Positions 1 through 64,000 of a stretch of 64,000 bases of DNA are shown in pieces; within the stretch, counting starts at the first letter, position 1, and every line of letters starts with the position of its first letter. Source of the DNA: Planctomycetaceae bacterium (GTDB taxonomy: Bacteria; Planctomycetota; Planctomycetia; Pirellulales; Pirellulaceae); assembly GCA_012729315.1 (NCBI GenBank), contig JAAYDI010000065.1:1-64000 (forward strand), written 5' to 3'. The notes under the pieces are model-generated. The model was given only the letters and a program-made list of their open reading frames with translations. It did no database searches and was not told the DNA's origin. The translations under genes were made by a program, and so were the position numbers.

Positions 1-101
1 AGCGCAGCCTGCAACGAAGCTACCGTCGCTTTCAATGCGGCCACGCTCGCTTCCAGTTCCGCGCAACGAGGACAACCTGTTTTCCTTTTGCTTTCCGCCA
101 T
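1..101 (-). CDS. IS66-type transposase, N-terminal part (cut by window edge)
   Basis: Reading leftward from an ATG at 99-101, the frame is open to the window edge and opens MAESKRKTGCPRCAELEAS, followed by a heptad-like VAALKATVASLQA. A Cys-x-x-Cys followed by an alanine/leucine coiled coil is how planctomycete IS66 (TnpC-type) transposases begin; the SSKPPSSD block expected next would lie outside the window. The upstream DNA (about 102-155) recurs in degenerate form at 53.5-53.66 kb. Seen: open frame and motif. Inferred: IS66 identity. Only 33 residues are visible, so completeness cannot be judged. Confidence 0.55.
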   Translation of the reverse strand, partial: MAESKRKTGCPRCAELEASVAALKATVASLQAA

Positions 102-206
102 CGTGGCGGCTAACATAACCCATAATGTCCAAAACCAAGATCAGTTCAAATCCGTGAACGGTTACTTCACATCCGACTGCTCGGACATGGAACGGAGACG
201 GGCGAA

Positions 207-594
207 ATGTCTCCCGGGAGTTTCTTGAGGGGTCTTCTCTACATCGCTACGGCGCTGGCTGTCTTGACAACGCTCGTTGGCACAATCATCGTCTTTTTCA
301 TGTGGTCCTTGGCTACGGCCACCCTCGACCCATCGTTTTCCCATACCGCCGGAAGCGGCTCTTACCGAAGCAATCGCAGTCGAGGTGTCGCGAAAAGCAT
401 TAGCTGCCGAGGGTGAGGACACTACCCGGATGCGCCCGATACCATACGATGACGAAAGGCACCTATTTGCGGTCAATACGATTGATCCCGACAGTGGGTC
501 CATTCGATGGTCGACTCCTCATGGTGCATACTACGGGGTGAGGGTTGAAAAGAAAGGTTCGGAAGTCGTGTGTCAGGTTCACCGCCTGAAATAG
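207..594 (+). pseudogene. Small membrane-anchored protein, frameshifted
   Basis: An ATG at 207, with GGAG about 12 nt upstream, opens a frame with a strong N-terminal membrane segment (LLYIATALAVLTTLVGTIIV). That frame loses protein-like character after about 320. Another frame then continues smoothly with PPEAALTEAIAVEVSRKAL and a compact alpha/beta-like tail ending GVRVEKKGSEVVCQVHRLK at 594. One frameshift near 315-340 would join them into a protein of about 128 residues with one membrane helix and a small soluble domain. Family not recognised. It sits beside the IS66 start in a degraded strip, so true decay is as likely as a sequencing error. Confidence 0.45.
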
Positions 595-667
595 GTATTG
601 CGAGTGCATAACAATATAGACTCGGTCAGGCAATCATTTCCATGCATATCGTAAATTACACGAAAGT

Positions 668-954
668 GTGCACGGATCGCTCGAACGGCAACAGGTCAGT
701 AACCATTTGCGATCAACACTGAGGGAGTGTACACTTGTTTTCGTTCTCGTGACGCCGCTGTCAGTGCTGCTAGTGTCGACGGGCGATTGGCTGGCATCTC
801 GTGGCAGAGAACCACCCTTTCGCGGGAAGTACGCAATTCATCAGGACAGGTGGACCTTATGCCAAGATTGTTCCTCATCGTTGGTGCCATTTCTGCGGTG
901 CTCTTCATGACAGATTTCTCAGCAGAGCGCTCAATAGAGCGGACTGCGGACTAG
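668..954 (+). pseudogene. Possible frameshifted small membrane protein
   Basis: A GTG-started frame from 668 contains a hydrophobic stretch (LVFVLVTPLSVLLV). A second frame ending at 954 holds another (LFLIVGAISAVLFM) starting at an internal ATG near 859. Neither frame is convincing alone; joined by a frameshift near 840 they would give a protein with two membrane segments. No family is recognised. The call rests only on hydrophobicity and on the neighbouring broken and intact small membrane genes. Confidence 0.2.
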
Positions 955-995
955 CGTGCAGCTGATCGCAATGAAGGAATGGAGGAACGATACGC

Positions 996-1259
996 GTGAA
1001 GTTGCAGTTCAGCCTCAAGTCGTTATTGGTCACATGCGGCGCGATTGCCGTGGTTGCGGCTGTTGCCGCGCCGCTGGTGCGGCGAATCAGTTTCGGTTCG
1101 GGCGCGATACTTACCTGGGAAACGGATGACGGAGTGATTGAACTGGTGGGCGTCGAACTCACGCTGTTTGGCCAGGTGGCGCTAGTTCTGTTACTCGTGA
1201 TTGTGGTTGTCGGACTGGCCTTTGTCGCCCGTCGCAGGCGAAAGTTGGCGCGGAGGTAA
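996..1259 (+). CDS. Small planctomycete-type membrane protein, 87 aa
   Basis: GTG start at 996 with GGAGG at 981-985, a good spacing that decides the start. The protein opens MKLQFSLKSLL, the entry seen on many short planctomycete membrane proteins. A first hydrophobic helix (residues about 10-28) is followed by a short exposed loop (ISFGSGAILTWETDDGVIEL), then a second long helix (about 55-78), and it ends in a basic tail RRRRKLARR that would stay cytoplasmic. Function unknown. It is the only intact gene between 200 and 1990 and is followed by dispersed repeat DNA. Confidence 0.65.
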   Translation: MKLQFSLKSLLVTCGAIAVVAAVAAPLVRRISFGSGAILTWETDDGVIELVGVELTLFGQVALVLLLVIVVVGLAFVARRRRKLARR

Positions 1260-1431
1260 GGATAGCAGACGCTCGCTCCCTCCCGCAGGATTCCGGCGTT
1301 GCATACGATTTCAAGCGGCGCTGTCCGAGCCCGCCACGAGCCGCACCTTGCCGGCCGGGCCGGCGGAAGCGCGGCCGCGGCTGCTTTTTGATCTCGGTCT
1401 CGGAGGCCGCCGGTTCAGCGCGGCGTCCGCG
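1260..1431. other. Intergenic stretch, no gene seen
   Basis: GC-rich sequence after the small membrane gene, leading into a dispersed repeat. Open frames here look like random GC-rich translation and none has a ribosome-binding site. Nothing else was recognised. Confidence 0.5.
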
Positions 1432-1590
1432 GCTCGACCGGCACGTTCTCGGGCACGTGTACCCACGGGTGGCGCCGCGAGGCGCGGCTTACCCCGGGCT
1501 GTGATAGGGTAGGGGCGCCGCGCTACGGCTCAAGACGACAGTTCGCGTGGCGCGCATAGGTCACGAAACGTGACTTCTATCGACACATGC
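1432..1590 (+). repeat. Dispersed palindromic (REP-like) repeat, copy B
   Basis: This copy runs from the GGCTCGACCGGCACG region through ACCCACGGGTGGCGCCGCG, GGGGCGCCGCGCTACGGC and a near-perfect inverted repeat at GGTCACGAAACGTGACTTCT (about 1559-1578). It matches the longer copy at 57.13-57.29 kb at most positions, with small indels. It contains several short hairpins. On the minus strand it supplies the last 19 residues (VSIEVTFRDLCAPRELSS-like) of a truncated reading frame. Confidence 0.8.
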
Positions 1591-1730
1591 TGCCGCGTCG
1601 GAAATAACACGCTTGCCGAAAGGACACTGTTTTCCGACTCGGTCACGCCCTTGGACAGGTTGAGGACAAAATCGCCCTTGCGGACCCGGTCGGGTAGGTC
1701 GATGATGTCGGAAATCAGTCTATCAGGCAT
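1530..1730 (-). pseudogene. N-terminal fragment of a larger ATPase-like gene fused to repeat DNA
   Basis: ATG at 1728-1730 opens MPDRLISDIIDLPDRVRKG followed by DFVLNLSKGVTES. This resembles, from memory, the start of very large ATPases of the DUF6079/PglY kind found in phage-defence loci. After GVTES the similarity ends, and the tail is translated from the dispersed repeat (HVSIEVTFRDLCAPRELSS). The fragment is 66 residues, against more than 1000 for the suspected family. The DUF6079 link is a memory-based guess; the truncation by repeat DNA is visible. Confidence 0.35.
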
Positions 1731-1994
1731 GGGTGTACAACCACAAAAGATACGGATTACACGAATAAAGTGAGGCCAGTTGTCGGTGGGAATGGTGTAA
1801 TCCCAGCGAACCGCCGAGTTTTACACTTATCGCAAGTCCTGTCATCACTGAGGCTTGCAAACGCGTCACCTGACTCGAATGTCCAAGACTATGTTTAAAT
1901 CCCATTCTTCGCTCCCGGTTTACACGAAGTCCGATTGGCGGCATGAGCCTGCTTGTTTCGAGTCATTGGCGTATTCGTCGGCTGCATGTTGGGA
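1731..1994. other. AT-richer intergenic spacer, no gene seen
   Basis: The spacer between the truncated fragment and the PIN toxin is visibly less GC-rich than the core genes. No recognisable gene, terminator or repeat was found. Confidence 0.5.
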
Positions 1995-2381
1995 TCACCA
2001 AACCCTCTCGATGCCGTAGGCATCCAGTTGTTTGTCGGCACTGATAATCGGCACTTGCTCAACGATGGACTGTGCAATAAGCAGCCGGTCGAAGGGGTCA
2101 CGATGATGGAAAGGCAGGCGAGCCACCTGACCGGCGTGCTGGGACGTGATGGGCAGAATGACAAGCCCATTGCGTTGAACCTCACGATCCACAAATACGT
2201 CCAGCGGCTCCTGCAACTCGTACCTTCGAATGCTGATCTTGATGCCTATTTCCCAGAAAGTCGACGGACTCAGCAACAACTCGTTTTCCAGTTCGGCAAT
2301 CACATTTCGAGCCGTATCGCTGAGTTTCGGATCGTCCAAAGACATCCAGAGGAACGCATGTGTGTCCAGCAGCAGCTTCAC
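1995..2381 (-). CDS. PIN-domain ribonuclease toxin (type II TA)
   Basis: 128 residues, the usual VapC length. It opens MKLLLDTHAFLWM with the first acidic residue D6. It has a conserved Glu region (STFWEIGIKISI), the DPFDRLLIAQS motif with its aspartates near 97-100, and a final Asp in PIISADKQLDAYG. These acidic residues bind Mg2+ in PIN nucleases, which cleave RNA (often tRNA or rRNA) when freed from antitoxin. The start is a GTG overlapping the antitoxin stop by four bases (GTGA), so translation is probably coupled. The WxxxDD/DPFDRLL pattern is that of PIN toxins paired with Phd-type antitoxins. Confidence 0.9.
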   Translation of the reverse strand: MKLLLDTHAFLWMSLDDPKLSDTARNVIAELENELLLSPSTFWEIGIKISIRRYELQEPLDVFVDREVQRNGLVILPITSQHAGQVARLPFHHRDPFDRLLIAQSIVEQVPIISADKQLDAYGIERVW

Positions 2382-2596
2382 GGCATGTACTCCTCGAAGT
2401 CCTTCAGGTGGTCATCGTCTTCCTGCACCACAGTCAGCTTTCCTTTGCCCAATCCAAATTGTCGCTGCCGCTTTGGGCTGACCAGTTTGGCCACCGTTTG
2501 ATTGTTCTGAGTAATGTCGACTTCCTCACCGGGCTTCAGACCGGCAATCAACTCGGCCAATTTCGATTGAGCCTCCTGTAAACTGATCTGACTCAT
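2378..2596 (-). CDS. Phd/YefM-type antitoxin
   Basis: 72 residues, ATG at 2596. It begins MSQISLQEAQSKLAELI, then GEEVDITQNNQTVAKLVSP, the beta-strand/helix N-terminal DNA-binding fold of Phd/YefM antitoxins. The C-terminal half (GLGKGKLTVVQEDDDHLKDF) is acidic and probably disordered until it wraps the toxin. It lies directly upstream of the PIN toxin with a 4-nt overlap, the usual antitoxin-first order. Such pairs usually autorepress their promoter; no operator was identified in the 2597-2640 leader. Confidence 0.88.
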   Translation of the reverse strand: MSQISLQEAQSKLAELIAGLKPGEEVDITQNNQTVAKLVSPKRQRQFGLGKGKLTVVQEDDDHLKDFEEYMP

Positions 2597-2644
2597 TGCT
2601 CACCTCCAATTTGCATCTGGAATGAACACTGAAGAAGCCTTGGC

Positions 2645-2762
2645 AATTATACCCTCCAGTTGCATAGTTTTCGCCACATGCACGTGAAAAGCAACTGGTA
2701 TCGTGGCAGCAATCGCGTTTTGTTCGCGTGTCGATAGAAGTCGCGTTTCGTGACCTTTCGCC
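2645..2762 (-). repeat. Dispersed repeat, copy C (inverted)
   Basis: The reverse complement of this stretch matches 57252-57368, including GTCACGAAACG, CGACTTCTATCGACACGCG, TTGCTGCCACGATACCAG and GCTTTTCACGTGCATGTGG, with scattered substitutions. It covers the right half of the composite repeat that copy B lacks, and sits just upstream of the antitoxin gene in opposite orientation to copies A and B. Confidence 0.8.
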
Positions 2763-2812
2763 ACAAGCCGCCTGCCGTGGTGAGTGACATTATTATGTCG
2801 CTGTGTACACAA

Positions 2813-2834
2813 CGGCCACTTCAAAAAAAGTGGC
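2813..2834 (+). terminator. Hairpin, possible terminator or IS end structure
   Basis: A perfect 8-bp stem GGCCACTT/AAGTGGCC with a 6-nt A-rich loop, followed by TCTTTGTTATTGTT. It lies 58 bp upstream of the IS1380-like start codon, so it could be a transcription-blocking hairpin at the end of that element rather than a gene terminator. Confidence 0.4.
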
Positions 2835-2891
2835 CTCTTTGTTATTGTTGTGTGTTCACACCCAATGAACTCCAACACAAAGAGGTCACCG

Positions 2892-2984
2892 ATGAAGAAT
2901 AGCAGAACTCGTGTCCGGATGAAAGCCACCTCCGTCCCGATGTTGCGCTTTGAGGACCAGCGGTTGACGTCCTTTGCTGGGTTA
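2892..2984 (+). pseudogene. IS1380-family transposase, N-terminal remnant
   Basis: ATG at 2892 opens MKNSRTRVRMKATSVPM and then LRFEDQRLTSFAGL, the recognisable entry of IS1380-like (DDE) transposases. Only about 31 residues remain. After FAGL the frame reads unrelated sequence and stops, so at least 90% of the transposase is missing. The DNA downstream belongs to a different broken gene on the minus strand, placing the IS breakpoint near 2985. Confidence 0.6.
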
Positions 2985-2989
2985 GGGCG

Positions 2990-3240
2990 ATGTGGAGGAC
3001 CGCCAGCGTGGCGACCGGCGCGCTGGTGTCGTTAGAGGTCGCATCGTAGATGTTCGCGTGGCCTGAAACCATCTCGCTCCACGCTGCGGAGTCATCAAGG
3101 GCTCGCGCGAAGAACGTGTGCTCACCCGTGCGCCAGTTGCCCGTACTTGTTACCAGGCTCCGGAAACTGCACCACCAGTATCTGATTGGTTGTGGCCGCT
3201 GTATCGAAGACGCCATCGCCGTTGAGTTCCCATGGCGCCG
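2990..3240 (-). pseudogene. Remnant of an Ig-like/dockerin-type surface protein
   Basis: Two minus-strand frames carry pieces that fit together. One is NGDGVFDTAATTNQILVVQF, a Ca-binding-like NGDG loop. The other is TGEHTFFARALDDSAAWSE, like the THTFFARAxD strand of Ig-like domains in planctomycete surface proteins. A frameshift near 3135 separates them and no start codon is usable. It lies between the IS1380 remnant and the stop of the flavoprotein gene, so it appears to be a stranded gene end. Family assignment is tentative. Confidence 0.35.
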
Positions 3241-3288
3241 ATCTTCGGCGCGGGGGACCCCATCCAGTCGCCAGTTGCTCGGCGCCGG

Positions 3289-4548
3289 TCACTGGGCCAG
3301 CTTGGCGACCGTGGCGTAGAGATCCAGTTCGCGGCGTCCGCCGATGATGCCGAACAGATCGCGGATTTGCTGCAGGCCGTCGGTGATCAGGAACCGCCCG
3401 TCGCCGCCGACGCTCTTTGAGCCCAGAATGTAGTAGTTCGGTTCCGGTGTCAGCAGCCGTTCGGGACGCAGCTCGCGCTGGCCCGTCTCGGTGCCCTCGG
3501 CCGGGTGCTCGCCCAGGCCCGGAGATGCTCCGGCGACAGGCCGCTGGGCGACGCGCAGGGTGGCGCACACCGCATGGTCTGCCCGATATCCGGTGTTGGC
3601 GATGATCTGGTCGTAGCGTTCGGGGGACGGGGCATCGGCGAACTGCACCACGTACTGTTCGGCTTGGCTGTCCCACTCAATGGCTGCGACGGTCGTGCCG
3701 GGCCGGACATCCAGCTGCGTGGTGCCGGCGCGCGCGTGCCTGTTGGCTGCCAGTGCCAGCCGCTGCTGTTCCGGGCAGCGGGCGTAGCGGGCGACGGGAA
3801 TCGGCCCGTCGGTCGTCCCCTCCAGCGTTTCCGAGACGATCCACGTCACGCGGGTCTCCGGCGCGCGGTGCGCAAGCTTGACCAGGGCGATGATCGAGGC
3901 GGCGGCCGAGAGTCCGGAGCCGACCACCAGCACACGGCGCTCGGCGTACCGCACGCGTGCAGCGCCCAGGACGTCGGGCACACCGTACACAATCCCCGCA
4001 CGCACTGCGCATTCGCCGCGCGCCAGGCTGCCGCCGGCCCCGCACCCGTTGGGATGCCCGTACACGCCTGTGCAGTCGATCACTACGTCGGCCCATTCCT
4101 GAGTCTGCGGTCCTCCAGCATGTTCGACAACGATCCGGAACCGGTTATCATCCGGCTCGGCATCCGCTGCGGCTTCCTCCGCCGGCAGGACTGGCCGCTC
4201 CACGGCCAGCACACGGGTGTGACAGCGGACTTCATCCGCCAGCAGGTCGGTGCGCGACAGTGGCCGCAGATACTGGTCGACCCACTGCTGCGCCAGGAGC
4301 TGGGCGGTTTCATCCGGCGGGCGGTAGTCGGGATCCTGCGCGCGCAACGCAGCTAATCCGAGCGTCGATCGCAGCTGGTGAAAAGGGCTGAACAGCCGCA
4401 AGTGGCCGCATGCCCTCACATGGCTCGCCACTTCCCGCTGCTCGTATATGACGACACTGTAGCCCAGGTAGCGCGCGTACAGCCCGGCTTCAATCCCCAC
4501 GGGACCGGCGCCTAGAATCGCGATCGTAGCAGGTGTGTCAACAGCCAT
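3289..4548 (-). CDS. FAD/NAD(P)-dependent oxidoreductase (thioredoxin-reductase/FMO-like fold)
   Basis: Start set at the ATG at 4546-4548 because the first Rossmann strand follows at once (TIAILGAGPVG, GxGxxG at residues 13-18); an upstream in-frame start at 4596 adds only tandem-repeat DNA. 419 residues. A second dinucleotide motif (RRVLVVGSGLSAAAS) lies mid-protein, and an ATG-like closing motif (IIANTGYR) and a C-terminal FLITDGLQQIRDLF follow. Two Rossmann motifs indicate FAD plus NAD(P)H. Substrate unknown; CGHLRLFSPFH after the first fold is shared with monooxygenase-like relatives. It is a monocistronic gene facing the degraded strip. Confidence 0.75.
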   Translation of the reverse strand: MAVDTPATIAILGAGPVGIEAGLYARYLGYSVVIYEQREVASHVRACGHLRLFSPFHQLRSTLGLAALRAQDPDYRPPDETAQLLAQQWVDQYLRPLSRTDLLADEVRCHTRVLAVERPVLPAEEAAADAEPDDNRFRIVVEHAGGPQTQEWADVVIDCTGVYGHPNGCGAGGSLARGECAVRAGIVYGVPDVLGAARVRYAERRVLVVGSGLSAAASIIALVKLAHRAPETRVTWIVSETLEGTTDGPIPVARYARCPEQQRLALAANRHARAGTTQLDVRPGTTVAAIEWDSQAEQYVVQFADAPSPERYDQIIANTGYRADHAVCATLRVAQRPVAGASPGLGEHPAEGTETGQRELRPERLLTPEPNYYILGSKSVGGDGRFLITDGLQQIRDLFGIIGGRRELDLYATVAKLAQ

Positions 4549-4932
4549 TGTTGGTAAAAGGAACCGTGTTCTGTATTCAGTAATGCCCGCAGTCAATGCC
4601 CGCAGTTAATGCCCGCAGTTAATGCCCGGATACTCCCGGCCGCCCGATAGCATAGCTGGCCGCCCGCTATCTTAGCAGGTCCGGTCCGTTCCGGCCGCTG
4701 GTCGGAACACGCCTCAGTGACGGACGGTGCACGACACCTGATCCACCTGGTCCACCTGGTCCGCGCCGCGGACGTGGAGCTGCAACGCGCTGTAGAGTTA
4801 CCGGGGTGTGCAGATGCGCGTGGGCTGTGCCGGACGACGTTGTCACAGCCCGGAGCGACCCCACGCTTGGGGAGGTGGCGAGCGTGTTACACGCATGATA
4901 GTTTATCCTGCGAGGGTGGATCGGCGCGAAAC
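4549..4932. other. Divergent intergenic region, tandem repeats
   Basis: About 380 bp between the flavoprotein and the kinase, which diverge, so both promoters should lie here. It contains a 13-bp tandem repeat at 4581-4629 and a short CCACCTGGT iteration near 4744-4760. No clear -35/-10 pair was identified and no ORF is credible. Confidence 0.5.
4581..4629 (+). repeat. 13-bp tandem repeat, 3.8 copies
   Basis: The unit TAATGCCCGCAGT is repeated at 4581, 4594 (first base C), 4607 and 4620 (partial, diverging after 9 bases). It lies 33-81 bp upstream of the chosen flavoprotein start, where slippage could alter expression. Confidence 0.85.
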
Positions 4933-6507
4933 ATGTCCAAGAAACTCAACTCACAAGCCCTGCTGGACCTGCTGGAACGCAGCAAGCTGCTGTCTGCGGA
5001 TCAGGTGGCGCGCGCGGTGGCGGAGTGGGAGTCGCTGCACGGCGAGTCGCTGCCGGAGGATGCCGAGCGGCTGGCGGACCACCTGGTGGCAACGCAGGTG
5101 ATCACGCGCTGGCAGGCCGACAATCTGCTGCGCGGGAAGTACAAAGGCTACTTTCTCGGGAAGTTCAAACTGCTGGGACTGTTGGGCAGCGGTGGCATGA
5201 GTTCGGTGTACCTGGCCGAGCACACGCTGATGCGGCGCAAACAGGCCATCAAAGTGCTACCCAGGAAGCGGGTGGGGGATGCCTCGTATCTGGAGCGTTT
5301 CAAATTGGAGGCGTTGGCGACCGCGGCGCTGGACCATCCCAACATCGTGCGGGTGTACGACATCGACAACGAGCGAGACATTCATTATCTCGTGATGGAG
5401 TATGTACCGGGTCGGGATCTGCAGACGATCGTGACGAGCGACGGACCACTGGACTATGCAGACGCGGCTCGCTACGTCGCCCAGGCAGCGCACGGGTTGC
5501 AGCACGCTCATGACGCCCACCTGATCCACCGCGATGTCAAGCCGGCCAACCTGCTGTTGGACGACCACGGCTTGATCAAGGTTCTGGATCTGGGGTTGGC
5601 GCTGTTCGCCCGCGGTGACCATGCGTCGCTCACCCTGCTGCACAACGAAAACGTGCTGGGCACGGCTGATTACTTGGCGCCGGAACAGGCTCTGAGCAGT
5701 CACGACGTCGACTCGCGGGCGGACATCTACGGTCTGGGCTGCACCCTGTACTTCCTGCTGACGGGGCATCCGCCGTTTCCCGAGGGAACGCTGGCCCAGC
5801 GCATCGTGAAGCACCAATCGCAGTCCCCCCCTGACATCCGCGTGGATCGCCCCGACTGTCCCCGAGACTTGCTGAATATCTGTACCAGGATGATGCAGAA
5901 GGATCCGCGACAGCGATACAGCCACATGCACGAAGTCGCCGCTGCGCTGGAAGGCTGGGTGCGGACCCGCGAAACTGTGGCGATCGCCGTCGTGCCGCAG
6001 CCGTCGGCACGTCGCGCGCCGGCGGGGACCTCGGCGGGCCGCGATGGGAACGCGCCTCGCGCAGCTTCCGACGGGCTTGGCTCTGGCAGCGATGTGCTCT
6101 CCCAACATGCCGCCGCTGCGTCTGGGGGCGAGTCGTCCTCGGAGGCGTCTGCGGACCGCACGCATGCCGTGCGGCCGTCCGGCACTGTGCAGGATACCCA
6201 CGTGCGCGACGGCCACGGTCCGCGAGTTCCGGAGTTGGACCACGACAGCGGTCAAATTGACCTGAGCCTCGAGACGCTGGACACCGACTCCACGAGCCAT
6301 GCCGCGCGACTTCTGCGCGAAACGCAGCGGGTGCGCACCGAGCGGCTCCAGCAGCTGTCCCGTTGGATCTGGATCGTGCTGATCTCTGCCACCATTCTCT
6401 CGGCTGTCCTGCTGCTTCGCACCTGGCTTGTCTCGCGCAGTCCTTCGACGCCTTCGCCGGCTTCCCCACCGAGTCCGCCGCGACCGGAACTGCTGCGGCG
6501 ATCGTGA
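4933..6507 (+). CDS. Membrane-anchored Ser/Thr protein kinase
   Basis: 524 residues from the ATG at 4933; longer in-frame upstream starts read unlikely sequence. Residues about 1-70 are the helical domain common before planctomycete kinases ([16 protein letters not shown]...[10 protein letters not shown]). The kinase domain follows: glycine loop GSGGMS 85-90, AIK lysine 107, HRDVKPAN with catalytic D201, metal site DLG at 219-221 where most kinases have DFG, and [11 protein letters not shown] low-complexity linker precedes one membrane helix at about 478-500 and a short Pro/Ser-rich tail. No PASTA, WD40 or TPR sensor is present. It probably phosphorylates Ser/Thr on cytoplasmic targets. Confidence 0.92.
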
Positions 6508-6765
6508 TCCGACGTCCGCGGCCACCGGTTTTTGTTTTTCATTTGGCGTCGAGAATCGATGCCCAGGGCATGGGGGGGCTTCTGATGGTGTCCGCTTGTG
6601 TTCCGTAAGTCATTGGCATGTATGTATTTACGGTGTTCACTTGTAATGCCATGCGGGCTGTTTCTAGCATGGAATATAGGAGTAGACAGGTAGTGTGTAG
6701 CGGCTGGAGCTGATCCGGAGTCCTCACGGAACACGACGGACTGCCGGATCTTGAGTGAGCGTACC

Positions 6766-7509
6766 ATGTTCAGAGGCTTCCGTTCGAATAGGTCGTCCAA
6801 CAAGTCGCAGCGTCGGATGCATGCCGTCCGCGCTGTCCGTTCGCATCGCAGTTTCGCTCACGGCAAGCGGGCCCGTAGGCGGGAGCGTTATCGATGCCCG
6901 TTTCTGCCACCGGAAGACTGGTACGAACCGGGCGGCGAGTCGGGGATCGCGGCGCTGCGGATCATTGTCCAGGACCCAGGGCCGGGGTATCGGCACGCGG
7001 TGACGGCCGAGGAGGTTCGGGCTCGTCTGGCGGCGTTGCCGCTCCACTTCACCAGTCGTCTGGAGGTTGTGCAACTGAGTCGGATGACGCGCAAGAAACG
7101 CACGTTGCCCTGTTATGGCATGCAGTGGGGTAGCGCGGTGTACCTGTATCCGGTCGAGGAGTCGCTAATCGAGCACTATGCGCAGCCCCCGCTGGCGGCG
7201 GAACGTCGCGAGGCGGAGATGTATGGTGGCCGGTGGGAAGCGGTGGCTGGCGGGATGTGGCGGCTGGTGTGGACGCCCGAGACGATCCGCGATTTCTACC
7301 TCAACAACATTCTGCTGCACGAATTGGGGCATCTGATCGACGACCGCAACCGGAGCTATGCCGACCGGGAGCGGTTTGCCGACTGGTTCGCCATTGAGTA
7401 CGGTTATAGAACGAGTGGGGCTTCAGGGCGGAGGGGTCATGATGGGCGGCGCATCGATGAGCTTGGCGAACCGCGAGCCGGCTGTGGCCGGGACGTTCTA
7501 TCCGGCTGA
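6766..7509 (+). CDS. HExxH zinc-metalloprotease-like protein
   Basis: 247 residues from the ATG at 6766. A basic Ser/Arg/His-rich head (about 45 residues) precedes a soluble domain with the zinc-binding signature HELGHLIDD near 185 and a downstream RERFADWFAIEYGYR helix, whose acidic residues may supply a third ligand. The family is not recognised; such short HELGH proteins are often uncharacterised peptidases. The last 25 or so residues are atypical and are read through the start of the next gene, overlapping it by about 70 bp, so the natural end may have been altered by a frameshift. Confidence 0.65.
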   Translation: MFRGFRSNRSSNKSQRRMHAVRAVRSHRSFAHGKRARRRERYRCPFLPPEDWYEPGGESGIAALRIIVQDPGPGYRHAVTAEEVRARLAALPLHFTSRLEVVQLSRMTRKKRTLPCYGMQWGSAVYLYPVEESLIEHYAQPPLAAERREAEMYGGRWEAVAGGMWRLVWTPETIRDFYLNNILLHELGHLIDDRNRSYADRERFADWFAIEYGYRTSGASGRRGHDGRRIDELGEPRAGCGRDVLSG

Positions 7510-8275
7510 CTCGCAGCGCATCGCGGAGACGCTTGATCGGTGGTTCGCGGGCGGAACTCCTCCGCAGGATTGCTGGCGCGCGGCGCTGGTGCCCCACGCG
7601 GGCTGGATGTACTCCGGCCGCATTGCCGCCCAGGTGCTGGCGCGGGTCCGCATTCCGTCGACGGTGGTGGTCTTCTGTCCCCAGCATCAGGTGGGAGGTG
7701 AGTACTGTGCGGTGGCGCCGTGGGGACGGTGGCTCTATCCCGGAGGGAGTGTCGAAGTCGACGTGGAACTCAGCGCGCAGCTGGCCTCGGAGGTGCCGGG
7801 GTTCCGCGTGGATGGAGGACCGCACCGCCAAGAGCATGCGATTGAAGTCCAACTCCCCCTGCTCGCCCGGTTGGCTCCGGCCAGCCGGCTGGTGGCGGTG
7901 GCCGTCGGGGGCGTCGATCTGGAGCAGATCCATCTGTGTGGCGCGGCGCTGGCGGAAGTCGTCCGCGACCGGCTCGACTCGCTACTGTTCGTGATCTCGA
8001 GCGACATGCATCACTTCGCCTCGGACGCGGACACCCGGCGGCTCGATGCGCTGGCCTTGCAGGCACTCGATGCGCTCGATCCGGATCGCCTCTATGCGAC
8101 GTGTCTCCGGCAGCGGATCTCGATGTGCGGCGTGTTGCCGGCCGCGATCGTGCTGTCTACGTTGCGGCGTCTCGGCGTCCTGCACCGGGGCGAACGGGTC
8201 GCCTACGCGACCAGTGCCGACGTGAGCGGCGATGCGCACCGGGTCGTCGGATATGCGGGGATGCTCTTCGGCTGA
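7439..8275 (+). CDS. MEMO-family protein (AmmeMemoRadiSam system protein B)
   Basis: 278 residues. Tandem ATGs at 7439 and 7442 follow GGAGGGG at 7430-7436; an ATG at 7457 is the alternative. The protein starts NREPAVAGTFYPAD, the MEMO signature, and continues with LVPHAGWMYSG, QEHAIEVQLPLL and SSDMHHF. These carry the histidine/acidic residues that form the dioxygenase-like metal pocket, and VSGDAHRVVGYAG closes it. MEMO proteins resemble extradiol dioxygenases; their bacterial role is unclear. The usual AmmeMemoRadiSam partners (AMMECR1-like and radical-SAM proteins) are not beside it here. Overlaps the metalloprotein gene upstream. Confidence 0.88.
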   Translation: MMGGASMSLANREPAVAGTFYPADSQRIAETLDRWFAGGTPPQDCWRAALVPHAGWMYSGRIAAQVLARVRIPSTVVVFCPQHQVGGEYCAVAPWGRWLYPGGSVEVDVELSAQLASEVPGFRVDGGPHRQEHAIEVQLPLLARLAPASRLVAVAVGGVDLEQIHLCGAALAEVVRDRLDSLLFVISSDMHHFASDADTRRLDALALQALDALDPDRLYATCLRQRISMCGVLPAAIVLSTLRRLGVLHRGERVAYATSADVSGDAHRVVGYAGMLFG

Positions 8276-8315
8276 TCCAACGCCGCGACCCGTGCGGCCG
8301 TGCCGCGGGCGCCGT

Positions 8316-9287
8316 TCATTCCCCGGCGAGAATCAGATCGAGTCGCCGGCTCTGTTCGGCGAGCGACAGGCCGCCGGAGCCTTCGATGGTGAGCCAACCG
8401 TCGTAGCCGATCTGATCGAGCGCACGCATCACGGACGGCCAGTTCACGTCGCCGTCGCGGATGTCGACGAACTCGCCGCCCCCGGGCGCGGCGCGATCCA
8501 CTTTGAAATCCTTCACGTGCAGCTTCACGATCGTCTTGCCCAGCGCCTCGATCCAGGCCTCGGGCGACGCGTATTTCACGTGGTTGCCGATATCGAAGTA
8601 GGACTGAATCCACGGGGTCTGGAACGAACGCACGAAATGCGCGAACAGTGCGGGGAGGACCCACAGGTTGCTCCACACATTCTCCAGAGCGATCACCACT
8701 CCCGTCTGCTCGGCTGTCGGGATCAGCTGTTCCAGCGCCTGGCGCGCCATGTCGATGGCCTCGTTATGCGCCTGCAGGTAGCCGGTGTACGGCTCGTTGT
8801 CGCCGGCCACCACGCGCGTCAGGTGCCCGGTCCGGTCGTCAAACTCGATGTCGAACTCCTCGGGCTTGGGCAGCGCGACCTGGGCCAGCAGCCGGCAGGG
8901 GACCAGTAACAAAGCGTCCGCGCCATAGCCCTGGCAGGCGCGCAGCGCGGTCTTGACCGAGTCGATATCCTGCGTGACCTTGTCGGCCGTCGGGCTGTTG
9001 AAATCGGTCCAGCCGCGCAACACGCTGTGGATCCGCATGCCGAATTCGGCGGCCAGCTGCTGGTCTTTGGCCGCGGCCTCCGGCGTGCATTCCCAGACGG
9101 TCGATTCCAGGCCGTCGAACCCGGCCGCCTGATGCTGTTCGAATGTCTCCCGCGATGGGACGCCGATCAGGGACTTCTTGCGCCGGAAACTGGTCGGCGC
9201 TGCACCGAGTTGCCGCGCGGCCAGCAGGCCGGCGCCCGCTGCGGCGGCTGTCGTCAGGAAATTGCGGCGTGTCCAGGTCTGTTGCAT
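8316..9287 (-). CDS. Tat-exported sugar-phosphate isomerase/epimerase-like TIM barrel
   Basis: 323 residues; ATG at 9285-9287 preceded by GGAG. The N-terminus has a twin-arginine signal (TRRNFLTTAAAAGAG) with a hydrophobic core and an Ala-rich cleavage region, so it is probably exported folded. The rest fits the xylose-isomerase-like TIM barrel (AP endonuclease family 2): ALENVWSN, SYFDIGNHVKY, KLHVKDF and LTIEGSGG carry the Glu/Asp/His metal ligands expected. Planctomycetes carry many such exported barrels in carbohydrate metabolism; the substrate cannot be told. It converges with the MEMO gene over a 40-bp gap. Confidence 0.85.
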   Translation of the reverse strand: MQQTWTRRNFLTTAAAAGAGLLAARQLGAAPTSFRRKKSLIGVPSRETFEQHQAAGFDGLESTVWECTPEAAAKDQQLAAEFGMRIHSVLRGWTDFNSPTADKVTQDIDSVKTALRACQGYGADALLLVPCRLLAQVALPKPEEFDIEFDDRTGHLTRVVAGDNEPYTGYLQAHNEAIDMARQALEQLIPTAEQTGVVIALENVWSNLWVLPALFAHFVRSFQTPWIQSYFDIGNHVKYASPEAWIEALGKTIVKLHVKDFKVDRAAPGGGEFVDIRDGDVNWPSVMRALDQIGYDGWLTIEGSGGLSLAEQSRRLDLILAGE

Positions 9288-9648
9288 GGGAGGTCTCCAG
9301 GACCGAGGTGTGGTCAGGGATCGCTGGCTGGCTGCGCAGGTCCGCATCGCGCGGCGCGCTGCGGCCGTATCACGGCCCTATCAGTATGCGGGCGGGGCGC
9401 GACGGAGTCAATTCAGGCACCGCAACATCCGGGTCTTCTTTTTTCCGAGGTGCGGGGTTGCGGTGCGTTTTGGTGATTTGATCAGGGAGGAAGGGTTCCG
9501 CAGCGCGACGTGCCACCGGTGGACCGGGTCGCAGTGGACGCGGGACCGTGCGCCGTGGGCTGGGGTGGACACGCGTGGATGACACGTGCCGTGGCCCGCC
9601 GTTGCGCGCTGGTGTGGGCTGGATCCGGGCAGGCCTGGCAAGGCGATC

Positions 9649-10170
9649 ATGCGTCCGACGTTCGTGCGGCTTTGTGAACAGACGATTCGGCGCGTGGCGG
9701 CCCGGTATTGGCTGCCGCCGCAGGACTGGGAGGACTTCGCGCAGAATGCCTGGCTGGACGTCCTCACGGCGCTGGCACGCGGCCGCTATGATCCGCGCCA
9801 CGGCCGGCTGGAGAACTGGCTCTACGTCGTGGTGCGCAACAGCGCGGTCAGTTTCCTGCGCCGCCGGTGGCGCGAGACACGGGCGGCCGAACCCTACCCG
9901 CTCGAACTCCTGCCAGGCCGCGTCACCGAAGAGCCGACTCACCGGCTGGAATGCAGCGGACGCATCGAAGCCGTGCGCGGCGCGCTCCAGCTGCTCGCCA
10001 CACATATCTCGCCGACGTCGTGGGCCGTGTTCCGCATGCGGCAACTGGAGCAGGCGAGCATCGCGGACGTGGCGCTGCAGTTGGGACTCTCGCCCGGCCA
10101 GGTCCGCACGTACGACCATCGGGCGCGCCGCAAGCTGGCCGCCATCCTGGCCCGCCACGGCTGGTCGTGA
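9649..10170 (+). CDS. ECF-like RNA polymerase sigma factor
   Basis: 173 residues from the ATG at 9649. Region 2 is visible as DWEDFAQNAWLDVLTAL followed by GRLENWLYVVVRNSAVSFLR, the -10-recognition and core-binding helices. Region 4 is the helix-turn-helix QASIADVALQLGLSPGQVRT followed by a basic helix. The lengths match ECF-type sigma factors of planctomycetes. No anti-sigma gene follows; instead the giant RHS gene begins 116 bp downstream on the same strand, raising the possibility that the sigma factor controls it. That link is only positional. Confidence 0.85.
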   Translation: MRPTFVRLCEQTIRRVAARYWLPPQDWEDFAQNAWLDVLTALARGRYDPRHGRLENWLYVVVRNSAVSFLRRRWRETRAAEPYPLELLPGRVTEEPTHRLECSGRIEAVRGALQLLATHISPTSWAVFRMRQLEQASIADVALQLGLSPGQVRTYDHRARRKLAAILARHGWS

Positions 10171-10286
10171 CCGCGATTTTCCGCGTAACACGGCGCTCGT
10201 TCTCGCGATTGTCTCTGTAGTGGGCCTTCACATTGCACGAACAACGGGCGGTTGGCAATCACGGCTGGTAGTCACGGAGGAGTCGC

Positions 10287-13200
10287 ATGTCTTGGTGGGG
10301 AATGTTTCGCGGGCCGGGGCGGCAGCGCCGGTCCCGGCGCGTCCGACCCGGCGCACGCCGGGCGCAGCGCATGTGCCGGTTGGAATCGCTCGAACCGCGC
10401 CAGATGCTGACCATCAGCGTGGTTCAGCCCATGGGTCAGCTCGAGACGCAGGAGGACGGGCCGGATACATGGATCGATCTGCGGACGGTTTTCGAGTCGG
10501 ATCTGGATCAGTCGCTGACATACGAGCTGGTGGCGAACACCAACCCCACGTTGGCGGAGGCCACGGTCGAAGCCTGGGCGCTGCGCGTGCGCCATGCTGC
10601 TGACCAGTCGGGGTCGGCCCGCATTTCGGTGCGGGCACGTGGCCAGAGCGATGGGCAGACGGCCGTCGACACGCTGTGCCTGACCACCCGCCCCGTCAAC
10701 GACTGGCCGGTACTGCGCTCGGGACTGCCGGAAATCACGCTCAGCGAAGGGGGAACCGCCACGCTCGACTTGACCGCGTATTTCGAGGATGTCGAGGATG
10801 CGGCCGAGGACCTGTGGTATTCGGCCTGTGCGTTCGACGCCAGCCAGTTGGTCAACCCGATCCAGCAGTCCCGCGTGGAGCACGGGACGCTGTATCTCAC
10901 GGCGAGCGCCGACATGTACGGCTATGCGCAATACGCCATCTCGGCCACCGACCACGCGAACGCGACGGTTTCGGCCACGCTGTTCGTGTATGTCGAGCCA
11001 GTGAACGATCTGCCGCTGGCCCGGCAGATGCCCGATCGCTCGCACCGGCTGCCGACCACTGCCACATCTTCCCCCGTGGTGCTTGATCTGTGGTTCCAGC
11101 ACATTTGCGACGGCACGACGTACCCGTACTTCGAAGATGTCGAGGACGGGTCGTATCTGAGTTTCAGCGTGAGCGTGGATGATCCGCGTGTCTTTCAGAC
11201 TCCGCCCACGGTGGATGCCGACAGCTTTCTGGTGTACTGCCCGACTTCCGAGCCGGGCTTCTACGGCTCGGCTGTCGTGACGATTACCGCGCGCGATCAA
11301 GAAGGGGCTGTTGCACGGCTGGCCGACGGCCGGCTGCCCACCTTCCGGATCCAGGTGGACAATCGGGGCGTCGGGTACGGCCCGACGCCTCCGCCCCTGT
11401 GTCCCCCGGGCCCGTGTCCCCCGGGCCCGGCGTCTGCCGCGACCGCCACTGTCGCCGGGACCGGTACGTCTGAGCCCGTCGAGAGCCCTGCTGTCACTCC
11501 GCTCGTTTCCCTGCCGCTGTCCCCGACATACTCCGCCGGGGTCGATCTGCAGGTCCTGTTCCCGCGCATCGCGGAGGCTGACGAAACGTCGCCGGGTGCC
11601 CTGGTGGCGCTGAACGATGATTTCGACGAAGGGAATCTGGGGACCACGACAATCCTGGTGGGGCCGTATCAGAGAGAGGTGCAGGTGCTCACAAAGGTGC
11701 CGGACAACCAGCCGGTCCGGATCGGGCAGCAGGGGCGGCAGCACGCGATCCGCACGAAATGGCAGTGGTGGTGGAAGGATCTCTCTGGCGATCCTTCGGT
11801 GGCCTGGTGCGACCACGAGGTGCGGCTGGCGCAGGCCGTCGTCACCGGCCCGGGCCGGTTGCAGTTCGACGTTCCGGCCGGTATTCGTCTGTGGATCCCC
11901 GCCACGGCGCTCTATGGGAGCCAGGCGTTCACGCACAACCCCAATATCGCACGACACGGCACCCGCTGGATCGAGGTCCGGCCCGGACAAGACTACCGGG
12001 TCGACGACCCGAACGCCGCCAGTTTCGGTGCGGCGCTGGGGACCACCGTGCCGCTGGCGATCGAAGGCGTGGCCACCGCGGCCGGCGATATCGTCGCCCG
12101 CTTCACCCCGATCGGAACCAGCCAAGCGGTCTGTGACACGGTCCGCGTGACCGTCGTGAGCGTCGACCTGGATATTGACTCCGACAATTCGAACGGGTTG
12201 CAGTTACCCGACCGTTCGGCCGCTGAGGATCTACTGGAAGACCAGGCTCGTTACGGGGGCAAGCGGCTGGTGGTGAACGCTGACGATGCCGACCGCGACA
12301 ACGTGCCCGACCTGCTCGACGGGTTCAACCTCGACGCGCGGACCGGCCCCGGCCCCGCGACGCCCGCCGACGACCAGGTCGACCTGGCACCAGGTGTCGG
12401 ATTCGTGCCGCTGGTCGTCGAACTGCCGTCGAATATCGATTTCGAGCAGGCCCTGGTGCGTTTTCACTATTCGGCATCAATACCGGAACACGCCACGATC
12501 GCGGCCGACCACAGCCGGACGATCGCCCCCGGCGGATTGCGGCTGTGGACGGTCGACGAACATGTCCCGCGCAGTCCGTCCGCCATCGACGACCCTGCCG
12601 GACCAGGCCATTTCATCGCCCCCGGCTTGCTTGCCCCGAGTAGTGGATACGTTGATCCCGCAATCGCCGACGGCACGTATACGGTGAGCCAACTGAGTGG
12701 AGACGCAGCGGACGGCCAGTTCACGATCTATCTGGAAGGTGTGGAGACCGGCCTGTATGAGATCAGCATCGAGGTGGACGCGGATGGGGTCGTGCTCGAC
12801 AACCGTACCGGGCGCGGCCTGTTCGGCGGCGTCTGCGTGCGCGACTCTGTGTGGGTGTCGGTGGAGAGTGAAGTCACCGTGTCAGTGGTCAACGCGGTGG
12901 GCGCTGAGTCGAGCAATACCGAGCAGGTCGATACGGTGCAGTTTGAAGTGAGTCGGGGGCAGTACGGCGAGCGATATCCCACGATCGTGTTCTATCGGCT
13001 GTACACCGAGTCCTCGACGCTCGGCACCGCCACCGATCCGTCGGTCGATGGGGCGCGGGCCGACTATTGGGTGTCCCACCGTTCTGCGGTGTCCTACACG
13101 GGGCTCTGCGACGACCCGTACACACAGATCGGATGGACGGTCATTCCCAGCTACAGCCACTCGGCCACCATCACTGTCGTGCCTACAGACGATGCGGAAG

Positions 13201-16200
13201 TCGAGTGGGATGAGTCGGTGGGGATCGAGCTGTTGGAATGGGATGAGTACCGGGCGCTGCACGATCAGATCCTGCACGCGACGCCGAACGATGGACTGCC
13301 TCTGGGAAGGGGCCTTCCGTTGCTCACGGTCTACAAGTCGTTCTACCGGTTGAAGGTCGACGCGCAACAGCAGGTGGTGGGCCACACGGCGCAGGCCACG
13401 CTGTTGGACAATGACGCGCTCGCCTGCCGCGTCGTGCAACGGCCCGATGCAGAGATGGTGCAGGAGTCCGTGGCGGCCATCCGGCAAGGGCTGCTCGACG
13501 TTGCGCTGCACGACGGAACGGCACAGATCGTGCTGCCCGAATGGGGGCCGACCTACCGTGAGTCTGACCAGCTGCTCCCCCTGGCGGAACTGGTACTGCA
13601 GTTGCCGGCCAGCGACCAACCCATCTCCCGGCTCACCGGCCTCTACACGGTGGCCGGGTATGCCGGGGAGACGGTGGAGTTCGCTGTGGACAACCTGCCG
13701 TCCTATCTGGACGCCAATCCGCTGCGCGAGCTGCGACTGATTGTGATCGGGCCGGCGGCGCTGAGTGGGAAGCTGACCACCGGTCACTACGACGGCGACG
13801 TGGTGCTGACCGCATACACCGACGATACCGCGTTTACCCGCACGGTGCGTGCGAGCCTGGAAGTCATCAACCGCGTGGACGGCGCGCTGGGCAGTAACGA
13901 GTTCGGAAACCGCTGGTGGCTGGATGAACTCGACTGCGTGGTGCCCGGCGATGGGATCACGGGGCCCGGCCCGACGGCCGTATCACGGCTGGGGCCGGTC
14001 GGAGCGCGGACCGAAGCGGGTATCGCCCTGGTGCGCGGCGACCATACGACAACCTGGTTCGTTGCTCCGAAGGTGGCTCCCGGCGCAGTCGTGGAGATCG
14101 ACGATGCGCGCGCCGGTCGCGTGACGTTCAGCGATCCGGTCTACTGGGTCGGCAAGTCTGGCGAGAAATCGCCAGTCGTGGTGAGCGCACCCCCGTACCG
14201 CTCGTCGACGGCCGGGCTGGAGCAGCGTGAGGTGTATGTGGGCTGGCATTTCCCGGACCTGCAACCGGGGCATATGTACCAGCTGTACGTAGACTGGGAT
14301 GCGGCGCCGCATCACGCTTCGAACGCTGTGTATACCATCCACGGCGCCCAGCCGGTGGCGGGCGGCACCACCACCGTCTGTGTCGACCAGCGGTTCGTGC
14401 CTGGCGAACAGGGGATGGCAGGGCGATCGTGGCGCAGTCTGGGGTTCTTTGCCGTCGCCTCGGCCGACGACGAACTGGAGGTGCGGCTGACCACGTTGGT
14501 CGAACCGGGACGCTTCGTGGACGGAACGGTCTCGGCCGGCGCGGTTATGCTGGTCGACCGGTGGGAACTCCCCTCACCCGCAGCCTCCCCCGCGCGGCTG
14601 GAGATCGACCCGGAATCGGGCGCCATACGGCTGCTGACGAAGGCCGGGGAACGGCGCGAATTCAGCGCCGATACGGGCCTGCTCAAGTCACGGAAGGACC
14701 GGAACGGGAACCGCACCGCGTACCGCTACGTCGACGCCGACCGCGACGGGCGGTCGGACGAACTGGACAGTATCACACGTCAGGGAGGGCTGGTCACCAG
14801 GTTCCGCTATACGGCTGGCAAGCTGGTTTCCATCACAGACTTCGCCGGCCGGGTGACCCGATGGAGCATTGTTGGCGGCCTGGTCCAGTCGGTGACAGCC
14901 CCCGCGCCGGGGTCCGGAATGACCACACCCCGCTATAGGTTTCGGTATGCCCCCGACGGTCTGCTCACCCAGATGAATAACCCTCGCGGGTACTTGACGC
15001 GGATCGCGCGTGATGTGCGGACGCAGCGCGTGACGTGCGTGATCAACCCGGACAATTGCAACTGGTCCATCGGCGGGTATCTGGTGGATGGCAGCGACGG
15101 CGCGCTGCGGCTGCCTGCCAGCGCTCACATCGGCGCGCTGTCCGTGGCCTGTGCCGGACTGGTCGAACCGCGTGCCACGTACGTGGACCCGCGCGGGAAT
15201 GTCTGGGAGTACCAGATGGATCGCTTCGGACTGCTGACTGCCGAAGCCCGCCCGGCTGTTCCCGGTTCGCCCCAGAAGGATGTGTGGCGGTGGATGCGCG
15301 ACGAGCGCGGGTTGCCTCGGGTGATGATTGAACCGCCGGGGGGCGGTGGCGACCTGCCGTTACCCGCGATCCGGACGCGGCAGTTCTTCAACGCCGCCGG
15401 CGATCTGGTCAGACGGATCTTCGCCGACGGTACCTATGAGGAGTGGTATTACGAACCCGTGTTTCATCAGGTGCGTGACCACAGCGACAGGTTGGGGCAC
15501 CGCACGGGCTACGTGCGCGATGCATGCGGAAACGTGGTGCTGCAGAAAGAGTACGCCATGCAGTATGATGGGACGCCCGATCGCTACACACGCTATACGT
15601 ACTCGGCGCCCCCTACGAACATCAACGCGCTTCCCGGCGGTCTGCTCACCCGCGTCGTCATCGCAGCCGACTCGCCTGCGGCGGTGACCACCGTGCAGGA
15701 GTACTACACGAGTGGGCGTCAGGTGGGCCTGGTCCGCGCCATCCGTACGGCGGTGGGCGCAGCGGACCCGGATGTAACCGGTACCACCGTGCTGACCTAC
15801 GACCAGCGGCGAAACCTCATCACCCGGACCGATCCGCTGGGGCGCGTGACCAGGTTCACGTACGACGTTCTCGGCCGGTTGATCATGCGGCAGGATCCGT
15901 CCCCCGAAACCGGCGATCATGCAGCGCCCGTGACAACGTATCTCTATGATGCGGCGGGCAACGTCACGCTTACCGTCGATCCGGCCGGAGTCCGGACGTT
16001 GCAGGCCTATGATGCGCTGAACCGGTTGTACATCTCCCGCACGATCGGGTCCGACGGGACTTCCAGCACGAGCCAGACCGAGCTTATTACGCGGTACGGT
16101 TACGACGCCAGCGGGAATCTGATCCGGCAGACGGACCCTTTGAACCGGAGAATTGAGTATGTGTACGACGCGCGCAATCAGAACACTGCAATCAAGCACT

Positions 16201-19200
16201 CCGGGCCGCGACCGACCGGCCTGCCGGCACCCCCCGAGTCTGTCGCAGGTCAGGCGGCCACGTTCTACGACTACGACACGCTCGGCAACCTGCGGTCCGT
16301 GACGGACGCCAGCGGCGCGACGACCAGCTACGCCTATGACCGGTGGGGCCGCATGATCCGCGAGACTGCGCCGGCACCCGGGACGGGGCAGCACGCCGCG
16401 CCGGTCTCGCACCACGTCTACGACGCCGTCGGGCATTTGGTGGAGGTGCGCGAGAGCGGTGTGAACGGGTGGCGCGTGACCAGTTATACCTGGGACAGCC
16501 TGGGACGCCTGATCCGTGAAGTTCAGCCGGCGGACCAGACGGGCCGGCGCTCGGAAACCGGCTATACCTACGACGCGCGCGACAACGTGCTCACCGAGAC
16601 GCGGCCGGATAGGCTGACGGTGGAGTACCAGTACGATCTGCAGGACCGTGTGTGCCGCATCACATCGCCCGATCCGGATGGGGCAGCGCCGCTTGGTCGC
16701 CAGATCATCGCGCGCCAATACAACCTGGATGGCACGTTACGCACAGAACAGCAGTGGAACGCGGCCGAACCGGCCGCCGTGCTCGTTACATCCTACAGCT
16801 ACGATCAGCTCGGCCGGCTCACGCGCGTCACGCAAATGGACCCGGATGGGTGCGGGCCGTTGGTGGCGCCGGAAACAACCTATCACTATGACGTCGTGGG
16901 GAATCAGGTGCAGGAGTGCCAGCATCTCGATCAGGGCCGCGTGCTGGTCCGGAAAACCTCCTACGACGGACTGAGCCGGCCGTGGAAGACCGTCGAGAGC
17001 ACAGTGGGAAACGCGGTGCGCGAAGAAATCACAACATATGATCGTGGCGGTCAGGTCGTCCAACGGCAAGTCGGGGTCGGCGATGGAACGGCGACGGTTG
17101 TCTACCGGCAGACTGACTACGCGTACGATGAGCTGGGGCGTCTGGTGATGCAGGCGGATCCGCTCCCCGCCGCCGAGGCGACGCGGCCGGTGACGTATTA
17201 CTACTACGACGCCGTGGGGAATCTGCGTTTCGTTCGCGACCCGGCCGGGTGCTGGACCGAATACGAGTTTGACAGGCTGGGACGCCTGGTCATGGTGGCC
17301 AAGCCTGCGGTCGAGGGTATGGGAACGGCTGTCACACGGTTCGAGTACGCCGTTACGGGTGCCGTTACATCGGTCGTTGATCCGCTGGGGCGGCGCACCA
17401 GCTATGTGCGTGACGACTTCGGGCGGGAACTGCTGCGCCGACTGCCCTCCATTGGCGGCCAAGTGCCAGAAGTGCGAACCGACTACGACGTGATGGGGAA
17501 CGTGATCGGCAGGTATACCAGCGACGGTCATGTGACGCTGGTGGCCTACGACGCGTTCCGCCGGCTGGTCTCAGTGATGGAAGACGGCGTCAAACGCAGG
17601 TACACGTATGACCCGCTGGGAAGGCTGGCCAGCGAGACGGACGTGGCGGGCCGGTCGACACATTACGGCTACGATCTGCTCGGACGCCAGACTTCAGTGC
17701 AACGGCCGTCGCCGGCCGGAGAGGAACCGTTCAGCCAGACGCGGGACGACCGCCAGGCGGAGTTGGTCGGCGATTGGCAGGTGGTGCCTGGTGGTTTCGA
17801 GCAGTCGCAGCAAGTGGCGGCGGCCGAGGCGGCCAACCCGGTGCGTGCCACCTGGTCGTTCACCGGGTTGACAGCCGGACGCACGTATGAAGTGCTGGCC
17901 ACCTGGGAGCCCGACCCCGGCCACGCGCCCGACGTCGCGTTTCAGATCTGCGACTCGACCGGACCGCTCGCCCCGCCAGTTGTCGTGGACCAGCAGCAGA
18001 TTGCCGCGGATGTGCTGGCCGGCCACCGCGCCTGGCAGCGGTTGGCCGTCGTGACTGTCGCGAGTGACACGTTGTCGGTGCAGCTGGCGCCGGGGGCCGG
18101 CAGCGGAAACGTGGTGGCTGACGCCGTCCGGGTCATCGAGTTGTGCGGCACGACCTACACCACCTATGATCTGGCTGGCAATATCGTGTCACAGACAGAT
18201 GGATTGGGCCATACCACACGGTACACATACGACGAACAGTCGCACCAGACCAGCATCACCGATGCCAATGGAGACACGACACGGTTCACGTACGATCCGT
18301 GGGGCCGGCTGGCGGCAGTTGTCGATCCGCTGGGAAATGCCACGACCTACGGCTATGATGCGCTGGATCGGTTGACCCAGGAGTGTGTCGAGTGGCAGGG
18401 GGCCAGCTACACGACCTCCTATCAGTACGATGTGCGGGGTCAACTGCAGCGGGTCGTCGATCGCCTGGGACGCACGCGTCTGTTCCACTACGACGCGCTG
18501 GGCCAGTTGCGGGAGGAGATCTGGTACGAGAACGCAGCCGATGCAGCTGGGGACGTGGACCGCGTGAACACGATCGCGCACAGCTATGATCTGGCCGGCA
18601 GGCTGGTGGCTGTGCGCGATGGCACGAGCATTTACAGCTTCACGTACGATGTGTTGGATCGCGAAGTGGCGGTGATCGCTGACCTGCCGGGCACGCCGGC
18701 GGTGGTGCTGGCCACGGACTACGAGGGACACGACCAGCGCCCGTCCCGCGTGACGGCGTGGGTCGGGGCGGCACAGGATTTCGAAACCCGTTTCACGTAC
18801 GATGCGCACGGCTGGCTGCGCCGGCTCGAACAGACCGGGCCGGGCGTAGCGGACAAGCGGGTCGACTTCCGCTACACTCCAGCCGGCCAGTTTGCGCGTT
18901 GCGAGCGATATGAGGGGCTGTTGGGCGACCAACTGGTGGCGGCGTCGGTCTATACGTACGATGGCCAGGGACGCATGACGGGCCTGATGCATCAGCGGGA
19001 GGACAGCCAGTTGGCCGGATATCAATGGGTGTTGGATCCTGCCGGTCGTGTCGCGCAGTGCGTCTCCGTGCGGGACGGTGTGGCGACCTACCAGTACGAC
19101 GCGCGCGGACAACTGCTGCACGCCGACTACACCAGCCAACCGGACGAATCCTACGCCTATGACGCCAACGGCAATCGCGTGGCGGACGGCAGCACGGTGG

Positions 19201-20873
19201 GAGCGCGCAACCAGCTGGAGTCGGACGGGACGTATTGCTATGCCTACGACGCGCAAGGCAACCGGATCAAGCGGACAGAAATCGCCACCGGCGCGGTGAC
19301 CGAATACCGCTGGGATCTGCTCAACCGCCTGGTGGAAATCACTGAACGGGCGCGTGACGGCGCCGTGGTCCGGACGATACAGTATGCCTACGACGTGTTC
19401 GGGAGGCGGGTCGGCAAGACGGTGGCTCCGGCGGTGGGGCCGTCCACGACGGAAAGCTACGTGTACGATGGTGCCCAGATGGTGCTGCGGTTTGAGCACG
19501 GTCAACTGACGAACCGCTACCTGCCCGGTCCGGTTGTGGATCAGGTGCTGGCCGATGAACAGGTGGGGGACGCCGCGGATGGCACCGCGGTGTGGTGGCC
19601 GCTGGCCGACAATCTGGGGACTGTGCGGGACGTGGTGCGTTACGACCCGGCGTGCCAGTCGGCGGAGGTGGTGAAGCATGTGGTCTACGATGCCTTTGGC
19701 AACGTCGTCGACCAGACCGGTGAGGCCGTCGACTACATCTTCGGTTTCACCGGGCGTGAGGACGATGCGGAATCGGATCTCAACTACTATCGTGCGCGGT
19801 ACTACGATCCGGGTCGGGGGCAGTTTATCAGTGAAGACCCGAGCGGCTTGAGTGCAGGGGATGCGAATCTCTATCGGTATGTGAAGAACAGCCCGACGAA
19901 CAAGATCGATCCGACGGGCTGCTACGACGAAGACGTACATTTCTATTTCAACTATTATCTGGCACGCTATCTCGGGCTGGACCAGTCCTCCGGCTGGGGC
20001 AATTCGCGTGGTCAGCCCATGTCCGAGGCGCTCATCATCGCGCAGTTCGCCACGCGCGTCGATTACGACGCCCAGACCAAGCCTTTGGGCGCCGGCATTC
20101 AGGCGCGGAGTCGCTTCCATATGCCCGATCCGGATGACGGGATGGGTGTACGGATGAATGATGGGCGCGTGTACAAGGCGATGTGCGAGGTCGCGGACGC
20201 AGGTGACCTGGAGATGTTCGGAGTTCTGCTGCACGTGTACCAGGACACATTTGCCCATTTCTCATACGGCGATGCCATCGGACATATCAGAGCGCCCGGC
20301 GGAGTCCACTCGCCAGACGAACCGTTTCGTGATTCGGCGCGCGAGCGGTGGATGGCGTTTTGCGTGTACAGCCAGATGGTACGCCTGCTGATGGCGCGGC
20401 GCGGCATTGACAAAGACGACGTGCAGGCCCAGACAGCCGTCCTGAACGGACGCAGCTTCAAGGATTTCTGGAGCCGTGTGTCACCGACACTGCTCATCGC
20501 GCCGACTACTCCCGATGCGAAGGCGTTCCGGGACGACCGGGTGGCTGCGTGGCAGGAACTCATTGCGCGCGACTTCCGCGGCGCGACACCGCGCTTCAAT
20601 GACAAGTCGTCTGCTGCGACTAACTACATGACCAGGTGGCAGCGCCGTGTGGCGGCGAAGGTGCCTGTGTGGTACAGCCCGAAGTACGATCACCACGCCC
20701 ACTGGGGACATTGGCGGGCCGTGCCACGGCAACCCTCCAACTGGTCGACCATCAAGGACAGCCTGCGGTGTTCCTGGAACACCCACCATGCGGATCCTTC
20801 GCGAAACACTCGCCCGCAGAGTGGAGCTGCCCGCGATAAGTGGCCCTGGACGTACGGTGGTTTGAAATGGTGA
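10287..20873 (+). CDS. Giant RHS/YD-repeat surface protein with C-terminal zinc-PLC-like domain
   Basis: 3528 residues. A basic head ends in the planctomycete motif LEPRQML (35-41). Ig/cadherin-like modules fill about 50-1240, and a golvesin-like beta module about 1250-1430. YD repeats run from about 1455 to 3200, interrupted at about 2471-2621 by a second golvesin-like module. The RHS core end (GFTGREDD, RYYDPGRGQFISEDP) leads to DPTG at 3208-3211. The 317-residue tail after it has VHFYFNYYLARYLGL and HVYQDTFAHFSYGDAIGH (H3316, D3320, H3324, H3333). This recalls DUF6765 and zinc-dependent phospholipase C folds. RHS shells enclose and release C-terminal toxins; secretion route unknown. Upstream neighbour is a sigma factor, downstream a small membrane protein. 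Confidence 0.88.
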   Translation: MSWWGMFRGPGRQRRSRRVRPGARRAQRMCRLESLEPRQMLTISVVQPMGQLETQEDGPDTWIDLRTVFESDLDQSLTYELVANTNPTLAEATVEAWALRVRHAADQSGSARISVRARGQSDGQTAVDTLCLTTRPVNDWPVLRSGLPEITLSEGGTATLDLTAYFEDVEDAAEDLWYSACAFDASQLVNPIQQSRVEHGTLYLTASADMYGYAQYAISATDHANATVSATLFVYVEPVNDLPLARQMPDRSHRLPTTATSSPVVLDLWFQHICDGTTYPYFEDVEDGSYLSFSVSVDDPRVFQTPPTVDADSFLVYCPTSEPGFYGSAVVTITARDQEGAVARLADGRLPTFRIQVDNRGVGYGPTPPPLCPPGPCPPGPASAATATVAGTGTSEPVESPAVTPLVSLPLSPTYSAGVDLQVLFPRIAEADETSPGALVALNDDFDEGNLGTTTILVGPYQREVQVLTKVPDNQPVRIGQQGRQHAIRTKWQWWWKDLSGDPSVAWCDHEVRLAQAVVTGPGRLQFDVPAGIRLWIPATALYGSQAFTHNPNIARHGTRWIEVRPGQDYRVDDPNAASFGAALGTTVPLAIEGVATAAGDIVARFTPIGTSQAVCDTVRVTVVSVDLDIDSDNSNGLQLPDRSAAEDLLEDQARYGGKRLVVNADDADRDNVPDLLDGFNLDARTGPGPATPADDQVDLAPGVGFVPLVVELPSNIDFEQALVRFHYSASIPEHATIAADHSRTIAPGGLRLWTVDEHVPRSPSAIDDPAGPGHFIAPGLLAPSSGYVDPAIADGTYTVSQLSGDAADGQFTIYLEGVETGLYEISIEVDADGVVLDNRTGRGLFGGVCVRDSVWVSVESEVTVSVVNAVGAESSNTEQVDTVQFEVSRGQYGERYPTIVFYRLYTESSTLGTATDPSVDGARADYWVSHRSAVSYTGLCDDPYTQIGWTVIPSYSHSATITVVPTDDAEVEWDESVGIELLEWDEYRALHDQILHATPNDGLPLGRGLPLLTVYKSFYRLKVDAQQQVVGHTAQATLLDNDALACRVVQRPDAEMVQESVAAIRQGLLDVALHDGTAQIVLPEWGPTYRESDQLLPLAELVLQLPASDQPISRLTGLYTVAGYAGETVEFAVDNLPSYLDANPLRELRLIVIGPAALSGKLTTGHYDGDVVLTAYTDDTAFTRTVRASLEVINRVDGALGSNEFGNRWWLDELDCVVPGDGITGPGPTAVSRLGPVGARTEAGIALVRGDHTTTWFVAPKVAPGAVVEIDDARAGRVTFSDPVYWVGKSGEKSPVVVSAPPYRSSTAGLEQREVYVGWHFPDLQPGHMYQLYVDWDAAPHHASNAVYTIHGAQPVAGGTTTVCVDQRFVPGEQGMAGRSWRSLGFFAVASADDELEVRLTTLVEPGRFVDGTVSAGAVMLVDRWELPSPAASPARLEIDPESGAIRLLTKAGERREFSADTGLLKSRKDRNGNRTAYRYVDADRDGRSDELDSITRQGGLVTRFRYTAGKLVSITDFAGRVTRWSIVGGLVQSVTAPAPGSGMTTPRYRFRYAPDGLLTQMNNPRGYLTRIARDVRTQRVTCVINPDNCNWSIGGYLVDGSDGALRLPASAHIGALSVACAGLVEPRATYVDPRGNVWEYQMDRFGLLTAEARPAVPGSPQKDVWRWMRDERGLPRVMIEPPGGGGDLPLPAIRTRQFFNAAGDLVRRIFADGTYEEWYYEPVFHQVRDHSDRLGHRTGYVRDACGNVVLQKEYAMQYDGTPDRYTRYTYSAPPTNINALPGGLLTRVVIAADSPAAVTTVQEYYTSGRQVGLVRAIRTAVGAADPDVTGTTVLTYDQRRNLITRTDPLGRVTRFTYDVLGRLIMRQDPSPETGDHAAPVTTYLYDAAGNVTLTVDPAGVRTLQAYDALNRLYISRTIGSDGTSSTSQTELITRYGYDASGNLIRQTDPLNRRIEYVYDARNQNTAIKHSGPRPTGLPAPPESVAGQAATFYDYDTLGNLRSVTDASGATTSYAYDRWGRMIRETAPAPGTGQHAAPVSHHVYDAVGHLVEVRESGVNGWRVTSYTWDSLGRLIREVQPADQTGRRSETGYTYDARDNVLTETRPDRLTVEYQYDLQDRVCRITSPDPDGAAPLGRQIIARQYNLDGTLRTEQQWNAAEPAAVLVTSYSYDQLGRLTRVTQMDPDGCGPLVAPETTYHYDVVGNQVQECQHLDQGRVLVRKTSYDGLSRPWKTVESTVGNAVREEITTYDRGGQVVQRQVGVGDGTATVVYRQTDYAYDELGRLVMQADPLPAAEATRPVTYYYYDAVGNLRFVRDPAGCWTEYEFDRLGRLVMVAKPAVEGMGTAVTRFEYAVTGAVTSVVDPLGRRTSYVRDDFGRELLRRLPSIGGQVPEVRTDYDVMGNVIGRYTSDGHVTLVAYDAFRRLVSVMEDGVKRRYTYDPLGRLASETDVAGRSTHYGYDLLGRQTSVQRPSPAGEEPFSQTRDDRQAELVGDWQVVPGGFEQSQQVAAAEAANPVRATWSFTGLTAGRTYEVLATWEPDPGHAPDVAFQICDSTGPLAPPVVVDQQQIAADVLAGHRAWQRLAVVTVASDTLSVQLAPGAGSGNVVADAVRVIELCGTTYTTYDLAGNIVSQTDGLGHTTRYTYDEQSHQTSITDANGDTTRFTYDPWGRLAAVVDPLGNATTYGYDALDRLTQECVEWQGASYTTSYQYDVRGQLQRVVDRLGRTRLFHYDALGQLREEIWYENAADAAGDVDRVNTIAHSYDLAGRLVAVRDGTSIYSFTYDVLDREVAVIADLPGTPAVVLATDYEGHDQRPSRVTAWVGAAQDFETRFTYDAHGWLRRLEQTGPGVADKRVDFRYTPAGQFARCERYEGLLGDQLVAASVYTYDGQGRMTGLMHQREDSQLAGYQWVLDPAGRVAQCVSVRDGVATYQYDARGQLLHADYTSQPDESYAYDANGNRVADGSTVGARNQLESDGTYCYAYDAQGNRIKRTEIATGAVTEYRWDLLNRLVEITERARDGAVVRTIQYAYDVFGRRVGKTVAPAVGPSTTESYVYDGAQMVLRFEHGQLTNRYLPGPVVDQVLADEQVGDAADGTAVWWPLADNLGTVRDVVRYDPACQSAEVVKHVVYDAFGNVVDQTGEAVDYIFGFTGREDDAESDLNYYRARYYDPGRGQFISEDPSGLSAGDANLYRYVKNSPTNKIDPTGCYDEDVHFYFNYYLARYLGLDQSSGWGNSRGQPMSEALIIAQFATRVDYDAQTKPLGAGIQARSRFHMPDPDDGMGVRMNDGRVYKAMCEVADAGDLEMFGVLLHVYQDTFAHFSYGDAIGHIRAPGGVHSPDEPFRDSARERWMAFCVYSQMVRLLMARRGIDKDDVQAQTAVLNGRSFKDFWSRVSPTLLIAPTTPDAKAFRDDRVAAWQELIARDFRGATPRFNDKSSAATNYMTRWQRRVAAKVPVWYSPKYDHHAHWGHWRAVPRQPSNWSTIKDSLRCSWNTHHADPSRNTRPQSGAARDKWPWTYGGLKW

Positions 20874-20910
20874 CAGCCGGCCGCCGTGGCCGGCGGACAA
20901 GGGGTGAGTG

Positions 20911-21498
20911 ATGACCACGAGTTCCTACAATCTGCAGGTGGGTTACAGCGTTGGCATGGCGGCGGCAGTGGGGGTGGTCTGTGCGCTCCCGATCCTCCCC
21001 GTGTGCAACGAGGTGGCGGGGGGTGGACACGGATCGTTGTGGCCATTCTACGCATTCTTTGCTCCGGTGTGGTTGATGTCGACGATGTGGCCGAATCTCC
21101 CCGGCGACATGTTCCTCGATTTGTGGTTCATGATCCTTGGCATGCTCGGACTCTACGCCCTCTACGGCGGCTTCATCGCCTACGCGCGGGCCAGGCAGGC
21201 AGGTGTGTGGGCCGTCTTGATTGTGCTGGGGGTTCACTACGTGTCGTTGGTCTGGCTGCCACTTGGATTCGACACGATTGAATCCCTGAGGAGTCTCGGC
21301 GGGACGCTCGGCAGCTTGTCCATCGTTTACAGCGTGGGGCTGACGGAGGCGTTCGTCGGGCTGCAACTGCTGGCGTTTCAGTTTGCCCGCAGCGCCGTGC
21401 CGTATCGGCCCCGCATGTCCTGGGCGGCGGGAGTGGTGCTGGCAGCTGGTTTGGCTGCCGGTGTGGCACTGTACTCCTGGGGCCTCACCTGTGTCTGA
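20911..21498 (+). CDS. Small polytopic membrane protein, candidate immunity protein
   Basis: 195 residues from the ATG at 20911 (a GTG at 20908 is the alternative), 37 bp after the RHS stop and on the same strand. About five hydrophobic segments are visible: VGYSVGMAAAVGVVCALPIL, FYAFFAPVWLM, LWFMILGMLGLYALYGGF, GVWAVLIVLGVHYVSLVWLPL and a final pair around LTEAFVGLQLLAF and GVVLAAGLAAGVALYSW. No family is recognised. Position behind a polymorphic-toxin-like gene suggests an immunity role at the membrane, which would suit a phospholipase-like effector, but this is inference. Its end overlaps the convergent STN gene by 14 bp. Confidence 0.7.
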   Translation: MTTSSYNLQVGYSVGMAAAVGVVCALPILPVCNEVAGGGHGSLWPFYAFFAPVWLMSTMWPNLPGDMFLDLWFMILGMLGLYALYGGFIAYARARQAGVWAVLIVLGVHYVSLVWLPLGFDTIESLRSLGGTLGSLSIVYSVGLTEAFVGLQLLAFQFARSAVPYRPRMSWAAGVVLAAGLAAGVALYSWGLTCV

Positions 21499-23509
21499 CG
21501 TTAGCGAGCCATTCGGCCGCTCTTCGCTGCTGTGGCTGCGGCAGCAGAACGAGCAGCGAGATGCTCGCAGAGTCGAACACGATGTTGCCGTTGCCGCCTG
21601 CATCGACAAACAAGGCCGCTCCCAGGTGCGCCTTGAGGTCCTGGATCAGTTGGGTGGCGTCCTGAGCGGTGATGTCTTTGAGCGGGTAGATCTCCAACTC
21701 CGGCCGGCTGTCGAGTATCGACTGACTTGCGATCTGGATGGTTCGGTTGTCGATGACGCGGTAGTTGAGTTGCAGAGGTGTCAGCCAGGTATCGAGCAGC
21801 TTCGACAGCGGCTGACCGTCCTCGCTCGTGAGCGTTGACAGGGTGGATGGCAGCCAGTTCATCGGGGTGGTCGACGGCCAATCCACGATCAGGTGCAGCT
21901 GCGATGCAACGCGGAAGTACTCGAGAATGCGGGCCACCTCCGTCGGCTCGGGGAAATTCGCCGACACGGGCTGTCCCAGTTCCCCCGCGGCCTGCAGGAA
22001 TACGGGGGTCAGGTCGAGCAACTCGTCGGGCAATTCGCTCCGTGGCAACAGACCGCGTGCGAGGCGCAACCTGTCCAGAAAACGCGCGACGTGAAAATGT
22101 CCCGCGACCGTCTGTTCAATCCCCAGCGACTGGTCATCCACCATCAGCGTTCCGTTGCCCCCCGCGTCGGACCAGGTGGCCGGTACAACCAGTTTCAGGA
22201 CGAGCTGGGCCAGCACTTGCATCTGTTCGTCATTGTCAGCCAGATCCGACACGTCGTAGGCGACCTGCTCCACCTCCTGTTCCACGTCGCGCTGGGGCGC
22301 GATGACCAGACTACCTTCCGCGACGGAATACTCCAGACCCACTGGCTCGAGCACCGTCTGCAGTACGTCATCGAGTGTCACCTGTTGCTGGTCGCAGCTG
22401 AGGTTCGTGTCCAGCGGAATGCGGGACACGCGGATGGCGTCGACATTCAGAGAGACGGGAAGAGCGGTGAAGTCAGCCACGAAATCGATGAAGGTGATCA
22501 GCGGCTTGTCGCGGAACTCCAAGGCGGGAATGACCTGGGCCAGACCCGCTGGCAGGGCTGGAGGCGGTTCGGGACCGGATGCGTGATCCGCCGGCGCGGG
22601 CTCCGTCGTCCCGGTACTGGCGTCCGTCCGGGCAGCATCGTCCGGTGCGACTTCCTCCGGCGGATCCGCCGGATCCGTCGTATCCTCCACCGGATCCTTC
22701 GTATCCTCCGCAGGTGACGTCGTATCCTCCGCGGGTGACACGGGGTCAGGAGTTGCGACCTGGTCGGGCTCGTCCGCGTCACCCGTGTCGTCCGCGTCAC
22801 CCGTGTCGTCCGCGTCGTCCGGTTCGATGGAGGGTGCCGGGTCCGCGGGTGGTTGAGTCAGATCGGATGTGTTCTCGGGTGCGGTCGGGGTGGACTGGGC
22901 GGGAAGATCGGGGAGCGGGGCTTCAGCAACGGGCAGCGGTGGCGAGCCGAATTGCGAGGCAACAACGGCAAGCAGCAGCAGGGCCAAAGCGACGCCTGCA
23001 ACAGCCGCGCTGCCCAGCAGCAGCCACTGTTTCACTATTCGGGCCGTATCGGGCTGGTGCGCCGCGCCAGCAGTGGGTGGTGGTGGGGTATCACCGTCGA
23101 GTGGCGGGGCAGAGGCGGTGGGGCCTGCTGTCTTCGGGGGGCTGGGAATGTGCCGACCGCGTGGCGACTTGGCTGCCACGGGCTCAATGGTGGGGGCGTA
23201 GTCCTCGCGGAACTTGAACGTGCGCTGGGGCCGTGTCCCTGCAGTCTCGTCGGTGTTTTCCACTGGAGGCGGCACCACCGGACTGCCCGACTCGGTTTCG
23301 GGCGGGGCGGCTGGTGTCAGGGGTGCGGGCGATTCGGCGGCGGGATCCGCGGAATCGGGTACGGCCGTCTCGCCGTTGGGACCGTGGATCAACACCATGC
23401 TGCCGCACTTCGGGCAGGCGAGTATCTGTCCGATGGCCGAGCTATCGCGCACGCGCAGACGCGTCTGGCATGTTGTACAGGAAATGGAGAACGGTTCCAC
23501 GGAAGGCAT
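21485..23509 (-). CDS. Zinc-ribbon, membrane-anchored protein with secretin/STN-like domains
   Basis: 674 residues from the ATG at 23507-23509. Residues 11-35 form a zinc ribbon (CTTC...CPKC, Cys 11, 14, 32, 35). A single membrane helix (WLLLGSAAVAGVALALLLLA) follows at about 165-190. Then comes a long acidic Asp/Thr/Pro linker with DNA-level repeats, then periplasmic-type domains. One STN-like unit contains LEFRDKPLITFIDFVADF and VTLDDVLQTVLEPVGLEYSV, a second contains LSKLLDTWLTPLQLNYRV. A final unit, LEIYPLKDITAQDATQLI, resembles the NolW-like secretin N-domain. There is no secretin pore domain. Function unknown; it may bind at the envelope. Downstream of galK. Confidence 0.7.
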   Translation of the reverse strand: MPSVEPFSISCTTCQTRLRVRDSSAIGQILACPKCGSMVLIHGPNGETAVPDSADPAAESPAPLTPAAPPETESGSPVVPPPVENTDETAGTRPQRTFKFREDYAPTIEPVAAKSPRGRHIPSPPKTAGPTASAPPLDGDTPPPPTAGAAHQPDTARIVKQWLLLGSAAVAGVALALLLLAVVASQFGSPPLPVAEAPLPDLPAQSTPTAPENTSDLTQPPADPAPSIEPDDADDTGDADDTGDADEPDQVATPDPVSPAEDTTSPAEDTKDPVEDTTDPADPPEEVAPDDAARTDASTGTTEPAPADHASGPEPPPALPAGLAQVIPALEFRDKPLITFIDFVADFTALPVSLNVDAIRVSRIPLDTNLSCDQQQVTLDDVLQTVLEPVGLEYSVAEGSLVIAPQRDVEQEVEQVAYDVSDLADNDEQMQVLAQLVLKLVVPATWSDAGGNGTLMVDDQSLGIEQTVAGHFHVARFLDRLRLARGLLPRSELPDELLDLTPVFLQAAGELGQPVSANFPEPTEVARILEYFRVASQLHLIVDWPSTTPMNWLPSTLSTLTSEDGQPLSKLLDTWLTPLQLNYRVIDNRTIQIASQSILDSRPELEIYPLKDITAQDATQLIQDLKAHLGAALFVDAGGNGNIVFDSASISLLVLLPQPQQRRAAEWLANVRHR

Positions 23510-23618
23510 TCCGCAAGGCAAGGACAGGCGAGCAAGCTACCCCCAGGCTACCCCGTGCGGCCCGGCCGAGTCCTCCTGCAGGGCCATCCGACCTCGACAG
23601 CCAATTGTACCATTGGAT

Positions 23619-24818
23619 TCAGTCCTGTCGAAAAATCCGGGCGCCTTCGGCTGGTCGCGATACGAACATGGTGGGCTGTATGCCGGTTTTGTCGAGATAG
23701 CCGGCAGCCAAACGCTCGGCGATCGCCGCCAGTTGGTCTGAGCGGACCAGGCTGACGGTGCAGCCACCGAATCCGGCGCCGGTCATGCGCGAGCCGTACA
23801 TCCCGCCGGACAGGCCGATCTGGCGCGCCAGATCCACGACCAGGTCCAATTCCTCGCAACTCACGGCATAATCATCGCGCAGCGACTCGTGGCTGGCATA
23901 CATCAGCTCGCCGGTAGCCGGCCAATCACCGCGGCGGATGGTATCGGCTGCGCGCGTGGTCCGCTCGATTTCACTCACCACGTGCCGAGCGCGGCGCATC
24001 AGTGCAGGCTCCAAGTCCGCCTGGCGTGCGGCGAGCTGTGTTACGGTACAGTCGCGCAGCGAACGCACGCCCAGGCACTGGGCAGCCGCTTCGCACTGGC
24101 CACGCCGCTCGGCGTACTCGCCGCCGGTCAACGCATGTTTAACGTTCGTGTTGGTGATCAGGATGCTCACGTCGTCGCCGCGGAGCGGCACCAGTTCAGC
24201 CTGCGCGGAACGGCAGTCGAGCAGGATCAGTTGGTTGGCGCGTCCCATCACGGAGCTGAATTGATCCATGATGCCGCAGGGGACTCCGGCGTACTCGTGT
24301 TCGGCCTGCTGGCACAGCAGCGCTTTTTTCACGGGATCGAGCGTCTGCCCGGTGATTGCTTCGACCAGCGTGGCGGTCGCAACTTCCAGCGCGGCGCTGC
24401 TGGACAATCCACCGCCGACCGGGACTGTGGAGTGCAGGACGATTTCGAGCGGGCCGGTTGCCAGACCACGCTGCTGACACAGATCCAGCACGCCCCACAC
24501 ATAGCTGGTCCAGTCACCCTGGCCTCCGGGCGGCGCTCCGTCGGCCGGCCACGATTGGTTCTGGCCGGAAGTCATACTGCAGAGCGTGTAGTGGCCCGGG
24601 CCGGACGTCTTGGCGGGGGCCGCATCAGCCGCCAGTACAACATACCGTTCGATCGCCATGGGCAGTACGAACCCGTCGTTGTAGTCGGTATGTTCGCCGA
24701 TCAGGTTCACGCGCCCGGGCGCCACCGTGATCCAACGCGGAGGGCGGCCAAACCGGCGGCGGAATTCCGCCTCGGCTTCCTCTGCCAGTTGCGGTACGCT
24801 GAGGTTCTTCTCGATCAC
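23619..24818 (-). CDS. galK: Galactokinase
   Basis: 399 residues from a GTG at 24816-24818 (MIEKNLSVPQL); a longer in-frame start at 24878 adds 20 atypical residues. Transfers phosphate from ATP to galactose C1 in the Leloir pathway. Visible GHMP motifs: PGRVNLIGEHTDYNDGFV with the substrate-binding Glu/His/Asp, the ATP loop GGGLSSSAALEVA, CGIMDQFSSVMG with the catalytic Asp, and motif 3 near MTGAGFGGCTVSLV. Length is normal. No galT or galE is adjacent; it lies between threonine aldolase (83 bp upstream) and the STN protein, all on the minus strand. Confidence 0.95.
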   Translation of the reverse strand: MIEKNLSVPQLAEEAEAEFRRRFGRPPRWITVAPGRVNLIGEHTDYNDGFVLPMAIERYVVLAADAAPAKTSGPGHYTLCSMTSGQNQSWPADGAPPGGQGDWTSYVWGVLDLCQQRGLATGPLEIVLHSTVPVGGGLSSSAALEVATATLVEAITGQTLDPVKKALLCQQAEHEYAGVPCGIMDQFSSVMGRANQLILLDCRSAQAELVPLRGDDVSILITNTNVKHALTGGEYAERRGQCEAAAQCLGVRSLRDCTVTQLAARQADLEPALMRRARHVVSEIERTTRAADTIRRGDWPATGELMYASHESLRDDYAVSCEELDLVVDLARQIGLSGGMYGSRMTGAGFGGCTVSLVRSDQLAAIAERLAAGYLDKTGIQPTMFVSRPAEGARIFRQD

Positions 24819-24901
24819 GCGACGAACTCCGTGGTCTGTAAGGGTGCTCGCGGCGCCGCCCCCGACGCGCGCAGCCACCGGTCGATTCTCTCAGTTGTTG
24901 C

Positions 24902-25972
24902 TTACGTTGGTTCCTTACGGTCCGCTGCGATCGTCCCGCTGGCCAGCTCGTCCGCCACCTGGCGAATGATCGCGGCCGCGGCGCGCGTCTGCTCCCGGCT
25001 GACGTCCAGGTGGGTCACGGCGCGGACTCGCGTTGGGCTCGTGGGCAGCATCCACACGCCATGATTCTTGAGCGTTGCCGTGAACTGGCTGGCGGTGCCC
25101 AGGGCCGGATCGACCGTGAAGATGATCATGTTGGTGTCCACCGTGTCTGGTGACAGGGTCAAGCCGGCGGCGCTGCGCACGGCGTCCGCCAGCACCTGGG
25201 CGTTGGCATGATCGTCCGCCAGTCGCTCGCGGTGGTATTGTAGTGCGTGCAGCGCCCCGGCCGCAATGATCCCGGCCTGCCGCATGCCGCCGCCAAACAG
25301 CTTGCGGTGTCGCCGCGCTTCGGCGATCAGCTCGCGGGGCCCGGCCAGGGCGGACCCGACCGGTGCGCCCAGCCCCTTGCTGTAACACACGCTGACCGTG
25401 TCGAAATGTGCGGCCCAGCGATCGGCCGCCACGCCGCTGGCCACCACAGCGTTGAACAGCCGGGCGCCGTCCAGGTGGGTCCGCAGTCCGTGTTCGTGCG
25501 CCCAGCGACAGATCTTCTCGACCGCCGCATACGGCTGCACCCGCCCTGCGCCGCGATTATGCGTGTTTTCCAGGCACACGAGCCGCGTGCGCACCTGGTG
25601 CACGTCGTCCGGACGAATCTGGTCTACGAACTGGTCGGGGCGCAACAGGCCGTGTTCGCCGCTCAAGGTGCGCGCGACCACCCCGCTCAACTGCGCAAAC
25701 GCACCTTGCTCGTAGTGGAAGATGTGGCACTCGGCTTCACACAGCAGTTCGTCGCCGGGCTTGCAGTGCACGCGGACGGCGATCTGATTGGTCATGGTCC
25801 CGGAGGGCATGAAGAGCGCCGCTTCCTTGCCCAAGAGTTCGGCGGTCGTGCGCTGCAGGCGGTCCACGGTCGGGTCGACGTCGATGACGTCGTCGTCCAC
25901 CTCCGCCGCTGCCATCGCGGCCCGCATGGCGGGGGTCGGTTTCGTCACGGTGTCACTGCGCAGGTCGATCAT
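24902..25972 (-). CDS. ltaE: Low-specificity L-threonine aldolase
   Basis: 356 residues from the ATG at 25970-25972, where the family begins (MIDLRSDTVTKPTPAMR); upstream in-frame sequence is not protein-like. PLP enzyme cleaving threonine/allo-threonine to glycine and acetaldehyde. Visible: the FMPSGTMTNQIAV phosphate loop, LENTHNRGAG, THLDGARLFNA with the Asp that holds the PLP ring, and VCYSKGLGAPVGSAL carrying the Schiff-base lysine. The C-terminal small domain is complete. The upstream 288 bp is shared with the divergent hisD gene and must hold both promoters. Confidence 0.93.
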   Translation of the reverse strand: MIDLRSDTVTKPTPAMRAAMAAAEVDDDVIDVDPTVDRLQRTTAELLGKEAALFMPSGTMTNQIAVRVHCKPGDELLCEAECHIFHYEQGAFAQLSGVVARTLSGEHGLLRPDQFVDQIRPDDVHQVRTRLVCLENTHNRGAGRVQPYAAVEKICRWAHEHGLRTHLDGARLFNAVVASGVAADRWAAHFDTVSVCYSKGLGAPVGSALAGPRELIAEARRHRKLFGGGMRQAGIIAAGALHALQYHRERLADDHANAQVLADAVRSAAGLTLSPDTVDTNMIIFTVDPALGTASQFTATLKNHGVWMLPTSPTRVRAVTHLDVSREQTRAAAAIIRQVADELASGTIAADRKEPT

Positions 25973-26260
25973 ACGGTCGATCCTAGTTTTCACCAATCGA
26001 TGGTTTGGGACACGTCTGCCGCGAGCGGCACGCAGACGGGCGCATAGTGCCGGTTTGTATAGCAGGAATTGCCGGGGAGCGGGAGACGCCCCGGGCGGTG
26101 TGGGGTTCGCCGCGTCGGGGCCGGTGGTTACACTGGGGTGCGAGCGGTTTGCCGCCTGGCGGGGTTTGGGTGCTGCGGACAGGGTGGACCGCCGGTTCAC
26201 GTCTGGCTGGCGGGAAGACCGTGCTGTGCTCCATTGATTGCACTGTAGGGAAGTCGGTCC

Positions 26261-27616
26261 ATGACATTAAGCGTTACCCAGATTGATGTGCGTCACGACG
26301 ATGTGGCGGTGGCGCTCCAGCAGCTCCGAACCCGGCTCAGCCTGCAGGGGAATCTGGTGAGCGAGCGGGGGCGGGCGAAGACTGTCGAAGTGTTCGGGCA
26401 ACCGCTCACGCCGGAACAGGTGGTGGCCACGATCTGTCAGGACGTGCGGACCGAGGGGCTCGGTGCGGTACTGCGGTACACCCAGGGGCTTGATGGTGTG
26501 GCGGTGTCGGCCGACACGCTGCGGGTGCCGGCGGCAGCCCTGCAGGCCGCTCACCAGCAGGCGGATCCGCAGTTGCTCAACGCGGTGCGGCGGATCCGCG
26601 ACAACATTTTGGAGTTTCAGCGGGCGATACTGCACCGCGACGTGCGGGTGGAACGGCCGCGGGGGGTCTATCTGCAGCATCGTTATCTGCCGCTGCGGCG
26701 CGTGGGGATCTGTGTGCCCGGTGGTGCTGCGGCGTATCCGTCGACCGTCCTGATGACGGCCGTGCCCGCGCAGGCGGCCGACGTCGAGCAGGTGGCGATT
26801 GTGGCGCCTCCCACTCCGTTCGGCGCCGACAATCCGGATGTCCTGGCCACCTGCTACGAGCTGGGCGTAACCGAGGTGTACCGGGTGGGTGGTGCGCAGG
26901 GGGTGGCAGCGCTGGCGTATGGCGTCGAGTCGTTGCCGGCGGTCGACAAGATTGTGGGGCCTGGCAATCTGTTTGTCGCGCTGGCCAAGCGGTACGTTTA
27001 CGGCGAGGTCGACATCGACTCGATTGCCGGGCCCAGCGAGGTTGTGGTGCTGGCAGACGAGTCGACCGATCCGCGTTTCACGGCCGCCGACTTGCTGGCC
27101 CAGGCGGAACACTCGCCGGGCGCCGCGATTCTGATTACCTGGTGCCCGGAAGTGGTCCCGGCCACGCTGCAGCAACTGGAACTGCAGATGGAGCATCTGA
27201 GCCGCAGCGACCTGACGCGGCAGAGTCTCGAGCAGTTTGGAGCGTTGATCGTGGTCCGCAACGCGATGGAGGCGTGTGCGGTGGCTGATTCGATCGCGCC
27301 GGAACACCTGCACATCGCCACCCAGGACGCGGCGGATCTGGCCCCGCACATCCGCAATGCCGGTGCCATCTTCCTCGGCAACTACAGTCCGGTGGCGGTG
27401 GGGGACTACGTGGCCGGTCCGTCGCACGTGTTGCCGACCAGCGGCACGGCACGCTGGGCGGCCGGCCTGACCGCCAACGACTTCCTGCGCAGCTGCAGCC
27501 TGATCCACTACACGCAGGCCGGGCTGCAGGGGGTGGCCGAGGATCTGCAGCTGTTGGCCGCCAGAGAAGGGCTCACCGCGCATCGGGCCAGTGTGGAGGT
27601 GCGCGTCGGCCCCTGA
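26261..27616 (+). CDS. hisD: Histidinol dehydrogenase
   Basis: 451 residues from the ATG at 26261. Oxidises histidinol to histidine with two NAD+ and Zn2+, the last step of histidine synthesis. Family motifs: RVGICVPGGAAAYPSTVLM, VYRVGGAQGVAALAYG, VDKIVGPGNLFVALAKR, DSIAGPSEVVVLAD, LAQAEHSPGA and, near the end, GPSHVLPTSGTARW and LTANDFLRSCS. It has an N-terminal extension slightly longer than usual. First gene of a hisD-hisC-hisB run, separated from hisC by 80 bp. Confidence 0.96.
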   Translation: MTLSVTQIDVRHDDVAVALQQLRTRLSLQGNLVSERGRAKTVEVFGQPLTPEQVVATICQDVRTEGLGAVLRYTQGLDGVAVSADTLRVPAAALQAAHQQADPQLLNAVRRIRDNILEFQRAILHRDVRVERPRGVYLQHRYLPLRRVGICVPGGAAAYPSTVLMTAVPAQAADVEQVAIVAPPTPFGADNPDVLATCYELGVTEVYRVGGAQGVAALAYGVESLPAVDKIVGPGNLFVALAKRYVYGEVDIDSIAGPSEVVVLADESTDPRFTAADLLAQAEHSPGAAILITWCPEVVPATLQQLELQMEHLSRSDLTRQSLEQFGALIVVRNAMEACAVADSIAPEHLHIATQDAADLAPHIRNAGAIFLGNYSPVAVGDYVAGPSHVLPTSGTARWAAGLTANDFLRSCSLIHYTQAGLQGVAEDLQLLAAREGLTAHRASVEVRVGP

Positions 27617-27696
27617 CAGCACCTGAGGGCATCCATCCGGGGCCGGGCTGCCTGCGCGTCCGCTCCACATCGCCAATTGGCTGGAACGATCCGATC

Positions 27697-28770
27697 ATGA
27701 CTGACTATGTACGTCCTGACATTGCGGTGATGAGTGGCTACGTGCCGGGAGAACAGCCGCCGCCCGGCAAGTACGTCAAACTCAACACGAACGAGAACCC
27801 GTACCCGCCGTCGCCGGCGGTGAGCAGGGCGATTGCCGAAGCGGTCCAGAGCGGCCTGTCGCGGTATCCGGACCCGCTCTGCACCGCCTTCCGTCTGCGG
27901 GCAGCCGACGTGCTGGGTGTGCCGCCCGACTGGATCCTGTGCGGGAACGGGAGCGACGACATCCTGACGATTGTGACGCGCACGCTGGTCGGCCAAGGGG
28001 AGCTGTTGCGGCTGCCGTATCCCAGCTACGTGCTGTACCGCACCTTGGCGGACATCCAGGGGGCGCGGTACGAGCAGGTACATTTTGACGCCCACTGGGG
28101 GTTGACGGCGGAGTTCGCGCGGGTGGTGCCCGACCTGAAGCTTGTATTCCTGGCCAACCCGAACAGTCCCTCCGGAACGATGGTATCGCGGGAACAGATC
28201 CTGGAGCTGGCTGCCCGGCTGCACTGCCCGCTCCTGGTGGATGAAGCCTACGCGGATTTTGCCGACACCAACTGCATGGATCTGGTGGCACAGAATCCGA
28301 AGATCATGGTGTCGCGCACTCTGAGCAAGTCGTATGCGCTGGCCGGTCTGCGGTTCGGTTTCGTGGTGGCTCATCCGTCGTTGATTGCGGAGTTCGCCAA
28401 GGTCAAGGACTCGTACAACTGCGATGCGCTGGCGATTGCCGGCGCCACGGCGGCGATTGGCGATCAGGCCTGGCTGCTGGACAATCGCCGCCGCGTGCTG
28501 GCCACGCGTGCCCGCATGGCGCAGCTGATGCGGGAGCTGGGCTTTGCCGTGGAGCCGTCCCAGGCCAACTTCATCTGGTGCACGCATCCGGAGCGACCGT
28601 TACAACCGGTCTACGAGAAACTCAAAGCCAACCATGTCCTGGTCCGATACATGAACTATCCTGAATGGGGAGAGGGGCTGCGAATCAGCGTCGGCACGGA
28701 CGAACAGGTCGACGCGTGTGCAACGCTGCTGAAGGTGATTCTCAACGATGGTGCGCACGGCACGAATTGA
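27697..28770 (+). CDS. hisC: Histidinol-phosphate aminotransferase
   Basis: 357 residues. PLP aminotransferase converting imidazole-acetol phosphate and glutamate to histidinol phosphate. Visible: [15 protein letters not shown] at the N-terminus, GNGSDDILT for the phosphate site, [12 protein letters not shown] with the PLP-stacking Asn, VDEAYADF with the pyridine-binding Asp, [17 protein letters not shown] with the Schiff-base lysine, and a C-terminal [10 protein letters not shown] arginine. Its 3' end overlaps hisB by 23 bp, so the two are translationally linked. Confidence 0.96.
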
Positions 28771-29335
28771 ACGCCAGACGGCCGAGACGCAGGTTCAGCT
28801 CGTGCTGAATCTGGACGAACCGGAACCTACCCTGCTGCACACGGGGGTGGGGTTTCTCGACCACATGCTCGAGTTATTCGCCCGGCACGGCGGGTTCGGC
28901 CTGCAGGTCACGGCTCAAGGCGACCTGCATGTCGACCAGCATCACACGGTGGAAGACGTCGGGATCTGTCTGGGGCAGGCCTTGCGCCAGGCATTGGGGG
29001 ACAAGCACGGCATCCAGCGTTACGGGCACGTGACACTGCCCATGGAAGAGACCCTGGTGACGGTGGCGGTGGATCTCGGCGGCCGATACTATCTGGTGTT
29101 TGCCGCCGACATGCCGACCGAGAAGATCGGGGACTTCGACAGCCAGTTGGTGGAAGACTTCTGGCAGGCCGTGGCTGCCAATGCGCTGTGCAACCTGCAT
29201 GTGGTGTTGCATCACGGACGGAACACGCATCACATTGCCGAGGCGATTTTCAAGGCGGCCGCCCGAGCGCTGCGGATGGCTGTGGAACGCAGCGGGCGGG
29301 TATCGGGAGTGCCCAGCACCAAGGGGGTGCTGTAG
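28748..29335 (+). CDS. hisB: Imidazoleglycerol-phosphate dehydratase
   Basis: 195 residues, ATG at 28748 inside the end of hisC. Mn-dependent dehydratase of histidine synthesis. The duplicated histidine motifs are both present: [18 protein letters not shown], then [15 protein letters not shown], and [13 protein letters not shown], then [20 protein letters not shown]. The tail [10 protein letters not shown] is typical. This is the monofunctional form without the phosphatase half. It ends three bases before the convergent accC stop, leaving almost no room for separate terminators. Confidence 0.97.
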
Positions 29336-29338
29336 GTT

Positions 29339-30691
29339 TCAGCGCGGTTGCGCGAAGAACGCCCGTTCGACAAAGCTGGTGTCGACCCAGCCGTCGACGA
29401 AGTCGGTGTGGGCGAGCACTTTGGCGTGGAACGGCACCGTGGTGTGGATGCCTTCGACGCGCAGTTCCGCCAGGGCGCGTTGCATGCAGGTGATCGCCTC
29501 TGCCCGCGTCGGCTGATGCACGATCAGTTTGCCGATCATCGAATCGTAGAACGGCGGCACGTTATAGCCCTGGTGGACGTGCGAGTCCCAGCGCACGCCC
29601 GGTCCACCGGGGGTGATCAGCCGGCGAATCACCCCCGGGCAGGGCTGGAAGTTCGCCTTCGGGTTCTCGGCGTTGATCCGGCACTCGATGGAGCAGCCGG
29701 TGACTTTGACGTTTTTCTGCTTGAAGGGGAGCGGTTCGCCGGACGCGACCAGGATCTGGGACTTGATCAGGTCGATGCCGGTCGTCATTTCCGTTACCGG
29801 GTGTTCCACCTGGATGCGGGCGTTGACTTCGATGAAGTAGAAGTTATTGTCCTGGTCGACGATGAATTCGACGGTACCGGCGTTGGTGTAGTTAGCGCGT
29901 TTAACCAGCCGCACGGCGCACTCGCACATTTCGAGCCGGACTCTATCCGGCAGGTTGGGGGCCGGGGTTTCTTCGATGAGCTTCTGATGCCGCCGCTGGG
30001 TGGAACAGTCACGTTCCCACAGGTAGACGACGTTGCCATGGTTGTCGGCGATGATCTGCACCTCGATGTGGCGGGGCCGCTCGATGAATTTTTCCAGATA
30101 GACCCCCGCGTTGCCGAAGGCGGCCTGCGCCTCGGCGCGCGCCTGGGAGAAGGCGCTCTTGAGTGCCAGGTCGTTGGAGGCGATGCGCATGCCTTTGCCG
30201 CCCCCGCCGGCGGTGGCCTTGACCAGCACGGGGAAGCCGATCTCGTGGGCCACCTGGATGGCCGCCGCTTCGTCGTCCACCAGCCCTTCGCTCCCCGGCA
30301 CGACCGGCACTTTCACTTCGCGTGCCAACGCCCGGGCGTGGTTCTTGTCGCCCAGCAGATTCATGGCCTCCGGAGTGGGGCCGATGAAGTCGATGTTGCA
30401 GCTCCGGCACACCTCGTTGAAGTGCGCATTTTCCGCCAGGAAGCCGTAGCCGGGATGGATCGCCTCGACGTTGCCCACTTCCGCCGCGCTGATCACCTGG
30501 TCGATCTTCAGATAGCTGTGGGCGCTTTTGGGCGGGCCCACGCAGTAGGCCTCGTCGACCAGCTCCAGATAGGCGCTGCCCCGGTCCGCTTCACTGAAAA
30601 TGGCCACGGTCTCAACGCCCAGCTCGCGGCAGGCGCGGATGACGCGCAGCGCGATCTCGCCACGGTTCGCTACAAGGATTCGTTTGTACAT
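29339..30691 (-). CDS. accC: Biotin carboxylase subunit of acetyl-CoA carboxylase
   Basis: 450 residues. Carboxylates biotin on AccB using ATP and bicarbonate, the first step of fatty-acid synthesis. It begins [20 protein letters not shown], has the ATP-grasp glycine loop ([14 protein letters not shown]), the catalytic region [36 protein letters not shown] and [11 protein letters not shown] with the catalytic Arg, and INAENP later. Length is normal. Six bases downstream of accB, forming a pepP-accB-accC order known in many bacteria, with efp missing here. Confidence 0.97.
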
Positions 30692-30697
30692 CGGGAC

Positions 30698-31207
30698 CTA
30701 GCTGGCACGGGTGTCGATTTTGAACAACGGTCGGCCGTGGTCGACAGGTTCTTCGTCGTCCACCAACACCGCCACGATCTTGCCCCGGGTTTCTGCCGGA
30801 ATCTCGTTGAAGACCTTCATGGCTTCGATGATGCACACCGTTGTCTCCGGTGCCACCATATCGCCGATCTTGACGAAGGGGTCCGCGTTCGGGTTGGGGC
30901 GGGCGTAGAACGTCCCTACCATCGGGCTGCGCACAATCACCATGTGTTCTTCGACCACTTCGGCAGGCGGCGGCGCGGGCGCGGCCGCCGCGGGCGCCGC
31001 GCTGGCTGGCGGGCTCGACGGGGTGGCGAGCGCTGGCGGTGCGACCGGCGATGCATAGACCATCTCCGCCCCGCGGCACAAACGGATGCGCTGCTCCGCC
31101 TGACGCAAGTCGACTTCCCGCAGGTCGTGCTGCTCCATCAACTCAACCAGGCGGCGAATACGATCGACATCGAACACATCGTCAGGGCCGGTATCCGAGT
31201 CTGACAT
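30698..31207 (-). CDS. accB: Biotin carboxyl carrier protein
   Basis: 169 residues from the ATG at 31205-31207. The N-terminal helix (DVDRIRRLVELMEQHDLREV) and an Ala/Pro-rich hinge precede the C-terminal biotinyl domain, with EAMKVFNEIPAE carrying the biotinylated lysine in EAMK and the PMVGTFY strand before it. It shuttles carboxybiotin from AccC to the carboxyltransferase. An in-frame start 48 bp upstream is unlikely. Followed at 6 bp by accC. Confidence 0.95.
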   Translation of the reverse strand: MSDSDTGPDDVFDVDRIRRLVELMEQHDLREVDLRQAEQRIRLCRGAEMVYASPVAPPALATPSSPPASAAPAAAAPAPPPAEVVEEHMVIVRSPMVGTFYARPNPNADPFVKIGDMVAPETTVCIIEAMKVFNEIPAETRGKIVAVLVDDEEPVDHGRPLFKIDTRAS

Positions 31208-31398
31208 AGGGGGCCTCCGGAAAATGGCCTCTCTGCGGCAAGTGGCGTCTGCCACACAGATGGAAGTTCTACGATTGGGACAGTGCGCGGCACGGGTCGC
31301 GCGTCAGGACGTGCTGTCGGGCCGTTCACCCCAGTCACATCGCCCTGGTCTCACCTTGGGGGAGCATAGTGTTGGCCGGCCGGGACACCTGCGGACCG

Positions 31399-31471
31399 TC
31401 AGGCAATCGATTCAGGCAATCGATTCAGGCAATCAATTCAGTCGACCACACAATTCAGTCGACCACACAAT
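31399..31471. repeat. Two short tandem repeats at the pepP 3' end
   Basis: A 13-bp unit (TCAGGCAATCGAT) occurs three times at 31399-31437, the last copy with one change. A 17-bp unit (TCAGTCGACCACACAAT) occurs twice at 31438-31471. The second 17-bp copy contains the pepP stop codon (31455-31457) and its last codons, so the gene end has been duplicated in the downstream spacer. Confidence 0.9.
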
Positions 31472-32546
31472 GGTCCAGCTCCTTGGGCAGTGAGCTCAGC
31501 ACTTCGTGCCCGTCGCGAGTCACCAGGACGTCGTCTTCGATCCGCACACCTCCCCACTGCGGGAGGTAGATGCCCGGTTCCACGGTGACCACCATCCCGG
31601 CCTTCAGCGGCCGGTCACTCAAGGTGGCCAGTCGGGGAGCCTCGTGGATTTCCAGACCGAACCCGTGACCCAGACCGTGCCCGAACTGTTTGCTGTACCC
31701 GGCCTTGGCGATCAGGTCCCGGGCTGTCGCGTCCACCTGGCTCATCAGGACGCCTGGGCGGATCGACGCGATGGCCTGCTCCTGCGCTTTCAACACAACT
31801 CCATATATACGCTCGAGTTTCGGCGAGATTCTACCGGTCACCAGGACGCGCGTCAAGTCGCTGCAATAGAGTCGTGCCGTGGCTCCCCAGTCGATCAGCA
31901 GCAGGTCGCCGTCCCCTACGCGTTGCTGAGTCGGCACGGCGTGCGGGAGTGCCGCACGGGCGCCGACCGCGACGATGGGTGGAAAGCTGCAGCCAGCGCC
32001 GCCGAAACGGCGAATCTGGTGCTCCAGCTCAAAGGCGATCTCGCGCTCGGTCTGTTCCGGCCGCAGGGCCGCGCGGATGACGCCAAACGCCTGCTCGGCC
32101 AGCCGGATCGCCTCGCGGATTTCGTCGACTTCGTGCCGGTCCTTGATTTCGCGCAGCCGCTCCACGAGGCCGTTGGTGGGCACGAGCGTCACGTGCGGCA
32201 ATGCGGCGGCCAGACGATCGTGCAGCGCGAGTGAGATGGAAGCCGCTTCGACTGCCAGGCGCGTGACGCGGGCTTTCTTCACCACCGATTCCACCAGTCC
32301 CAGGGTCGTGCCGCTCGGGCTCCGGATGGCCACGTCCAGCCCGCGGCATTCCTCCTCGAGCTGCTGCGTGTACCGCGGGTCACTCAGCATGACCTCCGCG
32401 CCGGCGCCGACCAGCAGGTAGCTGTCGTCCCCGGTAAATCCGGTCAGGTAGGTGACGTTGGTGAAGTTGGTGATCAGCGCGGCGTCTGCTCCCAGGCGGC
32501 GCACTGCGCTGGAGAGTTTTTTCCGACGTTGTGTGAATCGCGCCAT
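31455..32546 (-). CDS. pepP: Xaa-Pro aminopeptidase (M24 metallopeptidase)
   Basis: 363 residues from the ATG at 32544-32546; another ATG at 32600 adds 18 residues. The N-terminal creatinase-like domain reads ALITNFTNVTYLTGF. The catalytic pita-bread domain has metal ligands in LLIDWGATARLYCSDLTR, GHGLGHGFGLEIHE, TVEPGIYLPQWGG and VRIEDDVLV. Removes an N-terminal residue preceding proline. Located 247 bp upstream of accB on the same strand; the repeats at its 3' end fill part of that gap. Confidence 0.93.
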   Translation of the reverse strand: MARFTQRRKKLSSAVRRLGADAALITNFTNVTYLTGFTGDDSYLLVGAGAEVMLSDPRYTQQLEEECRGLDVAIRSPSGTTLGLVESVVKKARVTRLAVEAASISLALHDRLAAALPHVTLVPTNGLVERLREIKDRHEVDEIREAIRLAEQAFGVIRAALRPEQTEREIAFELEHQIRRFGGAGCSFPPIVAVGARAALPHAVPTQQRVGDGDLLLIDWGATARLYCSDLTRVLVTGRISPKLERIYGVVLKAQEQAIASIRPGVLMSQVDATARDLIAKAGYSKQFGHGLGHGFGLEIHEAPRLATLSDRPLKAGMVVTVEPGIYLPQWGGVRIEDDVLVTRDGHEVLSSLPKELDHCVVD

Positions 32547-32804
32547 GATGAGTTGCTCGCAGAGGTATCGAAGACGGGACGTCGACTCTGGGGAACTCAT
32601 TTTAGGGCGGTCGGCGGTGCACCGAAATCACCCGTGTCGGGAGCGGCGAGGTGGTGGCGGATCACAGGCCGGATGGCGGTCCCGCTGTGCCATCCCGCCA
32701 CGCTGGCTGATTCCTTCGCAATTCTCGACTTGGTATGCTAGGCGTTCACCTGTTCATTTGCCCGCGGCTGGCAGCCTGATCGATCCGAATGGGAGGAGTC
32801 AATC

Positions 32805-33854
32805 ATGTTCTTCGTGGAATCCTATTACGTAGCCATCGCGATGTGCGTCGTCACGATGCTCTGTTGGGGGTCATGGGCCAACACGCAGAAGTTGGCGAGC
32901 AAGGAGTGGCGTTTTCAGCTCTTCTACTGGGATTACTGCCTGGGCGTGCTGCTGCTGATGGTGGTCTTCGCGCTGACGCTCGGGAGCATGGGTTCGACCG
33001 GCCGGGGGTTTTTTGAGGATCTGAGTCAGGCGTCGCTGCGGAGTCTGGGTTACGCGTTTCTGGGTGGAGTCGTCTTCAACGCGGCGAACATCCTGCTGGT
33101 GGCCGCGATCGACATGGCGGGGATGGCGGTGGCGTTCCCGGTGGGCATCGGGCTGGCACTGGTCATCGGTGTCTTCACCAATTACTGGAATAAACCCGAA
33201 GGGAATCCGCAGATTCTGTTCACGGGGGTGGCGCTGGTGGTGGCGGCGATCATCGTCGACGCGCTGGCGTACCGCCGGCTTCCCTCGAGCGGGACGACGG
33301 CCACGTGGAAAGGGATTGCTCTGTCGATCGTCTGCGGTGTGCTGATGGGGTTCTTCTATCCGCTGGTTGACTCGTCGATGCAATCGCTGGATACGATCAA
33401 GACGGTGTCTGATTCCGGGCTGCTGACTCCCTACACGGCGCTCGTCTTTTTTGGCCTCGGGCTGTTCCTGTCCAGCTTTGTTTTCAACGTGGCGGTGATG
33501 AAATGGCCGTTCAAGGGTGACCCGGTGCCGTTGTCGGACTATTTCACGAAAGGCAATGCGCGGCTGCATGCCGTGGGGATCCTGGGTGGCGTGATCTGGG
33601 GCGTGGGGATGTCGTTCAACATTGTGGCGAGCGGAGTGGCGTCGCCGGCCGTGGCGTACGGTCTGGGTCAGGGGGCGACGATGGTCGCGGCGCTGTGGGG
33701 TGTGTTCATCTGGAAGGAGTTCAAAACGGCCGCCCCGGGCACCAATCGGCTGTTGGCTCTGATGTTCGCGCTGTTTCTGATCGGTTTGAGTCTGCTCGTG
33801 TATGCGAAACTGCCCGGGTCGGCGGAGGCCACGGCGGCCCTGCTGCCGTTCTAG
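32805..33854 (+). CDS. Sugar/ureide-permease-like DMT transporter, about 10 TM
   Basis: 349 residues, ATG at 32805 with GGGAGGAG 10 nt upstream. Ten hydrophobic segments span the protein; the opening AIAMCVVTMLCWGSWANTQK and AIDMAGMAVAFPVGIGLAL resemble the glucose/ribose porter and plant ureide permease branch of the drug/metabolite transporter superfamily. It probably imports a small sugar or nucleoside-like compound. The ribokinase gene starts 30 bp after its stop, suggesting an uptake-and-phosphorylation pair for ribose or a related pentose. Substrate is inferred from context only. Confidence 0.8.
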   Translation: MFFVESYYVAIAMCVVTMLCWGSWANTQKLASKEWRFQLFYWDYCLGVLLLMVVFALTLGSMGSTGRGFFEDLSQASLRSLGYAFLGGVVFNAANILLVAAIDMAGMAVAFPVGIGLALVIGVFTNYWNKPEGNPQILFTGVALVVAAIIVDALAYRRLPSSGTTATWKGIALSIVCGVLMGFFYPLVDSSMQSLDTIKTVSDSGLLTPYTALVFFGLGLFLSSFVFNVAVMKWPFKGDPVPLSDYFTKGNARLHAVGILGGVIWGVGMSFNIVASGVASPAVAYGLGQGATMVAALWGVFIWKEFKTAAPGTNRLLALMFALFLIGLSLLVYAKLPGSAEATAALLPF

Positions 33855-33884
33855 CGGGTGGAGGATCTGAAGGAGGTGGATGCG

Positions 33885-34805
33885 ATGGCCGGTAAGATCG
33901 TCGTGGTGGGCAGTTCGAACACCGACATGATTCTGCAGATGGAGCACATCCCGCGGCCGGGCGAGACGATTCTGGGCGGGCGGTTCACGATGGCGGCGGG
34001 AGGCAAGGGGGCGAATCAGGCGGTGGCGGCGGCCCGGGCCGGGGGCCAGGTCGCGCTGGTGGCACGTGTCGGCCGGGACATGTTCGGCCGGCAGGCGCTC
34101 GAGGGGTTCCGGCGGGACGGGATCGACGTGCAGCACGTGGGGGAGGACGCGGAGGCTCCGTCCGGAGTGGCGTTGATCTTCGTGGCAGACAGCGGCGAGA
34201 ACAGCATTGGCGTCGCCTCGGGCGCGAATCTCTGCCTGTCGCCGGCGGACGTCGAGCGTGCTGCGGAGACGATTGGCGCGGCGGACGTGCTGGTCATGCA
34301 ACTCGAGACTCCGCTGGAGACGGTCCGGGCGGCCGCGGCGATCGCCGCGGCGCAGCGAGTTCCCGTCGTGTTGAACCCCGCCCCCGCGCAGCCGCTGGAC
34401 GACGAGCTGCTGAGCCACGTCACGGTGCTCACGCCGAACGAGAGCGAGGCGGAACTGCTCACGGGAGTGCGCGTGGCGGACGCTTCGTCCGCCGCGGCGG
34501 CCGCCGCACAGCTGCGAAGCAAGGGGGTCGCAAGCGTGATTTTCACGCTCGGCGCGCGCGGCGCGTGGGTGTCGTCCGCTGAGTTCCAGGGGTTGGTGCC
34601 GGCCCGGACAGTCAAGCCGGTTGATACGACGGCGGCGGGTGACGTCTTCAACGGCGCGTTGGCCGTCGCCATGTCCGAAGGGCAGCCGCTCGCACAGTGC
34701 GTGCATTTTGCCAATGCGGCGGCGGCCGTATCGGTCACCCGGCTGGGCGCTCAGCCGTCCGCACCGCAGCGGGCGGAGATCGAATCCATGCTCGGTGCGC
34801 CGTAG
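33885..34805 (+). CDS. rbsK: Ribokinase (PfkB family)
   Basis: 306 residues from the ATG at 33885, 8 nt after GGAGG at 33872-33876. PfkB signature 1 is AAGGKGANQAVAAARAG and signature 2 is DTTAAGDVFNGALAVAM with the catalytic Asp. VGSSNTDMILQMEHIPRPGE at the start and LTPNESEAELL match ribokinases. It phosphorylates ribose at O5 with ATP. It follows the DMT transporter and lies 91 bp before menG/ubiE. Confidence 0.93.
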   Translation: MAGKIVVVGSSNTDMILQMEHIPRPGETILGGRFTMAAGGKGANQAVAAARAGGQVALVARVGRDMFGRQALEGFRRDGIDVQHVGEDAEAPSGVALIFVADSGENSIGVASGANLCLSPADVERAAETIGAADVLVMQLETPLETVRAAAAIAAAQRVPVVLNPAPAQPLDDELLSHVTVLTPNESEAELLTGVRVADASSAAAAAAQLRSKGVASVIFTLGARGAWVSSAEFQGLVPARTVKPVDTTAAGDVFNGALAVAMSEGQPLAQCVHFANAAAAVSVTRLGAQPSAPQRAEIESMLGAP

Positions 34806-34896
34806 CCCCGCATGGGTCGTGTCCGGCGGCGTAGACGCGCGAGGCCGGGGGTCGTATCATTCCGTGCCGCGTGGCGCTAGTGAGTACGGGACCAGC

Positions 34897-35610
34897 ATGG
34901 CAGTTGACAAGACGGACCATCGAGTGCGGCGGATGTTCGGCGCCATTGCGCCGGCGTACGACCGGATGAATCACCTATTGTCGCTGAGCGTCGACCGCTA
35001 CTGGCGGTGGCGCACCGTCCGCCTCGTGCGGCCGGAGGGGCAGGCGCCGATCCTGGACGTCTGTACCGGCACCGGCGACCTGGCGTTCGCCTTCGCGCGC
35101 TGCACGCGGGGGGAAGTGCCGATCATGGCCACCGACTTCTGTCCGGAGATGCTGGCGATCGGCCGCAGCAAGTCACAGCGGTCGGCTGTGTGCCGGAACG
35201 TGACGTTCCTGGAGGCCGACACGCAGGCGCTTCCCTTTGCGGCCGGCATCTTTCAGATCGTCTGTGTGGCATTCGGGCTGCGCAACGTCGCCGACACGGA
35301 TCTCGGTCTGCGTGAGATGACGCGGGTCTGCGCCCCGCAGGGGCGCGTGGTGATCCTGGAGTTCTCGATGCCGCGGTGGCAGCCGATGCGGACGCTCTAC
35401 GGCTGGTACTTCCGCCGGCTGCTGCCGCGGATCGGCCAGCTGCTGGTGCGGAACGAGGACGACGCGTACCGTTACCTGCCGGAGAGTGTGAGGGAATTCC
35501 CGGAGCGCGCGGAGCTGGTCCAGCGGATGGAAGCGGCCGGCCTGCGCGATGTGCACTACCATTCGCTCACCGGTGGTATCGCGACCCTTTACGTTGGGGT
35601 GAAGTTGTAA
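34897..35610 (+). CDS. ubiE: Demethylmenaquinone methyltransferase (UbiE/MenG)
   Basis: 237 residues from the ATG at 34897. SAM-dependent C-methylation that completes menaquinone. Visible: VRRMFGAIAPAYDRMNHLLS, LDVCTGTGDLAFAF (SAM loop), CVAFGLRNVADTDLGLREM, RVVILEFSMP and the closing LTGGIATLYVGVK. First of the quinone cluster (ubiE, ubiX, ubiA-like, mqnE), all on the plus strand. Because mqnE is present, the product is taken as menaquinone and not ubiquinone. Confidence 0.93.
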   Translation: MAVDKTDHRVRRMFGAIAPAYDRMNHLLSLSVDRYWRWRTVRLVRPEGQAPILDVCTGTGDLAFAFARCTRGEVPIMATDFCPEMLAIGRSKSQRSAVCRNVTFLEADTQALPFAAGIFQIVCVAFGLRNVADTDLGLREMTRVCAPQGRVVILEFSMPRWQPMRTLYGWYFRRLLPRIGQLLVRNEDDAYRYLPESVREFPERAELVQRMEAAGLRDVHYHSLTGGIATLYVGVKL

Positions 35611-35646
35611 GCCGCCTGACAGTGCTGCCTGACGAAAGACCGATCC

Positions 35647-36288
35647 ATGACCCCCGTCGCCCCGTCGCCCCGGCCGCCCTTTGTCGTCGGTATCACCGGC
35701 GCCAGCGGCGCGGTCTACGCCGTGCGCCTCATCGAAACGCTCCTGGAACTGGGGCACCACGTGCACCTGACGATCAGTCGCTCGGGGCAGACCGTGCTGC
35801 AACAGGAACTCGCGCGGGACGTGGACCTGGAGCACTTCGAACTGGCCAGCCTGCAGCTGGCGGTGCCCGGCAGCCAGCTCGGGCAACTGACCTACTTCCA
35901 CTGCGACGACTATCTGGCGCCGATGGCCAGCGGCTCGGCGCTGTCGTCCGGCATGGTCATCTGTCCCTGTTCCGGCGGCACGTTGAGTGCGGTGGCGCAC
36001 GGCGCGAGCACGAATCTGATTCAGCGCGCGGCGGAGACGCACTTGAAGGAGCGGCGGAAACTGATCCTGGTGCCGCGCGAGACACCCGTGTCGCTGGTGT
36101 GCCTGGACAATATGAAACGCGCCTGCCAGGCGGGGGCGATCGTGATGCCGGCATCGCCCGGCTGGTACCAGGGCGTCCAGTCGGTGCGTGATCTGGTGGA
36201 CTTCATCGTCGCCCGCATCCTGGACCATCTGGACGTCGCGCACCAGTTGTCCCGGCGGTGGGGCCACGGTTGTCCAGGGAATTGCTGA
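35647..36288 (+). CDS. ubiX: UbiX-type flavin prenyltransferase
   Basis: 213 residues from the ATG at 35647. Makes prenylated FMN for UbiD-type decarboxylases. FMN-binding motifs GITGASGAVYAVRLIETLL and ISRSGQTVLQQ, then CPCSGGTLSAVAHGASTNLI, RRKLILVPRETPVS and a tail MPASPGWYQGVQSVRDLVDF, all expected. No UbiD partner is in the window. In the futalosine route UbiX/UbiD-type enzymes decarboxylate the naphthoate intermediate, which fits its position between ubiE and the UbiA-type gene. Confidence 0.93.
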   Translation: MTPVAPSPRPPFVVGITGASGAVYAVRLIETLLELGHHVHLTISRSGQTVLQQELARDVDLEHFELASLQLAVPGSQLGQLTYFHCDDYLAPMASGSALSSGMVICPCSGGTLSAVAHGASTNLIQRAAETHLKERRKLILVPRETPVSLVCLDNMKRACQAGAIVMPASPGWYQGVQSVRDLVDFIVARILDHLDVAHQLSRRWGHGCPGNC

Positions 36289-36305
36289 TCCGGGAAATTG
36301 CCGAT

Positions 36306-37229
36306 ATGTGGACGCGTCTGCGACAGTTGCTGGAAATGATCCGCTTCAGCCACACGGTCTTCGCCCTGCCCTTCGCGCTGCTGGCGGCCGAGATGGCGTG
36401 GTGCGTGCCCACGGTCCAGGGACAGACCGTCCCGTTTCGTTGGCGCGAACTGGTCGGGATCCTCGTCTGCATGGTGTGTGCACGCAGTACGGCGATGGCG
36501 TTCAATCGGCTGGCCGATCGGGAGCTCGATCGGCTCAATCCGCGGACCCGCCACCGCCATCTGCCGGCCGGTATCCTGACGGTGCGCTGCGTGGCTGTGT
36601 TCGCCGCCCTGATGGCGGTCGGCTTCGTAGCGGGCACCACCCTGTTTCTGCCCAACCGGCTGCCACTGTATCTCGCCCTGCCGGTGCTCGGGTTCCTGCT
36701 GGCGTACAGCTATACCAAACGGTTCACGTGGGCCGCGCACTTCTGGTTGGGGGCCGCGCTGATGCTGGCGCCGATCGCGACCTGGATCGCACTGCGCGGC
36801 GCAGCGGTGCTCGACGACGCGCGCGATCTGCTGCCGGCCGTGACCCTGGGGCTGGCTGTCCTGCTGTGGGTTGCCGGGTTCGACATCATCTATGCGTGTC
36901 AGGACGTCGCGTCGGACCTGCGGACGGGGCTGCACAGTGTGCCGGCGCGCATGGGGCTGCGGCGGGCACTCCAGGTGGCGGCACTTTGTCACCTGCTCAT
37001 GGTGTGCGTCCTGCTGACCCTCCCCCTGGGACACTACGTCGGGGGACCTCCCCTGCATCTGGGATGGATCTACTGGACCAGCATCGCCGCGGTCGGCCTG
37101 TTGCTGGTGTACGAGCACCGGCTGGTGCGTCCGGACGACTTGTCTCGCGCAAACACCGCCTTCTTCCATGTCAACGCGATCATCAGCATCGGACTGTTCC
37201 TTGTCGTCACCGTCGACCTGTGGACGTGA
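36306..37229 (+). CDS. UbiA-family prenyltransferase of menaquinone synthesis (MqnP-like)
   Basis: 307 residues from the ATG at 36306 (an earlier in-frame start at 36258 is possible). Eight or nine hydrophobic helices. The first Mg-diphosphate motif is NRLADRELDRLNPRT followed by RHLPAG, the second DIIYACQDVASDLRTGLHSV. It attaches the polyprenyl chain to the naphthoate-type ring at the membrane. Placement beside ubiX and mqnE supports the futalosine-pathway role (MqnP) over ubiquinone synthesis, but motifs alone cannot settle it. Confidence 0.9.
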   Translation: MWTRLRQLLEMIRFSHTVFALPFALLAAEMAWCVPTVQGQTVPFRWRELVGILVCMVCARSTAMAFNRLADRELDRLNPRTRHRHLPAGILTVRCVAVFAALMAVGFVAGTTLFLPNRLPLYLALPVLGFLLAYSYTKRFTWAAHFWLGAALMLAPIATWIALRGAAVLDDARDLLPAVTLGLAVLLWVAGFDIIYACQDVASDLRTGLHSVPARMGLRRALQVAALCHLLMVCVLLTLPLGHYVGGPPLHLGWIYWTSIAAVGLLLVYEHRLVRPDDLSRANTAFFHVNAIISIGLFLVVTVDLWT

Positions 37230-37368
37230 TATAGCGAATTGACCTGTTCTTCAGCGCTCGCCCTGTGCGGGCATGTTACATTTGCCAGGTGCGCCGTCTG
37301 CCGTGTCGGGACGGATGAGAGGGTGCGGCGTCGAGCGGGTCGAGCGGGTCGAGATAAGGAGACACACG

Positions 37369-38586
37369 GTGAAGCGGAGGTCTTTGACGGTGGCAGCGAT
37401 GCTGCTGGTCTTGACGGCGGCCGGTTGTGCGCGGCAGGACGAGCGGACGCGAGTCGACGTGGCTGACGAGGCACCGGATCGGGGCCCGGTTGTGGTGACG
37501 GGGGCTGAGGCCGTTGCCCCCAGCGACGTACCCGACGAGTCGGGCCGTCCGGGCGGAGCGGGCGCTGCGGGTCCGGCCGTGCCGCCGCCGGTTGTGGGCG
37601 GTGCTGATGCGCGGGACGCCAGCTCCACGGTGGAGGCTGCGGCGGGCGAAGAGGTCGGCGCGGCGCCGGATCCGGCTGCCGTGCCGCTCGATCCGGCTGT
37701 GACGGCCACGGTACAACCGCTGCTGGTGCAGATGGCCAGTGACGCGAGCATCGAGCGGCAGGCGGCCGCCGAGGAACTTGACGCGCTGCACGCGGCGGTG
37801 ATGCCGTATTTGACAGCAGCGCTGCGCGGCGGAACGGAGGCGGAGAAGCGGGGGGCTGCCGTGTTTCTGATCGGCCGCGTGCCGCTGGACGACGACGCGG
37901 TGCTCGCGGCGTTGATCGGAGCGCTGGGGGCAGACGACGCGGTGCTGCGCCACAACGCCTTGCAGGCGGTCGAGAAGCTGCCGGAGGAGCGGCTTGTGCG
38001 CTCGTTCCCAGCGCTGACGGCACTGGCCAAGAACGCGGGCGAGGAGACGGCGTATCGTGTGCGCGCGGTGCGGGCGATGGCCAAGCTGGGTGCGGCCGCC
38101 GTGGCGGCTATGCCGGACCTGTTCGAGCTGGCCCGCGACGACGGGGTGCCCGAGTTGCAGCGGTCCGCGTGCGACGCCATCGCCAAGGTGGCACCGCCGC
38201 ACGAGTCGGAAGCGTTCTTTCTCGAAGTCCTGCGGACCGGCACGGATAAGGATCTGCGCCGCCTGGCCGCCCACCGGCTCGTCCAGGAAGCCATGTCGCC
38301 CGAGTCGGTCACGGGGTTGATCGCGGCGTTTGGCGACGCGGAGGCGGACGTGCGGAACGCCGCCCGCGACTCGATCGTGGCGATCGGCCGGCCGGCCGTG
38401 CCGCAGCTGATCCAGGCGCTGGAAGAACCCCAAGTCCAGATCCGGCGGCAGGTGGTCTTCACCCTGGGCAAACTTGGTGCGTTGGCTGCCGATGCTGCCC
38501 CGGCGCTGCAAACGCGACTGCAGGATGCTGATCCGCAAGTGCGCGCCCTGGCCGCCGCTTCCCTGCGTATCATCCAGGGCCCCTGA
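37369..38586 (+). CDS. HEAT-repeat lipoprotein
   Basis: 405 residues from a GTG at 37369 with AAGGAGA about 8 nt upstream. N-terminal lipoprotein signal (LTVAAMLLVLTAAGC, lipobox Cys20), then an Ala/Gly/Pro/Glu-rich linker to about 115. After that comes a run of HEAT repeats with the usual pattern (PYLTAALRGGTEAEKRGAAV, LRHNALQAVEKLPEER, VRNAARDSIVAIGRPAVPQL, VRALAAASLRIIQG). Likely a scaffold tethered at the membrane; partners unknown. It sits between the UbiA-like gene and mqnE, in a quinone cluster where such a protein has no known task. Confidence 0.85.
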   Translation: MKRRSLTVAAMLLVLTAAGCARQDERTRVDVADEAPDRGPVVVTGAEAVAPSDVPDESGRPGGAGAAGPAVPPPVVGGADARDASSTVEAAAGEEVGAAPDPAAVPLDPAVTATVQPLLVQMASDASIERQAAAEELDALHAAVMPYLTAALRGGTEAEKRGAAVFLIGRVPLDDDAVLAALIGALGADDAVLRHNALQAVEKLPEERLVRSFPALTALAKNAGEETAYRVRAVRAMAKLGAAAVAAMPDLFELARDDGVPELQRSACDAIAKVAPPHESEAFFLEVLRTGTDKDLRRLAAHRLVQEAMSPESVTGLIAAFGDAEADVRNAARDSIVAIGRPAVPQLIQALEEPQVQIRRQVVFTLGKLGALAADAAPALQTRLQDADPQVRALAAASLRIIQGP

Positions 38587-38789
38587 GCGAGACCTGAACG
38601 CGGCCGGTCGGACATGTCTGCCGAGTTCTGCTGCGTGGTCCGCCGGTGGACAGGCCGCCGACCGCTCTCTACACTCGACCGCGGCCACCGCCGCAGCCGT
38701 CCGTGAGTAGCGGCAGCGGACCGTGGACGGGACGCGGACGGGACACGGGCCGGCGGAGAGCCTTCTTCAGACACAGATTGGAGCGGCAT

Positions 38790-39923
38790 GTGCGGTCGAA
38801 TTCCCAACCAACGCTGAGCAGTGTGCGGGCCAAGGTCGAGGCGGGCGAGCGGCTCTCGTTCGACGAGGGCTTGTTCCTGTTCCGCCCGGATGTGTCGCTG
38901 CACGAAGTAGGGGAGCTGGCCAATCTGGTCCGCCAGCGGATCAACGGCCGCGCGGCGTACTACAACATCAACACCCACCTCAATCCGACGAACGTGTGCG
39001 TCTATCGCTGTACGTTCTGCGCCTTTCGATCCGATCTGCGCGACCCGAAGGGTTACGCGATGAATGACGAGCAGATCCTGGCGCGGGGCCGGGAGGCGGT
39101 GCAGCACGGATGCACCGAGGTGCACATCGTGAGCGGGCTCCATCATCAGCGGGGCTACGACTGGTATTTGCGGATTATCCAACTGCTGCACGAGGCCTAC
39201 CCGCAACTGCATCTGAAGGCCTGGACGGCGGTGGAGATCAACTGGTTTGAACATCTGACGAAGCGGCCGGTGCGCGCGATCCTGCAAGAGCTGCGCGAGG
39301 CAGGACTGGCCAGCATGCCGGGCGGGGGTGCGGAGATTTTTCACCCGGACGTGCGCAGTCGCATCTGTGAGCACAAGGCGGACGCGACCAAGTGGTTTGA
39401 AATCCACCGCACCGCGCACGAGCTGGGAATACCGACGAACTGCACCATGCTGTACGGGCACATCGAAAACGATTACCACCGCGTCGACCATCTGCTGCGG
39501 CTGCGCGAGCTGCAGGATGAAACAGGAGGCTTCCAGGCGTTTGTGCCGTTGGCCTTTCATCCCCAAAACACCGGGCTCAGCCACCTGCCGAAAGCCTCGG
39601 CCCTGACCGACCTGCGCGTGACCGCCGTCTCGCGACTGCTGCTGGACAACATCCCGCACATCAAGGCGTACTGGATCATGCTGGGGATCGGCACGGCACA
39701 GGCGGCCTTGTCTTATGGCGCCGACGACCTGGACGGGACCGTGCGCCACGAGCTGATCTATCACGATGCCGGCGCGACGACGCCGGAAATCCTGTCCGTG
39801 GCCGAGATCCGGCGGTTGATTACCGAAGCCGGGTATGAACCGGTCGAGCGGGACACGTTGTACCGGCGGGTCGCGCGGGACGATGACGGCGTGGCGGGAA
39901 CGCCCCCCTGCCCGCAAGGTTGA
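38790..39923 (+). CDS. mqnE: Aminofutalosine synthase (radical SAM)
   Basis: 377 residues from a GTG at 38790, preceded by GGAG at 38780-38783; longer in-frame readings upstream are low-complexity and Pro/Arg-rich. The radical-SAM cluster is CVYRCTFC (Cys 70, 74, 77). Family features: YYNINTHLNPTNVC before it, EVHIVSGLHHQRGYDWYL, LKAWTAVEINWF, GGGAEIFHPDVRSRIC, TNCTMLYGHIEN and FVPLAFHPQNTG. It joins the enolpyruvyl-benzoate intermediate to adenosyl, forming aminofutalosine early in menaquinone synthesis. It marks this organism as a futalosine-route menaquinone producer. Confidence 0.92.
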   Translation: MRSNSQPTLSSVRAKVEAGERLSFDEGLFLFRPDVSLHEVGELANLVRQRINGRAAYYNINTHLNPTNVCVYRCTFCAFRSDLRDPKGYAMNDEQILARGREAVQHGCTEVHIVSGLHHQRGYDWYLRIIQLLHEAYPQLHLKAWTAVEINWFEHLTKRPVRAILQELREAGLASMPGGGAEIFHPDVRSRICEHKADATKWFEIHRTAHELGIPTNCTMLYGHIENDYHRVDHLLRLRELQDETGGFQAFVPLAFHPQNTGLSHLPKASALTDLRVTAVSRLLLDNIPHIKAYWIMLGIGTAQAALSYGADDLDGTVRHELIYHDAGATTPEILSVAEIRRLITEAGYEPVERDTLYRRVARDDDGVAGTPPCPQG

Positions 39924-39929
39924 GGCCAG

Positions 39930-39966
39930 GCCGGTGGCCGGTGGGTGAGGGGCTGCCGCCACCGGC
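39930..39966. terminator. Inverted repeat between convergent mqnE and pyrC-like genes
   Basis: A perfect 9-bp stem (GCCGGTGGC / GCCACCGGC) with a 19-nt loop in the 99-bp gap between the two convergent genes. There is no T-run on either side, so a role in termination is only suggested by position. Confidence 0.35.
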
Positions 39967-40022
39967 AATGGCTGCGGCGGCGCGGCACGGCGTGGGGACG
40001 CGGGGGCAGTCGTTCAGTCGGT

Positions 40023-41300
40023 TCAGTCGCGGGCGAAACGCACTTCGCCGTCGACGATCACGCGCACCGCACGGCCGACCAGCTCCGCACCTTCAAAGGG
40101 AGTGTTGCGGCTGCGCGAGTGGAACTCGTCGCGGCGCACGGTCCAGCGGACGTCGGGGTCGATGATGGTCACGTCGGCGTCAGCGCCCACCTGGAGTGTG
40201 CCCTTGGAGAGCCCCAGGGCCTGGGCCGGGTTGATCGTCATCTTCCGGATGGCCTGGGGCCACGTCAGGAACTGCGGCTCAATCAAGTGCTTGATGACCA
40301 GCGACAGGGTGGTTTCGAGGTTGACCATGCCGAACGGTGCGCGATCGAGTGCCTGCAGCTTCTTTTCTGACGCGCGGGGAGCGTGGCAGCTGGTGATGAT
40401 GTCGATCGTGTCATCGACCAGTCCGGCGATGCAGGCGTCGACATGGTTCCGCGATCGCAAGGGGGGATTCACCTTGCAGTTCGCATCGAATGTGCGCAAG
40501 GTGTCGTCCGTCAAGCTGAAGTGGGCCGGGCAGATCTCGGCGGTGACCCCGGCGCCTCGCGACTTGAAACGCCGGATCAGTTCCACGCTGCCCCCGCTGG
40601 AGATGTTCATCAGGTGCAGCCGGCCACCGGTGTATTCGGCCAGCCGCAGGTCGCGGGCGGTCATGACATCTTCCGCATCCGACGGCATGCCGGTCAGGCC
40701 CAGCACCATGGAGGTCAGCCCCTCGTGCATGATGCCGTCGCGGGACAGCTCCAGCACTTCCGGGTGATTCAGGATCGGCACGTCGAACATCAGGCAGTAT
40801 TCGAGTGCCCGCCGCATGAGTTCCGTGTTGTGAATCGGCCGGTCGGCGTCGGTGAATCCGACGGCGCCCGATTCGACCAGGCTGCCGATCTCGGCCAGCT
40901 CCTGCCCCTCGCGATTCTTGCTCACGCATGCCAGCACAAAGACGTGGCAGTTGCGGGCGCGGGCCGCCTTCTGACGCACGAATTCCACGCTGGCCTGTGT
41001 GTCGATCGGGGGGTCGGTGTTGGGGATGCAGGCCACGGAGGTGAACCCGCCGGCCAGCGCCGCGGCCGTGCCCGACTCGATGGTCTCATCCTCTTCACAC
41101 CCGGGCTCCCGCAGTTCGGTGTGCATGTCCACCAGCCCCGGCGTGACGATCTTGCCGGTCGCGTCGATCACGGTGGCCGCCTCGAAATCCTCCACACCGA
41201 TGGCCGCCACCCGCGTTCCCTCGATCAGCACGTTCGTCACCCGATCCAGATCCTGGCTGGGGTCGATGACACGCCCGTTCTTGATCAGCAGCGAAGGCAT
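40023..41300 (-). CDS. Dihydroorotase-like protein, likely catalytically dead (PyrC')
   Basis: 425 residues from the ATG at 41298-41300. Overall a class I dihydroorotase: MPSLLIKNGRVIDPSQDL, TPGLVDMHTELREPG, DETIESGTAAALAGGF, APFGMVNLETTL and TIIDPDVRWTV. However, residues that bind metal or catalyse in active relatives are changed. The usual HxH after the second strand is HTE, the HVS histidine is replaced in LHLMNISSGGS, and the catalytic TDHAPH is SCHAPR. Such inactive homologues (PyrC') stabilise aspartate transcarbamylase in pseudomonads. It is 37 bp downstream of pyrB. A real dihydroorotase should exist elsewhere. Confidence 0.85.
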   Translation of the reverse strand: MPSLLIKNGRVIDPSQDLDRVTNVLIEGTRVAAIGVEDFEAATVIDATGKIVTPGLVDMHTELREPGCEEDETIESGTAAALAGGFTSVACIPNTDPPIDTQASVEFVRQKAARARNCHVFVLACVSKNREGQELAEIGSLVESGAVGFTDADRPIHNTELMRRALEYCLMFDVPILNHPEVLELSRDGIMHEGLTSMVLGLTGMPSDAEDVMTARDLRLAEYTGGRLHLMNISSGGSVELIRRFKSRGAGVTAEICPAHFSLTDDTLRTFDANCKVNPPLRSRNHVDACIAGLVDDTIDIITSCHAPRASEKKLQALDRAPFGMVNLETTLSLVIKHLIEPQFLTWPQAIRKMTINPAQALGLSKGTLQVGADADVTIIDPDVRWTVRRDEFHSRSRNTPFEGAELVGRAVRVIVDGEVRFARD

Positions 41301-41337
41301 CGTTCTCTTTCTTCTCCACGCGGAAACGAACTGGACT

Positions 41338-42339
41338 TCACCCGTGCGCGGCAGGCCCGCGGCAGATGCTCTGCCGGAGCTTGTCGCGGGCACCTGCCAC
41401 CAGCCACAGGGCGGCCATGCGGACGGCCAGGCCGTTGGTGACCTGATTGAGGATCACCGAGTGCGGGCCGTCGGCCACGTCCGGCGTGATCTCCACGCCG
41501 CGATTGATGGGCCCGGGGGCCATGATCAGGATGTCCTTCTTGGCGCGGGCCATGCGGTCCGCGTTCATGGCGTACAACAGCGCGTACTCGCGCACCGACG
41601 GGAACGGACGCGTGTATTGCCGCTCGAACTGGATGCGCAACAGGTTCAGCACGTCGCAGCGCGGCAGGATGCTGTCCAGACTGTACGCCACCTCCACCCC
41701 GAACTCCTCCCAGCCCCGCGACACCAGCGTCGACGGTCCGCAAACGATCACGTGCGCGCCGAGCTTCCGCAGTCCCCAGATGTTCGACCGCGCCGTGCGG
41801 CTGTGCGCGATGTCACCGACCAACGCCACGGTCAGGCCGCGCACTTCCCCCCGCGTCTCCCGGATCGTCATGATGTCCAGTAGCCCCTGCGTGGGATGCT
41901 CGTGGGTGCCGTCCCCCGCGTTGACCACCGCACAGTCCACATGATCCGCCAGCAGGTGCGGCGCACCCGGCGTGTGGTGCCGCATCACCATGACGTCGAC
42001 GTTCATGGCCTCGATGTTCTTGGCCGTGTCGATGAACGTCTCCCCCTTCGACAGACTGCTGCTCGACGCCGTGAAGTCCACCGTGTCCGCCCCCAGACGC
42101 TTTGCCGCCAACCCGAAACTGGTCCGCGTGCGTGTCGAGTTCTCGAAAAACAGGTTGGACGTCGTCTTGCCCTCCAACAGCGGTAGCTTGCGGCGGCAAC
42201 CGTCGGTCGCCTGCTTGAAAGCAAACGCCGTGTCCAGGAGCGTCGTCAATTCGTCGAGCGTCAGGCTCTCCAGGTCGAGTAAATCGCGACGGGTCCACGT
42301 GTCCGGGTGAGGCATGAACTCGGCAGAATCCCTGCTCAT
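41338..42339 (-). CDS. pyrB: Aspartate carbamoyltransferase, catalytic chain
   Basis: 333 residues from the ATG at 42337-42339 (another ATG at 42315). Condenses carbamoyl phosphate with aspartate in pyrimidine synthesis. Active-site motifs are intact: [59 protein letters not shown], and [11 protein letters not shown] with the C-terminal [12 protein letters not shown]. No pyrI regulatory chain is adjacent; the pseudo-dihydroorotase gene follows at 37 bp and may serve as assembly partner. The leader carries three 15-bp direct repeats 16-60 bp upstream. Confidence 0.95.
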
Positions 42340-42354
42340 CGCACCATTTCCTTG

Positions 42355-42399
42355 TTCCGGGAAGCGTCGTTCCGGAAAGTGACGTTCCGGAAAGTGTCG
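42355..42399 (-). promoter_or_regulatory. Three 15-bp direct repeats in the pyrB leader
   Basis: On the plus strand the units are TTCCGGGAAGCGTCG, TTCCGGAAAGTGACG and TTCCGGAAAGTGTCG at 42355, 42370 and 42385. They begin 16 bp upstream of the pyrB start codon on its coding strand. Their position is suitable for a protein or RNA regulatory site. No known pyrimidine regulator motif is recognised. Confidence 0.5.
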
Positions 42400-42889
42400 T
42401 CGGTGTCAACTGCCAGGCGATGCCACGCTGCCTGCAGGGCCAAGCTGCCGGCCATCCACTGCCGGACGCCAGCAGCGGCGCAACAATAGACGCGGAGCTT
42501 CGCCCGGACAGCGACGGTTTGCGGTGGGCACATGATTCTAACACTCAGCGGATTGCCTGCAAGCAGATCCTGACAGCAATCCGCCGCGGCGTAATCCTGG
42601 ATCTATGGCGCGACTCCCCCAAGTCCTTCTGCTGTCCGAAGATCGCCGCCGGCGGCAGAAGGTGCAGAAACGCACTTCCTCGGGAGAGCGATCGGGGGAA
42701 TTCGGAAACTCAGGAATTCGGGAATTCGGCTTGTTAGCCGTGCCGGAAGGAGAGACGATCGGAAACAGACACTCTGACTCCAGGCGAGCCTGCAGCACGT
42801 GCCACGCACGACGCCGCGCGCGGTCCATTGCGGCCTCGGCGGCGGCCGGTTAGTTGGTCACCGCACGGCTCGGCCGCCCCATCGTGGAC

Positions 42890-42962
42890 GGTTCCCCACC
42901 CAGGGTGCGCCGCGAAGCGCGACGCCCCTGGGCTGTGGAGTGTAACGCCTTCGGCGTACTCA
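42890..42962 (+). repeat. Dispersed palindromic repeat, copy D (partial)
   Basis: Matches 57076-57150: a GGGTGCGCCGCGAAGCGCG segment, CCTGGGCTGTGGAGTGTAAC, and the hairpin ACGCCTTCGGCGT followed by ACTCAGAGGCTCGG. It has the left part of the repeat only, so the family is modular. Confidence 0.75.
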
Positions 42963-43148
42963 GAGGCTCGGCACACGCCGCACCGCCCGCTCTGACCACT
43001 GATTTCTGACCAGATCCTCTCAAGTCGCGTACCGCCAGTGCCGATAACGCTGACTGTAACGGTCGGGTGAATTAGGAGGCTGCGGTTGATTTTGCCGGTT
43101 GCAGCGAATCGATGTGCGATGCACGCACGAGAGGAAAGGTCTCCCAGG

Positions 43149-43637
43149 ATGGCGACACGAACGAAAATACGTCATGGAACTCTGTCGATTCTCGCGATCC
43201 TGACCGCGGCGGCGACGACGGGCTGCACCGCCTTGCACGGTGGTCCCGATCTGATGCTGGACCCGCGGGCGCACGAGCCGACCGATCCACAGGCGATGGT
43301 GGTGGTGGAGTTGCGTGACGGGGGCAAGGACAGCGAGTACCTGCGTGCTCCGCTGACAGACACGATGCTGGTGCAGGACGCGTTGAAGGGGTCGGGGGCG
43401 ACCCGCCGGTTTCGGCGGATGAACATTGTGCTGGTGCGGCAGGCGCCGGACGGCACCAAGATCCGGCTTCCCATCAAATACGACACGAATCGGCAGCAGG
43501 TGGCGGACACGAACAACTACGCCATGCACGCCGGCGACTGGCTCGAAGTGACCAAGGACAACTCGACGATGCTCGATCGCATGCTCGAGTCGGCGGTGGA
43601 ACCACTGCGGCCCATGATGCGCGACTACCACGACTGA
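43149..43637 (+). CDS. Small lipoprotein, possible polysaccharide-export-like protein
   Basis: 162 residues from the ATG at 43149, 8 nt after AGGAAAGG. The signal peptide ends in TAAATTGC (Cys26), typical of lipoproteins. The mature part has VVVELRDGGKD, QDALKGSGATRRFRRM and NIVLVRQAPDGTKIRLPI, and ends NNYAMHAGDWLEVTKDNST. That resembles a soluble-ligand-binding-beta-grasp (SLBB-like) unit, though it is short and no export signature is complete. Function not assigned. It has its own promoter region upstream (42.98-43.14 kb). Confidence 0.65.
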   Translation: MATRTKIRHGTLSILAILTAAATTGCTALHGGPDLMLDPRAHEPTDPQAMVVVELRDGGKDSEYLRAPLTDTMLVQDALKGSGATRRFRRMNIVLVRQAPDGTKIRLPIKYDTNRQQVADTNNYAMHAGDWLEVTKDNSTMLDRMLESAVEPLRPMMRDYHD

Positions 43638-43677
43638 CCTGGCCCGGCGCTGGCCCGGCGTGTGCGCCGCGCCGGCA

Positions 43678-45324
43678 TCACGCCGCCATGCGCCGCCGCG
43701 TCTGGACCAGCCAGATCATCAGCGCCAGCAGCAGGGCATTGAGCACCACGGTGAAGGCGATGTAGCTGCCGCAGGGCGCCCAGTTGAACGCCGCGACCGC
43801 CTGTTCCTCGAGTTCGCCGTAATCCAGATCCAGGTCGATCTTGAGTGGCACGTGGAAGGCTGCCACGAACGGGCTGGTAAACGAGGCGGCCAGGACCGAT
43901 TGGACGACGTGCGGATCGGCCTGCACCGTATGGGTGAAGGCAACGGCGGCCAGCGGTGCCGCGAACAGGACCACGATCAGCAGGTAGGTGGTCATCATAC
44001 TGATGGACGTCTTGCGGAACAGGACGGACGAGAAGAGGGCGAGCATGGCGGTGTTGAGGCAGGTGGCCAGGACGATCAGCGTGTAGGCGGCGACCGCCAG
44101 CAGGTTGCCCCAGTAGGTGGAGACCATGATGCAGGCCAGCAGGAGTGGCCACAGCAGGAACAGGGTCAGGACGCTCGAGACGCGCAGGCCGGCCAGCAGC
44201 TTGCCCGACAGGATCTGCCACGGCGTGAGGGTCGTGGTCAACAGCAGTTCCAGCGTCTGGCGTTCGCGTTCGCTCGTGACGCTGCCGGCCGAGAAGACGG
44301 GGCCGACCAGCATGTTGAAGACGACCACATACGCCACATACCATGCCGCGTACTGCGGACGGATGTACAGGCACCAGGCCATCAAGGGGATGGCCAGGAG
44401 CATGCTGACCTGAATCACCACGCGCAGCATGAGGGTGCCCTGGCTGAAGATCTCGCTGCGGATCTCCTTGTCGTAGACCGGGTTAACACCGTCTTCGAGC
44501 AGCGTGTCACGTTTGGCTGGGGCGAACAGCCGGTCGGGAAACTGGTCGCGCTGGATCACCAGGCCCACGGCCTGCTGGGCTTCGACCTCCAGGTCCACCA
44601 CTTCGTGTCCTTCGGCACCGACGTCGGGCGGATACAGCAGGCGGAAGCTGGTGTTGACGAACAGGGCCAGCGAGACGGCGGCCGCGGCGCCGGGGATGAC
44701 TGTCACGCTGCACAGCAGGCGGAACTCACCCCAGTCGCGGGCCAGCACCCAGAACAGGACGCCAGCCATGACCAGCGGCAGGATCAGCAGGTAGGACACC
44801 ACCAACGACGCGGCGGTGCGTTGGAAGTAGCTGCTACAGGCGATCCCGATCGCGCCGAACGTGATGATCGACGCGATCAGTCCGAGGTAGGCGGCCAGCA
44901 CTTCGTAGGGTGACACGCCGCCCAGAGGCAGGCAGAGCATGATGATGGGGAGCGACGAGAAGACCAGGACCGCCAGGTATGCCAGCGAGGCGATGGCCTT
45001 GCCCAGCACGATGGCGCCAGGTCGCAGCGGACTGGCCAACAGCATCTCGTAGGTCCTGCGTTCCTTCTCGCCGGTGATCGCGCCGGCGGCGAAACTGGGG
45101 GTCATCAGCGACGCCAGCACGTACTGGCCGAGAAAGAACATGTCGACCAGCTGGCGGGCATCCTCGGACCGCTGGGACAGATCCAGCCGCTCACCCTGCG
45201 GCCAGGCGAAGTACACGATGGCCGCCAGCAGTGCCTGGTAGACCAGCATCAGCACGAAACCGCGGAACATCCGCAGGTTCACGAGCAGTTCGCGCTGGAG
45301 TACCGGATTTTCCCACACGTACAT
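43678..45324 (-). CDS. ABC-2-type permease with two fused permease halves
   Basis: 548 residues from the ATG at 45322-45324 (a GTG at 45333 also fits). About 12 membrane helices arranged as two similar six-helix halves, each with the ABC-2 loop: AITGEKERRTYEMLLASPL near 65-85 and SVTSERERQTLELLLTTTL near 360. Such fused permeases transport unknown substrates or aid gliding/polymer export. No ATP-binding subunit lies beside it, so it must use one encoded elsewhere. Stop codon lies 40 bp from the convergent lipoprotein gene; argG is 34 bp upstream on the same strand. Confidence 0.8.
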   Translation of the reverse strand: MYVWENPVLQRELLVNLRMFRGFVLMLVYQALLAAIVYFAWPQGERLDLSQRSEDARQLVDMFFLGQYVLASLMTPSFAAGAITGEKERRTYEMLLASPLRPGAIVLGKAIASLAYLAVLVFSSLPIIMLCLPLGGVSPYEVLAAYLGLIASIITFGAIGIACSSYFQRTAASLVVSYLLILPLVMAGVLFWVLARDWGEFRLLCSVTVIPGAAAAVSLALFVNTSFRLLYPPDVGAEGHEVVDLEVEAQQAVGLVIQRDQFPDRLFAPAKRDTLLEDGVNPVYDKEIRSEIFSQGTLMLRVVIQVSMLLAIPLMAWCLYIRPQYAAWYVAYVVVFNMLVGPVFSAGSVTSERERQTLELLLTTTLTPWQILSGKLLAGLRVSSVLTLFLLWPLLLACIMVSTYWGNLLAVAAYTLIVLATCLNTAMLALFSSVLFRKTSISMMTTYLLIVVLFAAPLAAVAFTHTVQADPHVVQSVLAASFTSPFVAAFHVPLKIDLDLDYGELEEQAVAAFNWAPCGSYIAFTVVLNALLLALMIWLVQTRRRMAA

Positions 45325-45358
45325 CGGCTGCACCCGGTGTGCCAGGACACACGGCTGC

Positions 45359-46573
45359 TCAGAACGTGCGCGGCGTCACGCGGCCCTGCACACGACACGG
45401 CAGCCCCTGAATGCGCAAGAACCCCTCCGCATCGGTCTGATTGTACGAGCCGCCCCCTTCCATGGTGGCGATCCCCGCGTCATACAGGCTCCGCGGGCTG
45501 GTGCGACTGTCCACCAGGATGTTCCCCTTGTAGAGTTTCAGGCGGACTTCGCCGGTCGTGTGCTGCTGAGCGTTGCGGATGAAGGCCTGCAGCGCGTCGA
45601 ACTTGGCCGTGTACCAGAACCCGTAGTACACCATCTCGGCCACTTCCGGAGCCAGCCGGTCGCGCAAGTGCATCAGATCCCGGTCCATCGTCAATTGCTC
45701 GACGTACATCAGCGCATCGTACAGGATGGTCATGCCGGGCGCTTCATACACGCCCCGGCTCTTCATCCCGACGAACCGGTTTTCCACCATGTCGATGCGT
45801 CCGATGCCGTGGCGGCCGCCGATCTGGTTGAGCTGGTCCACGATGGCGAAGGGGGTCAACTGTTTGCCATTGACGCTTACCGGCACTCCGGCGGCGAAGC
45901 CGATGGTGACCGTTTCGGCCTGCTCCGGCGCCTTGTCCGGCGCGACGGTCATGCCGAATTCCACGGTCTCCACGCCGCTGATCGTCAGCTCCTCCAGCTC
46001 CCCCGCCTCGTAGCTGATGTGCAGGCAGTTCTCGTCAGAACTGTAGGGCTTCGCCACCGACGCTTTGACCGGGATCTTTTTGTCCGCACAGAACGCGATC
46101 ATCTCGGAGCGTCCCGGGAACCGCTGCCGGAACGCCTCCATCCGCCAGGGCGCGATCACTTGCACGTCGGGGGCCAGAGCATCGGCCGCTAACTGGAACC
46201 GGCATTGATCGTTGCCTTTGCCGGTCGCTCCGTGCGCGATGGCCGTGGCGCCCTCCTCGCGAGCCAGCTCCAGACACTTCTTGGTGATCAGGGGGCGGGC
46301 GATCGACGTGCCCAGCAGGTAGATCGACTCGTACTTGGCTCGCCAGGCCAGCACGGGGAAGGCGAAGTCGCGGCACAACTCCTCCCGGACATCCACGATG
46401 CGCGCCGAGCGGGCTCCGATCTGATGAGCTTTGTCCAGGATGGCCTGGCGGTCCTCGCACGGCTGCCCGACATCTACATACAGACAGTGGACTTGATAGC
46501 CTTGTTCGAGCAACCAGCCCAGAATCACAGAGGTGTCGAGTCCACCGGAATAGGCCAACACACAGCTCGGCAT
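45359..46573 (-). CDS. argG: Argininosuccinate synthase
   Basis: 404 residues from the ATG at 46571-46573. Couples citrulline and aspartate using ATP. The PP-loop is LAYSGGLDTSVILGWL, followed by YVDVGQPCEDRQAIL, AHGATGKGNDQCRF, and EAGELEELTI and GIGRIDMVENRFVGMKSRG. The tail is normal in length. Upstream of the ABC permease on the same strand, with no other arginine genes nearby. Confidence 0.96.
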   Translation of the reverse strand: MPSCVLAYSGGLDTSVILGWLLEQGYQVHCLYVDVGQPCEDRQAILDKAHQIGARSARIVDVREELCRDFAFPVLAWRAKYESIYLLGTSIARPLITKKCLELAREEGATAIAHGATGKGNDQCRFQLAADALAPDVQVIAPWRMEAFRQRFPGRSEMIAFCADKKIPVKASVAKPYSSDENCLHISYEAGELEELTISGVETVEFGMTVAPDKAPEQAETVTIGFAAGVPVSVNGKQLTPFAIVDQLNQIGGRHGIGRIDMVENRFVGMKSRGVYEAPGMTILYDALMYVEQLTMDRDLMHLRDRLAPEVAEMVYYGFWYTAKFDALQAFIRNAQQHTTGEVRLKLYKGNILVDSRTSPRSLYDAGIATMEGGGSYNQTDAEGFLRIQGLPCRVQGRVTPRTF

Positions 46574-46735
46574 CGCGTCAGGTTCCTTGTGTCAGGTCGC
46601 GTTTCGATAAACCAGTCCGTATTCTCCCAGTGGCTGCATTCTCCCAGTGGCTGCCAGTTGTGGCAAGGCTGGCGGCGGCAGAATCGCGCCGTGCGGTCCG
46701 GTCGTGGCTGGAGTTGGCGGTGGCCACAGGCTACC

Positions 46736-47527
46736 ATGAGCGGCATGCAACGACACCCACATGAAATCGAATCGCTGGCCCAGGACCTGCTGGCCGGACG
46801 CCTGTCACTGGACGCGTTTGTCGCGAGCGTCAGCCAGAGCGGCGTGGCCGAGTTGGGCGATGTCACGCTCGATCTGGACCGCCAGCGGCGCTGCGGGTTT
46901 CCCGAGGTGGTGTACGGGGCCGACAAGTCGGCTGACACGCTGGTGCGGATCGTGCACCAGCTGTTGAGCGACCACATGACGGTGCTGGTGACCCGGATCG
47001 ACGCGCAGAAGGCTGCGGTGCTGCAGGGGGAATTCCCGGCGGGCCAGTACAACACGCTGGGCATGACCTTCCGCCTGGCCCCCGCGGCGGCGGTGGAGCA
47101 GCCGGCAGTCGGGCGGGTCGTGGTCGTCACGGCCGGGACGAGCGACCTGCCGGTCGCGGAAGAGGCCCGCGAGACGCTGGCGTGGATGGGTGTGGCCGTG
47201 ACGAGCATTCACGACGTCGGGGTGGCTGGTCCGCACCGTCTGTTGCGGCACCTGGACAAGCTGCGCGGCGCGGATGCCGTGGTCGTCGTGGCGGGGCTGG
47301 AGGGAGCGCTGCCGAGCGTCGTGGGGGGGCATGTCGATTGCCCGGTGATCGCGGTGCCGACGAGTGTCGGGTACGGGGCCAGTTTCGGTGGTCTGGCCGC
47401 GCTGCTCGGGATGCTCAACAGTTGCGCCGCCAATGTGACGGTCGTGAACATCGACGCCGGCTTCAAGGCGGGATACGTTGCCGGTCTGATCGCGCATCGC
47501 CGCGGGGTACCGAAGGACGCCGGATGA
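46736..47527 (+). CDS. larB: LarB: nickel-pincer cofactor biosynthesis carboxylase
   Basis: 263 residues from the ATG at 46736 (or 46745). The C-terminal AIR-carboxylase-like domain is clear: VVVVTAGTSDLPVAEEA, ADAVVVVAGLEGALPSVVGGH and CPVIAVPTSVGYGASFGG. LarB carboxylates and hydrolyses nicotinic acid adenine dinucleotide, the first step to the nickel-pincer nucleotide cofactor of lactate racemase and relatives. No larC, larE or larA is present. It forms a tight operon with nnrD and ribF (3 and 2 nt gaps), which gives it an NAD/flavin-related setting. Confidence 0.88.
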   Translation: MSGMQRHPHEIESLAQDLLAGRLSLDAFVASVSQSGVAELGDVTLDLDRQRRCGFPEVVYGADKSADTLVRIVHQLLSDHMTVLVTRIDAQKAAVLQGEFPAGQYNTLGMTFRLAPAAAVEQPAVGRVVVVTAGTSDLPVAEEARETLAWMGVAVTSIHDVGVAGPHRLLRHLDKLRGADAVVVVAGLEGALPSVVGGHVDCPVIAVPTSVGYGASFGGLAALLGMLNSCAANVTVVNIDAGFKAGYVAGLIAHRRGVPKDAG

Positions 47528-47530
47528 GCC

Positions 47531-48391
47531 ATGACTAGCGATGCGAATGAGCTTCCGCGTTTGGCGCCGCGGGCGGCCGAGAGCCACAAGGGCGACTACG
47601 GACGCGCGGTGCTTGTGGGCGGTTCGCGCGGCATGAGCGGAGCGATAGCGCTGGCGGGCATGGCTGCGCTGCGCGCTGGTGCCGGGCTGGTGACCGTCGC
47701 GGTTCCCGAGGTGTGTCTCGAGACCGTGGCCTCCTTTGATCCGTGCCTCATGACGGTGCCGTTGCCCTGCGATGCGGCCGGGCGTCTGGCCGCGGACGCC
47801 GCCCCTGCCCTCCGGGGACTGGCCGAACGCGCGACGGTCATGGCGTGCGGGCCCGGGCTGGGACGCAGTCCGCACGTGACGCAGCTTGTCCGGGATCTTT
47901 ACACGAGCGTGCCGCTGCCGCTGGTCGTCGACGCCGATGGTCTCAATGCGTTGGCCGAGCAGCCGGGCGGGCTGGCCTCCGTGGGCGGTCCGCGGATCAT
48001 CACGCCCCATCCTGGGGAATTCCGGCGGCTGAGCGGGATGGCCGAACGCGATGCGGCGGGGCAGCAAGCCTGCGCGCAGGAACTGGCCCGCACGCACCAG
48101 ATCACGGTAGTGCTCAAAGGGCATCGGACGTTGATCACCGATGGTGGCCGCAGCGTGCGCAATACCACGGGCAACGCGGGCATGGCGACGGGCGGCGCGG
48201 GGGATGTCCTGACCGGCATCCTTGCGGCGCTCCTCGGGCAGGGTCTGTCGGTCTGGGACGCGGCCCGGCTGGGGGTGCACCTGCACGGGCTGGCCGGCGA
48301 CATCGCGGCGCGGCAGCTGACACAGCTGGCCCTGACCGCGCAGGATTTGCTGCGGTTCCTGCCCCAGGCCTGGAAGGAACTGGGCTACTGA
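47531..48391 (+). CDS. nnrD: ADP/ATP-dependent NAD(P)H-hydrate dehydratase
   Basis: 286 residues. Repairs hydrated NADH and NADPH. Ribokinase-like fold: GRAVLVGGSRGMSGAIALAG at the start, MACGPGLGRSP, VVDADGLNALAEQPG, IITPHPGEFRRL, VVLKGHRTLITDGG and the nucleotide-binding GNAGMATGGAGDVLTGILAA. Only the dehydratase half is present, so the epimerase NnrE would be separate. The start ATG is 3 nt after larB and the stop 2 nt before ribF, implying one operon and coupled translation. Confidence 0.93.
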   Translation: MTSDANELPRLAPRAAESHKGDYGRAVLVGGSRGMSGAIALAGMAALRAGAGLVTVAVPEVCLETVASFDPCLMTVPLPCDAAGRLAADAAPALRGLAERATVMACGPGLGRSPHVTQLVRDLYTSVPLPLVVDADGLNALAEQPGGLASVGGPRIITPHPGEFRRLSGMAERDAAGQQACAQELARTHQITVVLKGHRTLITDGGRSVRNTTGNAGMATGGAGDVLTGILAALLGQGLSVWDAARLGVHLHGLAGDIAARQLTQLALTAQDLLRFLPQAWKELGY

Positions 48392-48393
48392 CC

Positions 48394-49317
48394 ATGACCG
48401 CTGCCGCGCTGTTTCGGAACCTGGCCGATCTGCCCCGCTGGCTGCAAGCCGGCGCCGTATCGATCGGCAACTTCGACGGTGTACACGTGGGGCATGCGGC
48501 CCTGTTGGAACGGCTCGTGGCCCGCGCCCGGGCGCTGCAGCGCGCTGCCGTGGTGTTCACGTTTGATCCGCACCCGGCCGCCCTGCTCTGCCCCGATGCC
48601 GTCCCCCCGCCACTCACCTGGACCGAGCGGAAAGTGGAGTTGCTCACGGCGCTGGGCGTGGACGCGGTGATCGCCTATCCGACCGATTGGGCGATTTTGT
48701 CGCTCACCGCGGACGAATTCTTCGCCAGGATCCTCCGGGCACAGCTGGACGTACGGGCGCTGGTCGAGGGGCCGAACTTCTTCTTCGGCCGCCACCGCCG
48801 CGGCACGATCGCGTACCTGGCGCGGCTGTGTCGCCAGGCTGGGGTGGAGCTGGAGGTGGTGGAACCGCTCCAGGTGGACGGCGACTATGTATCCAGCAGC
48901 CGCATTCGGGAGTTGATCCAGGCCGGCCAGGTGGGCGCCGCCGACCAGCTGCTGACGCAGCCCTACCGCGTGCAGGGCGAGGTGGTGCGCGGCGCCGGTA
49001 GGGGAGCTCGGCTCGGCTTTCCCACGGCGAATCTCCAGCCGGTCGGGATGGTGCTGCCACCGCTGGGCGTCTATGCTGGCCGTGCCACGCTGCGTGGCGC
49101 CACGTTCCCCGCGGCGATTCACATCGGGCCGAACCCGACGTTCCGTGAGGACCGGGTGAAGTTCGAGATTCACATGGTGGGGATTGACCGGCCGCTGTAC
49201 GGCGAGACGCTGGCCGTCGACTTCCGCGATCGCCTGCGCGACATCCGGGTGTTTGACGGCATCGAGGAACTGCAGGAGCAGCTGCGGCGGGATGTGGAGG
49301 CGGTGGTCAGGCTGTAA
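48394..49317 (+). CDS. ribF: Bifunctional riboflavin kinase/FAD synthetase
   Basis: 307 residues. The N-terminal adenylyltransferase has SIGNFDGVHVGHAALLERL and FTFDPHPAALLCP, then EGPNFFFGRHRRG and VDGDYVSSSRIRELIQAG. The C-terminal flavokinase domain has GRGARLGFPTANLQ, IHIGPNPTFREDRVKFEIHM and RLRDIRVFDGIEELQEQL. Converts riboflavin to FMN, then FAD. Last of the larB-nnrD-ribF run before a 100-bp gap to nrnA. Confidence 0.95.
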   Translation: MTAAALFRNLADLPRWLQAGAVSIGNFDGVHVGHAALLERLVARARALQRAAVVFTFDPHPAALLCPDAVPPPLTWTERKVELLTALGVDAVIAYPTDWAILSLTADEFFARILRAQLDVRALVEGPNFFFGRHRRGTIAYLARLCRQAGVELEVVEPLQVDGDYVSSSRIRELIQAGQVGAADQLLTQPYRVQGEVVRGAGRGARLGFPTANLQPVGMVLPPLGVYAGRATLRGATFPAAIHIGPNPTFREDRVKFEIHMVGIDRPLYGETLAVDFRDRLRDIRVFDGIEELQEQLRRDVEAVVRL

Positions 49318-49417
49318 AACGGAGTGCCGGTCCGCTGGCACGGTGTGACAGGTGTTCTTCCGGCAGCCGCAGGGTTGGCGGTGGGACCCGCGAGGTGCGA
49401 CAGGCAGGCAGTGAGCC

Positions 49418-50422
49418 ATGATGACAGGCCGTTTTCCCCACGCGTGGCAAGAACTCCGTTCGATCATTGATCGGCACCAGCGCTTCGTGCTGACCAGCCA
49501 CGTGCGGCCCGATTGTGATGCGCTGGGGAGCGAACTGGCGATGGCCGATCTGCTGGAGCGGCTTGGCAAGGAGGTGCGGATCGTCAATGCCGATGCGGTC
49601 CCGGCGCGTCTGGCGTTCCTCGACCCGCAGCAGCGCATTGAAGTGCTGCCGGCCGGTGCCGCGGAGCCGCCCTGGGGGCAGGTCGACGTGATTATGGTGC
49701 TCGACACCGGGGCGTGGGGCCAGTTGGGGCCGATGGCCGACCTCATTCGCCGCACCCCGGCGCAGGTCGTGGTGCTTGATCACCATGCGAATGTCGGCGA
49801 GATTGATGGAGCGGTCTTCCAGGACGAGCGGGCGGAGGCGACCGGCCGTCTGGTTGCGGATTTCATCGAGTTCCTGGGGGTGCCGTTGAGTGCGGCGATG
49901 GCCACGGCGCTGTTTACCGCCATCGCCACCGATACCGGCTGGTTCCGGTTCTCCTCCACCCGCAGCAGCACGTACCGGGTCGCGGCTGGGCTGATCGACG
50001 CCGGCGCGCGCCCGCCCGACATCTACCGCCAGCTGTACGAACGCGACTCGCTGAGCCGGGCGAAACTGCGCGGACTGGTGCTGGAACGGCTGACGCTGGA
50101 ACTCGACGGCCGGCTGGCCCATACCTGCGTGCACTGCGCTGACTTCGCCGCCACCGGCGCGCGGCGCAGCGAAACGGAAGACTTCATTAACATGGCGCTG
50201 GCCATCGAGGGCACGGCGGTCGCCGTCATGCTGACCGAGTATCCGGCCGGGACCGTCAAAGTCAGCCTGCGCTGCCGCGATGCGACGGTCGACTGCAGCC
50301 AGATCGCCGCGCTCTTCGGCGGCGGTGGACACAAGGCGGCCGCCGGGGCCACGCTGGCCGGTGACCTGGACCAGGCCCGGCACCGCGTGTTGAGTGTGGT
50401 GCGGCAGGCCATGGAGCGCTAA
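49418..50422 (+). CDS. nrnA: DHH-family oligoribonuclease/phosphatase (NrnA-like)
   Basis: 334 residues. Degrades nano-RNA or pAp in bacteria without Orn. All DHH-DHHA1 motifs are seen: SHVRPDCDALGSELAM, VLDTGAWGQLG, VVLDHHANVG, TAIATDTGWFRFSS, and the C-terminal ALFGGGGHKAAAG of DHHA1. The Asp and His metal ligands are present. It stands after ribF, same strand, 100 bp apart. Confidence 0.92.
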   Translation: MMTGRFPHAWQELRSIIDRHQRFVLTSHVRPDCDALGSELAMADLLERLGKEVRIVNADAVPARLAFLDPQQRIEVLPAGAAEPPWGQVDVIMVLDTGAWGQLGPMADLIRRTPAQVVVLDHHANVGEIDGAVFQDERAEATGRLVADFIEFLGVPLSAAMATALFTAIATDTGWFRFSSTRSSTYRVAAGLIDAGARPPDIYRQLYERDSLSRAKLRGLVLERLTLELDGRLAHTCVHCADFAATGARRSETEDFINMALAIEGTAVAVMLTEYPAGTVKVSLRCRDATVDCSQIAALFGGGGHKAAAGATLAGDLDQARHRVLSVVRQAMER

Positions 50423-50523
50423 GCTGCGGTACCACCACTTTACGCCCGCGACGACTTGTCGCAGAATTGACGGACAGTTTTTCCACGAAATCATCCACGG
50501 CAAGAACTTCGGGAGACCGTGCC

Positions 50524-52812
50524 ATGGCATGGCGAGGGACTCGTGCTGTCCTCGGGATGGCGTTGATACTGGGATTATGTTGGCATAGTGTGGCTGCCGG
50601 CGATGAAGACTCGCGCTTCGCGGCCACGCACAGTCGCAGCCAGTACGTGCACTGGATCGACCTGTACGATGCGACCGATACCAAGATCGATCCCAGCGAC
50701 CCGAACGCTCCCCCCTACTCGCCGGTGTCCACCTGCGGCCGCTGTCACGACTACGAGGCGATCGCCCATGGCTACCACTTCAATGCCATGCAGGCCATGC
50801 AGAAGCCGGATTCCACGAGCCGTACGGGTGAGGCCTGGATCTGGACCGACGCGCGCACCGGGACGCAGATCCCCCTGTCCTACCGCGGCTGGCCCGGCAC
50901 GTACGATCCGCGGAGCCTGGGCATCAGCGCATGGGATTTCGTGCTGAAATTCGGCCGCCACCTGCCCGGTGGGCCGGTTGCGGGGCCGGCGCGGGATGTT
51001 TCGGCACGCGACGCGGAGGACGCAGAGGAGCCCGGTGCTGAGGCGGCCACGGCCAGTCCGCCGCCAAGTGTACCTGACGTACCTGACAACGGCCGCTGGA
51101 AGCTGTCCGGCGAGCTGGCCGTCGACTGCATGATCTGCCACAGCAACGACGCGGCCTACAGCCCGGAAGTCTGGTGGGATCAGATCTCGAAACAGAATTT
51201 TGCCTGGGCTCCGGCCGCAGCGCTCGGAATCGCCGACATCGAGGGGGACGTTTCGAAACTGCCTGATGACTTTGATCCGGCAGCGGCGAAGCAGGCGGAA
51301 CCGGCCTCTGAGTCGGACACGCAGTCGGACACGCAGTCGGACACGCAGGATGGGTCACAGGACAGTGTGGGCGAGCAGACGCCCGCAGCCTCGGAAGGGC
51401 AGGATGGGGCGCCGGCCGAAGCGGACGCTGCCGGGGACGCGCAGGAGGCTGGCAACAGTGCCGGGGCGCGCGCCGCCGACGGGCCGACGCTGCCCAAGAC
51501 CAGGTACCGGACCCTGCGGATGAGTGCGGACAAGAAGGTGTTTTTCGATGTGGTCAAGACGCCCGCGGACAACACCTGTTACTACTGCCACACGGCGCGT
51601 TTTGCCAGCACCGATGCGGCTGGTGATTGGACGCACGATGAGGATGTGCATTTGCGGGCCGGCATGACCTGCTCCGACTGCCACCGAAACGGCATTGAGC
51701 ACGATACGGTGCGGGGCTTCGAAGGGGAGCAGCACTCGACCAGCGCCAGCGTCGCGACGCTTTCCTGCCGCGGCTGTCACCTGGATGACAAAGACGAAGT
51801 GGCACGCGTGGTGGGAGGCCGTCTGGGCGCGCCCAAGCCGCTGCATCGCGGACTGCCAACCATTCACCTGGAACTGCTTTCCTGCACCGCCTGCCATTCC
51901 GGTCCGCAGCTGGACCGGGACAAGCAGGTCTTCCGCGTCCAGACGGCGATGGCCCATGGGCTGGGACTGCCCACGCACTCGCTGAACGCCGATTCGGAAC
52001 CGGGTATTGTGGCTCCCGTGATACTGAAGTCCGACGGGGTGCTCTACCCGCACCGCACGGTCTGGCCGGCGTTCTGGGGCGAGATGCAGGGGACGGATGT
52101 CAAGCCGCTCAGCCCGCAGGCCGTCTACGACACGCTGCGGACGACCCTCCGCGTGCGTGGGAACTCCACCTTCACCGAGACGCTCGGCAAGGTGACGCTC
52201 AAGGCCGAAGACAAGGCCGCGGTGCTGGGCGAAGAGCGGGCGAAGGTGGCCCCCGCGGAACTCACGGCGGACGAGCGCGACAAGCTCGCACAACTCGAGA
52301 AGACCAAATCGGCCGAGACGTTCCGTGAGAAGCTGAGTGCGCCGCTCAAGAAGCTCAAGACCCTCATCCAGACGCCCGACGCACAGCCGGTGTACGTGTC
52401 GGGGGGACGCGTCTATCGGTTGGGGCAGGACGGCGAGACCGTGGAAGTGCTCGCCGAGCAGGTTGCCGCGGCCCAGCCGTACTCTTGGAAACTCGCCCAT
52501 GACGTCCGCCCGGCGCGCTGGTCGACCGGCGCGAGCGGCGGCTGCTATGAATGCCACAGCCTGGGATCGCCGTTCTTTGACAGTCAGGTCACGGCGGTTG
52601 GCCCGGCGCCCGATGTGGAGCCTCCGTCGGAGCGCATGGCGGAACTGGCCGGCCTCGATCGCCTGCGCATCGATACCTGGAACCTGTCCTTCCAAGGCCG
52701 TGCGGCCTTCAAGTGGTTCGGCTTCGCCTCGGCCGGCATTGTCGGCCTGGTGTTGCTGTCGTTCGTCTTCCTCGGGATCAACGGATTGGGTGGTTTCGCG
52801 CGGCGATCCTAG
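50524..52812 (+). CDS. Seven-haem cytochrome c with C-terminal membrane anchor
   Basis: 762 residues from the ATG at 50524. N-terminal signal (VLGMALILGLCWHSVAAG) for export. Seven CXXCH haem motifs: CGRCH 71, CMICH 202, CYYCH 352, CSDCH 383, CRGCH 415, CTACH 454, CYECH 674. Between haems 2 and 3 there is a long acidic Ser/Ala-rich insert with repeated QSDT. A single membrane helix lies at about 735-757 near the C-terminus. Spacing of haems is unlike NrfA or tetrathionate reductase. Followed 35 bp later by a cytochrome-b-like subunit; together they probably form a quinol-linked membrane oxidoreductase. Substrate unknown. Confidence 0.85.
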   Translation: MAWRGTRAVLGMALILGLCWHSVAAGDEDSRFAATHSRSQYVHWIDLYDATDTKIDPSDPNAPPYSPVSTCGRCHDYEAIAHGYHFNAMQAMQKPDSTSRTGEAWIWTDARTGTQIPLSYRGWPGTYDPRSLGISAWDFVLKFGRHLPGGPVAGPARDVSARDAEDAEEPGAEAATASPPPSVPDVPDNGRWKLSGELAVDCMICHSNDAAYSPEVWWDQISKQNFAWAPAAALGIADIEGDVSKLPDDFDPAAAKQAEPASESDTQSDTQSDTQDGSQDSVGEQTPAASEGQDGAPAEADAAGDAQEAGNSAGARAADGPTLPKTRYRTLRMSADKKVFFDVVKTPADNTCYYCHTARFASTDAAGDWTHDEDVHLRAGMTCSDCHRNGIEHDTVRGFEGEQHSTSASVATLSCRGCHLDDKDEVARVVGGRLGAPKPLHRGLPTIHLELLSCTACHSGPQLDRDKQVFRVQTAMAHGLGLPTHSLNADSEPGIVAPVILKSDGVLYPHRTVWPAFWGEMQGTDVKPLSPQAVYDTLRTTLRVRGNSTFTETLGKVTLKAEDKAAVLGEERAKVAPAELTADERDKLAQLEKTKSAETFREKLSAPLKKLKTLIQTPDAQPVYVSGGRVYRLGQDGETVEVLAEQVAAAQPYSWKLAHDVRPARWSTGASGGCYECHSLGSPFFDSQVTAVGPAPDVEPPSERMAELAGLDRLRIDTWNLSFQGRAAFKWFGFASAGIVGLVLLSFVFLGINGLGGFARRS
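51311..51346 (+). repeat. 12-bp coding tandem repeat
   Basis: The unit AGTCGGACACGC occurs three times in succession inside the multihaem cytochrome gene, giving the QSDT repeats of its acidic insert. Likely to vary in copy number by slippage while keeping frame. Confidence 0.85.
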
Positions 52813-52847
52813 ACCGCCTGTTCATGTGCATCGTTGGGAGCTGTCTG

Positions 52848-53459
52848 ATGTTCAACGACCTGACTACCAAGCTGGCGGATATTCTGCATCATCCTGGCCG
52901 GATCTTTCCGGCCGTGGTGGCGATCGTGCTGATTGCCACGGCCGCGATCGTGATCCTGCACCTGTTCATGGCCTTGCTCGGAGGGCACGCAGCGAAGCAG
53001 CGGCGGCGATTCAATCTCTGGGAGAAACTGGTCTATCTGGCAGCCCTCGTGAGCGTAGCCGCGCTGGCGATCACCTCGTTCTACGCCGTGCTGCGCTTGG
53101 GCGGGATGCATGGCTGGTGGTTGTTCGCCCACATGTTCGGCGCCGGTGCGATGACGGGCACGCTGCCCTTGCTGGCCTTGACCTGGTGCGGCGCCCACTG
53201 CTGCTGCGGGGCCACGCACCGGCCGGCCAATGAAGCCGAGCCGCCGCGGTTCTTCTGGATCCCCCGCGTCATGTTCTGGCTGTTCCTGCTGGCCGGCCTC
53301 GTCCTGATACTCACGACGATGGTGAGCATGCTGCCGCTGTTCGGCAGTGAGGGGCTGGAAGTGCTGCTGAATCTCCACCGCTACGCCGGATTGCTGGCCG
53401 TCGTCGCCCTGGTGATCCACCTCTACTGCGTGCTGCTGCAGCGCGCCCAGCTGCGCTGA
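52848..53459 (+). CDS. Membrane cytochrome b-like subunit
   Basis: 203 residues from the ATG at 52848. Four to five hydrophobic helices with paired histidines suited to haem b: HLFMALLGGH in the first, HGWWLFAHMFGAG in the third, and HRYAGLLAVVALVIH in the last. A cysteine-rich loop (WCGAHCCCG) joins helices in the middle. Resembles cytochrome b561/NrfH-class quinol-oxidising partners only in layout. Same operon as the seven-haem cytochrome. Its last codons and stop are duplicated by the 36-bp repeat at 58170-58205. Confidence 0.75.
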   Translation: MFNDLTTKLADILHHPGRIFPAVVAIVLIATAAIVILHLFMALLGGHAAKQRRRFNLWEKLVYLAALVSVAALAITSFYAVLRLGGMHGWWLFAHMFGAGAMTGTLPLLALTWCGAHCCCGATHRPANEAEPPRFFWIPRVMFWLFLLAGLVLILTTMVSMLPLFGSEGLEVLLNLHRYAGLLAVVALVIHLYCVLLQRAQLR

Positions 53460-53463
53460 CCCG
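53428..53463 (+). repeat. 36-bp direct repeat, left copy (candidate attL)
   Basis: Begins GCGTGCTGCTGCAGCGCGCC and ends at the ACCCG just after the stop codon of the cytochrome b gene. Identical over 36 bp to 58170-58205. It lies in the 3' end of a gene, as integration sites of many islands do, and the intervening 4.7 kb is accessory DNA. Confidence 0.85.
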
Positions 53464-53514
53464 CGGCCAGATGTCAGAACACGGTAATCGCCACAGCATT
53501 CCGTAGGGTGTGTC

Positions 53515-53660
53515 GAGCGAGCCAGGACACCCTGTTTCTTTCTTTTGTTCTCCGCCACCGTGGCGGAGAACATAGTCCATAATCCATAATGACCAAATCC
53601 ATAACGACCAAAACCACCAAGATCGGTTCAAATTCCGTTCTAGCGCAACCGACTGCGATA
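53515..53660 (-). pseudogene. IS66-like 5' remnant
   Basis: The 53520-53640 stretch resembles positions 60-155, including CTCCGCCACCGTGGCGGAGAAC, CCATAATGACC, and GACCAAAACCACCAAGATCGG followed by TTCAAAT. On the minus strand it starts a frame MAENKRKKQGV, similar to MAESKRKTGCP of the IS66 start at the left edge, but then diverges. So only the 5' flank and a dozen codons of the element remain. Confidence 0.55.
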
Positions 53661-53757
53661 ACAAACAGGGCGACGCGAGGCGGCGGTCACGTCCGGGATG
53701 ATGATTGGGTCACTTGCGCCGCCGGCGTGACCCCTGTCGTTCGGTGGAGAATCAGAC

Positions 53758-54174
53758 GTGACGCTTACACATTTGCTTGAGATGTTGCGGAAAGATGGTG
53801 GTGGCGCCGAGGGGTGGCCCGTGCTGTTTACTGCCTACAAGAGAGATGCATCGGGTGAGTGGCGGGAGGTCGACGACGGACGCGAGGCCATTACATCTGT
53901 CGAGGTCGATTGCGACGGGCATGAGGTATTGTTGGTGCGTGACTCCGGCATGCCCGCACTTTCCCTGAAGGCCCTGGAAGAGAAACTCGGCGAGTTGGTC
54001 TCACAGCACGCTGACTTTACCGTTGATTCCTGCGAGGGGCCTATCGATGATGATGATGGGATGGGATTTCGTATTGACATGCCCGTGGTTGCGGCTGGCC
54101 GAGACGCCGCCAACAAATGCGTTCTCGTCATATATGCGTACCCGGACGGTCCAACCGAACCACCAGAGAACTGA
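53758..54174 (+). CDS. Orphan hypothetical protein, 138 aa
   Basis: GTG start at 53758 with a GGAG about 12 nt upstream. No signal or membrane segment. It reads as a soluble alpha/beta protein with EGWPVLFTAYKRDASGEW near the start, SVEVDCDGHEVLLVRDSGM, then an acidic loop DDDDGMGFRIDMPVV and VLVIYAYPDGPTEPPEN at the end. Family not recognised. It lies just inside the island, apart from other genes, as orphan immunity-like or cargo genes often do. Confidence 0.6.
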   Translation: MTLTHLLEMLRKDGGGAEGWPVLFTAYKRDASGEWREVDDGREAITSVEVDCDGHEVLLVRDSGMPALSLKALEEKLGELVSQHADFTVDSCEGPIDDDDGMGFRIDMPVVAAGRDAANKCVLVIYAYPDGPTEPPEN

Positions 54175-54179
54175 AAGAC

Positions 54180-54677
54180 TCGGGCGTCGACGTGGCCGCG
54201 AATCGCCGCCGAACCACGCGGTGTGCGGGAGGTACCGCACCCCTGGTGCAGGGTCGCCAACCTGACACAGGGTTCGCAGTGAGAAGTAAACATACGACGT
54301 GTCTCCCTCGGGCATGCCCAGTTTCGCAACCAACGGCACCACTTCCTGGCGTTGCGTTTCTCGCGTGGCGTACACGTCGCGTCGAAATGGCGTTGGCCCG
54401 AATGCCGGCACATAATTGCGCAGGCGTGGCTTTGGGGAGACGATGAAGTGTCTTTCCTTCGCGCTCGATCACCTCCGGACAAACGGTGGCATCCGCCTGT
54501 CCCAGGATGTACGCCGCGATCGTCTCCCGCCCCATTTCGATCAATCCGCTCCACGTAGTCTCTTCCACTTGATGTACCGCATCCCTCTGTTCGGCACCGT
54601 TCGAGCTGTTTGAGCAAGCAGCTTGGAAAAGACCTTGGCAGCCTTGCAGAACCGATCCTCAACTTCGATAATCATGA
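54180..54677 (-). pseudogene. ISKra4-family transposase, N-terminal remnant with frameshifts
   Basis: On the minus strand, ATG near 54675 opens a frame MIIEVEDRFCKAAKVFSKLL. After a frameshift another frame gives ETTWSGLIEMGRETIAAYIL and EREGKTLHRLPKATP, and after a second shift FRRDVYATRETQRQEVVPL followed by GMPEGDTSYV. These three pieces in order match the N-terminus of ISKra4 transposases. The rest, including the DDE catalytic part, is absent. No terminal repeats were identified. Confidence 0.65.
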
Positions 54678-55204
54678 CGTGGGCTCCTGTGGTAGGACAC
54701 TGAAACATGTTACTGATGCTTCAATGTCATGTCCTGGAGCCCTCTTCGCGCACACTTGACGTGACAAATGCGTGTCACTCTGTGTGGAATGGACAGGGCG
54801 CGGCAGCGCGCAATGGAGGTTACAACCAAATGGAGACCCGCGTCGCGTCGATGGGGCAAGCGCGGCTCGCCTCCTCCGTCCATCATGCCTGCCGGCCGCG
54901 GGAAACTGCCGACGGCTCCGTGCGCGCCGATGAAGTTGGCGACTGGCGCAACGTGCTGGCCCAAGCCCTCTCCGCCCTCTACCCCGCCGGCACCGACGAG
55001 AAGCGCTGGGTCGATGGCGTGTTGGCCTGCAAGAGAGGCTTGGGGTTCTGAGATCCTCATTACCTGACAACTGATACCACAAACACCACGACATGCGAGA
55101 CCTCACCGAGTCCGACCGACGATGAAGTTCGCGAGGCTTTTGCCCGGCTTCACGTCTGAGTCGATGAAGTACCAGCCGTCGCGCTGCGACGTTAGGAGGC
55201 GGTT
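54678..55204. other. Spacer before the ATPase operon, one weak small ORF
   Basis: A frame from an ATG at 54830 (GGAGG at 54815-54819) to 55051 would give a 73-residue protein ending in VLACKRGLGF, but composition is not convincing. The operon promoter should lie here. No promoter could be assigned. Confidence 0.3.
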
Positions 55205-56455
55205 ATGCTCCAAAACCTCTGTTTGCATGGATTCAAAAACTTTCGAGACGCCCGTTTGCCGTTGGGGAATCTCACCCTGTTGGTCGGGACGAATGCCTCC
55301 GGCAAGAGCAATCTGCGCGATGCCTTCCGGTTCCTTCACGGCATGTCGCGTGGGTACACGCTAGCCGAGATCATCGGCGAAAAGTGGATCGAAGGTGGCA
55401 CTCTTCAATGGAAAGGCATTCGGGGTGGAACCCGGGAGGCAACGTATTGCGGCCAGGCGACGTTCTTAATCGAAGCTACTCTGTCACCCCACGTCGGCGG
55501 CGGCACGTACAAGATCGAAGTCGAGGTTGGGGCCAACGGCAAGGCACCCCGCGTCATCAGGGAATCTCTCTGGGGTGGAGCGACCATGTATTTCGATTCG
55601 CACGACACGGACGACCCGCCCGCGCAGGAGGGGCCGCAGTATCTGTTCGTGCGCCTGCCCCGAGACGCAAGGAACCGGAAGCATGGGAAACGGCTGCGTT
55701 TCGTCTCCAGCCAGCCCGTGTTGTCGCAGATCACCGCCCATGATGAAGCCACGGCGGAGGTACGGTCTGTCGCCAAGCGGGTTATGCAGGCGCTGGGGTC
55801 GATGCGATTCCTCGACTTGGCCCCGGATGCGATGCGGATTCCGTCGCTGCCCGGCCAGGACATCCTGGGCGACCGGGGTGAGAACCTTTCATCCGTGCTC
55901 CAGTCGATTTGCGAGTCCGCGTCAACCAAGGCCGCAATCCTTGAATGGATTCGCGAACTGACCCCGCTCGATGTGACCGACTTCGAGTTTGTGTCGGATC
56001 AAACGGGCAAGATTCTGGTGACGCTGATCGAGTCCGGCGGGCAGAAGACCTCCGCCTACAGCGCCTCGGACGGGACACTGCGGTTCCTGGCAATGATTGC
56101 TGCGATGTTGGGCACCAAACCGGCGAAGTTCTACTTTTTCGAGGAACTGGAGAACGGCATTCACCCCACGCGATTGTACCTGCTGCTGCAACTCATCGAG
56201 CAGAAAGTTGCTGACGGCAAGATTCAGGTGGTGGCCACCTCACATTCGCCACAGTTGCTGGGCTTCCTGGGCGACAAGGCCCGAGCGGATGCCGCACTCG
56301 TTTACCGCTTGGAGAACCAGCCTGATGCCCGGATTCGCCGCATCGTGGAGATTCCGGAAGCCGACCGAGTGCTGCGTGATCAAGACTTGGCGCGGCTTCT
56401 TGCCTCGGGATGGTTGGAGGACGCGGTTGCTTTCTCAGAGGGGGCCGGCACATGA
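55205..56455 (+). CDS. OLD/RecF-like ATPase, first gene of a candidate defence pair
   Basis: 416 residues from the ATG at 55205, 5 nt after AGGAGG at 55194-55199. Begins MLQNLCLHGFKNFRDAR, then Walker A GTNASGKSN at 28-36, the SMC-like signature near SASDGTLRFLAM, Walker B KFYFFEELENGIHP at 308-321, and the H-loop VVATSHSPQLL at 342-352. This is the AAA-15/21 (ABC-type) ATPase shape used in OLD, AbiL and retron systems. It overlaps the TOPRIM-like gene by four bases (ATGA), implying coupled translation. The nuclease domain of OLD is absent, so the partner probably supplies it. Confidence 0.9.
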   Translation: MLQNLCLHGFKNFRDARLPLGNLTLLVGTNASGKSNLRDAFRFLHGMSRGYTLAEIIGEKWIEGGTLQWKGIRGGTREATYCGQATFLIEATLSPHVGGGTYKIEVEVGANGKAPRVIRESLWGGATMYFDSHDTDDPPAQEGPQYLFVRLPRDARNRKHGKRLRFVSSQPVLSQITAHDEATAEVRSVAKRVMQALGSMRFLDLAPDAMRIPSLPGQDILGDRGENLSSVLQSICESASTKAAILEWIRELTPLDVTDFEFVSDQTGKILVTLIESGGQKTSAYSASDGTLRFLAMIAAMLGTKPAKFYFFEELENGIHPTRLYLLLQLIEQKVADGKIQVVATSHSPQLLGFLGDKARADAALVYRLENQPDARIRRIVEIPEADRVLRDQDLARLLASGWLEDAVAFSEGAGT

Positions 56456-57027
56456 ACGTCTACGTCATTCCGGAGGACTTCCGCAAGGACCAATACATCC
56501 TGAAGCCCATTGTCAAGGCGATGCTGGCCGCCATCGGCAAGCCCCGAGCCAATGTGCGAGTCTGCCAGGATCCGCTGCTGGGAGGCGTCACGGAGGCCTT
56601 GAAGTGGGAACGGATTAAGGAAATCCTGGACCTCTATCGTGGCATGGTCCAGGTCTTCTTGCTGATTGTTGACCGCGATGGGCAGGATGGCCGGCAAATC
56701 GCGTTGAATACCCTGGAAAAGAAGGCCGTCGCGGCCTTGCCCGAGGACAGGATCTTCTTCGCCGAAAACGCCTGGCAGGAAGTTGAAGTCTGGCTGTTGG
56801 CCGGGCACGATTTGCCGAAGGCATGGAGTTGGCAGGATATCCGCCAGGATCCGAATCCCAAAGAAGCCTATTTTCTTCCGTTCGCTGAAAACCGAGGCGT
56901 CACCGACGAGCCGGGGCAGGGACGCAAGTCTCTCGCACGCGAGGCGGCCGGCAATTACGCGAAGATCCGTTCCCGTTGCACGGAAGATGTTGTCGCATTG
57001 GAAAAACGCCTGTCTAAGAGGATCTGA
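56452..57027 (+). CDS. TOPRIM-like protein, partner of the ATPase (RloB/AbiLii or DUF4276-like)
   Basis: 191 residues. Starts MNVYVIPEDFRKDQYIL with a Glu at position 8, then a strand FLLIVDRDGQDG with D74 and D76 (DxD), the layout of TOPRIM nucleases. It continues with FFAENAWQEVEVWLLAGHDLP, the ExWLLA segment found in DUF4276 and RloB-type proteins. With the ATPase upstream it fits two-gene abortive systems, in which the ATPase probably gates the nuclease-like partner. Whether it cuts DNA or RNA is unknown. Confidence 0.75.
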   Translation: MNVYVIPEDFRKDQYILKPIVKAMLAAIGKPRANVRVCQDPLLGGVTEALKWERIKEILDLYRGMVQVFLLIVDRDGQDGRQIALNTLEKKAVAALPEDRIFFAENAWQEVEVWLLAGHDLPKAWSWQDIRQDPNPKEAYFLPFAENRGVTDEPGQGRKSLAREAAGNYAKIRSRCTEDVVALEKRLSKRI

Positions 57028-57059
57028 ACCAGCATCGTTCAATCCCAGACAGTCACCAT

Positions 57060-57368
57060 TCTCCGCTTTGACGGGTGGCGCCGCGAGACGCGGTTTACCC
57101 TGGGCTTTGGAGTGTAACGCCTTCGGCGTACTCCGCGGCTCGACCGACATGTTCTCGGGCATGCGTACCCACGGGTGGCGCCGCGAGGCGCGGCTTACCC
57201 TGGGCTGTGTTAGGGGCGCCGCGCTACGGCTCAAGACGACATTTCGCGTGGCGCGAATAGGTCACGAAACGTGACTTCTGTCGACACACGAACAAAACGT
57301 GATTGCTGCCACGATACGAGTTGCTTTTCACATGCATGTGGCGCAAGTATTGCAACCGGAGGGTCTAC
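57060..57368 (+). repeat. Dispersed palindromic repeat, copy A (full composite)
   Basis: Contains the hairpin GTAACGCCTTCGGCGTAC, two iterations of the GGGTGGCGCCGCGAG unit (near 57074 and 57173), GGGGCGCCGCGCTACGGC and the palindrome GTCACGAAACGTGAC. It is the longest copy; B, C and D are partial. It lies directly downstream of the TOPRIM-like gene. Confidence 0.8.
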
Positions 57369-57374
57369 TTCGCG

Positions 57375-57515
57375 CGGAACACGCACGGTCTTGCCATAGA
57401 TGATTGCCACCACCGTGCGACGCGCTCGTGGATCACGCGCCTCGACTTCCTCGGCGAGCCAGTCGAACACGACCTTTTTGGCGTTGACCTCTTTACCTTC
57501 GACCTCCCGCGTGGG
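57375..57515 (-). pseudogene. Second ISKra4-like transposase remnant
   Basis: A minus-strand frame here contains EGKEVNAKKVVFDWLAEEVE followed by ARDPRARRTVVAI. The VFxxLxxxVxxRDPxxRRxxV pattern matches the middle of ISKra4 transposases just before the catalytic region. It is bounded by repeat DNA at one side and by unrelated sequence at the other, so only about 45 residues are left. It cannot belong to the other remnant, because its order on the minus strand is wrong. Confidence 0.45.
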
Positions 57516-57535
57516 ACGGTGAAAGGCTGGAGATT

Positions 57536-57660
57536 CATGTCTGCTGTGATCCCTTCGGAATCGTGAAGCAGAAGATGTTGTAGGTGTTGCTGAAGAACTG
57601 GGCGGAAAACGGATGTTCCTTCTGGTCTCCAGAGAAACGCACGGCAACTTCTGGGTACAA
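57536..57660 (-). other. Unassigned protein-like fragment
   Basis: One minus-strand frame reads SGDQKEHPFSAQFFSNTYNI and then FCFTIPKGSQQT before a stop. It looks protein-like but has no start or recognised family. Possibly the end of a gene destroyed by the nearby insertions. Confidence 0.25.
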
Positions 57661-57739
57661 TGGCGCCGGCTCTTTGGCGCGTCGTGTTCACACGGCGCTG
57701 ATTCCTGTCGTCGCGGTAGTGTTTTGAAGGGTAGTCGCC

Positions 57740-58099
57740 ATGTATAAACTGCCGAAAGACTTCGACACTGCTTTCTTCGTCGGCAAAACGTTGGAAGTCG
57801 TATTGTTCAGCGAGAACACCGTTTCATTTGGATTCGGCGACCGAGTATCGGTCACTGCGATGTCGTCCCTACAGCATCAGTTTCCCGCGGAAACCGATCA
57901 GTCGAATGTGCAAACCGTCCCTCTGAGCGAATCGAAACTGATGCAGTTGCCTGGCCATGTCGTCACGCACGCGACTGGCGACGAGAATGGTACGCTCACG
58001 ATCGTCTTCGATAATGGGCATGTATTGAGATTCTTCGACGACGACCCGCATTATGAGTGCTATTCAATCAGTGATGGTAAACGCGAGATTTATGTTTAG
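57740..58099 (+). CDS. Orphan DUF6188-like small protein
   Basis: 119 residues, ATG at 57740, weak purine-rich site (GAAGGG) 8 nt upstream. Beta-rich: GKTLEVVLFSENTVSFGFGD, then TLTIVFDNGHVLRFFDDDP and HYECYSISDGKREIYV at the end. The FDNGHxLRFxDDxPxYECY pattern recalls DUF6188 proteins, which often occur as orphan immunity-like genes. It is the last gene before the right 36-bp repeat. Function unknown. Confidence 0.6.
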   Translation: MYKLPKDFDTAFFVGKTLEVVLFSENTVSFGFGDRVSVTAMSSLQHQFPAETDQSNVQTVPLSESKLMQLPGHVVTHATGDENGTLTIVFDNGHVLRFFDDDPHYECYSISDGKREIYV

Positions 58100-58169
58100 C
58101 GCTCGCGCGTGGGGTCACAACACTGTGCGGCGTGTAAAGACGGCGATCGCCAGCGGGTGAGCAGGCCGA

Positions 58170-58205
58170 GCGTGCTGCTGCAGCGCGCCCAGCTGCGCTG
58201 ACCCG
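58170..58205 (+). repeat. 36-bp direct repeat, right copy (candidate attR)
   Basis: Exact copy of 53428-53463. Here it is not part of a functional gene: the upstream sequence does not continue the cytochrome b frame, which fits a duplicated target segment at the far edge of an inserted island. Confidence 0.85.
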
Positions 58206-58506
58206 TCAGCAGCGTCATGGTGTGACGTGCTCGCGGCTTTGCCGCTTGACGTTGGACGATTCGAATGGCGCGAGCGTGTCACACCCTACGCCTACATCCA
58301 TTCCGGACATGCCCCCCCTCGGGATGGGGTCCGGCAAACTGTGGCCGCAATCCTTGCCAGGATTTTCTCGCTTCTCTGGATTGCCGGGGCGAAAGTGGCT
58401 CTTCGAGAAACCATGCAGCCGAGTCGGTGGACGACCCGATGAATGGTGGGACGATCAAGTGTCTGTTCGTCTACTTGGATTGTGCGCAATCGACGGTGAT
58501 ACGCTC
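58206..58506. other. Spacer to the right of the island, no gene
   Basis: About 300 bp between the right repeat and the next gene. In-frame extensions of the next gene run back to 58222 but read as improbable protein. No repeat or terminator recognised. Confidence 0.5.
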
Positions 58507-59316
58507 ATGTGGTGCGGTGCCTGCCAGCAAGACGTTCCGGGGGTTGTTACCTCGTCACAGGAACCCAAGGTCTGCTGTGCCCGGTGCGGTCAGCCGATGC
58601 CGGGGGCCGGTGTCGACCGCAACAGGTTATCGGCGCCGCACTTTGCGTTTCCGGTGGACGAGCCATGTTTCGCCGCGTCAGGTTCTGGCGTGGGGACGGC
58701 CGACACGGAGGAGTTCCCGGAGTTCGTCGAGCTGGAGAACTGGGACTTCGAAGAGACGATTCGGCACGCGCGGCAACTGGTGCGAAGCGTCACCAGTGAT
58801 CTGGACGCGGACGCTGGCGTTGCCTCGAGCGAACCACTGAGCGCGGAGCCGCAGGTCGATTCCGAACCGTCGGCTGCGGCCAGCCAGTCAGCCGGCCGCG
58901 CGGGCGGTACGGTCGCCTGGCTGATCCTGGCCATTGGTCTGGGCGTTTTCACCTGCGGCGCGGCACTGATCGGACTGGCGCTGGTCCGGCATTCCACGCC
59001 GCTCTGGCAACTGGGGTTGCCCATGGTGCTCAGCGGGCAGGTGGCCGTGTTGTTCGTCGTAATCTGGCAACTGGAGGTTGTCTGGCACGGCAATCGTGCG
59101 ACGTTCGTCGCGCTGCATGCGCTGGACGAACAGCTGCGGCAGCTGCGTCAGCACGACGCGCCGGACCCGGCCGATTATATGTCGGTGCCGGCCGGTCCGG
59201 AGCGATCCGGGTCAGGCGGCACGACTTCTGCCGGTGCCGCCGCTTCCAACAGCGGTGCGAGCAAGCGGGCGGCCTCGGGCCCGCCCAGTTGGGCAGCCCG
59301 GCCGAGGAACCGGTAA
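58507..59316 (+). CDS. Zinc-ribbon membrane protein
   Basis: 269 residues from the ATG at 58507. The N-terminal MWCGACQQDVPGV and VCCARCGQPMPG form a four-cysteine zinc ribbon. A soluble stretch to about 130 follows, then two membrane helices (VAWLILAIGLGVFTCGAALI and LPMVLSGQVAVLFVVIWQL) and a helix ending LDEQLRQLRQHD. The last 45 residues are low-complexity and lie over the 3' end of the convergent TPR gene, giving a 142-bp tail-to-tail overlap. Function unknown. Confidence 0.65.
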   Translation: MWCGACQQDVPGVVTSSQEPKVCCARCGQPMPGAGVDRNRLSAPHFAFPVDEPCFAASGSGVGTADTEEFPEFVELENWDFEETIRHARQLVRSVTSDLDADAGVASSEPLSAEPQVDSEPSAAASQSAGRAGGTVAWLILAIGLGVFTCGAALIGLALVRHSTPLWQLGLPMVLSGQVAVLFVVIWQLEVVWHGNRATFVALHALDEQLRQLRQHDAPDPADYMSVPAGPERSGSGGTTSAGAAASNSGASKRAASGPPSWAARPRNR

Positions 59317-60203
59317 GCGCGCTCATGTTCGCCATCCGCGTAGAGCATCATGCCGACCAGGAACAGCAGGTCGGCGTCATCGGGATTGGCCAGTGCCTTG
59401 TTGGCGACCGACTCCAGGTGCGACTCTTTGGCCAGATGGTTGTCGCGGTAGATGTCCTCCAGGCGGAACTCGGACTTCACGTACGAGGCGTCCAGTTCCA
59501 GCGCGATCTTGAGTGCCCGGGTGGCGGTCCGGTGCTGATTGATCGTGAGCAGGGCGAAGCCTTCCCGCACATAGGCATCGACCAGGTCGGGTGCTGTCTC
59601 GATGGCCGACTTGTAGTACTGGCGTGCGGTGTGGAATTCCTGTTTGGCGAAGCGCGCGTCGCCGAGCTGGATGAGCCGTCTGGCTCGCTCGCGCGCTTCC
59701 GGGTTGCTTTTGCGCAGTTTGTCAGCGATCTCCGCTGCCGTCTGTCCGTTGTCGGACGGATCGGGCCCGACCGGCGGCACTGGCGGCACGACCTGCGGAT
59801 TGCGATGGATGCCCAGGAACCGTTCCATGGCCAGTGGCCCGTAGTTCAGTTCTCCCGGCACGTAGGTTGGCGGCAGATAGTAGGCGGTCGAATTGGTAGC
59901 CGGATCGTAGTAGATGCCGCCGTACCCGTAGTTCCACAGCGGATCGTACACGTAGTAGGGGTAGACGTAGGGGTAGATGTAGAATGGAGGCCGGTAGTAC
60001 CGCGGTCCGGGACCGTGATGTCGCGGTCCGCTATTGTGATCGCGTGTGGGACCTCGATCACCGCGCGACGGCGCAGGGGTACGGCTGGCGCTGCCGCCCG
60101 GGAAGCTCCCCGAGTAGAATCCGGGCCGCTGAGCATCGGCGGCGGGCGCAAGCCACAGCAGCAACGCGGTGGCGAGCAGCGGGCGGGAGATAGACTTGAA
60201 CAT
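59175..60203 (-). CDS. Secreted TPR-repeat protein
   Basis: 342 residues from the ATG at 60201-60203. Signal peptide LLATALLLWLAPAADA, then a Gly/Pro/Tyr-rich region (PPFYIYPYVYPYYVYDPLWN). From about 170 it has TPR helices (ARRLIQLGDARFAKQEFHTA, ARQYYKSAIETAPDLVDAYV, FALLTINQHRTATRALKIAL, LFLVGMMLYADGEHERAYRF). Such proteins act as envelope scaffolds; the target is unknown. Its 3' end overlaps the convergent zinc-ribbon gene. Confidence 0.8.
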   Translation of the reverse strand: MFKSISRPLLATALLLWLAPAADAQRPGFYSGSFPGGSASRTPAPSRGDRGPTRDHNSGPRHHGPGPRYYRPPFYIYPYVYPYYVYDPLWNYGYGGIYYDPATNSTAYYLPPTYVPGELNYGPLAMERFLGIHRNPQVVPPVPPVGPDPSDNGQTAAEIADKLRKSNPEARERARRLIQLGDARFAKQEFHTARQYYKSAIETAPDLVDAYVREGFALLTINQHRTATRALKIALELDASYVKSEFRLEDIYRDNHLAKESHLESVANKALANPDDADLLFLVGMMLYADGEHERAYRFLGRAAQLGGPEAARLLAPLLEAAAPAEVVPPDPDRSGPAGTDI

Positions 60204-60394
60204 CGCTTCGACTCCTCTTGGCATGTCGGGCCTGCGCGCACTACACGACGGCACCACACGACACGTGCTGCGCTGATTATGCACGTGCGGCAACCGGTCG
60301 GTTGGCACATCGAGTCGTCGCAGCAGAACCGAACCCCAGATCACTCTCCCCGCCACCAGTTATTATCGAACGGGCGGGCAGATCCGGCAATGAC

Positions 60395-60802
60395 TTAAAC
60401 CCTGCCGTACCGTTCGAAGATCTGTTCGATGTGGCGGATTAGCGGCAGGACGAGCACCCAGACGAACCCAAGGCAGAAGCCGGACAGTTCCGCCAGGACG
60501 GTCCACGAGAAGTCGCCGACCGCGAAACGGGGGTGCGCGACCAGGTCTGTCACCGCGCCGGCGATCCCGCACACAGCGGACCAGGCGATGGCGACGGCCA
60601 GCACATCAGTGACCGACTCGGGTGTCCGTTTCCGCTCGTGCGGCGGCCGGAGGATCGCGGCCATCGCGATGGCTCCCACCCACACGAACAGACTCAGCGG
60701 TCCGAGCAACAGGGTGACGCCGAGCCACAGCGTCAGGAGGGACATGAGCAACAGCAGTTCCGAAGCTGTGCCCGCTCTGGCTGCCACGGCGTGTCGCGAC
60801 AT
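60395..60802 (-). CDS. Small membrane protein, 135 aa
   Basis: ATG at 60800-60802. Three to four hydrophobic segments: LLLLMSLLTLWLGVTLLLGP, LFVWVGAIAMAAIL, VLAVAIAWSAVCGIAGAV and FCLGFVWVLVLPLIRHI. Basic loop RPPHERKRTPES between the second and third. Family not recognised. It lies 11 bp downstream of the glyS stop on the same strand, so it may be co-transcribed with it. Confidence 0.7.
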   Translation of the reverse strand: MSRHAVAARAGTASELLLLMSLLTLWLGVTLLLGPLSLFVWVGAIAMAAILRPPHERKRTPESVTDVLAVAIAWSAVCGIAGAVTDLVAHPRFAVGDFSWTVLAELSGFCLGFVWVLVLPLIRHIEQIFERYGRV

Positions 60803-60813
60803 GCTGAAACTCC

Positions 60814-62421
60814 TTATCTCAGCAGTTGTTGCAGTTCAGCCACACAATCATCTACGTGGATGCGCCACTGGTTGAGCGAATCGCGGTCGCGGATCGTGAT
60901 GGTACGATCTTTGAGCGTCTGGCCATCGATTGTCAGGCAGTACGGCGTCCCGGCCTCATCCTGCCGGCGATAGCGTCGTCCGACCGCTCCTTTTTCGTCG
61001 TAGAACACGGGGAAATGCGGCTTGAGCGCCGCGTAGACCTCCTGCGCGATCTCCGGCATGCCGTCCTTCCGGACGAGCGGGAACACGGCGGCTTTGAGTG
61101 GGGCCAGTCGCGGGTGCAGGCGCAGCACGGTGCGCGCCTGCATCACGCCGTTCTCGTCCGGCGCTTCGTCCTCGGTGTAGGCTTCGCACAGAAAGGCCAG
61201 CGTGGCCCGATCGGCACCTGCCGACGGCTCCACCACGTGCGGAATGAACCGCTCGCCTGTCAGGTCATCGCGGTAGGTGAGGTCCTTGCCACTGCCGCGC
61301 CAGCGGGGTTTGCCGTCGGCATCCCGTTCCAGGGCCAGCGGGCAGGTGGCCGGGTCGAGTTTGCCTTCCATGTGGCTCCGCAAGTCGAAATCGCCGCGAT
61401 GGGCGATCCCCTCGAGTTCCCCGAACTCGCCGGGCGGCAGGAAGGGGTACGCGTACTCGATGTCGGCTGTGCCGGTCGAATAGTGACTCAGTTCTTCACG
61501 GTCATGCTCGCGCAGCCGCAGCCGTTCGCCGGCCAGCCCCAGGTCGGTATACCACTTGAGCCGCCGGTCGCGCCAGTACTGATACCACTGCTGCGACTGG
61601 CTCGGATGGCAGAAGAACTCGATCTCCATCTGTTCGAATTCTCGCGAGCGGAAGGTGAAATTGCGGGGTGTGATTTCGTTCCGGAAGCTCTTGCCGATCT
61701 GAGCGATCCCGAAGGGGACCCGCACGCGCGTGCTGTCGACGACGTTCCGGAAGTTGACGAAGATACCCTGGGCCGTCTCCGGCCGCAGGAAGGCCGAACT
61801 TTCTTCCCCCCCCAAGGCCCCGACGTAGGTCTTGAACATCAGGTTGAATTCGCGCGGCTCGGTGAGCGTACCGAGCGTCCGGGCATCGGGACCGAGCACC
61901 TGGGACAGATCCGTCACCTCGGGCAGCGCCCGGAAGTCGCCGTCCCAGCTCAGTTGGTCGGCGTCCTTGGCCCGCAAATGGAAGAACTTGAGGGCCCGGT
62001 GCTCAACGTCCGCCTGCTCCTGAGCCACTTCCGCCACTGTCGTCACGAAGATCCGCTGCCCTTTGGCCGTCACCCACCGGCCGCGAACCTGGTCGTGGCG
62101 GTATCGCCGCTTCGACTCGCGGCAGTCGACCATATAGTCGTGAAACAGATCGTAGTGTCCGGAGCACTTCCAGACCTGCGGATGCATGATGATCGTGCAG
62201 TCCAAGCCGGTCATTTCGTAGGGCGCGGGGGCACCAGGCGCGACGGACAGCTCATTGTGCCCCGTGACCATGTCGTGCCACCACGCTTCCCGCACGTTGC
62301 GCTTCAATTCCACACCCAGTGGACCGTAATCCCAGAAGCCGTTGAGGCCCCCGTAGATCTCGCTCGACTGAAACAGAAACCCGCGCCGTCGGCACAACGA
62401 TACCAGCTTATCCATTTCCAT
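60814..62421 (-). CDS. glyS: Glycyl-tRNA synthetase, dimeric (alpha2) type
   Basis: 535 residues from the ATG at 62419-62421 (an ATG at 62415 is also possible). Class II enzyme joining glycine to tRNA-Gly. Visible: KLVSLCRRRGFLFQSSEIYG, GLNGFWDYGPLGVELKRNV, FRNEITPRNFTFRSREFEQM (motif 2), STRVRVPFGIAQIGKSF, ELEGIAHRGDFDLRSH, and the C-terminal anticodon domain ending in RIHVDDCVAELQQLL. This is the eukaryote/archaea-like alpha2 form used by part of the bacteria, not the alpha2-beta2 form. Divergent from the thioredoxin gene across 148 bp. Confidence 0.95.
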   Translation of the reverse strand: MEMDKLVSLCRRRGFLFQSSEIYGGLNGFWDYGPLGVELKRNVREAWWHDMVTGHNELSVAPGAPAPYEMTGLDCTIIMHPQVWKCSGHYDLFHDYMVDCRESKRRYRHDQVRGRWVTAKGQRIFVTTVAEVAQEQADVEHRALKFFHLRAKDADQLSWDGDFRALPEVTDLSQVLGPDARTLGTLTEPREFNLMFKTYVGALGGEESSAFLRPETAQGIFVNFRNVVDSTRVRVPFGIAQIGKSFRNEITPRNFTFRSREFEQMEIEFFCHPSQSQQWYQYWRDRRLKWYTDLGLAGERLRLREHDREELSHYSTGTADIEYAYPFLPPGEFGELEGIAHRGDFDLRSHMEGKLDPATCPLALERDADGKPRWRGSGKDLTYRDDLTGERFIPHVVEPSAGADRATLAFLCEAYTEDEAPDENGVMQARTVLRLHPRLAPLKAAVFPLVRKDGMPEIAQEVYAALKPHFPVFYDEKGAVGRRYRRQDEAGTPYCLTIDGQTLKDRTITIRDRDSLNQWRIHVDDCVAELQQLLR

Positions 62422-62569
62422 GCCGTCAATGTACTGACCTGCCACGATTGTGAAAGGGGGAAGCAGGCATTTTGTCGGGTGTGCGGTGCCGCTACCGCAG
62501 CAGGAACTGGCCGGGACCGCCCCTTGCCGATCTTCCCAACGGGAAGCGCGCCCCGTACACTGATGCGCC

Positions 62570-63430
62570 ATGAATAGCACCCCTGAGAGCCCCACGCCGT
62601 GGGTTGTGGACACTACGGCGGAGCGATTTGAACTGGATGTCATCGAGCGTTCCAAGGTCACACCGGTCGTCGTCGACTTCTGGGCCGCCTGGTGCCAGCC
62701 CTGCCGGCTGTTGGCCCCGCTGCTCGAGCGGCTGGCGACGGAGTTGGGCGGCCGGTTCGTCCTGGTGCGGGCCAACACCGACGAGCTGCCGCAGATCGCC
62801 GCGCAGTTCCAGGTCCAGTCGATCCCCGCGGTGTTTGCCCTGGTGGACGGGCAGGTGGTCGACTTCTTCCAGGGGGTGTTGAGCGAGAGCCAGCTCCGGA
62901 CGTGGCTCGACCGGGTGCTGCTGGCCGGAACCCTGGTCGACGCGCAGGCGCAGGAGTCCACGCGGCCGAGTGAGTCCGAGCGGCTTTACCGCCAGGTGCT
63001 CGAGCAGACGCCGGGCCACGCGCAGGCCAAGACAGGTCTGGCGCGCGTGCTGCTCGACCAAGGCCGCAGCGCGGAATCCCAGGCGCTGATCGAGGAACTC
63101 GAGAAACGCGGGTTCCTCGAGCCGGAGGCCGAGAAGGTGAAGGCCGCCATTACGCTCGCCTCGCTGGGTACCGCTGACGTCGCCGCGCTGCGCGCTGCCG
63201 CAGCAGCAGATCCGGCCGATCTGACCGCTCAGCTGCGTCTGGCCGAGGCCCTGGCGGGGCAGCACGCCTTTGAAGAAGCGCTCGAACTCTGCCTGCAGCT
63301 GGTCGCACAGGACAAGGAGGGCGTGGGTGAGCAGGCGCGGCAGGTCATGGTCGGCGTGTTCCACGTGCTGCCCGCGGACTCCGAGCTGACGCGCAGCTAT
63401 CGCCGGCGACTTTCCACGCTGCTCTTCTGA
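62570..63430 (+). CDS. Thioredoxin-TPR protein (CnoX/YbbN-like)
   Basis: 286 residues from the ATG at 62570. The N-terminal thioredoxin fold has VVVDFWAAWCQPCRLLAPLL, with a CxxC pair (CQPC) that many CnoX homologues lack, and QFQVQSIPAVFALVDGQ with the cis-proline. The rest is TPR helices (SERLYRQVLEQTPGHAQAKT, LRLAEALAGQHAFEEALELC). In E. coli CnoX binds and protects oxidised or unfolded proteins; here the CQPC suggests it may also be redox-active. Function beyond that is inferred. Confidence 0.88.
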   Translation: MNSTPESPTPWVVDTTAERFELDVIERSKVTPVVVDFWAAWCQPCRLLAPLLERLATELGGRFVLVRANTDELPQIAAQFQVQSIPAVFALVDGQVVDFFQGVLSESQLRTWLDRVLLAGTLVDAQAQESTRPSESERLYRQVLEQTPGHAQAKTGLARVLLDQGRSAESQALIEELEKRGFLEPEAEKVKAAITLASLGTADVAALRAAAAADPADLTAQLRLAEALAGQHAFEEALELCLQLVAQDKEGVGEQARQVMVGVFHVLPADSELTRSYRRRLSTLLF

Positions 63431-64000
63431 TCACCCCAGCAACTGCAGGAAGGCGTCGGCCGGGTCCAGACTGTCCAGGACCAGATCGGGTGCCGCGGCT
63501 ACCAGCTGCTCCCGGCTGTCCCAGCCAGTCGCCACGGCCACGGCCCGTGCCCCGATCGCCCGCGCGCAACGCACGTCGATCGGCGTGTCGCCAATGACCC
63601 ACACGCGGTCGGGAGGCACCTCCTGCCCGATGTGCGTGCACGAGGCCGTCAGGGCGTCGCGGGCCACGTCGTCCCGGTTGACGAAGTGGTCGCCATAGCC
63701 GCCAAACGCGAAATAGTGCGACAAGCGATAGTGATCGAGCTTGAGCTTGGCACTGCCCCGGGAGTTGCCCGTCAACAAACCGAGCGCCACATCGTCGCGC
63801 TGGGACAACTGGTTGAGCAGCCCCGTGACGCCGGGCAGCACCATCCCCTCGCGCTGAGGCAGATAGACTGCCAGCCGCCGCAAGTACTCATCTTGCAGGC
63901 GCTGCCAGTTCGCGTCCGTGTCGTCGATATCGTGCGCTCGAAACAGGCGATGGGCAATCCACCGATCGGTGCGGCCGCTGAACGGGACCTCGCACGGTTC
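63431..64000 (-). CDS. HAD-superfamily phosphatase (phosphoglycolate-phosphatase-like), truncated by window edge
   Basis: The minus frame stays open to the right window edge, so the start lies beyond it. The visible 189 residues include VALGLLTGNSRGSAKLKLD (motif II), VWVIGDTPIDVRCARAIG (motif IV with its Asp pair), AVATGWDSREQLVAAAP and a C-terminal DPADAFLQLLG. The first catalytic DxD block would be in the missing part. Phosphoglycolate-phosphatase-like members remove phosphate from small metabolites; the exact substrate cannot be told. Confidence 0.85.
   Translation of the reverse strand, partial: EPCEVPFSGRTDRWIAHRLFRAHDIDDTDANWQRLQDEYLRRLAVYLPQREGMVLPGVTGLLNQLSQRDDVALGLLTGNSRGSAKLKLDHYRLSHYFAFGGYGDHFVNRDDVARDALTASCTHIGQEVPPDRVWVIGDTPIDVRCARAIGARAVAVATGWDSREQLVAAAPDLVLDSLDPADAFLQLLG

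What the first reader, a model, noticed from the sequence alone, without database searches (positions are those of the whole stretch)
53428..58205. A 4.7-kb island bounded by exact 36-bp direct repeats at the end of the cytochrome b gene
The last codons, stop and first downstream bases of the cytochrome b gene (53428-53463) recur exactly at 58170-58205, where no matching gene exists. Between them lie only accessory genes and IS debris. This is the arrangement left by site-specific integration at a gene 3' end. No integrase is inside, so it could be a satellite mobilised by another element, or the scar of one that lost its integrase.
Basis: partly seen in the sequence, partly recalled or inferred. 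Interest (0 to 1): 0.75.

Follow-up and report, generated by a model that had tools for sequence, protein, structure and literature searches.

The report
Integrase-less defence island behind cytochrome gene
A 4.7-kb block of foreign-looking DNA with a likely anti-phage gene pair sits behind a cytochrome gene of a planctomycete, between two identical 36-letter copies of that gene's end, the usual footprint of site-specific insertion, but no insertion enzyme was found in it; it looks like a new example of a known kind.

Summary
The exact 36-bp repeat (53428-53463, 58170-58205) occurs only twice in the 5.47-Mb draft genome at up to 3 mismatches. None of 11 other homologues of the gene in the family shows a duplicated end, one of them uninformative and two nearly so. 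Island G+C is 58.5% against 65.2%. Searches found no tyrosine or serine recombinase in it. The same genome holds a canonical counterpart: a 9.4-kb tRNA-Lys island with an integrase beside the tRNA. The main cargo is an ATPase/partner gene pair, a phage-defence candidate by its ATPase, with homologues on a cyanobacterial plasmid and a viral contig. Best reading: an island inserted at a gene 3' end that has since lost its integrase. No donor, helper or circle was found, so present mobility is unknown. New member of a known kind; interest 0.3.

The parts
50467..52812 (+). Multihaem cytochrome c ORF (first ATG may lie further in), left chromosomal flank, conserved in the congener
   Evidence: Cytochrome_C7 8.1e-9; collinear with G001
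52848..53459 (+). Cytochrome b-like membrane protein gene, 203 aa, target gene
   Evidence: Ni_hydr_CYTB E 1.4e-5, below its curated cut-off; 67% identical in G001
53428..53463 (+). 36-bp repeat copy 1 (left junction, gene end plus 4 nt)
53439..53458 (+). CAGCGC-8 nt-GCGCTG inverted repeat in copy 1 (same in copy 2 at 58181-58200); possible recombinase core, weak evidence
   Evidence: arms kept and spacer changed in G001; 3.3% of 36-mers of the window have 6-bp arms with 5-9 nt between
53464..58169 (.). Island between the two copies
   Evidence: absent at this place in G001; G+C 58.5% against 65.2%, below all 498 same-size windows sampled
53758..54174 (+). ORF of 138 aa without family
   Evidence: no plasmid match
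54231..54291 (+). 61-bp piece of a dispersed repeat of this genome
   Evidence: 40 matches in own genome incl. itself, 40 of 90 candidates scored; contexts
55205..56455 (+). AAA ATPase, 416 aa, phage-defence candidate PDC-M07A-like
   Evidence: AAA_21 1.9e-33; PDC-M07A 5.4e-71
56452..57027 (+). Partner gene, 191 aa, start overlaps the ATPase stop (ATGA); TOPRIM-like by motif (recalled)
   Evidence: DUF4276 E 0.02, below cut-off; conserved motifs in 4 homologues
57132..57364 (+). Dispersed repeat of this genome, not a coding gene
   Evidence: 43 matches in own genome incl. itself, 40 of 154 candidates scored
57740..58099 (+). DUF6188 protein gene, 119 aa
   Evidence: PF19686 9.6e-9, over cut-off
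58170..58205 (+). 36-bp repeat copy 2 (right junction)
58507..59316 (+). First gene after the island that is conserved in the congener (3' part of the ORF 58222-59316)
   Evidence: residues 96-314 match G001 just after its cytochrome b gene, 43%

Best explanation
[quoted passage not shown] Inferred mechanism: a circular element carrying the last 32 nt of the gene plus 4 nt (attP) recombined with the same chromosomal sequence (attB); this kept the gene's frame and stop at the left junction and left the displaced copy at the right one. The recombinase was probably a tyrosine integrase, since lost. What remains is chiefly a two-gene ATPase/partner unit. Shown: the two copies, their uniqueness in the genome, the empty site in a congener, the odd composition, no recombinase family found inside. 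Inferred: the integrase event, its class, the loss of the integrase, the defence role of the pair.
For: Exact 36-bp repeat straddling the stop codon and unique in the genome. Congener G001 with one copy and conserved order on both sides and none of the ATPase/partner DNA detected elsewhere. No duplicated gene end in 11 of 11 other family homologues, of which 8 have 9.8 kb or more of downstream sequence. Island G+C below every sampled window. The similarity stops abruptly at both ends of the 36 bp. A canonical tRNA-Lys island with integrase in the same genome shows the same layout. Homologues of the pair on a plasmid near an integrase and on a viral contig. Precedent: 15 Dehalococcoides ssrA islands without integration modules (PMC3146451, passages).
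Against: No recombinase, attP or helper was found. Only one congener shows the empty site; its site differs at 3 of 33 bases and the next 220-300 bp align poorly. The inverted arms are not rare (3.3% of 36-mers). The island holds dispersed repeats of this genome, which speaks against a fresh arrival from a distant donor.
Confidence: 0.72

Rival explanations
1. A living satellite: the island never needed an integrase of its own and is still excised and integrated in trans by the recombinase of a phage or conjugative element that uses the same core.
For: The two copies are still identical; no integrase remnant was recognised among the ORFs scanned; the genome has 14 tyrosine and 3 serine recombinase matches; the pair occurs on other mobile DNA.
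Against: No second place with the core in the own genome or in 397 class genomes searched, and none in viral contigs by the two exact patterns tried. Dispersed repeats inside suggest long residence.
Confidence: 0.1
2. Insertion without a site-specific recombinase: foreign DNA captured at a staggered break whose fill-in duplicated 36 bp, or a circle that entered by recombination at a short stretch of homology.
For: No recombinase found; the core's inverted arms are common enough to be chance; two pieces of dispersed repeats lie inside.
Against: The duplication covers the gene end and stop exactly as integrase islands do, including the tRNA-Lys island of this genome. Homology in a gene-bearing donor would be expected to reach further into the gene, but stops at 36 bp. 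A 36-bp target duplication is longer than those I know for insertion sequences (recalled).
Confidence: 0.14
3. Assembly artefact: the insert was joined wrongly in this draft MAG.
For: Draft genome of 213 contigs rich in dispersed repeats.
Against: Both flanks are neighbours in an independently sequenced congener, so at most the insert could be misplaced; 36 bp is shorter than the words assemblers usually rely on (general knowledge).
Confidence: 0.03

Closest known systems
Cis-mobilizable elements (CIMEs), as defined in PMC5704250 (passages read)
   Same: Bounded by att-like repeats at a gene 3' end; no integration or transfer genes recognised
   Different: No ancestry from an ICE or IME shown; no recombinase anywhere on the 172-kb contig C40 at the cut-off used, so no adjacent partner for accretion; function of the sites untested
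Dehalococcoides ssrA islands without integration modules (PMC3146451, passages read)
   Same: Cargo-only islands bounded by a copy of a gene's 3' end (20 bp there)
   Different: There many tandem islands at a tmRNA gene with related integrase-bearing neighbours; here a single island at a protein gene
PAISt of Streptomyces at the 3' end of bacA (PMC4057263, start of abstract in a search listing)
   Same: Integration at a palindrome at the 3' end of a protein-coding gene
   Different: Large transferable island; here 4.7 kb without transfer genes recognised
PARIS, AriA/AriB (PMC9122126, passages read)
   Same: AAA_15/AAA_21 ATPase beside a small TOPRIM-type partner, on mobile elements
   Different: Partner here has no DUF4435 match
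PADLOC candidate PDC-M07
   Same: ATPase matches PDC-M07A along 1-409 of 416 residues
   Different: Partner matches no PADLOC model at E up to 1; the name was found in no held paper

Membership tests
Site-specifically integrated genomic island | Direct repeats that copy the 3' end of the target gene at both ends | tested here: met
Site-specifically integrated genomic island | Empty site with a single copy in a relative | tested here: met
   one congener
Site-specifically integrated genomic island | Recombinase gene inside | tested here: not met
   no PF00589 or PF00239 match on contig C40 at E up to 0.001; none in the island ORFs scanned
Cis-mobilizable element | attL and attR-like sites retained | tested here: met
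   two identical 36-bp copies; that they work was not testable
Cis-mobilizable element | Integration and transfer genes absent | tested here: met
   no such family in the island ORFs scanned nor recombinases
Cis-mobilizable element | Descent from an ICE or IME | not testable with these tools
   no integrase-bearing relative of the island found
Cis-mobilizable element | Recombinase-bearing partner next to it (not part of the definition, needed for accretion) | tested here: not met
   no match on contig C40, 172,379 bp
PARIS | AAA_15 or AAA_21 ATPase | tested here: met
   AAA_21 117.3 bits, cut-off 27
PARIS | DUF4435 partner | tested here: not met
   no DUF4435 among Pfam matches at E up to 1
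PDC-M07 | M07A ATPase | tested here: met
   5.4e-71
PDC-M07 | Partner protein of the system | tested here: inconclusive
   partner hits no PADLOC model; composition of the system not found in print

The most novel reading that the evidence does not exclude
A minimal 4.7-kb defence satellite of planctomycetes: an att-flanked ATPase/TOPRIM-like cassette that carries no recombinase by design and is moved in and out of the 3' end of a respiratory gene by the integrase of an unseen helper phage or conjugative element.
Probability: 0.1. Interest if true: 0.5.

Novelty: new member of a known kind. Interest (0 to 1): 0.3.

Why it matters
It adds a concrete case, backed by an empty site, of an integrase-less island at the 3' end of a protein gene in Pirellulaceae. 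It carries an uncommon ATPase/partner pair with homologues on a cyanobacterial plasmid and a viral contig. It gives a precise 36-bp site with which to look for the missing integrase, and a gene pair whose anti-phage activity can be tested.

Tried and rejected
Chance repeat: rejected. Repeat as a dispersed family: rejected; 2 places in the own genome. With the 27-bp core at up to 3 mismatches, 2 of 241 family genomes match (own; congener with one copy at 3 mismatches) and 1 of 397 class genomes (own); the reversed control pattern had 1 hit, in one genome.

Donor or attP: exact 24-mer and arm-spacer pattern, 0 viral contigs each. At E up to 1, 19 plasmid and 6 phage records hold weak matches (best listed E 0.008 and 0.03; 8 of the 19 and all 6 rows seen); none was followed up.

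IS debris: no transposase match in the ORFs scanned (Pfam; PADLOC 16; PHROGs 17; NCBIfam 18) and no plasmid match for two overlapping ORFs there. I recall that the minus-strand ORF at about 54292-54658 resembles an ISKra4-type transposase; no call supports it.

Transposon ends: by eye only CGGCC near both inner ends; not pursued.

Partner fold: predicted from two sequences, mean pLDDT 58.1, pTM 0.51, too poor for a fold search. PDB sequence search of the partner profile gave 2 hits at E 0.05 and 0.35, not convincing. ATPase: only distant SMC and UvrA chains.

Other cargo: no plasmid match for 53758-54174, 57740-58099 or 57365-57823. ATPase in phages: 3 records, all under 60% identity.

Papers: only the held open-licence library was searched; I claim nothing about absence in print beyond those searches. 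In one search the one listed paper was the PARIS paper.
Full report
The repeat. Sequence 53428-53463 recurs exactly at 58170-58205. It comprises the last 32 nt of the cytochrome b-like gene (52848-53459), stop included, and 4 nt beyond. A search of the own genome (5,473,310 bp, 213 contigs) at up to 3 mismatches finds these 2 places only; the reversed control finds none. As a yardstick, 433,421 bp of the same genome (the window and 21 stretches, 16 of them chosen around recombinase genes) were scanned for exact direct repeats of 20 bp or more at least 500 bp apart. This pair is the only one of 30 bp or more spaced 2-20 kb. Other repeats of 30 bp or more are a dispersed family in the window (1459/57165, 1510/57211) and pairs about 1 kb apart in L059. 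One more stood out: 27 bp at a spacing of 9.4 kb in L064. It is the end of a tRNA-Lys gene, copied over 45 bp with one mismatch at the far side of a stretch that has a tyrosine integrase beside the tRNA. This is a positive control for what integration at a gene end looks like in this genome.

The empty site. Among 40 genomes (own one included) 5 hold the cytochrome b gene at E up to 0.001. The congener G001, found also as record JALOQX010000040.1, MAG of a Pirellulaceae bacterium, isolate Prado166, is collinear with the window on both sides: pieces of 44.2-53.46 kb align to L008 3-9233 and pieces from 58.95 kb on to 9896 onward. The gene after the island, the next one and a third that I name glycyl-tRNA synthetase from recall follow in order. 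The site is there once, 30 of 33 bases alike. The 220-300 bp after it are intergenic and align poorly. The island's DNA matches G001 in 3 places, all with the 61-bp dispersed repeat (40 of 70 candidates scored), so no ATPase or partner DNA was detected there. In the family, 12 of 241 genomes including the own one have the gene at E up to 1e-15. In all 11 others no piece of 13 bp or more of the gene end recurs downstream, but one has only 1 bp of downstream sequence and two only 1.8 and 3.1 kb. In the 9 of these given to besides G001, the right-hand neighbours were not found, so only G001 tests adjacency.

Island content. 53464-58169 has 58.5% G+C against 65.2% in the rest of the window and lies below all 498 overlapping windows of its size sampled there (lowest 59.1%). 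It encodes a 138-aa ORF without family, the ATPase at 55205-56455, its partner at 56452-57027 with overlapping stop and start (ATGA), and a DUF6188 protein. The ATPase matches the phage-defence candidate PDC-M07A over residues 1-409 (5.4e-71) and, more weakly, HEC-01A, AriA and others (99 PADLOC families in all, best 25 seen). The partner matches only DUF4276 below its cut-off. Four homologues share an early glutamate and a DxD motif, which I read as TOPRIM-like from recalled knowledge; the model from two sequences was too poor to test it.

Distribution of the pair. The partner was found in 3 of 296 order genomes, own included. At E up to 1e-60 the ATPase was found in 1 of 392 phylum genomes, the own one (in the rows shown at most 4 candidates per genome were scored). 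The best plasmid hit is pBOCT1 of Brasilonema, 60% identical, with a gene homologous to the partner (61%) next to it and an annotated integrase 2.2 kb away. There the pair lies between two 52-column direct repeats (45 of 52 columns identical, 9.1 kb apart) with the integrase just outside the left one; in the plasmid collection that repeat was found only in this record, twice. An IMG/VR contig has the pair (partner 61% identical) among genes that I read as phage structural genes from recall. The pair therefore occurs on mobile DNA; its anti-phage role is inferred.

Recombinase. Searches of the own genome find 14 tyrosine and 3 serine recombinase matches, none on contig C40 and so none in the island. 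Ten stop-to-stop island ORFs gave no recombinase or transposase family. The core holds CAGCGC-8-GCGCTG, kept in the congener while the spacer differs; but 6-bp arms with 5-9 nt between occur in 3.3% of the window's 36-mers (0.8% with exactly 8), so this agrees with a tyrosine recombinase site without proving one. Searches for the core elsewhere found no donor.

Age. The island holds a 61-bp copy of one dispersed repeat (40 matches, 40 of 90 candidates scored) and about 230 bp of another (43 matches, 40 of 154 candidates scored), both abundant in this genome. The second gave no match in G001. This suggests residence in this lineage for some time, or arrival from a near relative. It weakens the case for a recent arrival although the two 36-bp copies are still identical.

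Comparison. Integrase-less islands bounded by repeats of a gene end are known. CIMEs are described as elements that lost integration and transfer genes but kept attL and attR (PMC5704250, passages). Dehalococcoides has 15 ssrA islands without integration modules that 'might be' CIMEs (PMC3146451, passages). The present island is laid out like these; descent from an ICE or IME and function of the sites are untested, so it is not filed as a proven CIME. The pair resembles PARIS (PMC9122126, passages) in layout but has no DUF4435 match, so it is not filed as PARIS.

Verdict. Observation confirmed. The reading as a gene-end integration footprint is supported. Satellite or scar is open, with scar or decayed element more likely. 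New member of a known kind, interest 0.3.

Noticed in passing
window 57132-57364 (about 57071-57364 in the longest copies); also 1426-1587, and 2645-2761 inverted: Dispersed non-coding repeat of about 230-290 bp, 43 matches in the own genome at 85-95% identity for most, no match in the congener, often at contig ends; nature unknown, no Rfam match in the loci given.
   Followed up: partly
window 54231-54291; fuller copies in L099, L104, L105, L106: 61-bp piece, here without mismatch, of a dispersed repeat whose other copies share about 57 bp before and 85 bp after it; 40 matches at 91-100% in the own genome; similar 44-62 bp pieces at 82-89% in the congener. It folds stably as RNA by energy, no shuffle control made; no Rfam match.
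   Followed up: partly
L064 1018-10476 (G000:C101): 9.4-kb island at a tRNA-Lys gene: 45-bp copy of the tRNA end with one mismatch and a tyrosine integrase beside the tRNA. Its cargo was not examined.
   Followed up: partly
L033 3867-14037 (plasmid pBOCT1, CP030122.1): The homologous ATPase/partner pair of a cyanobacterial plasmid lies between two near-identical 52-bp direct repeats 9.1 kb apart, with a gene annotated as integrase just outside: possibly a second att-bounded segment with this cargo.
   Followed up: partly
L032 4875-6703 (IMG/VR contig): The same pair sits as a cassette among genes that look like phage tail genes (recalled reading of the ORFs), as if carried as cargo by a phage or prophage.
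   Followed up: no
window 57231-57806 (-): ORF with a weak, sub-threshold match to the Cas3 C-terminal domain (E 0.0065-0.0094), partly overlapping the dispersed repeat; chance or a gene remnant; no plasmid match for the overlapping ORF 57365-57823.
   Followed up: partly
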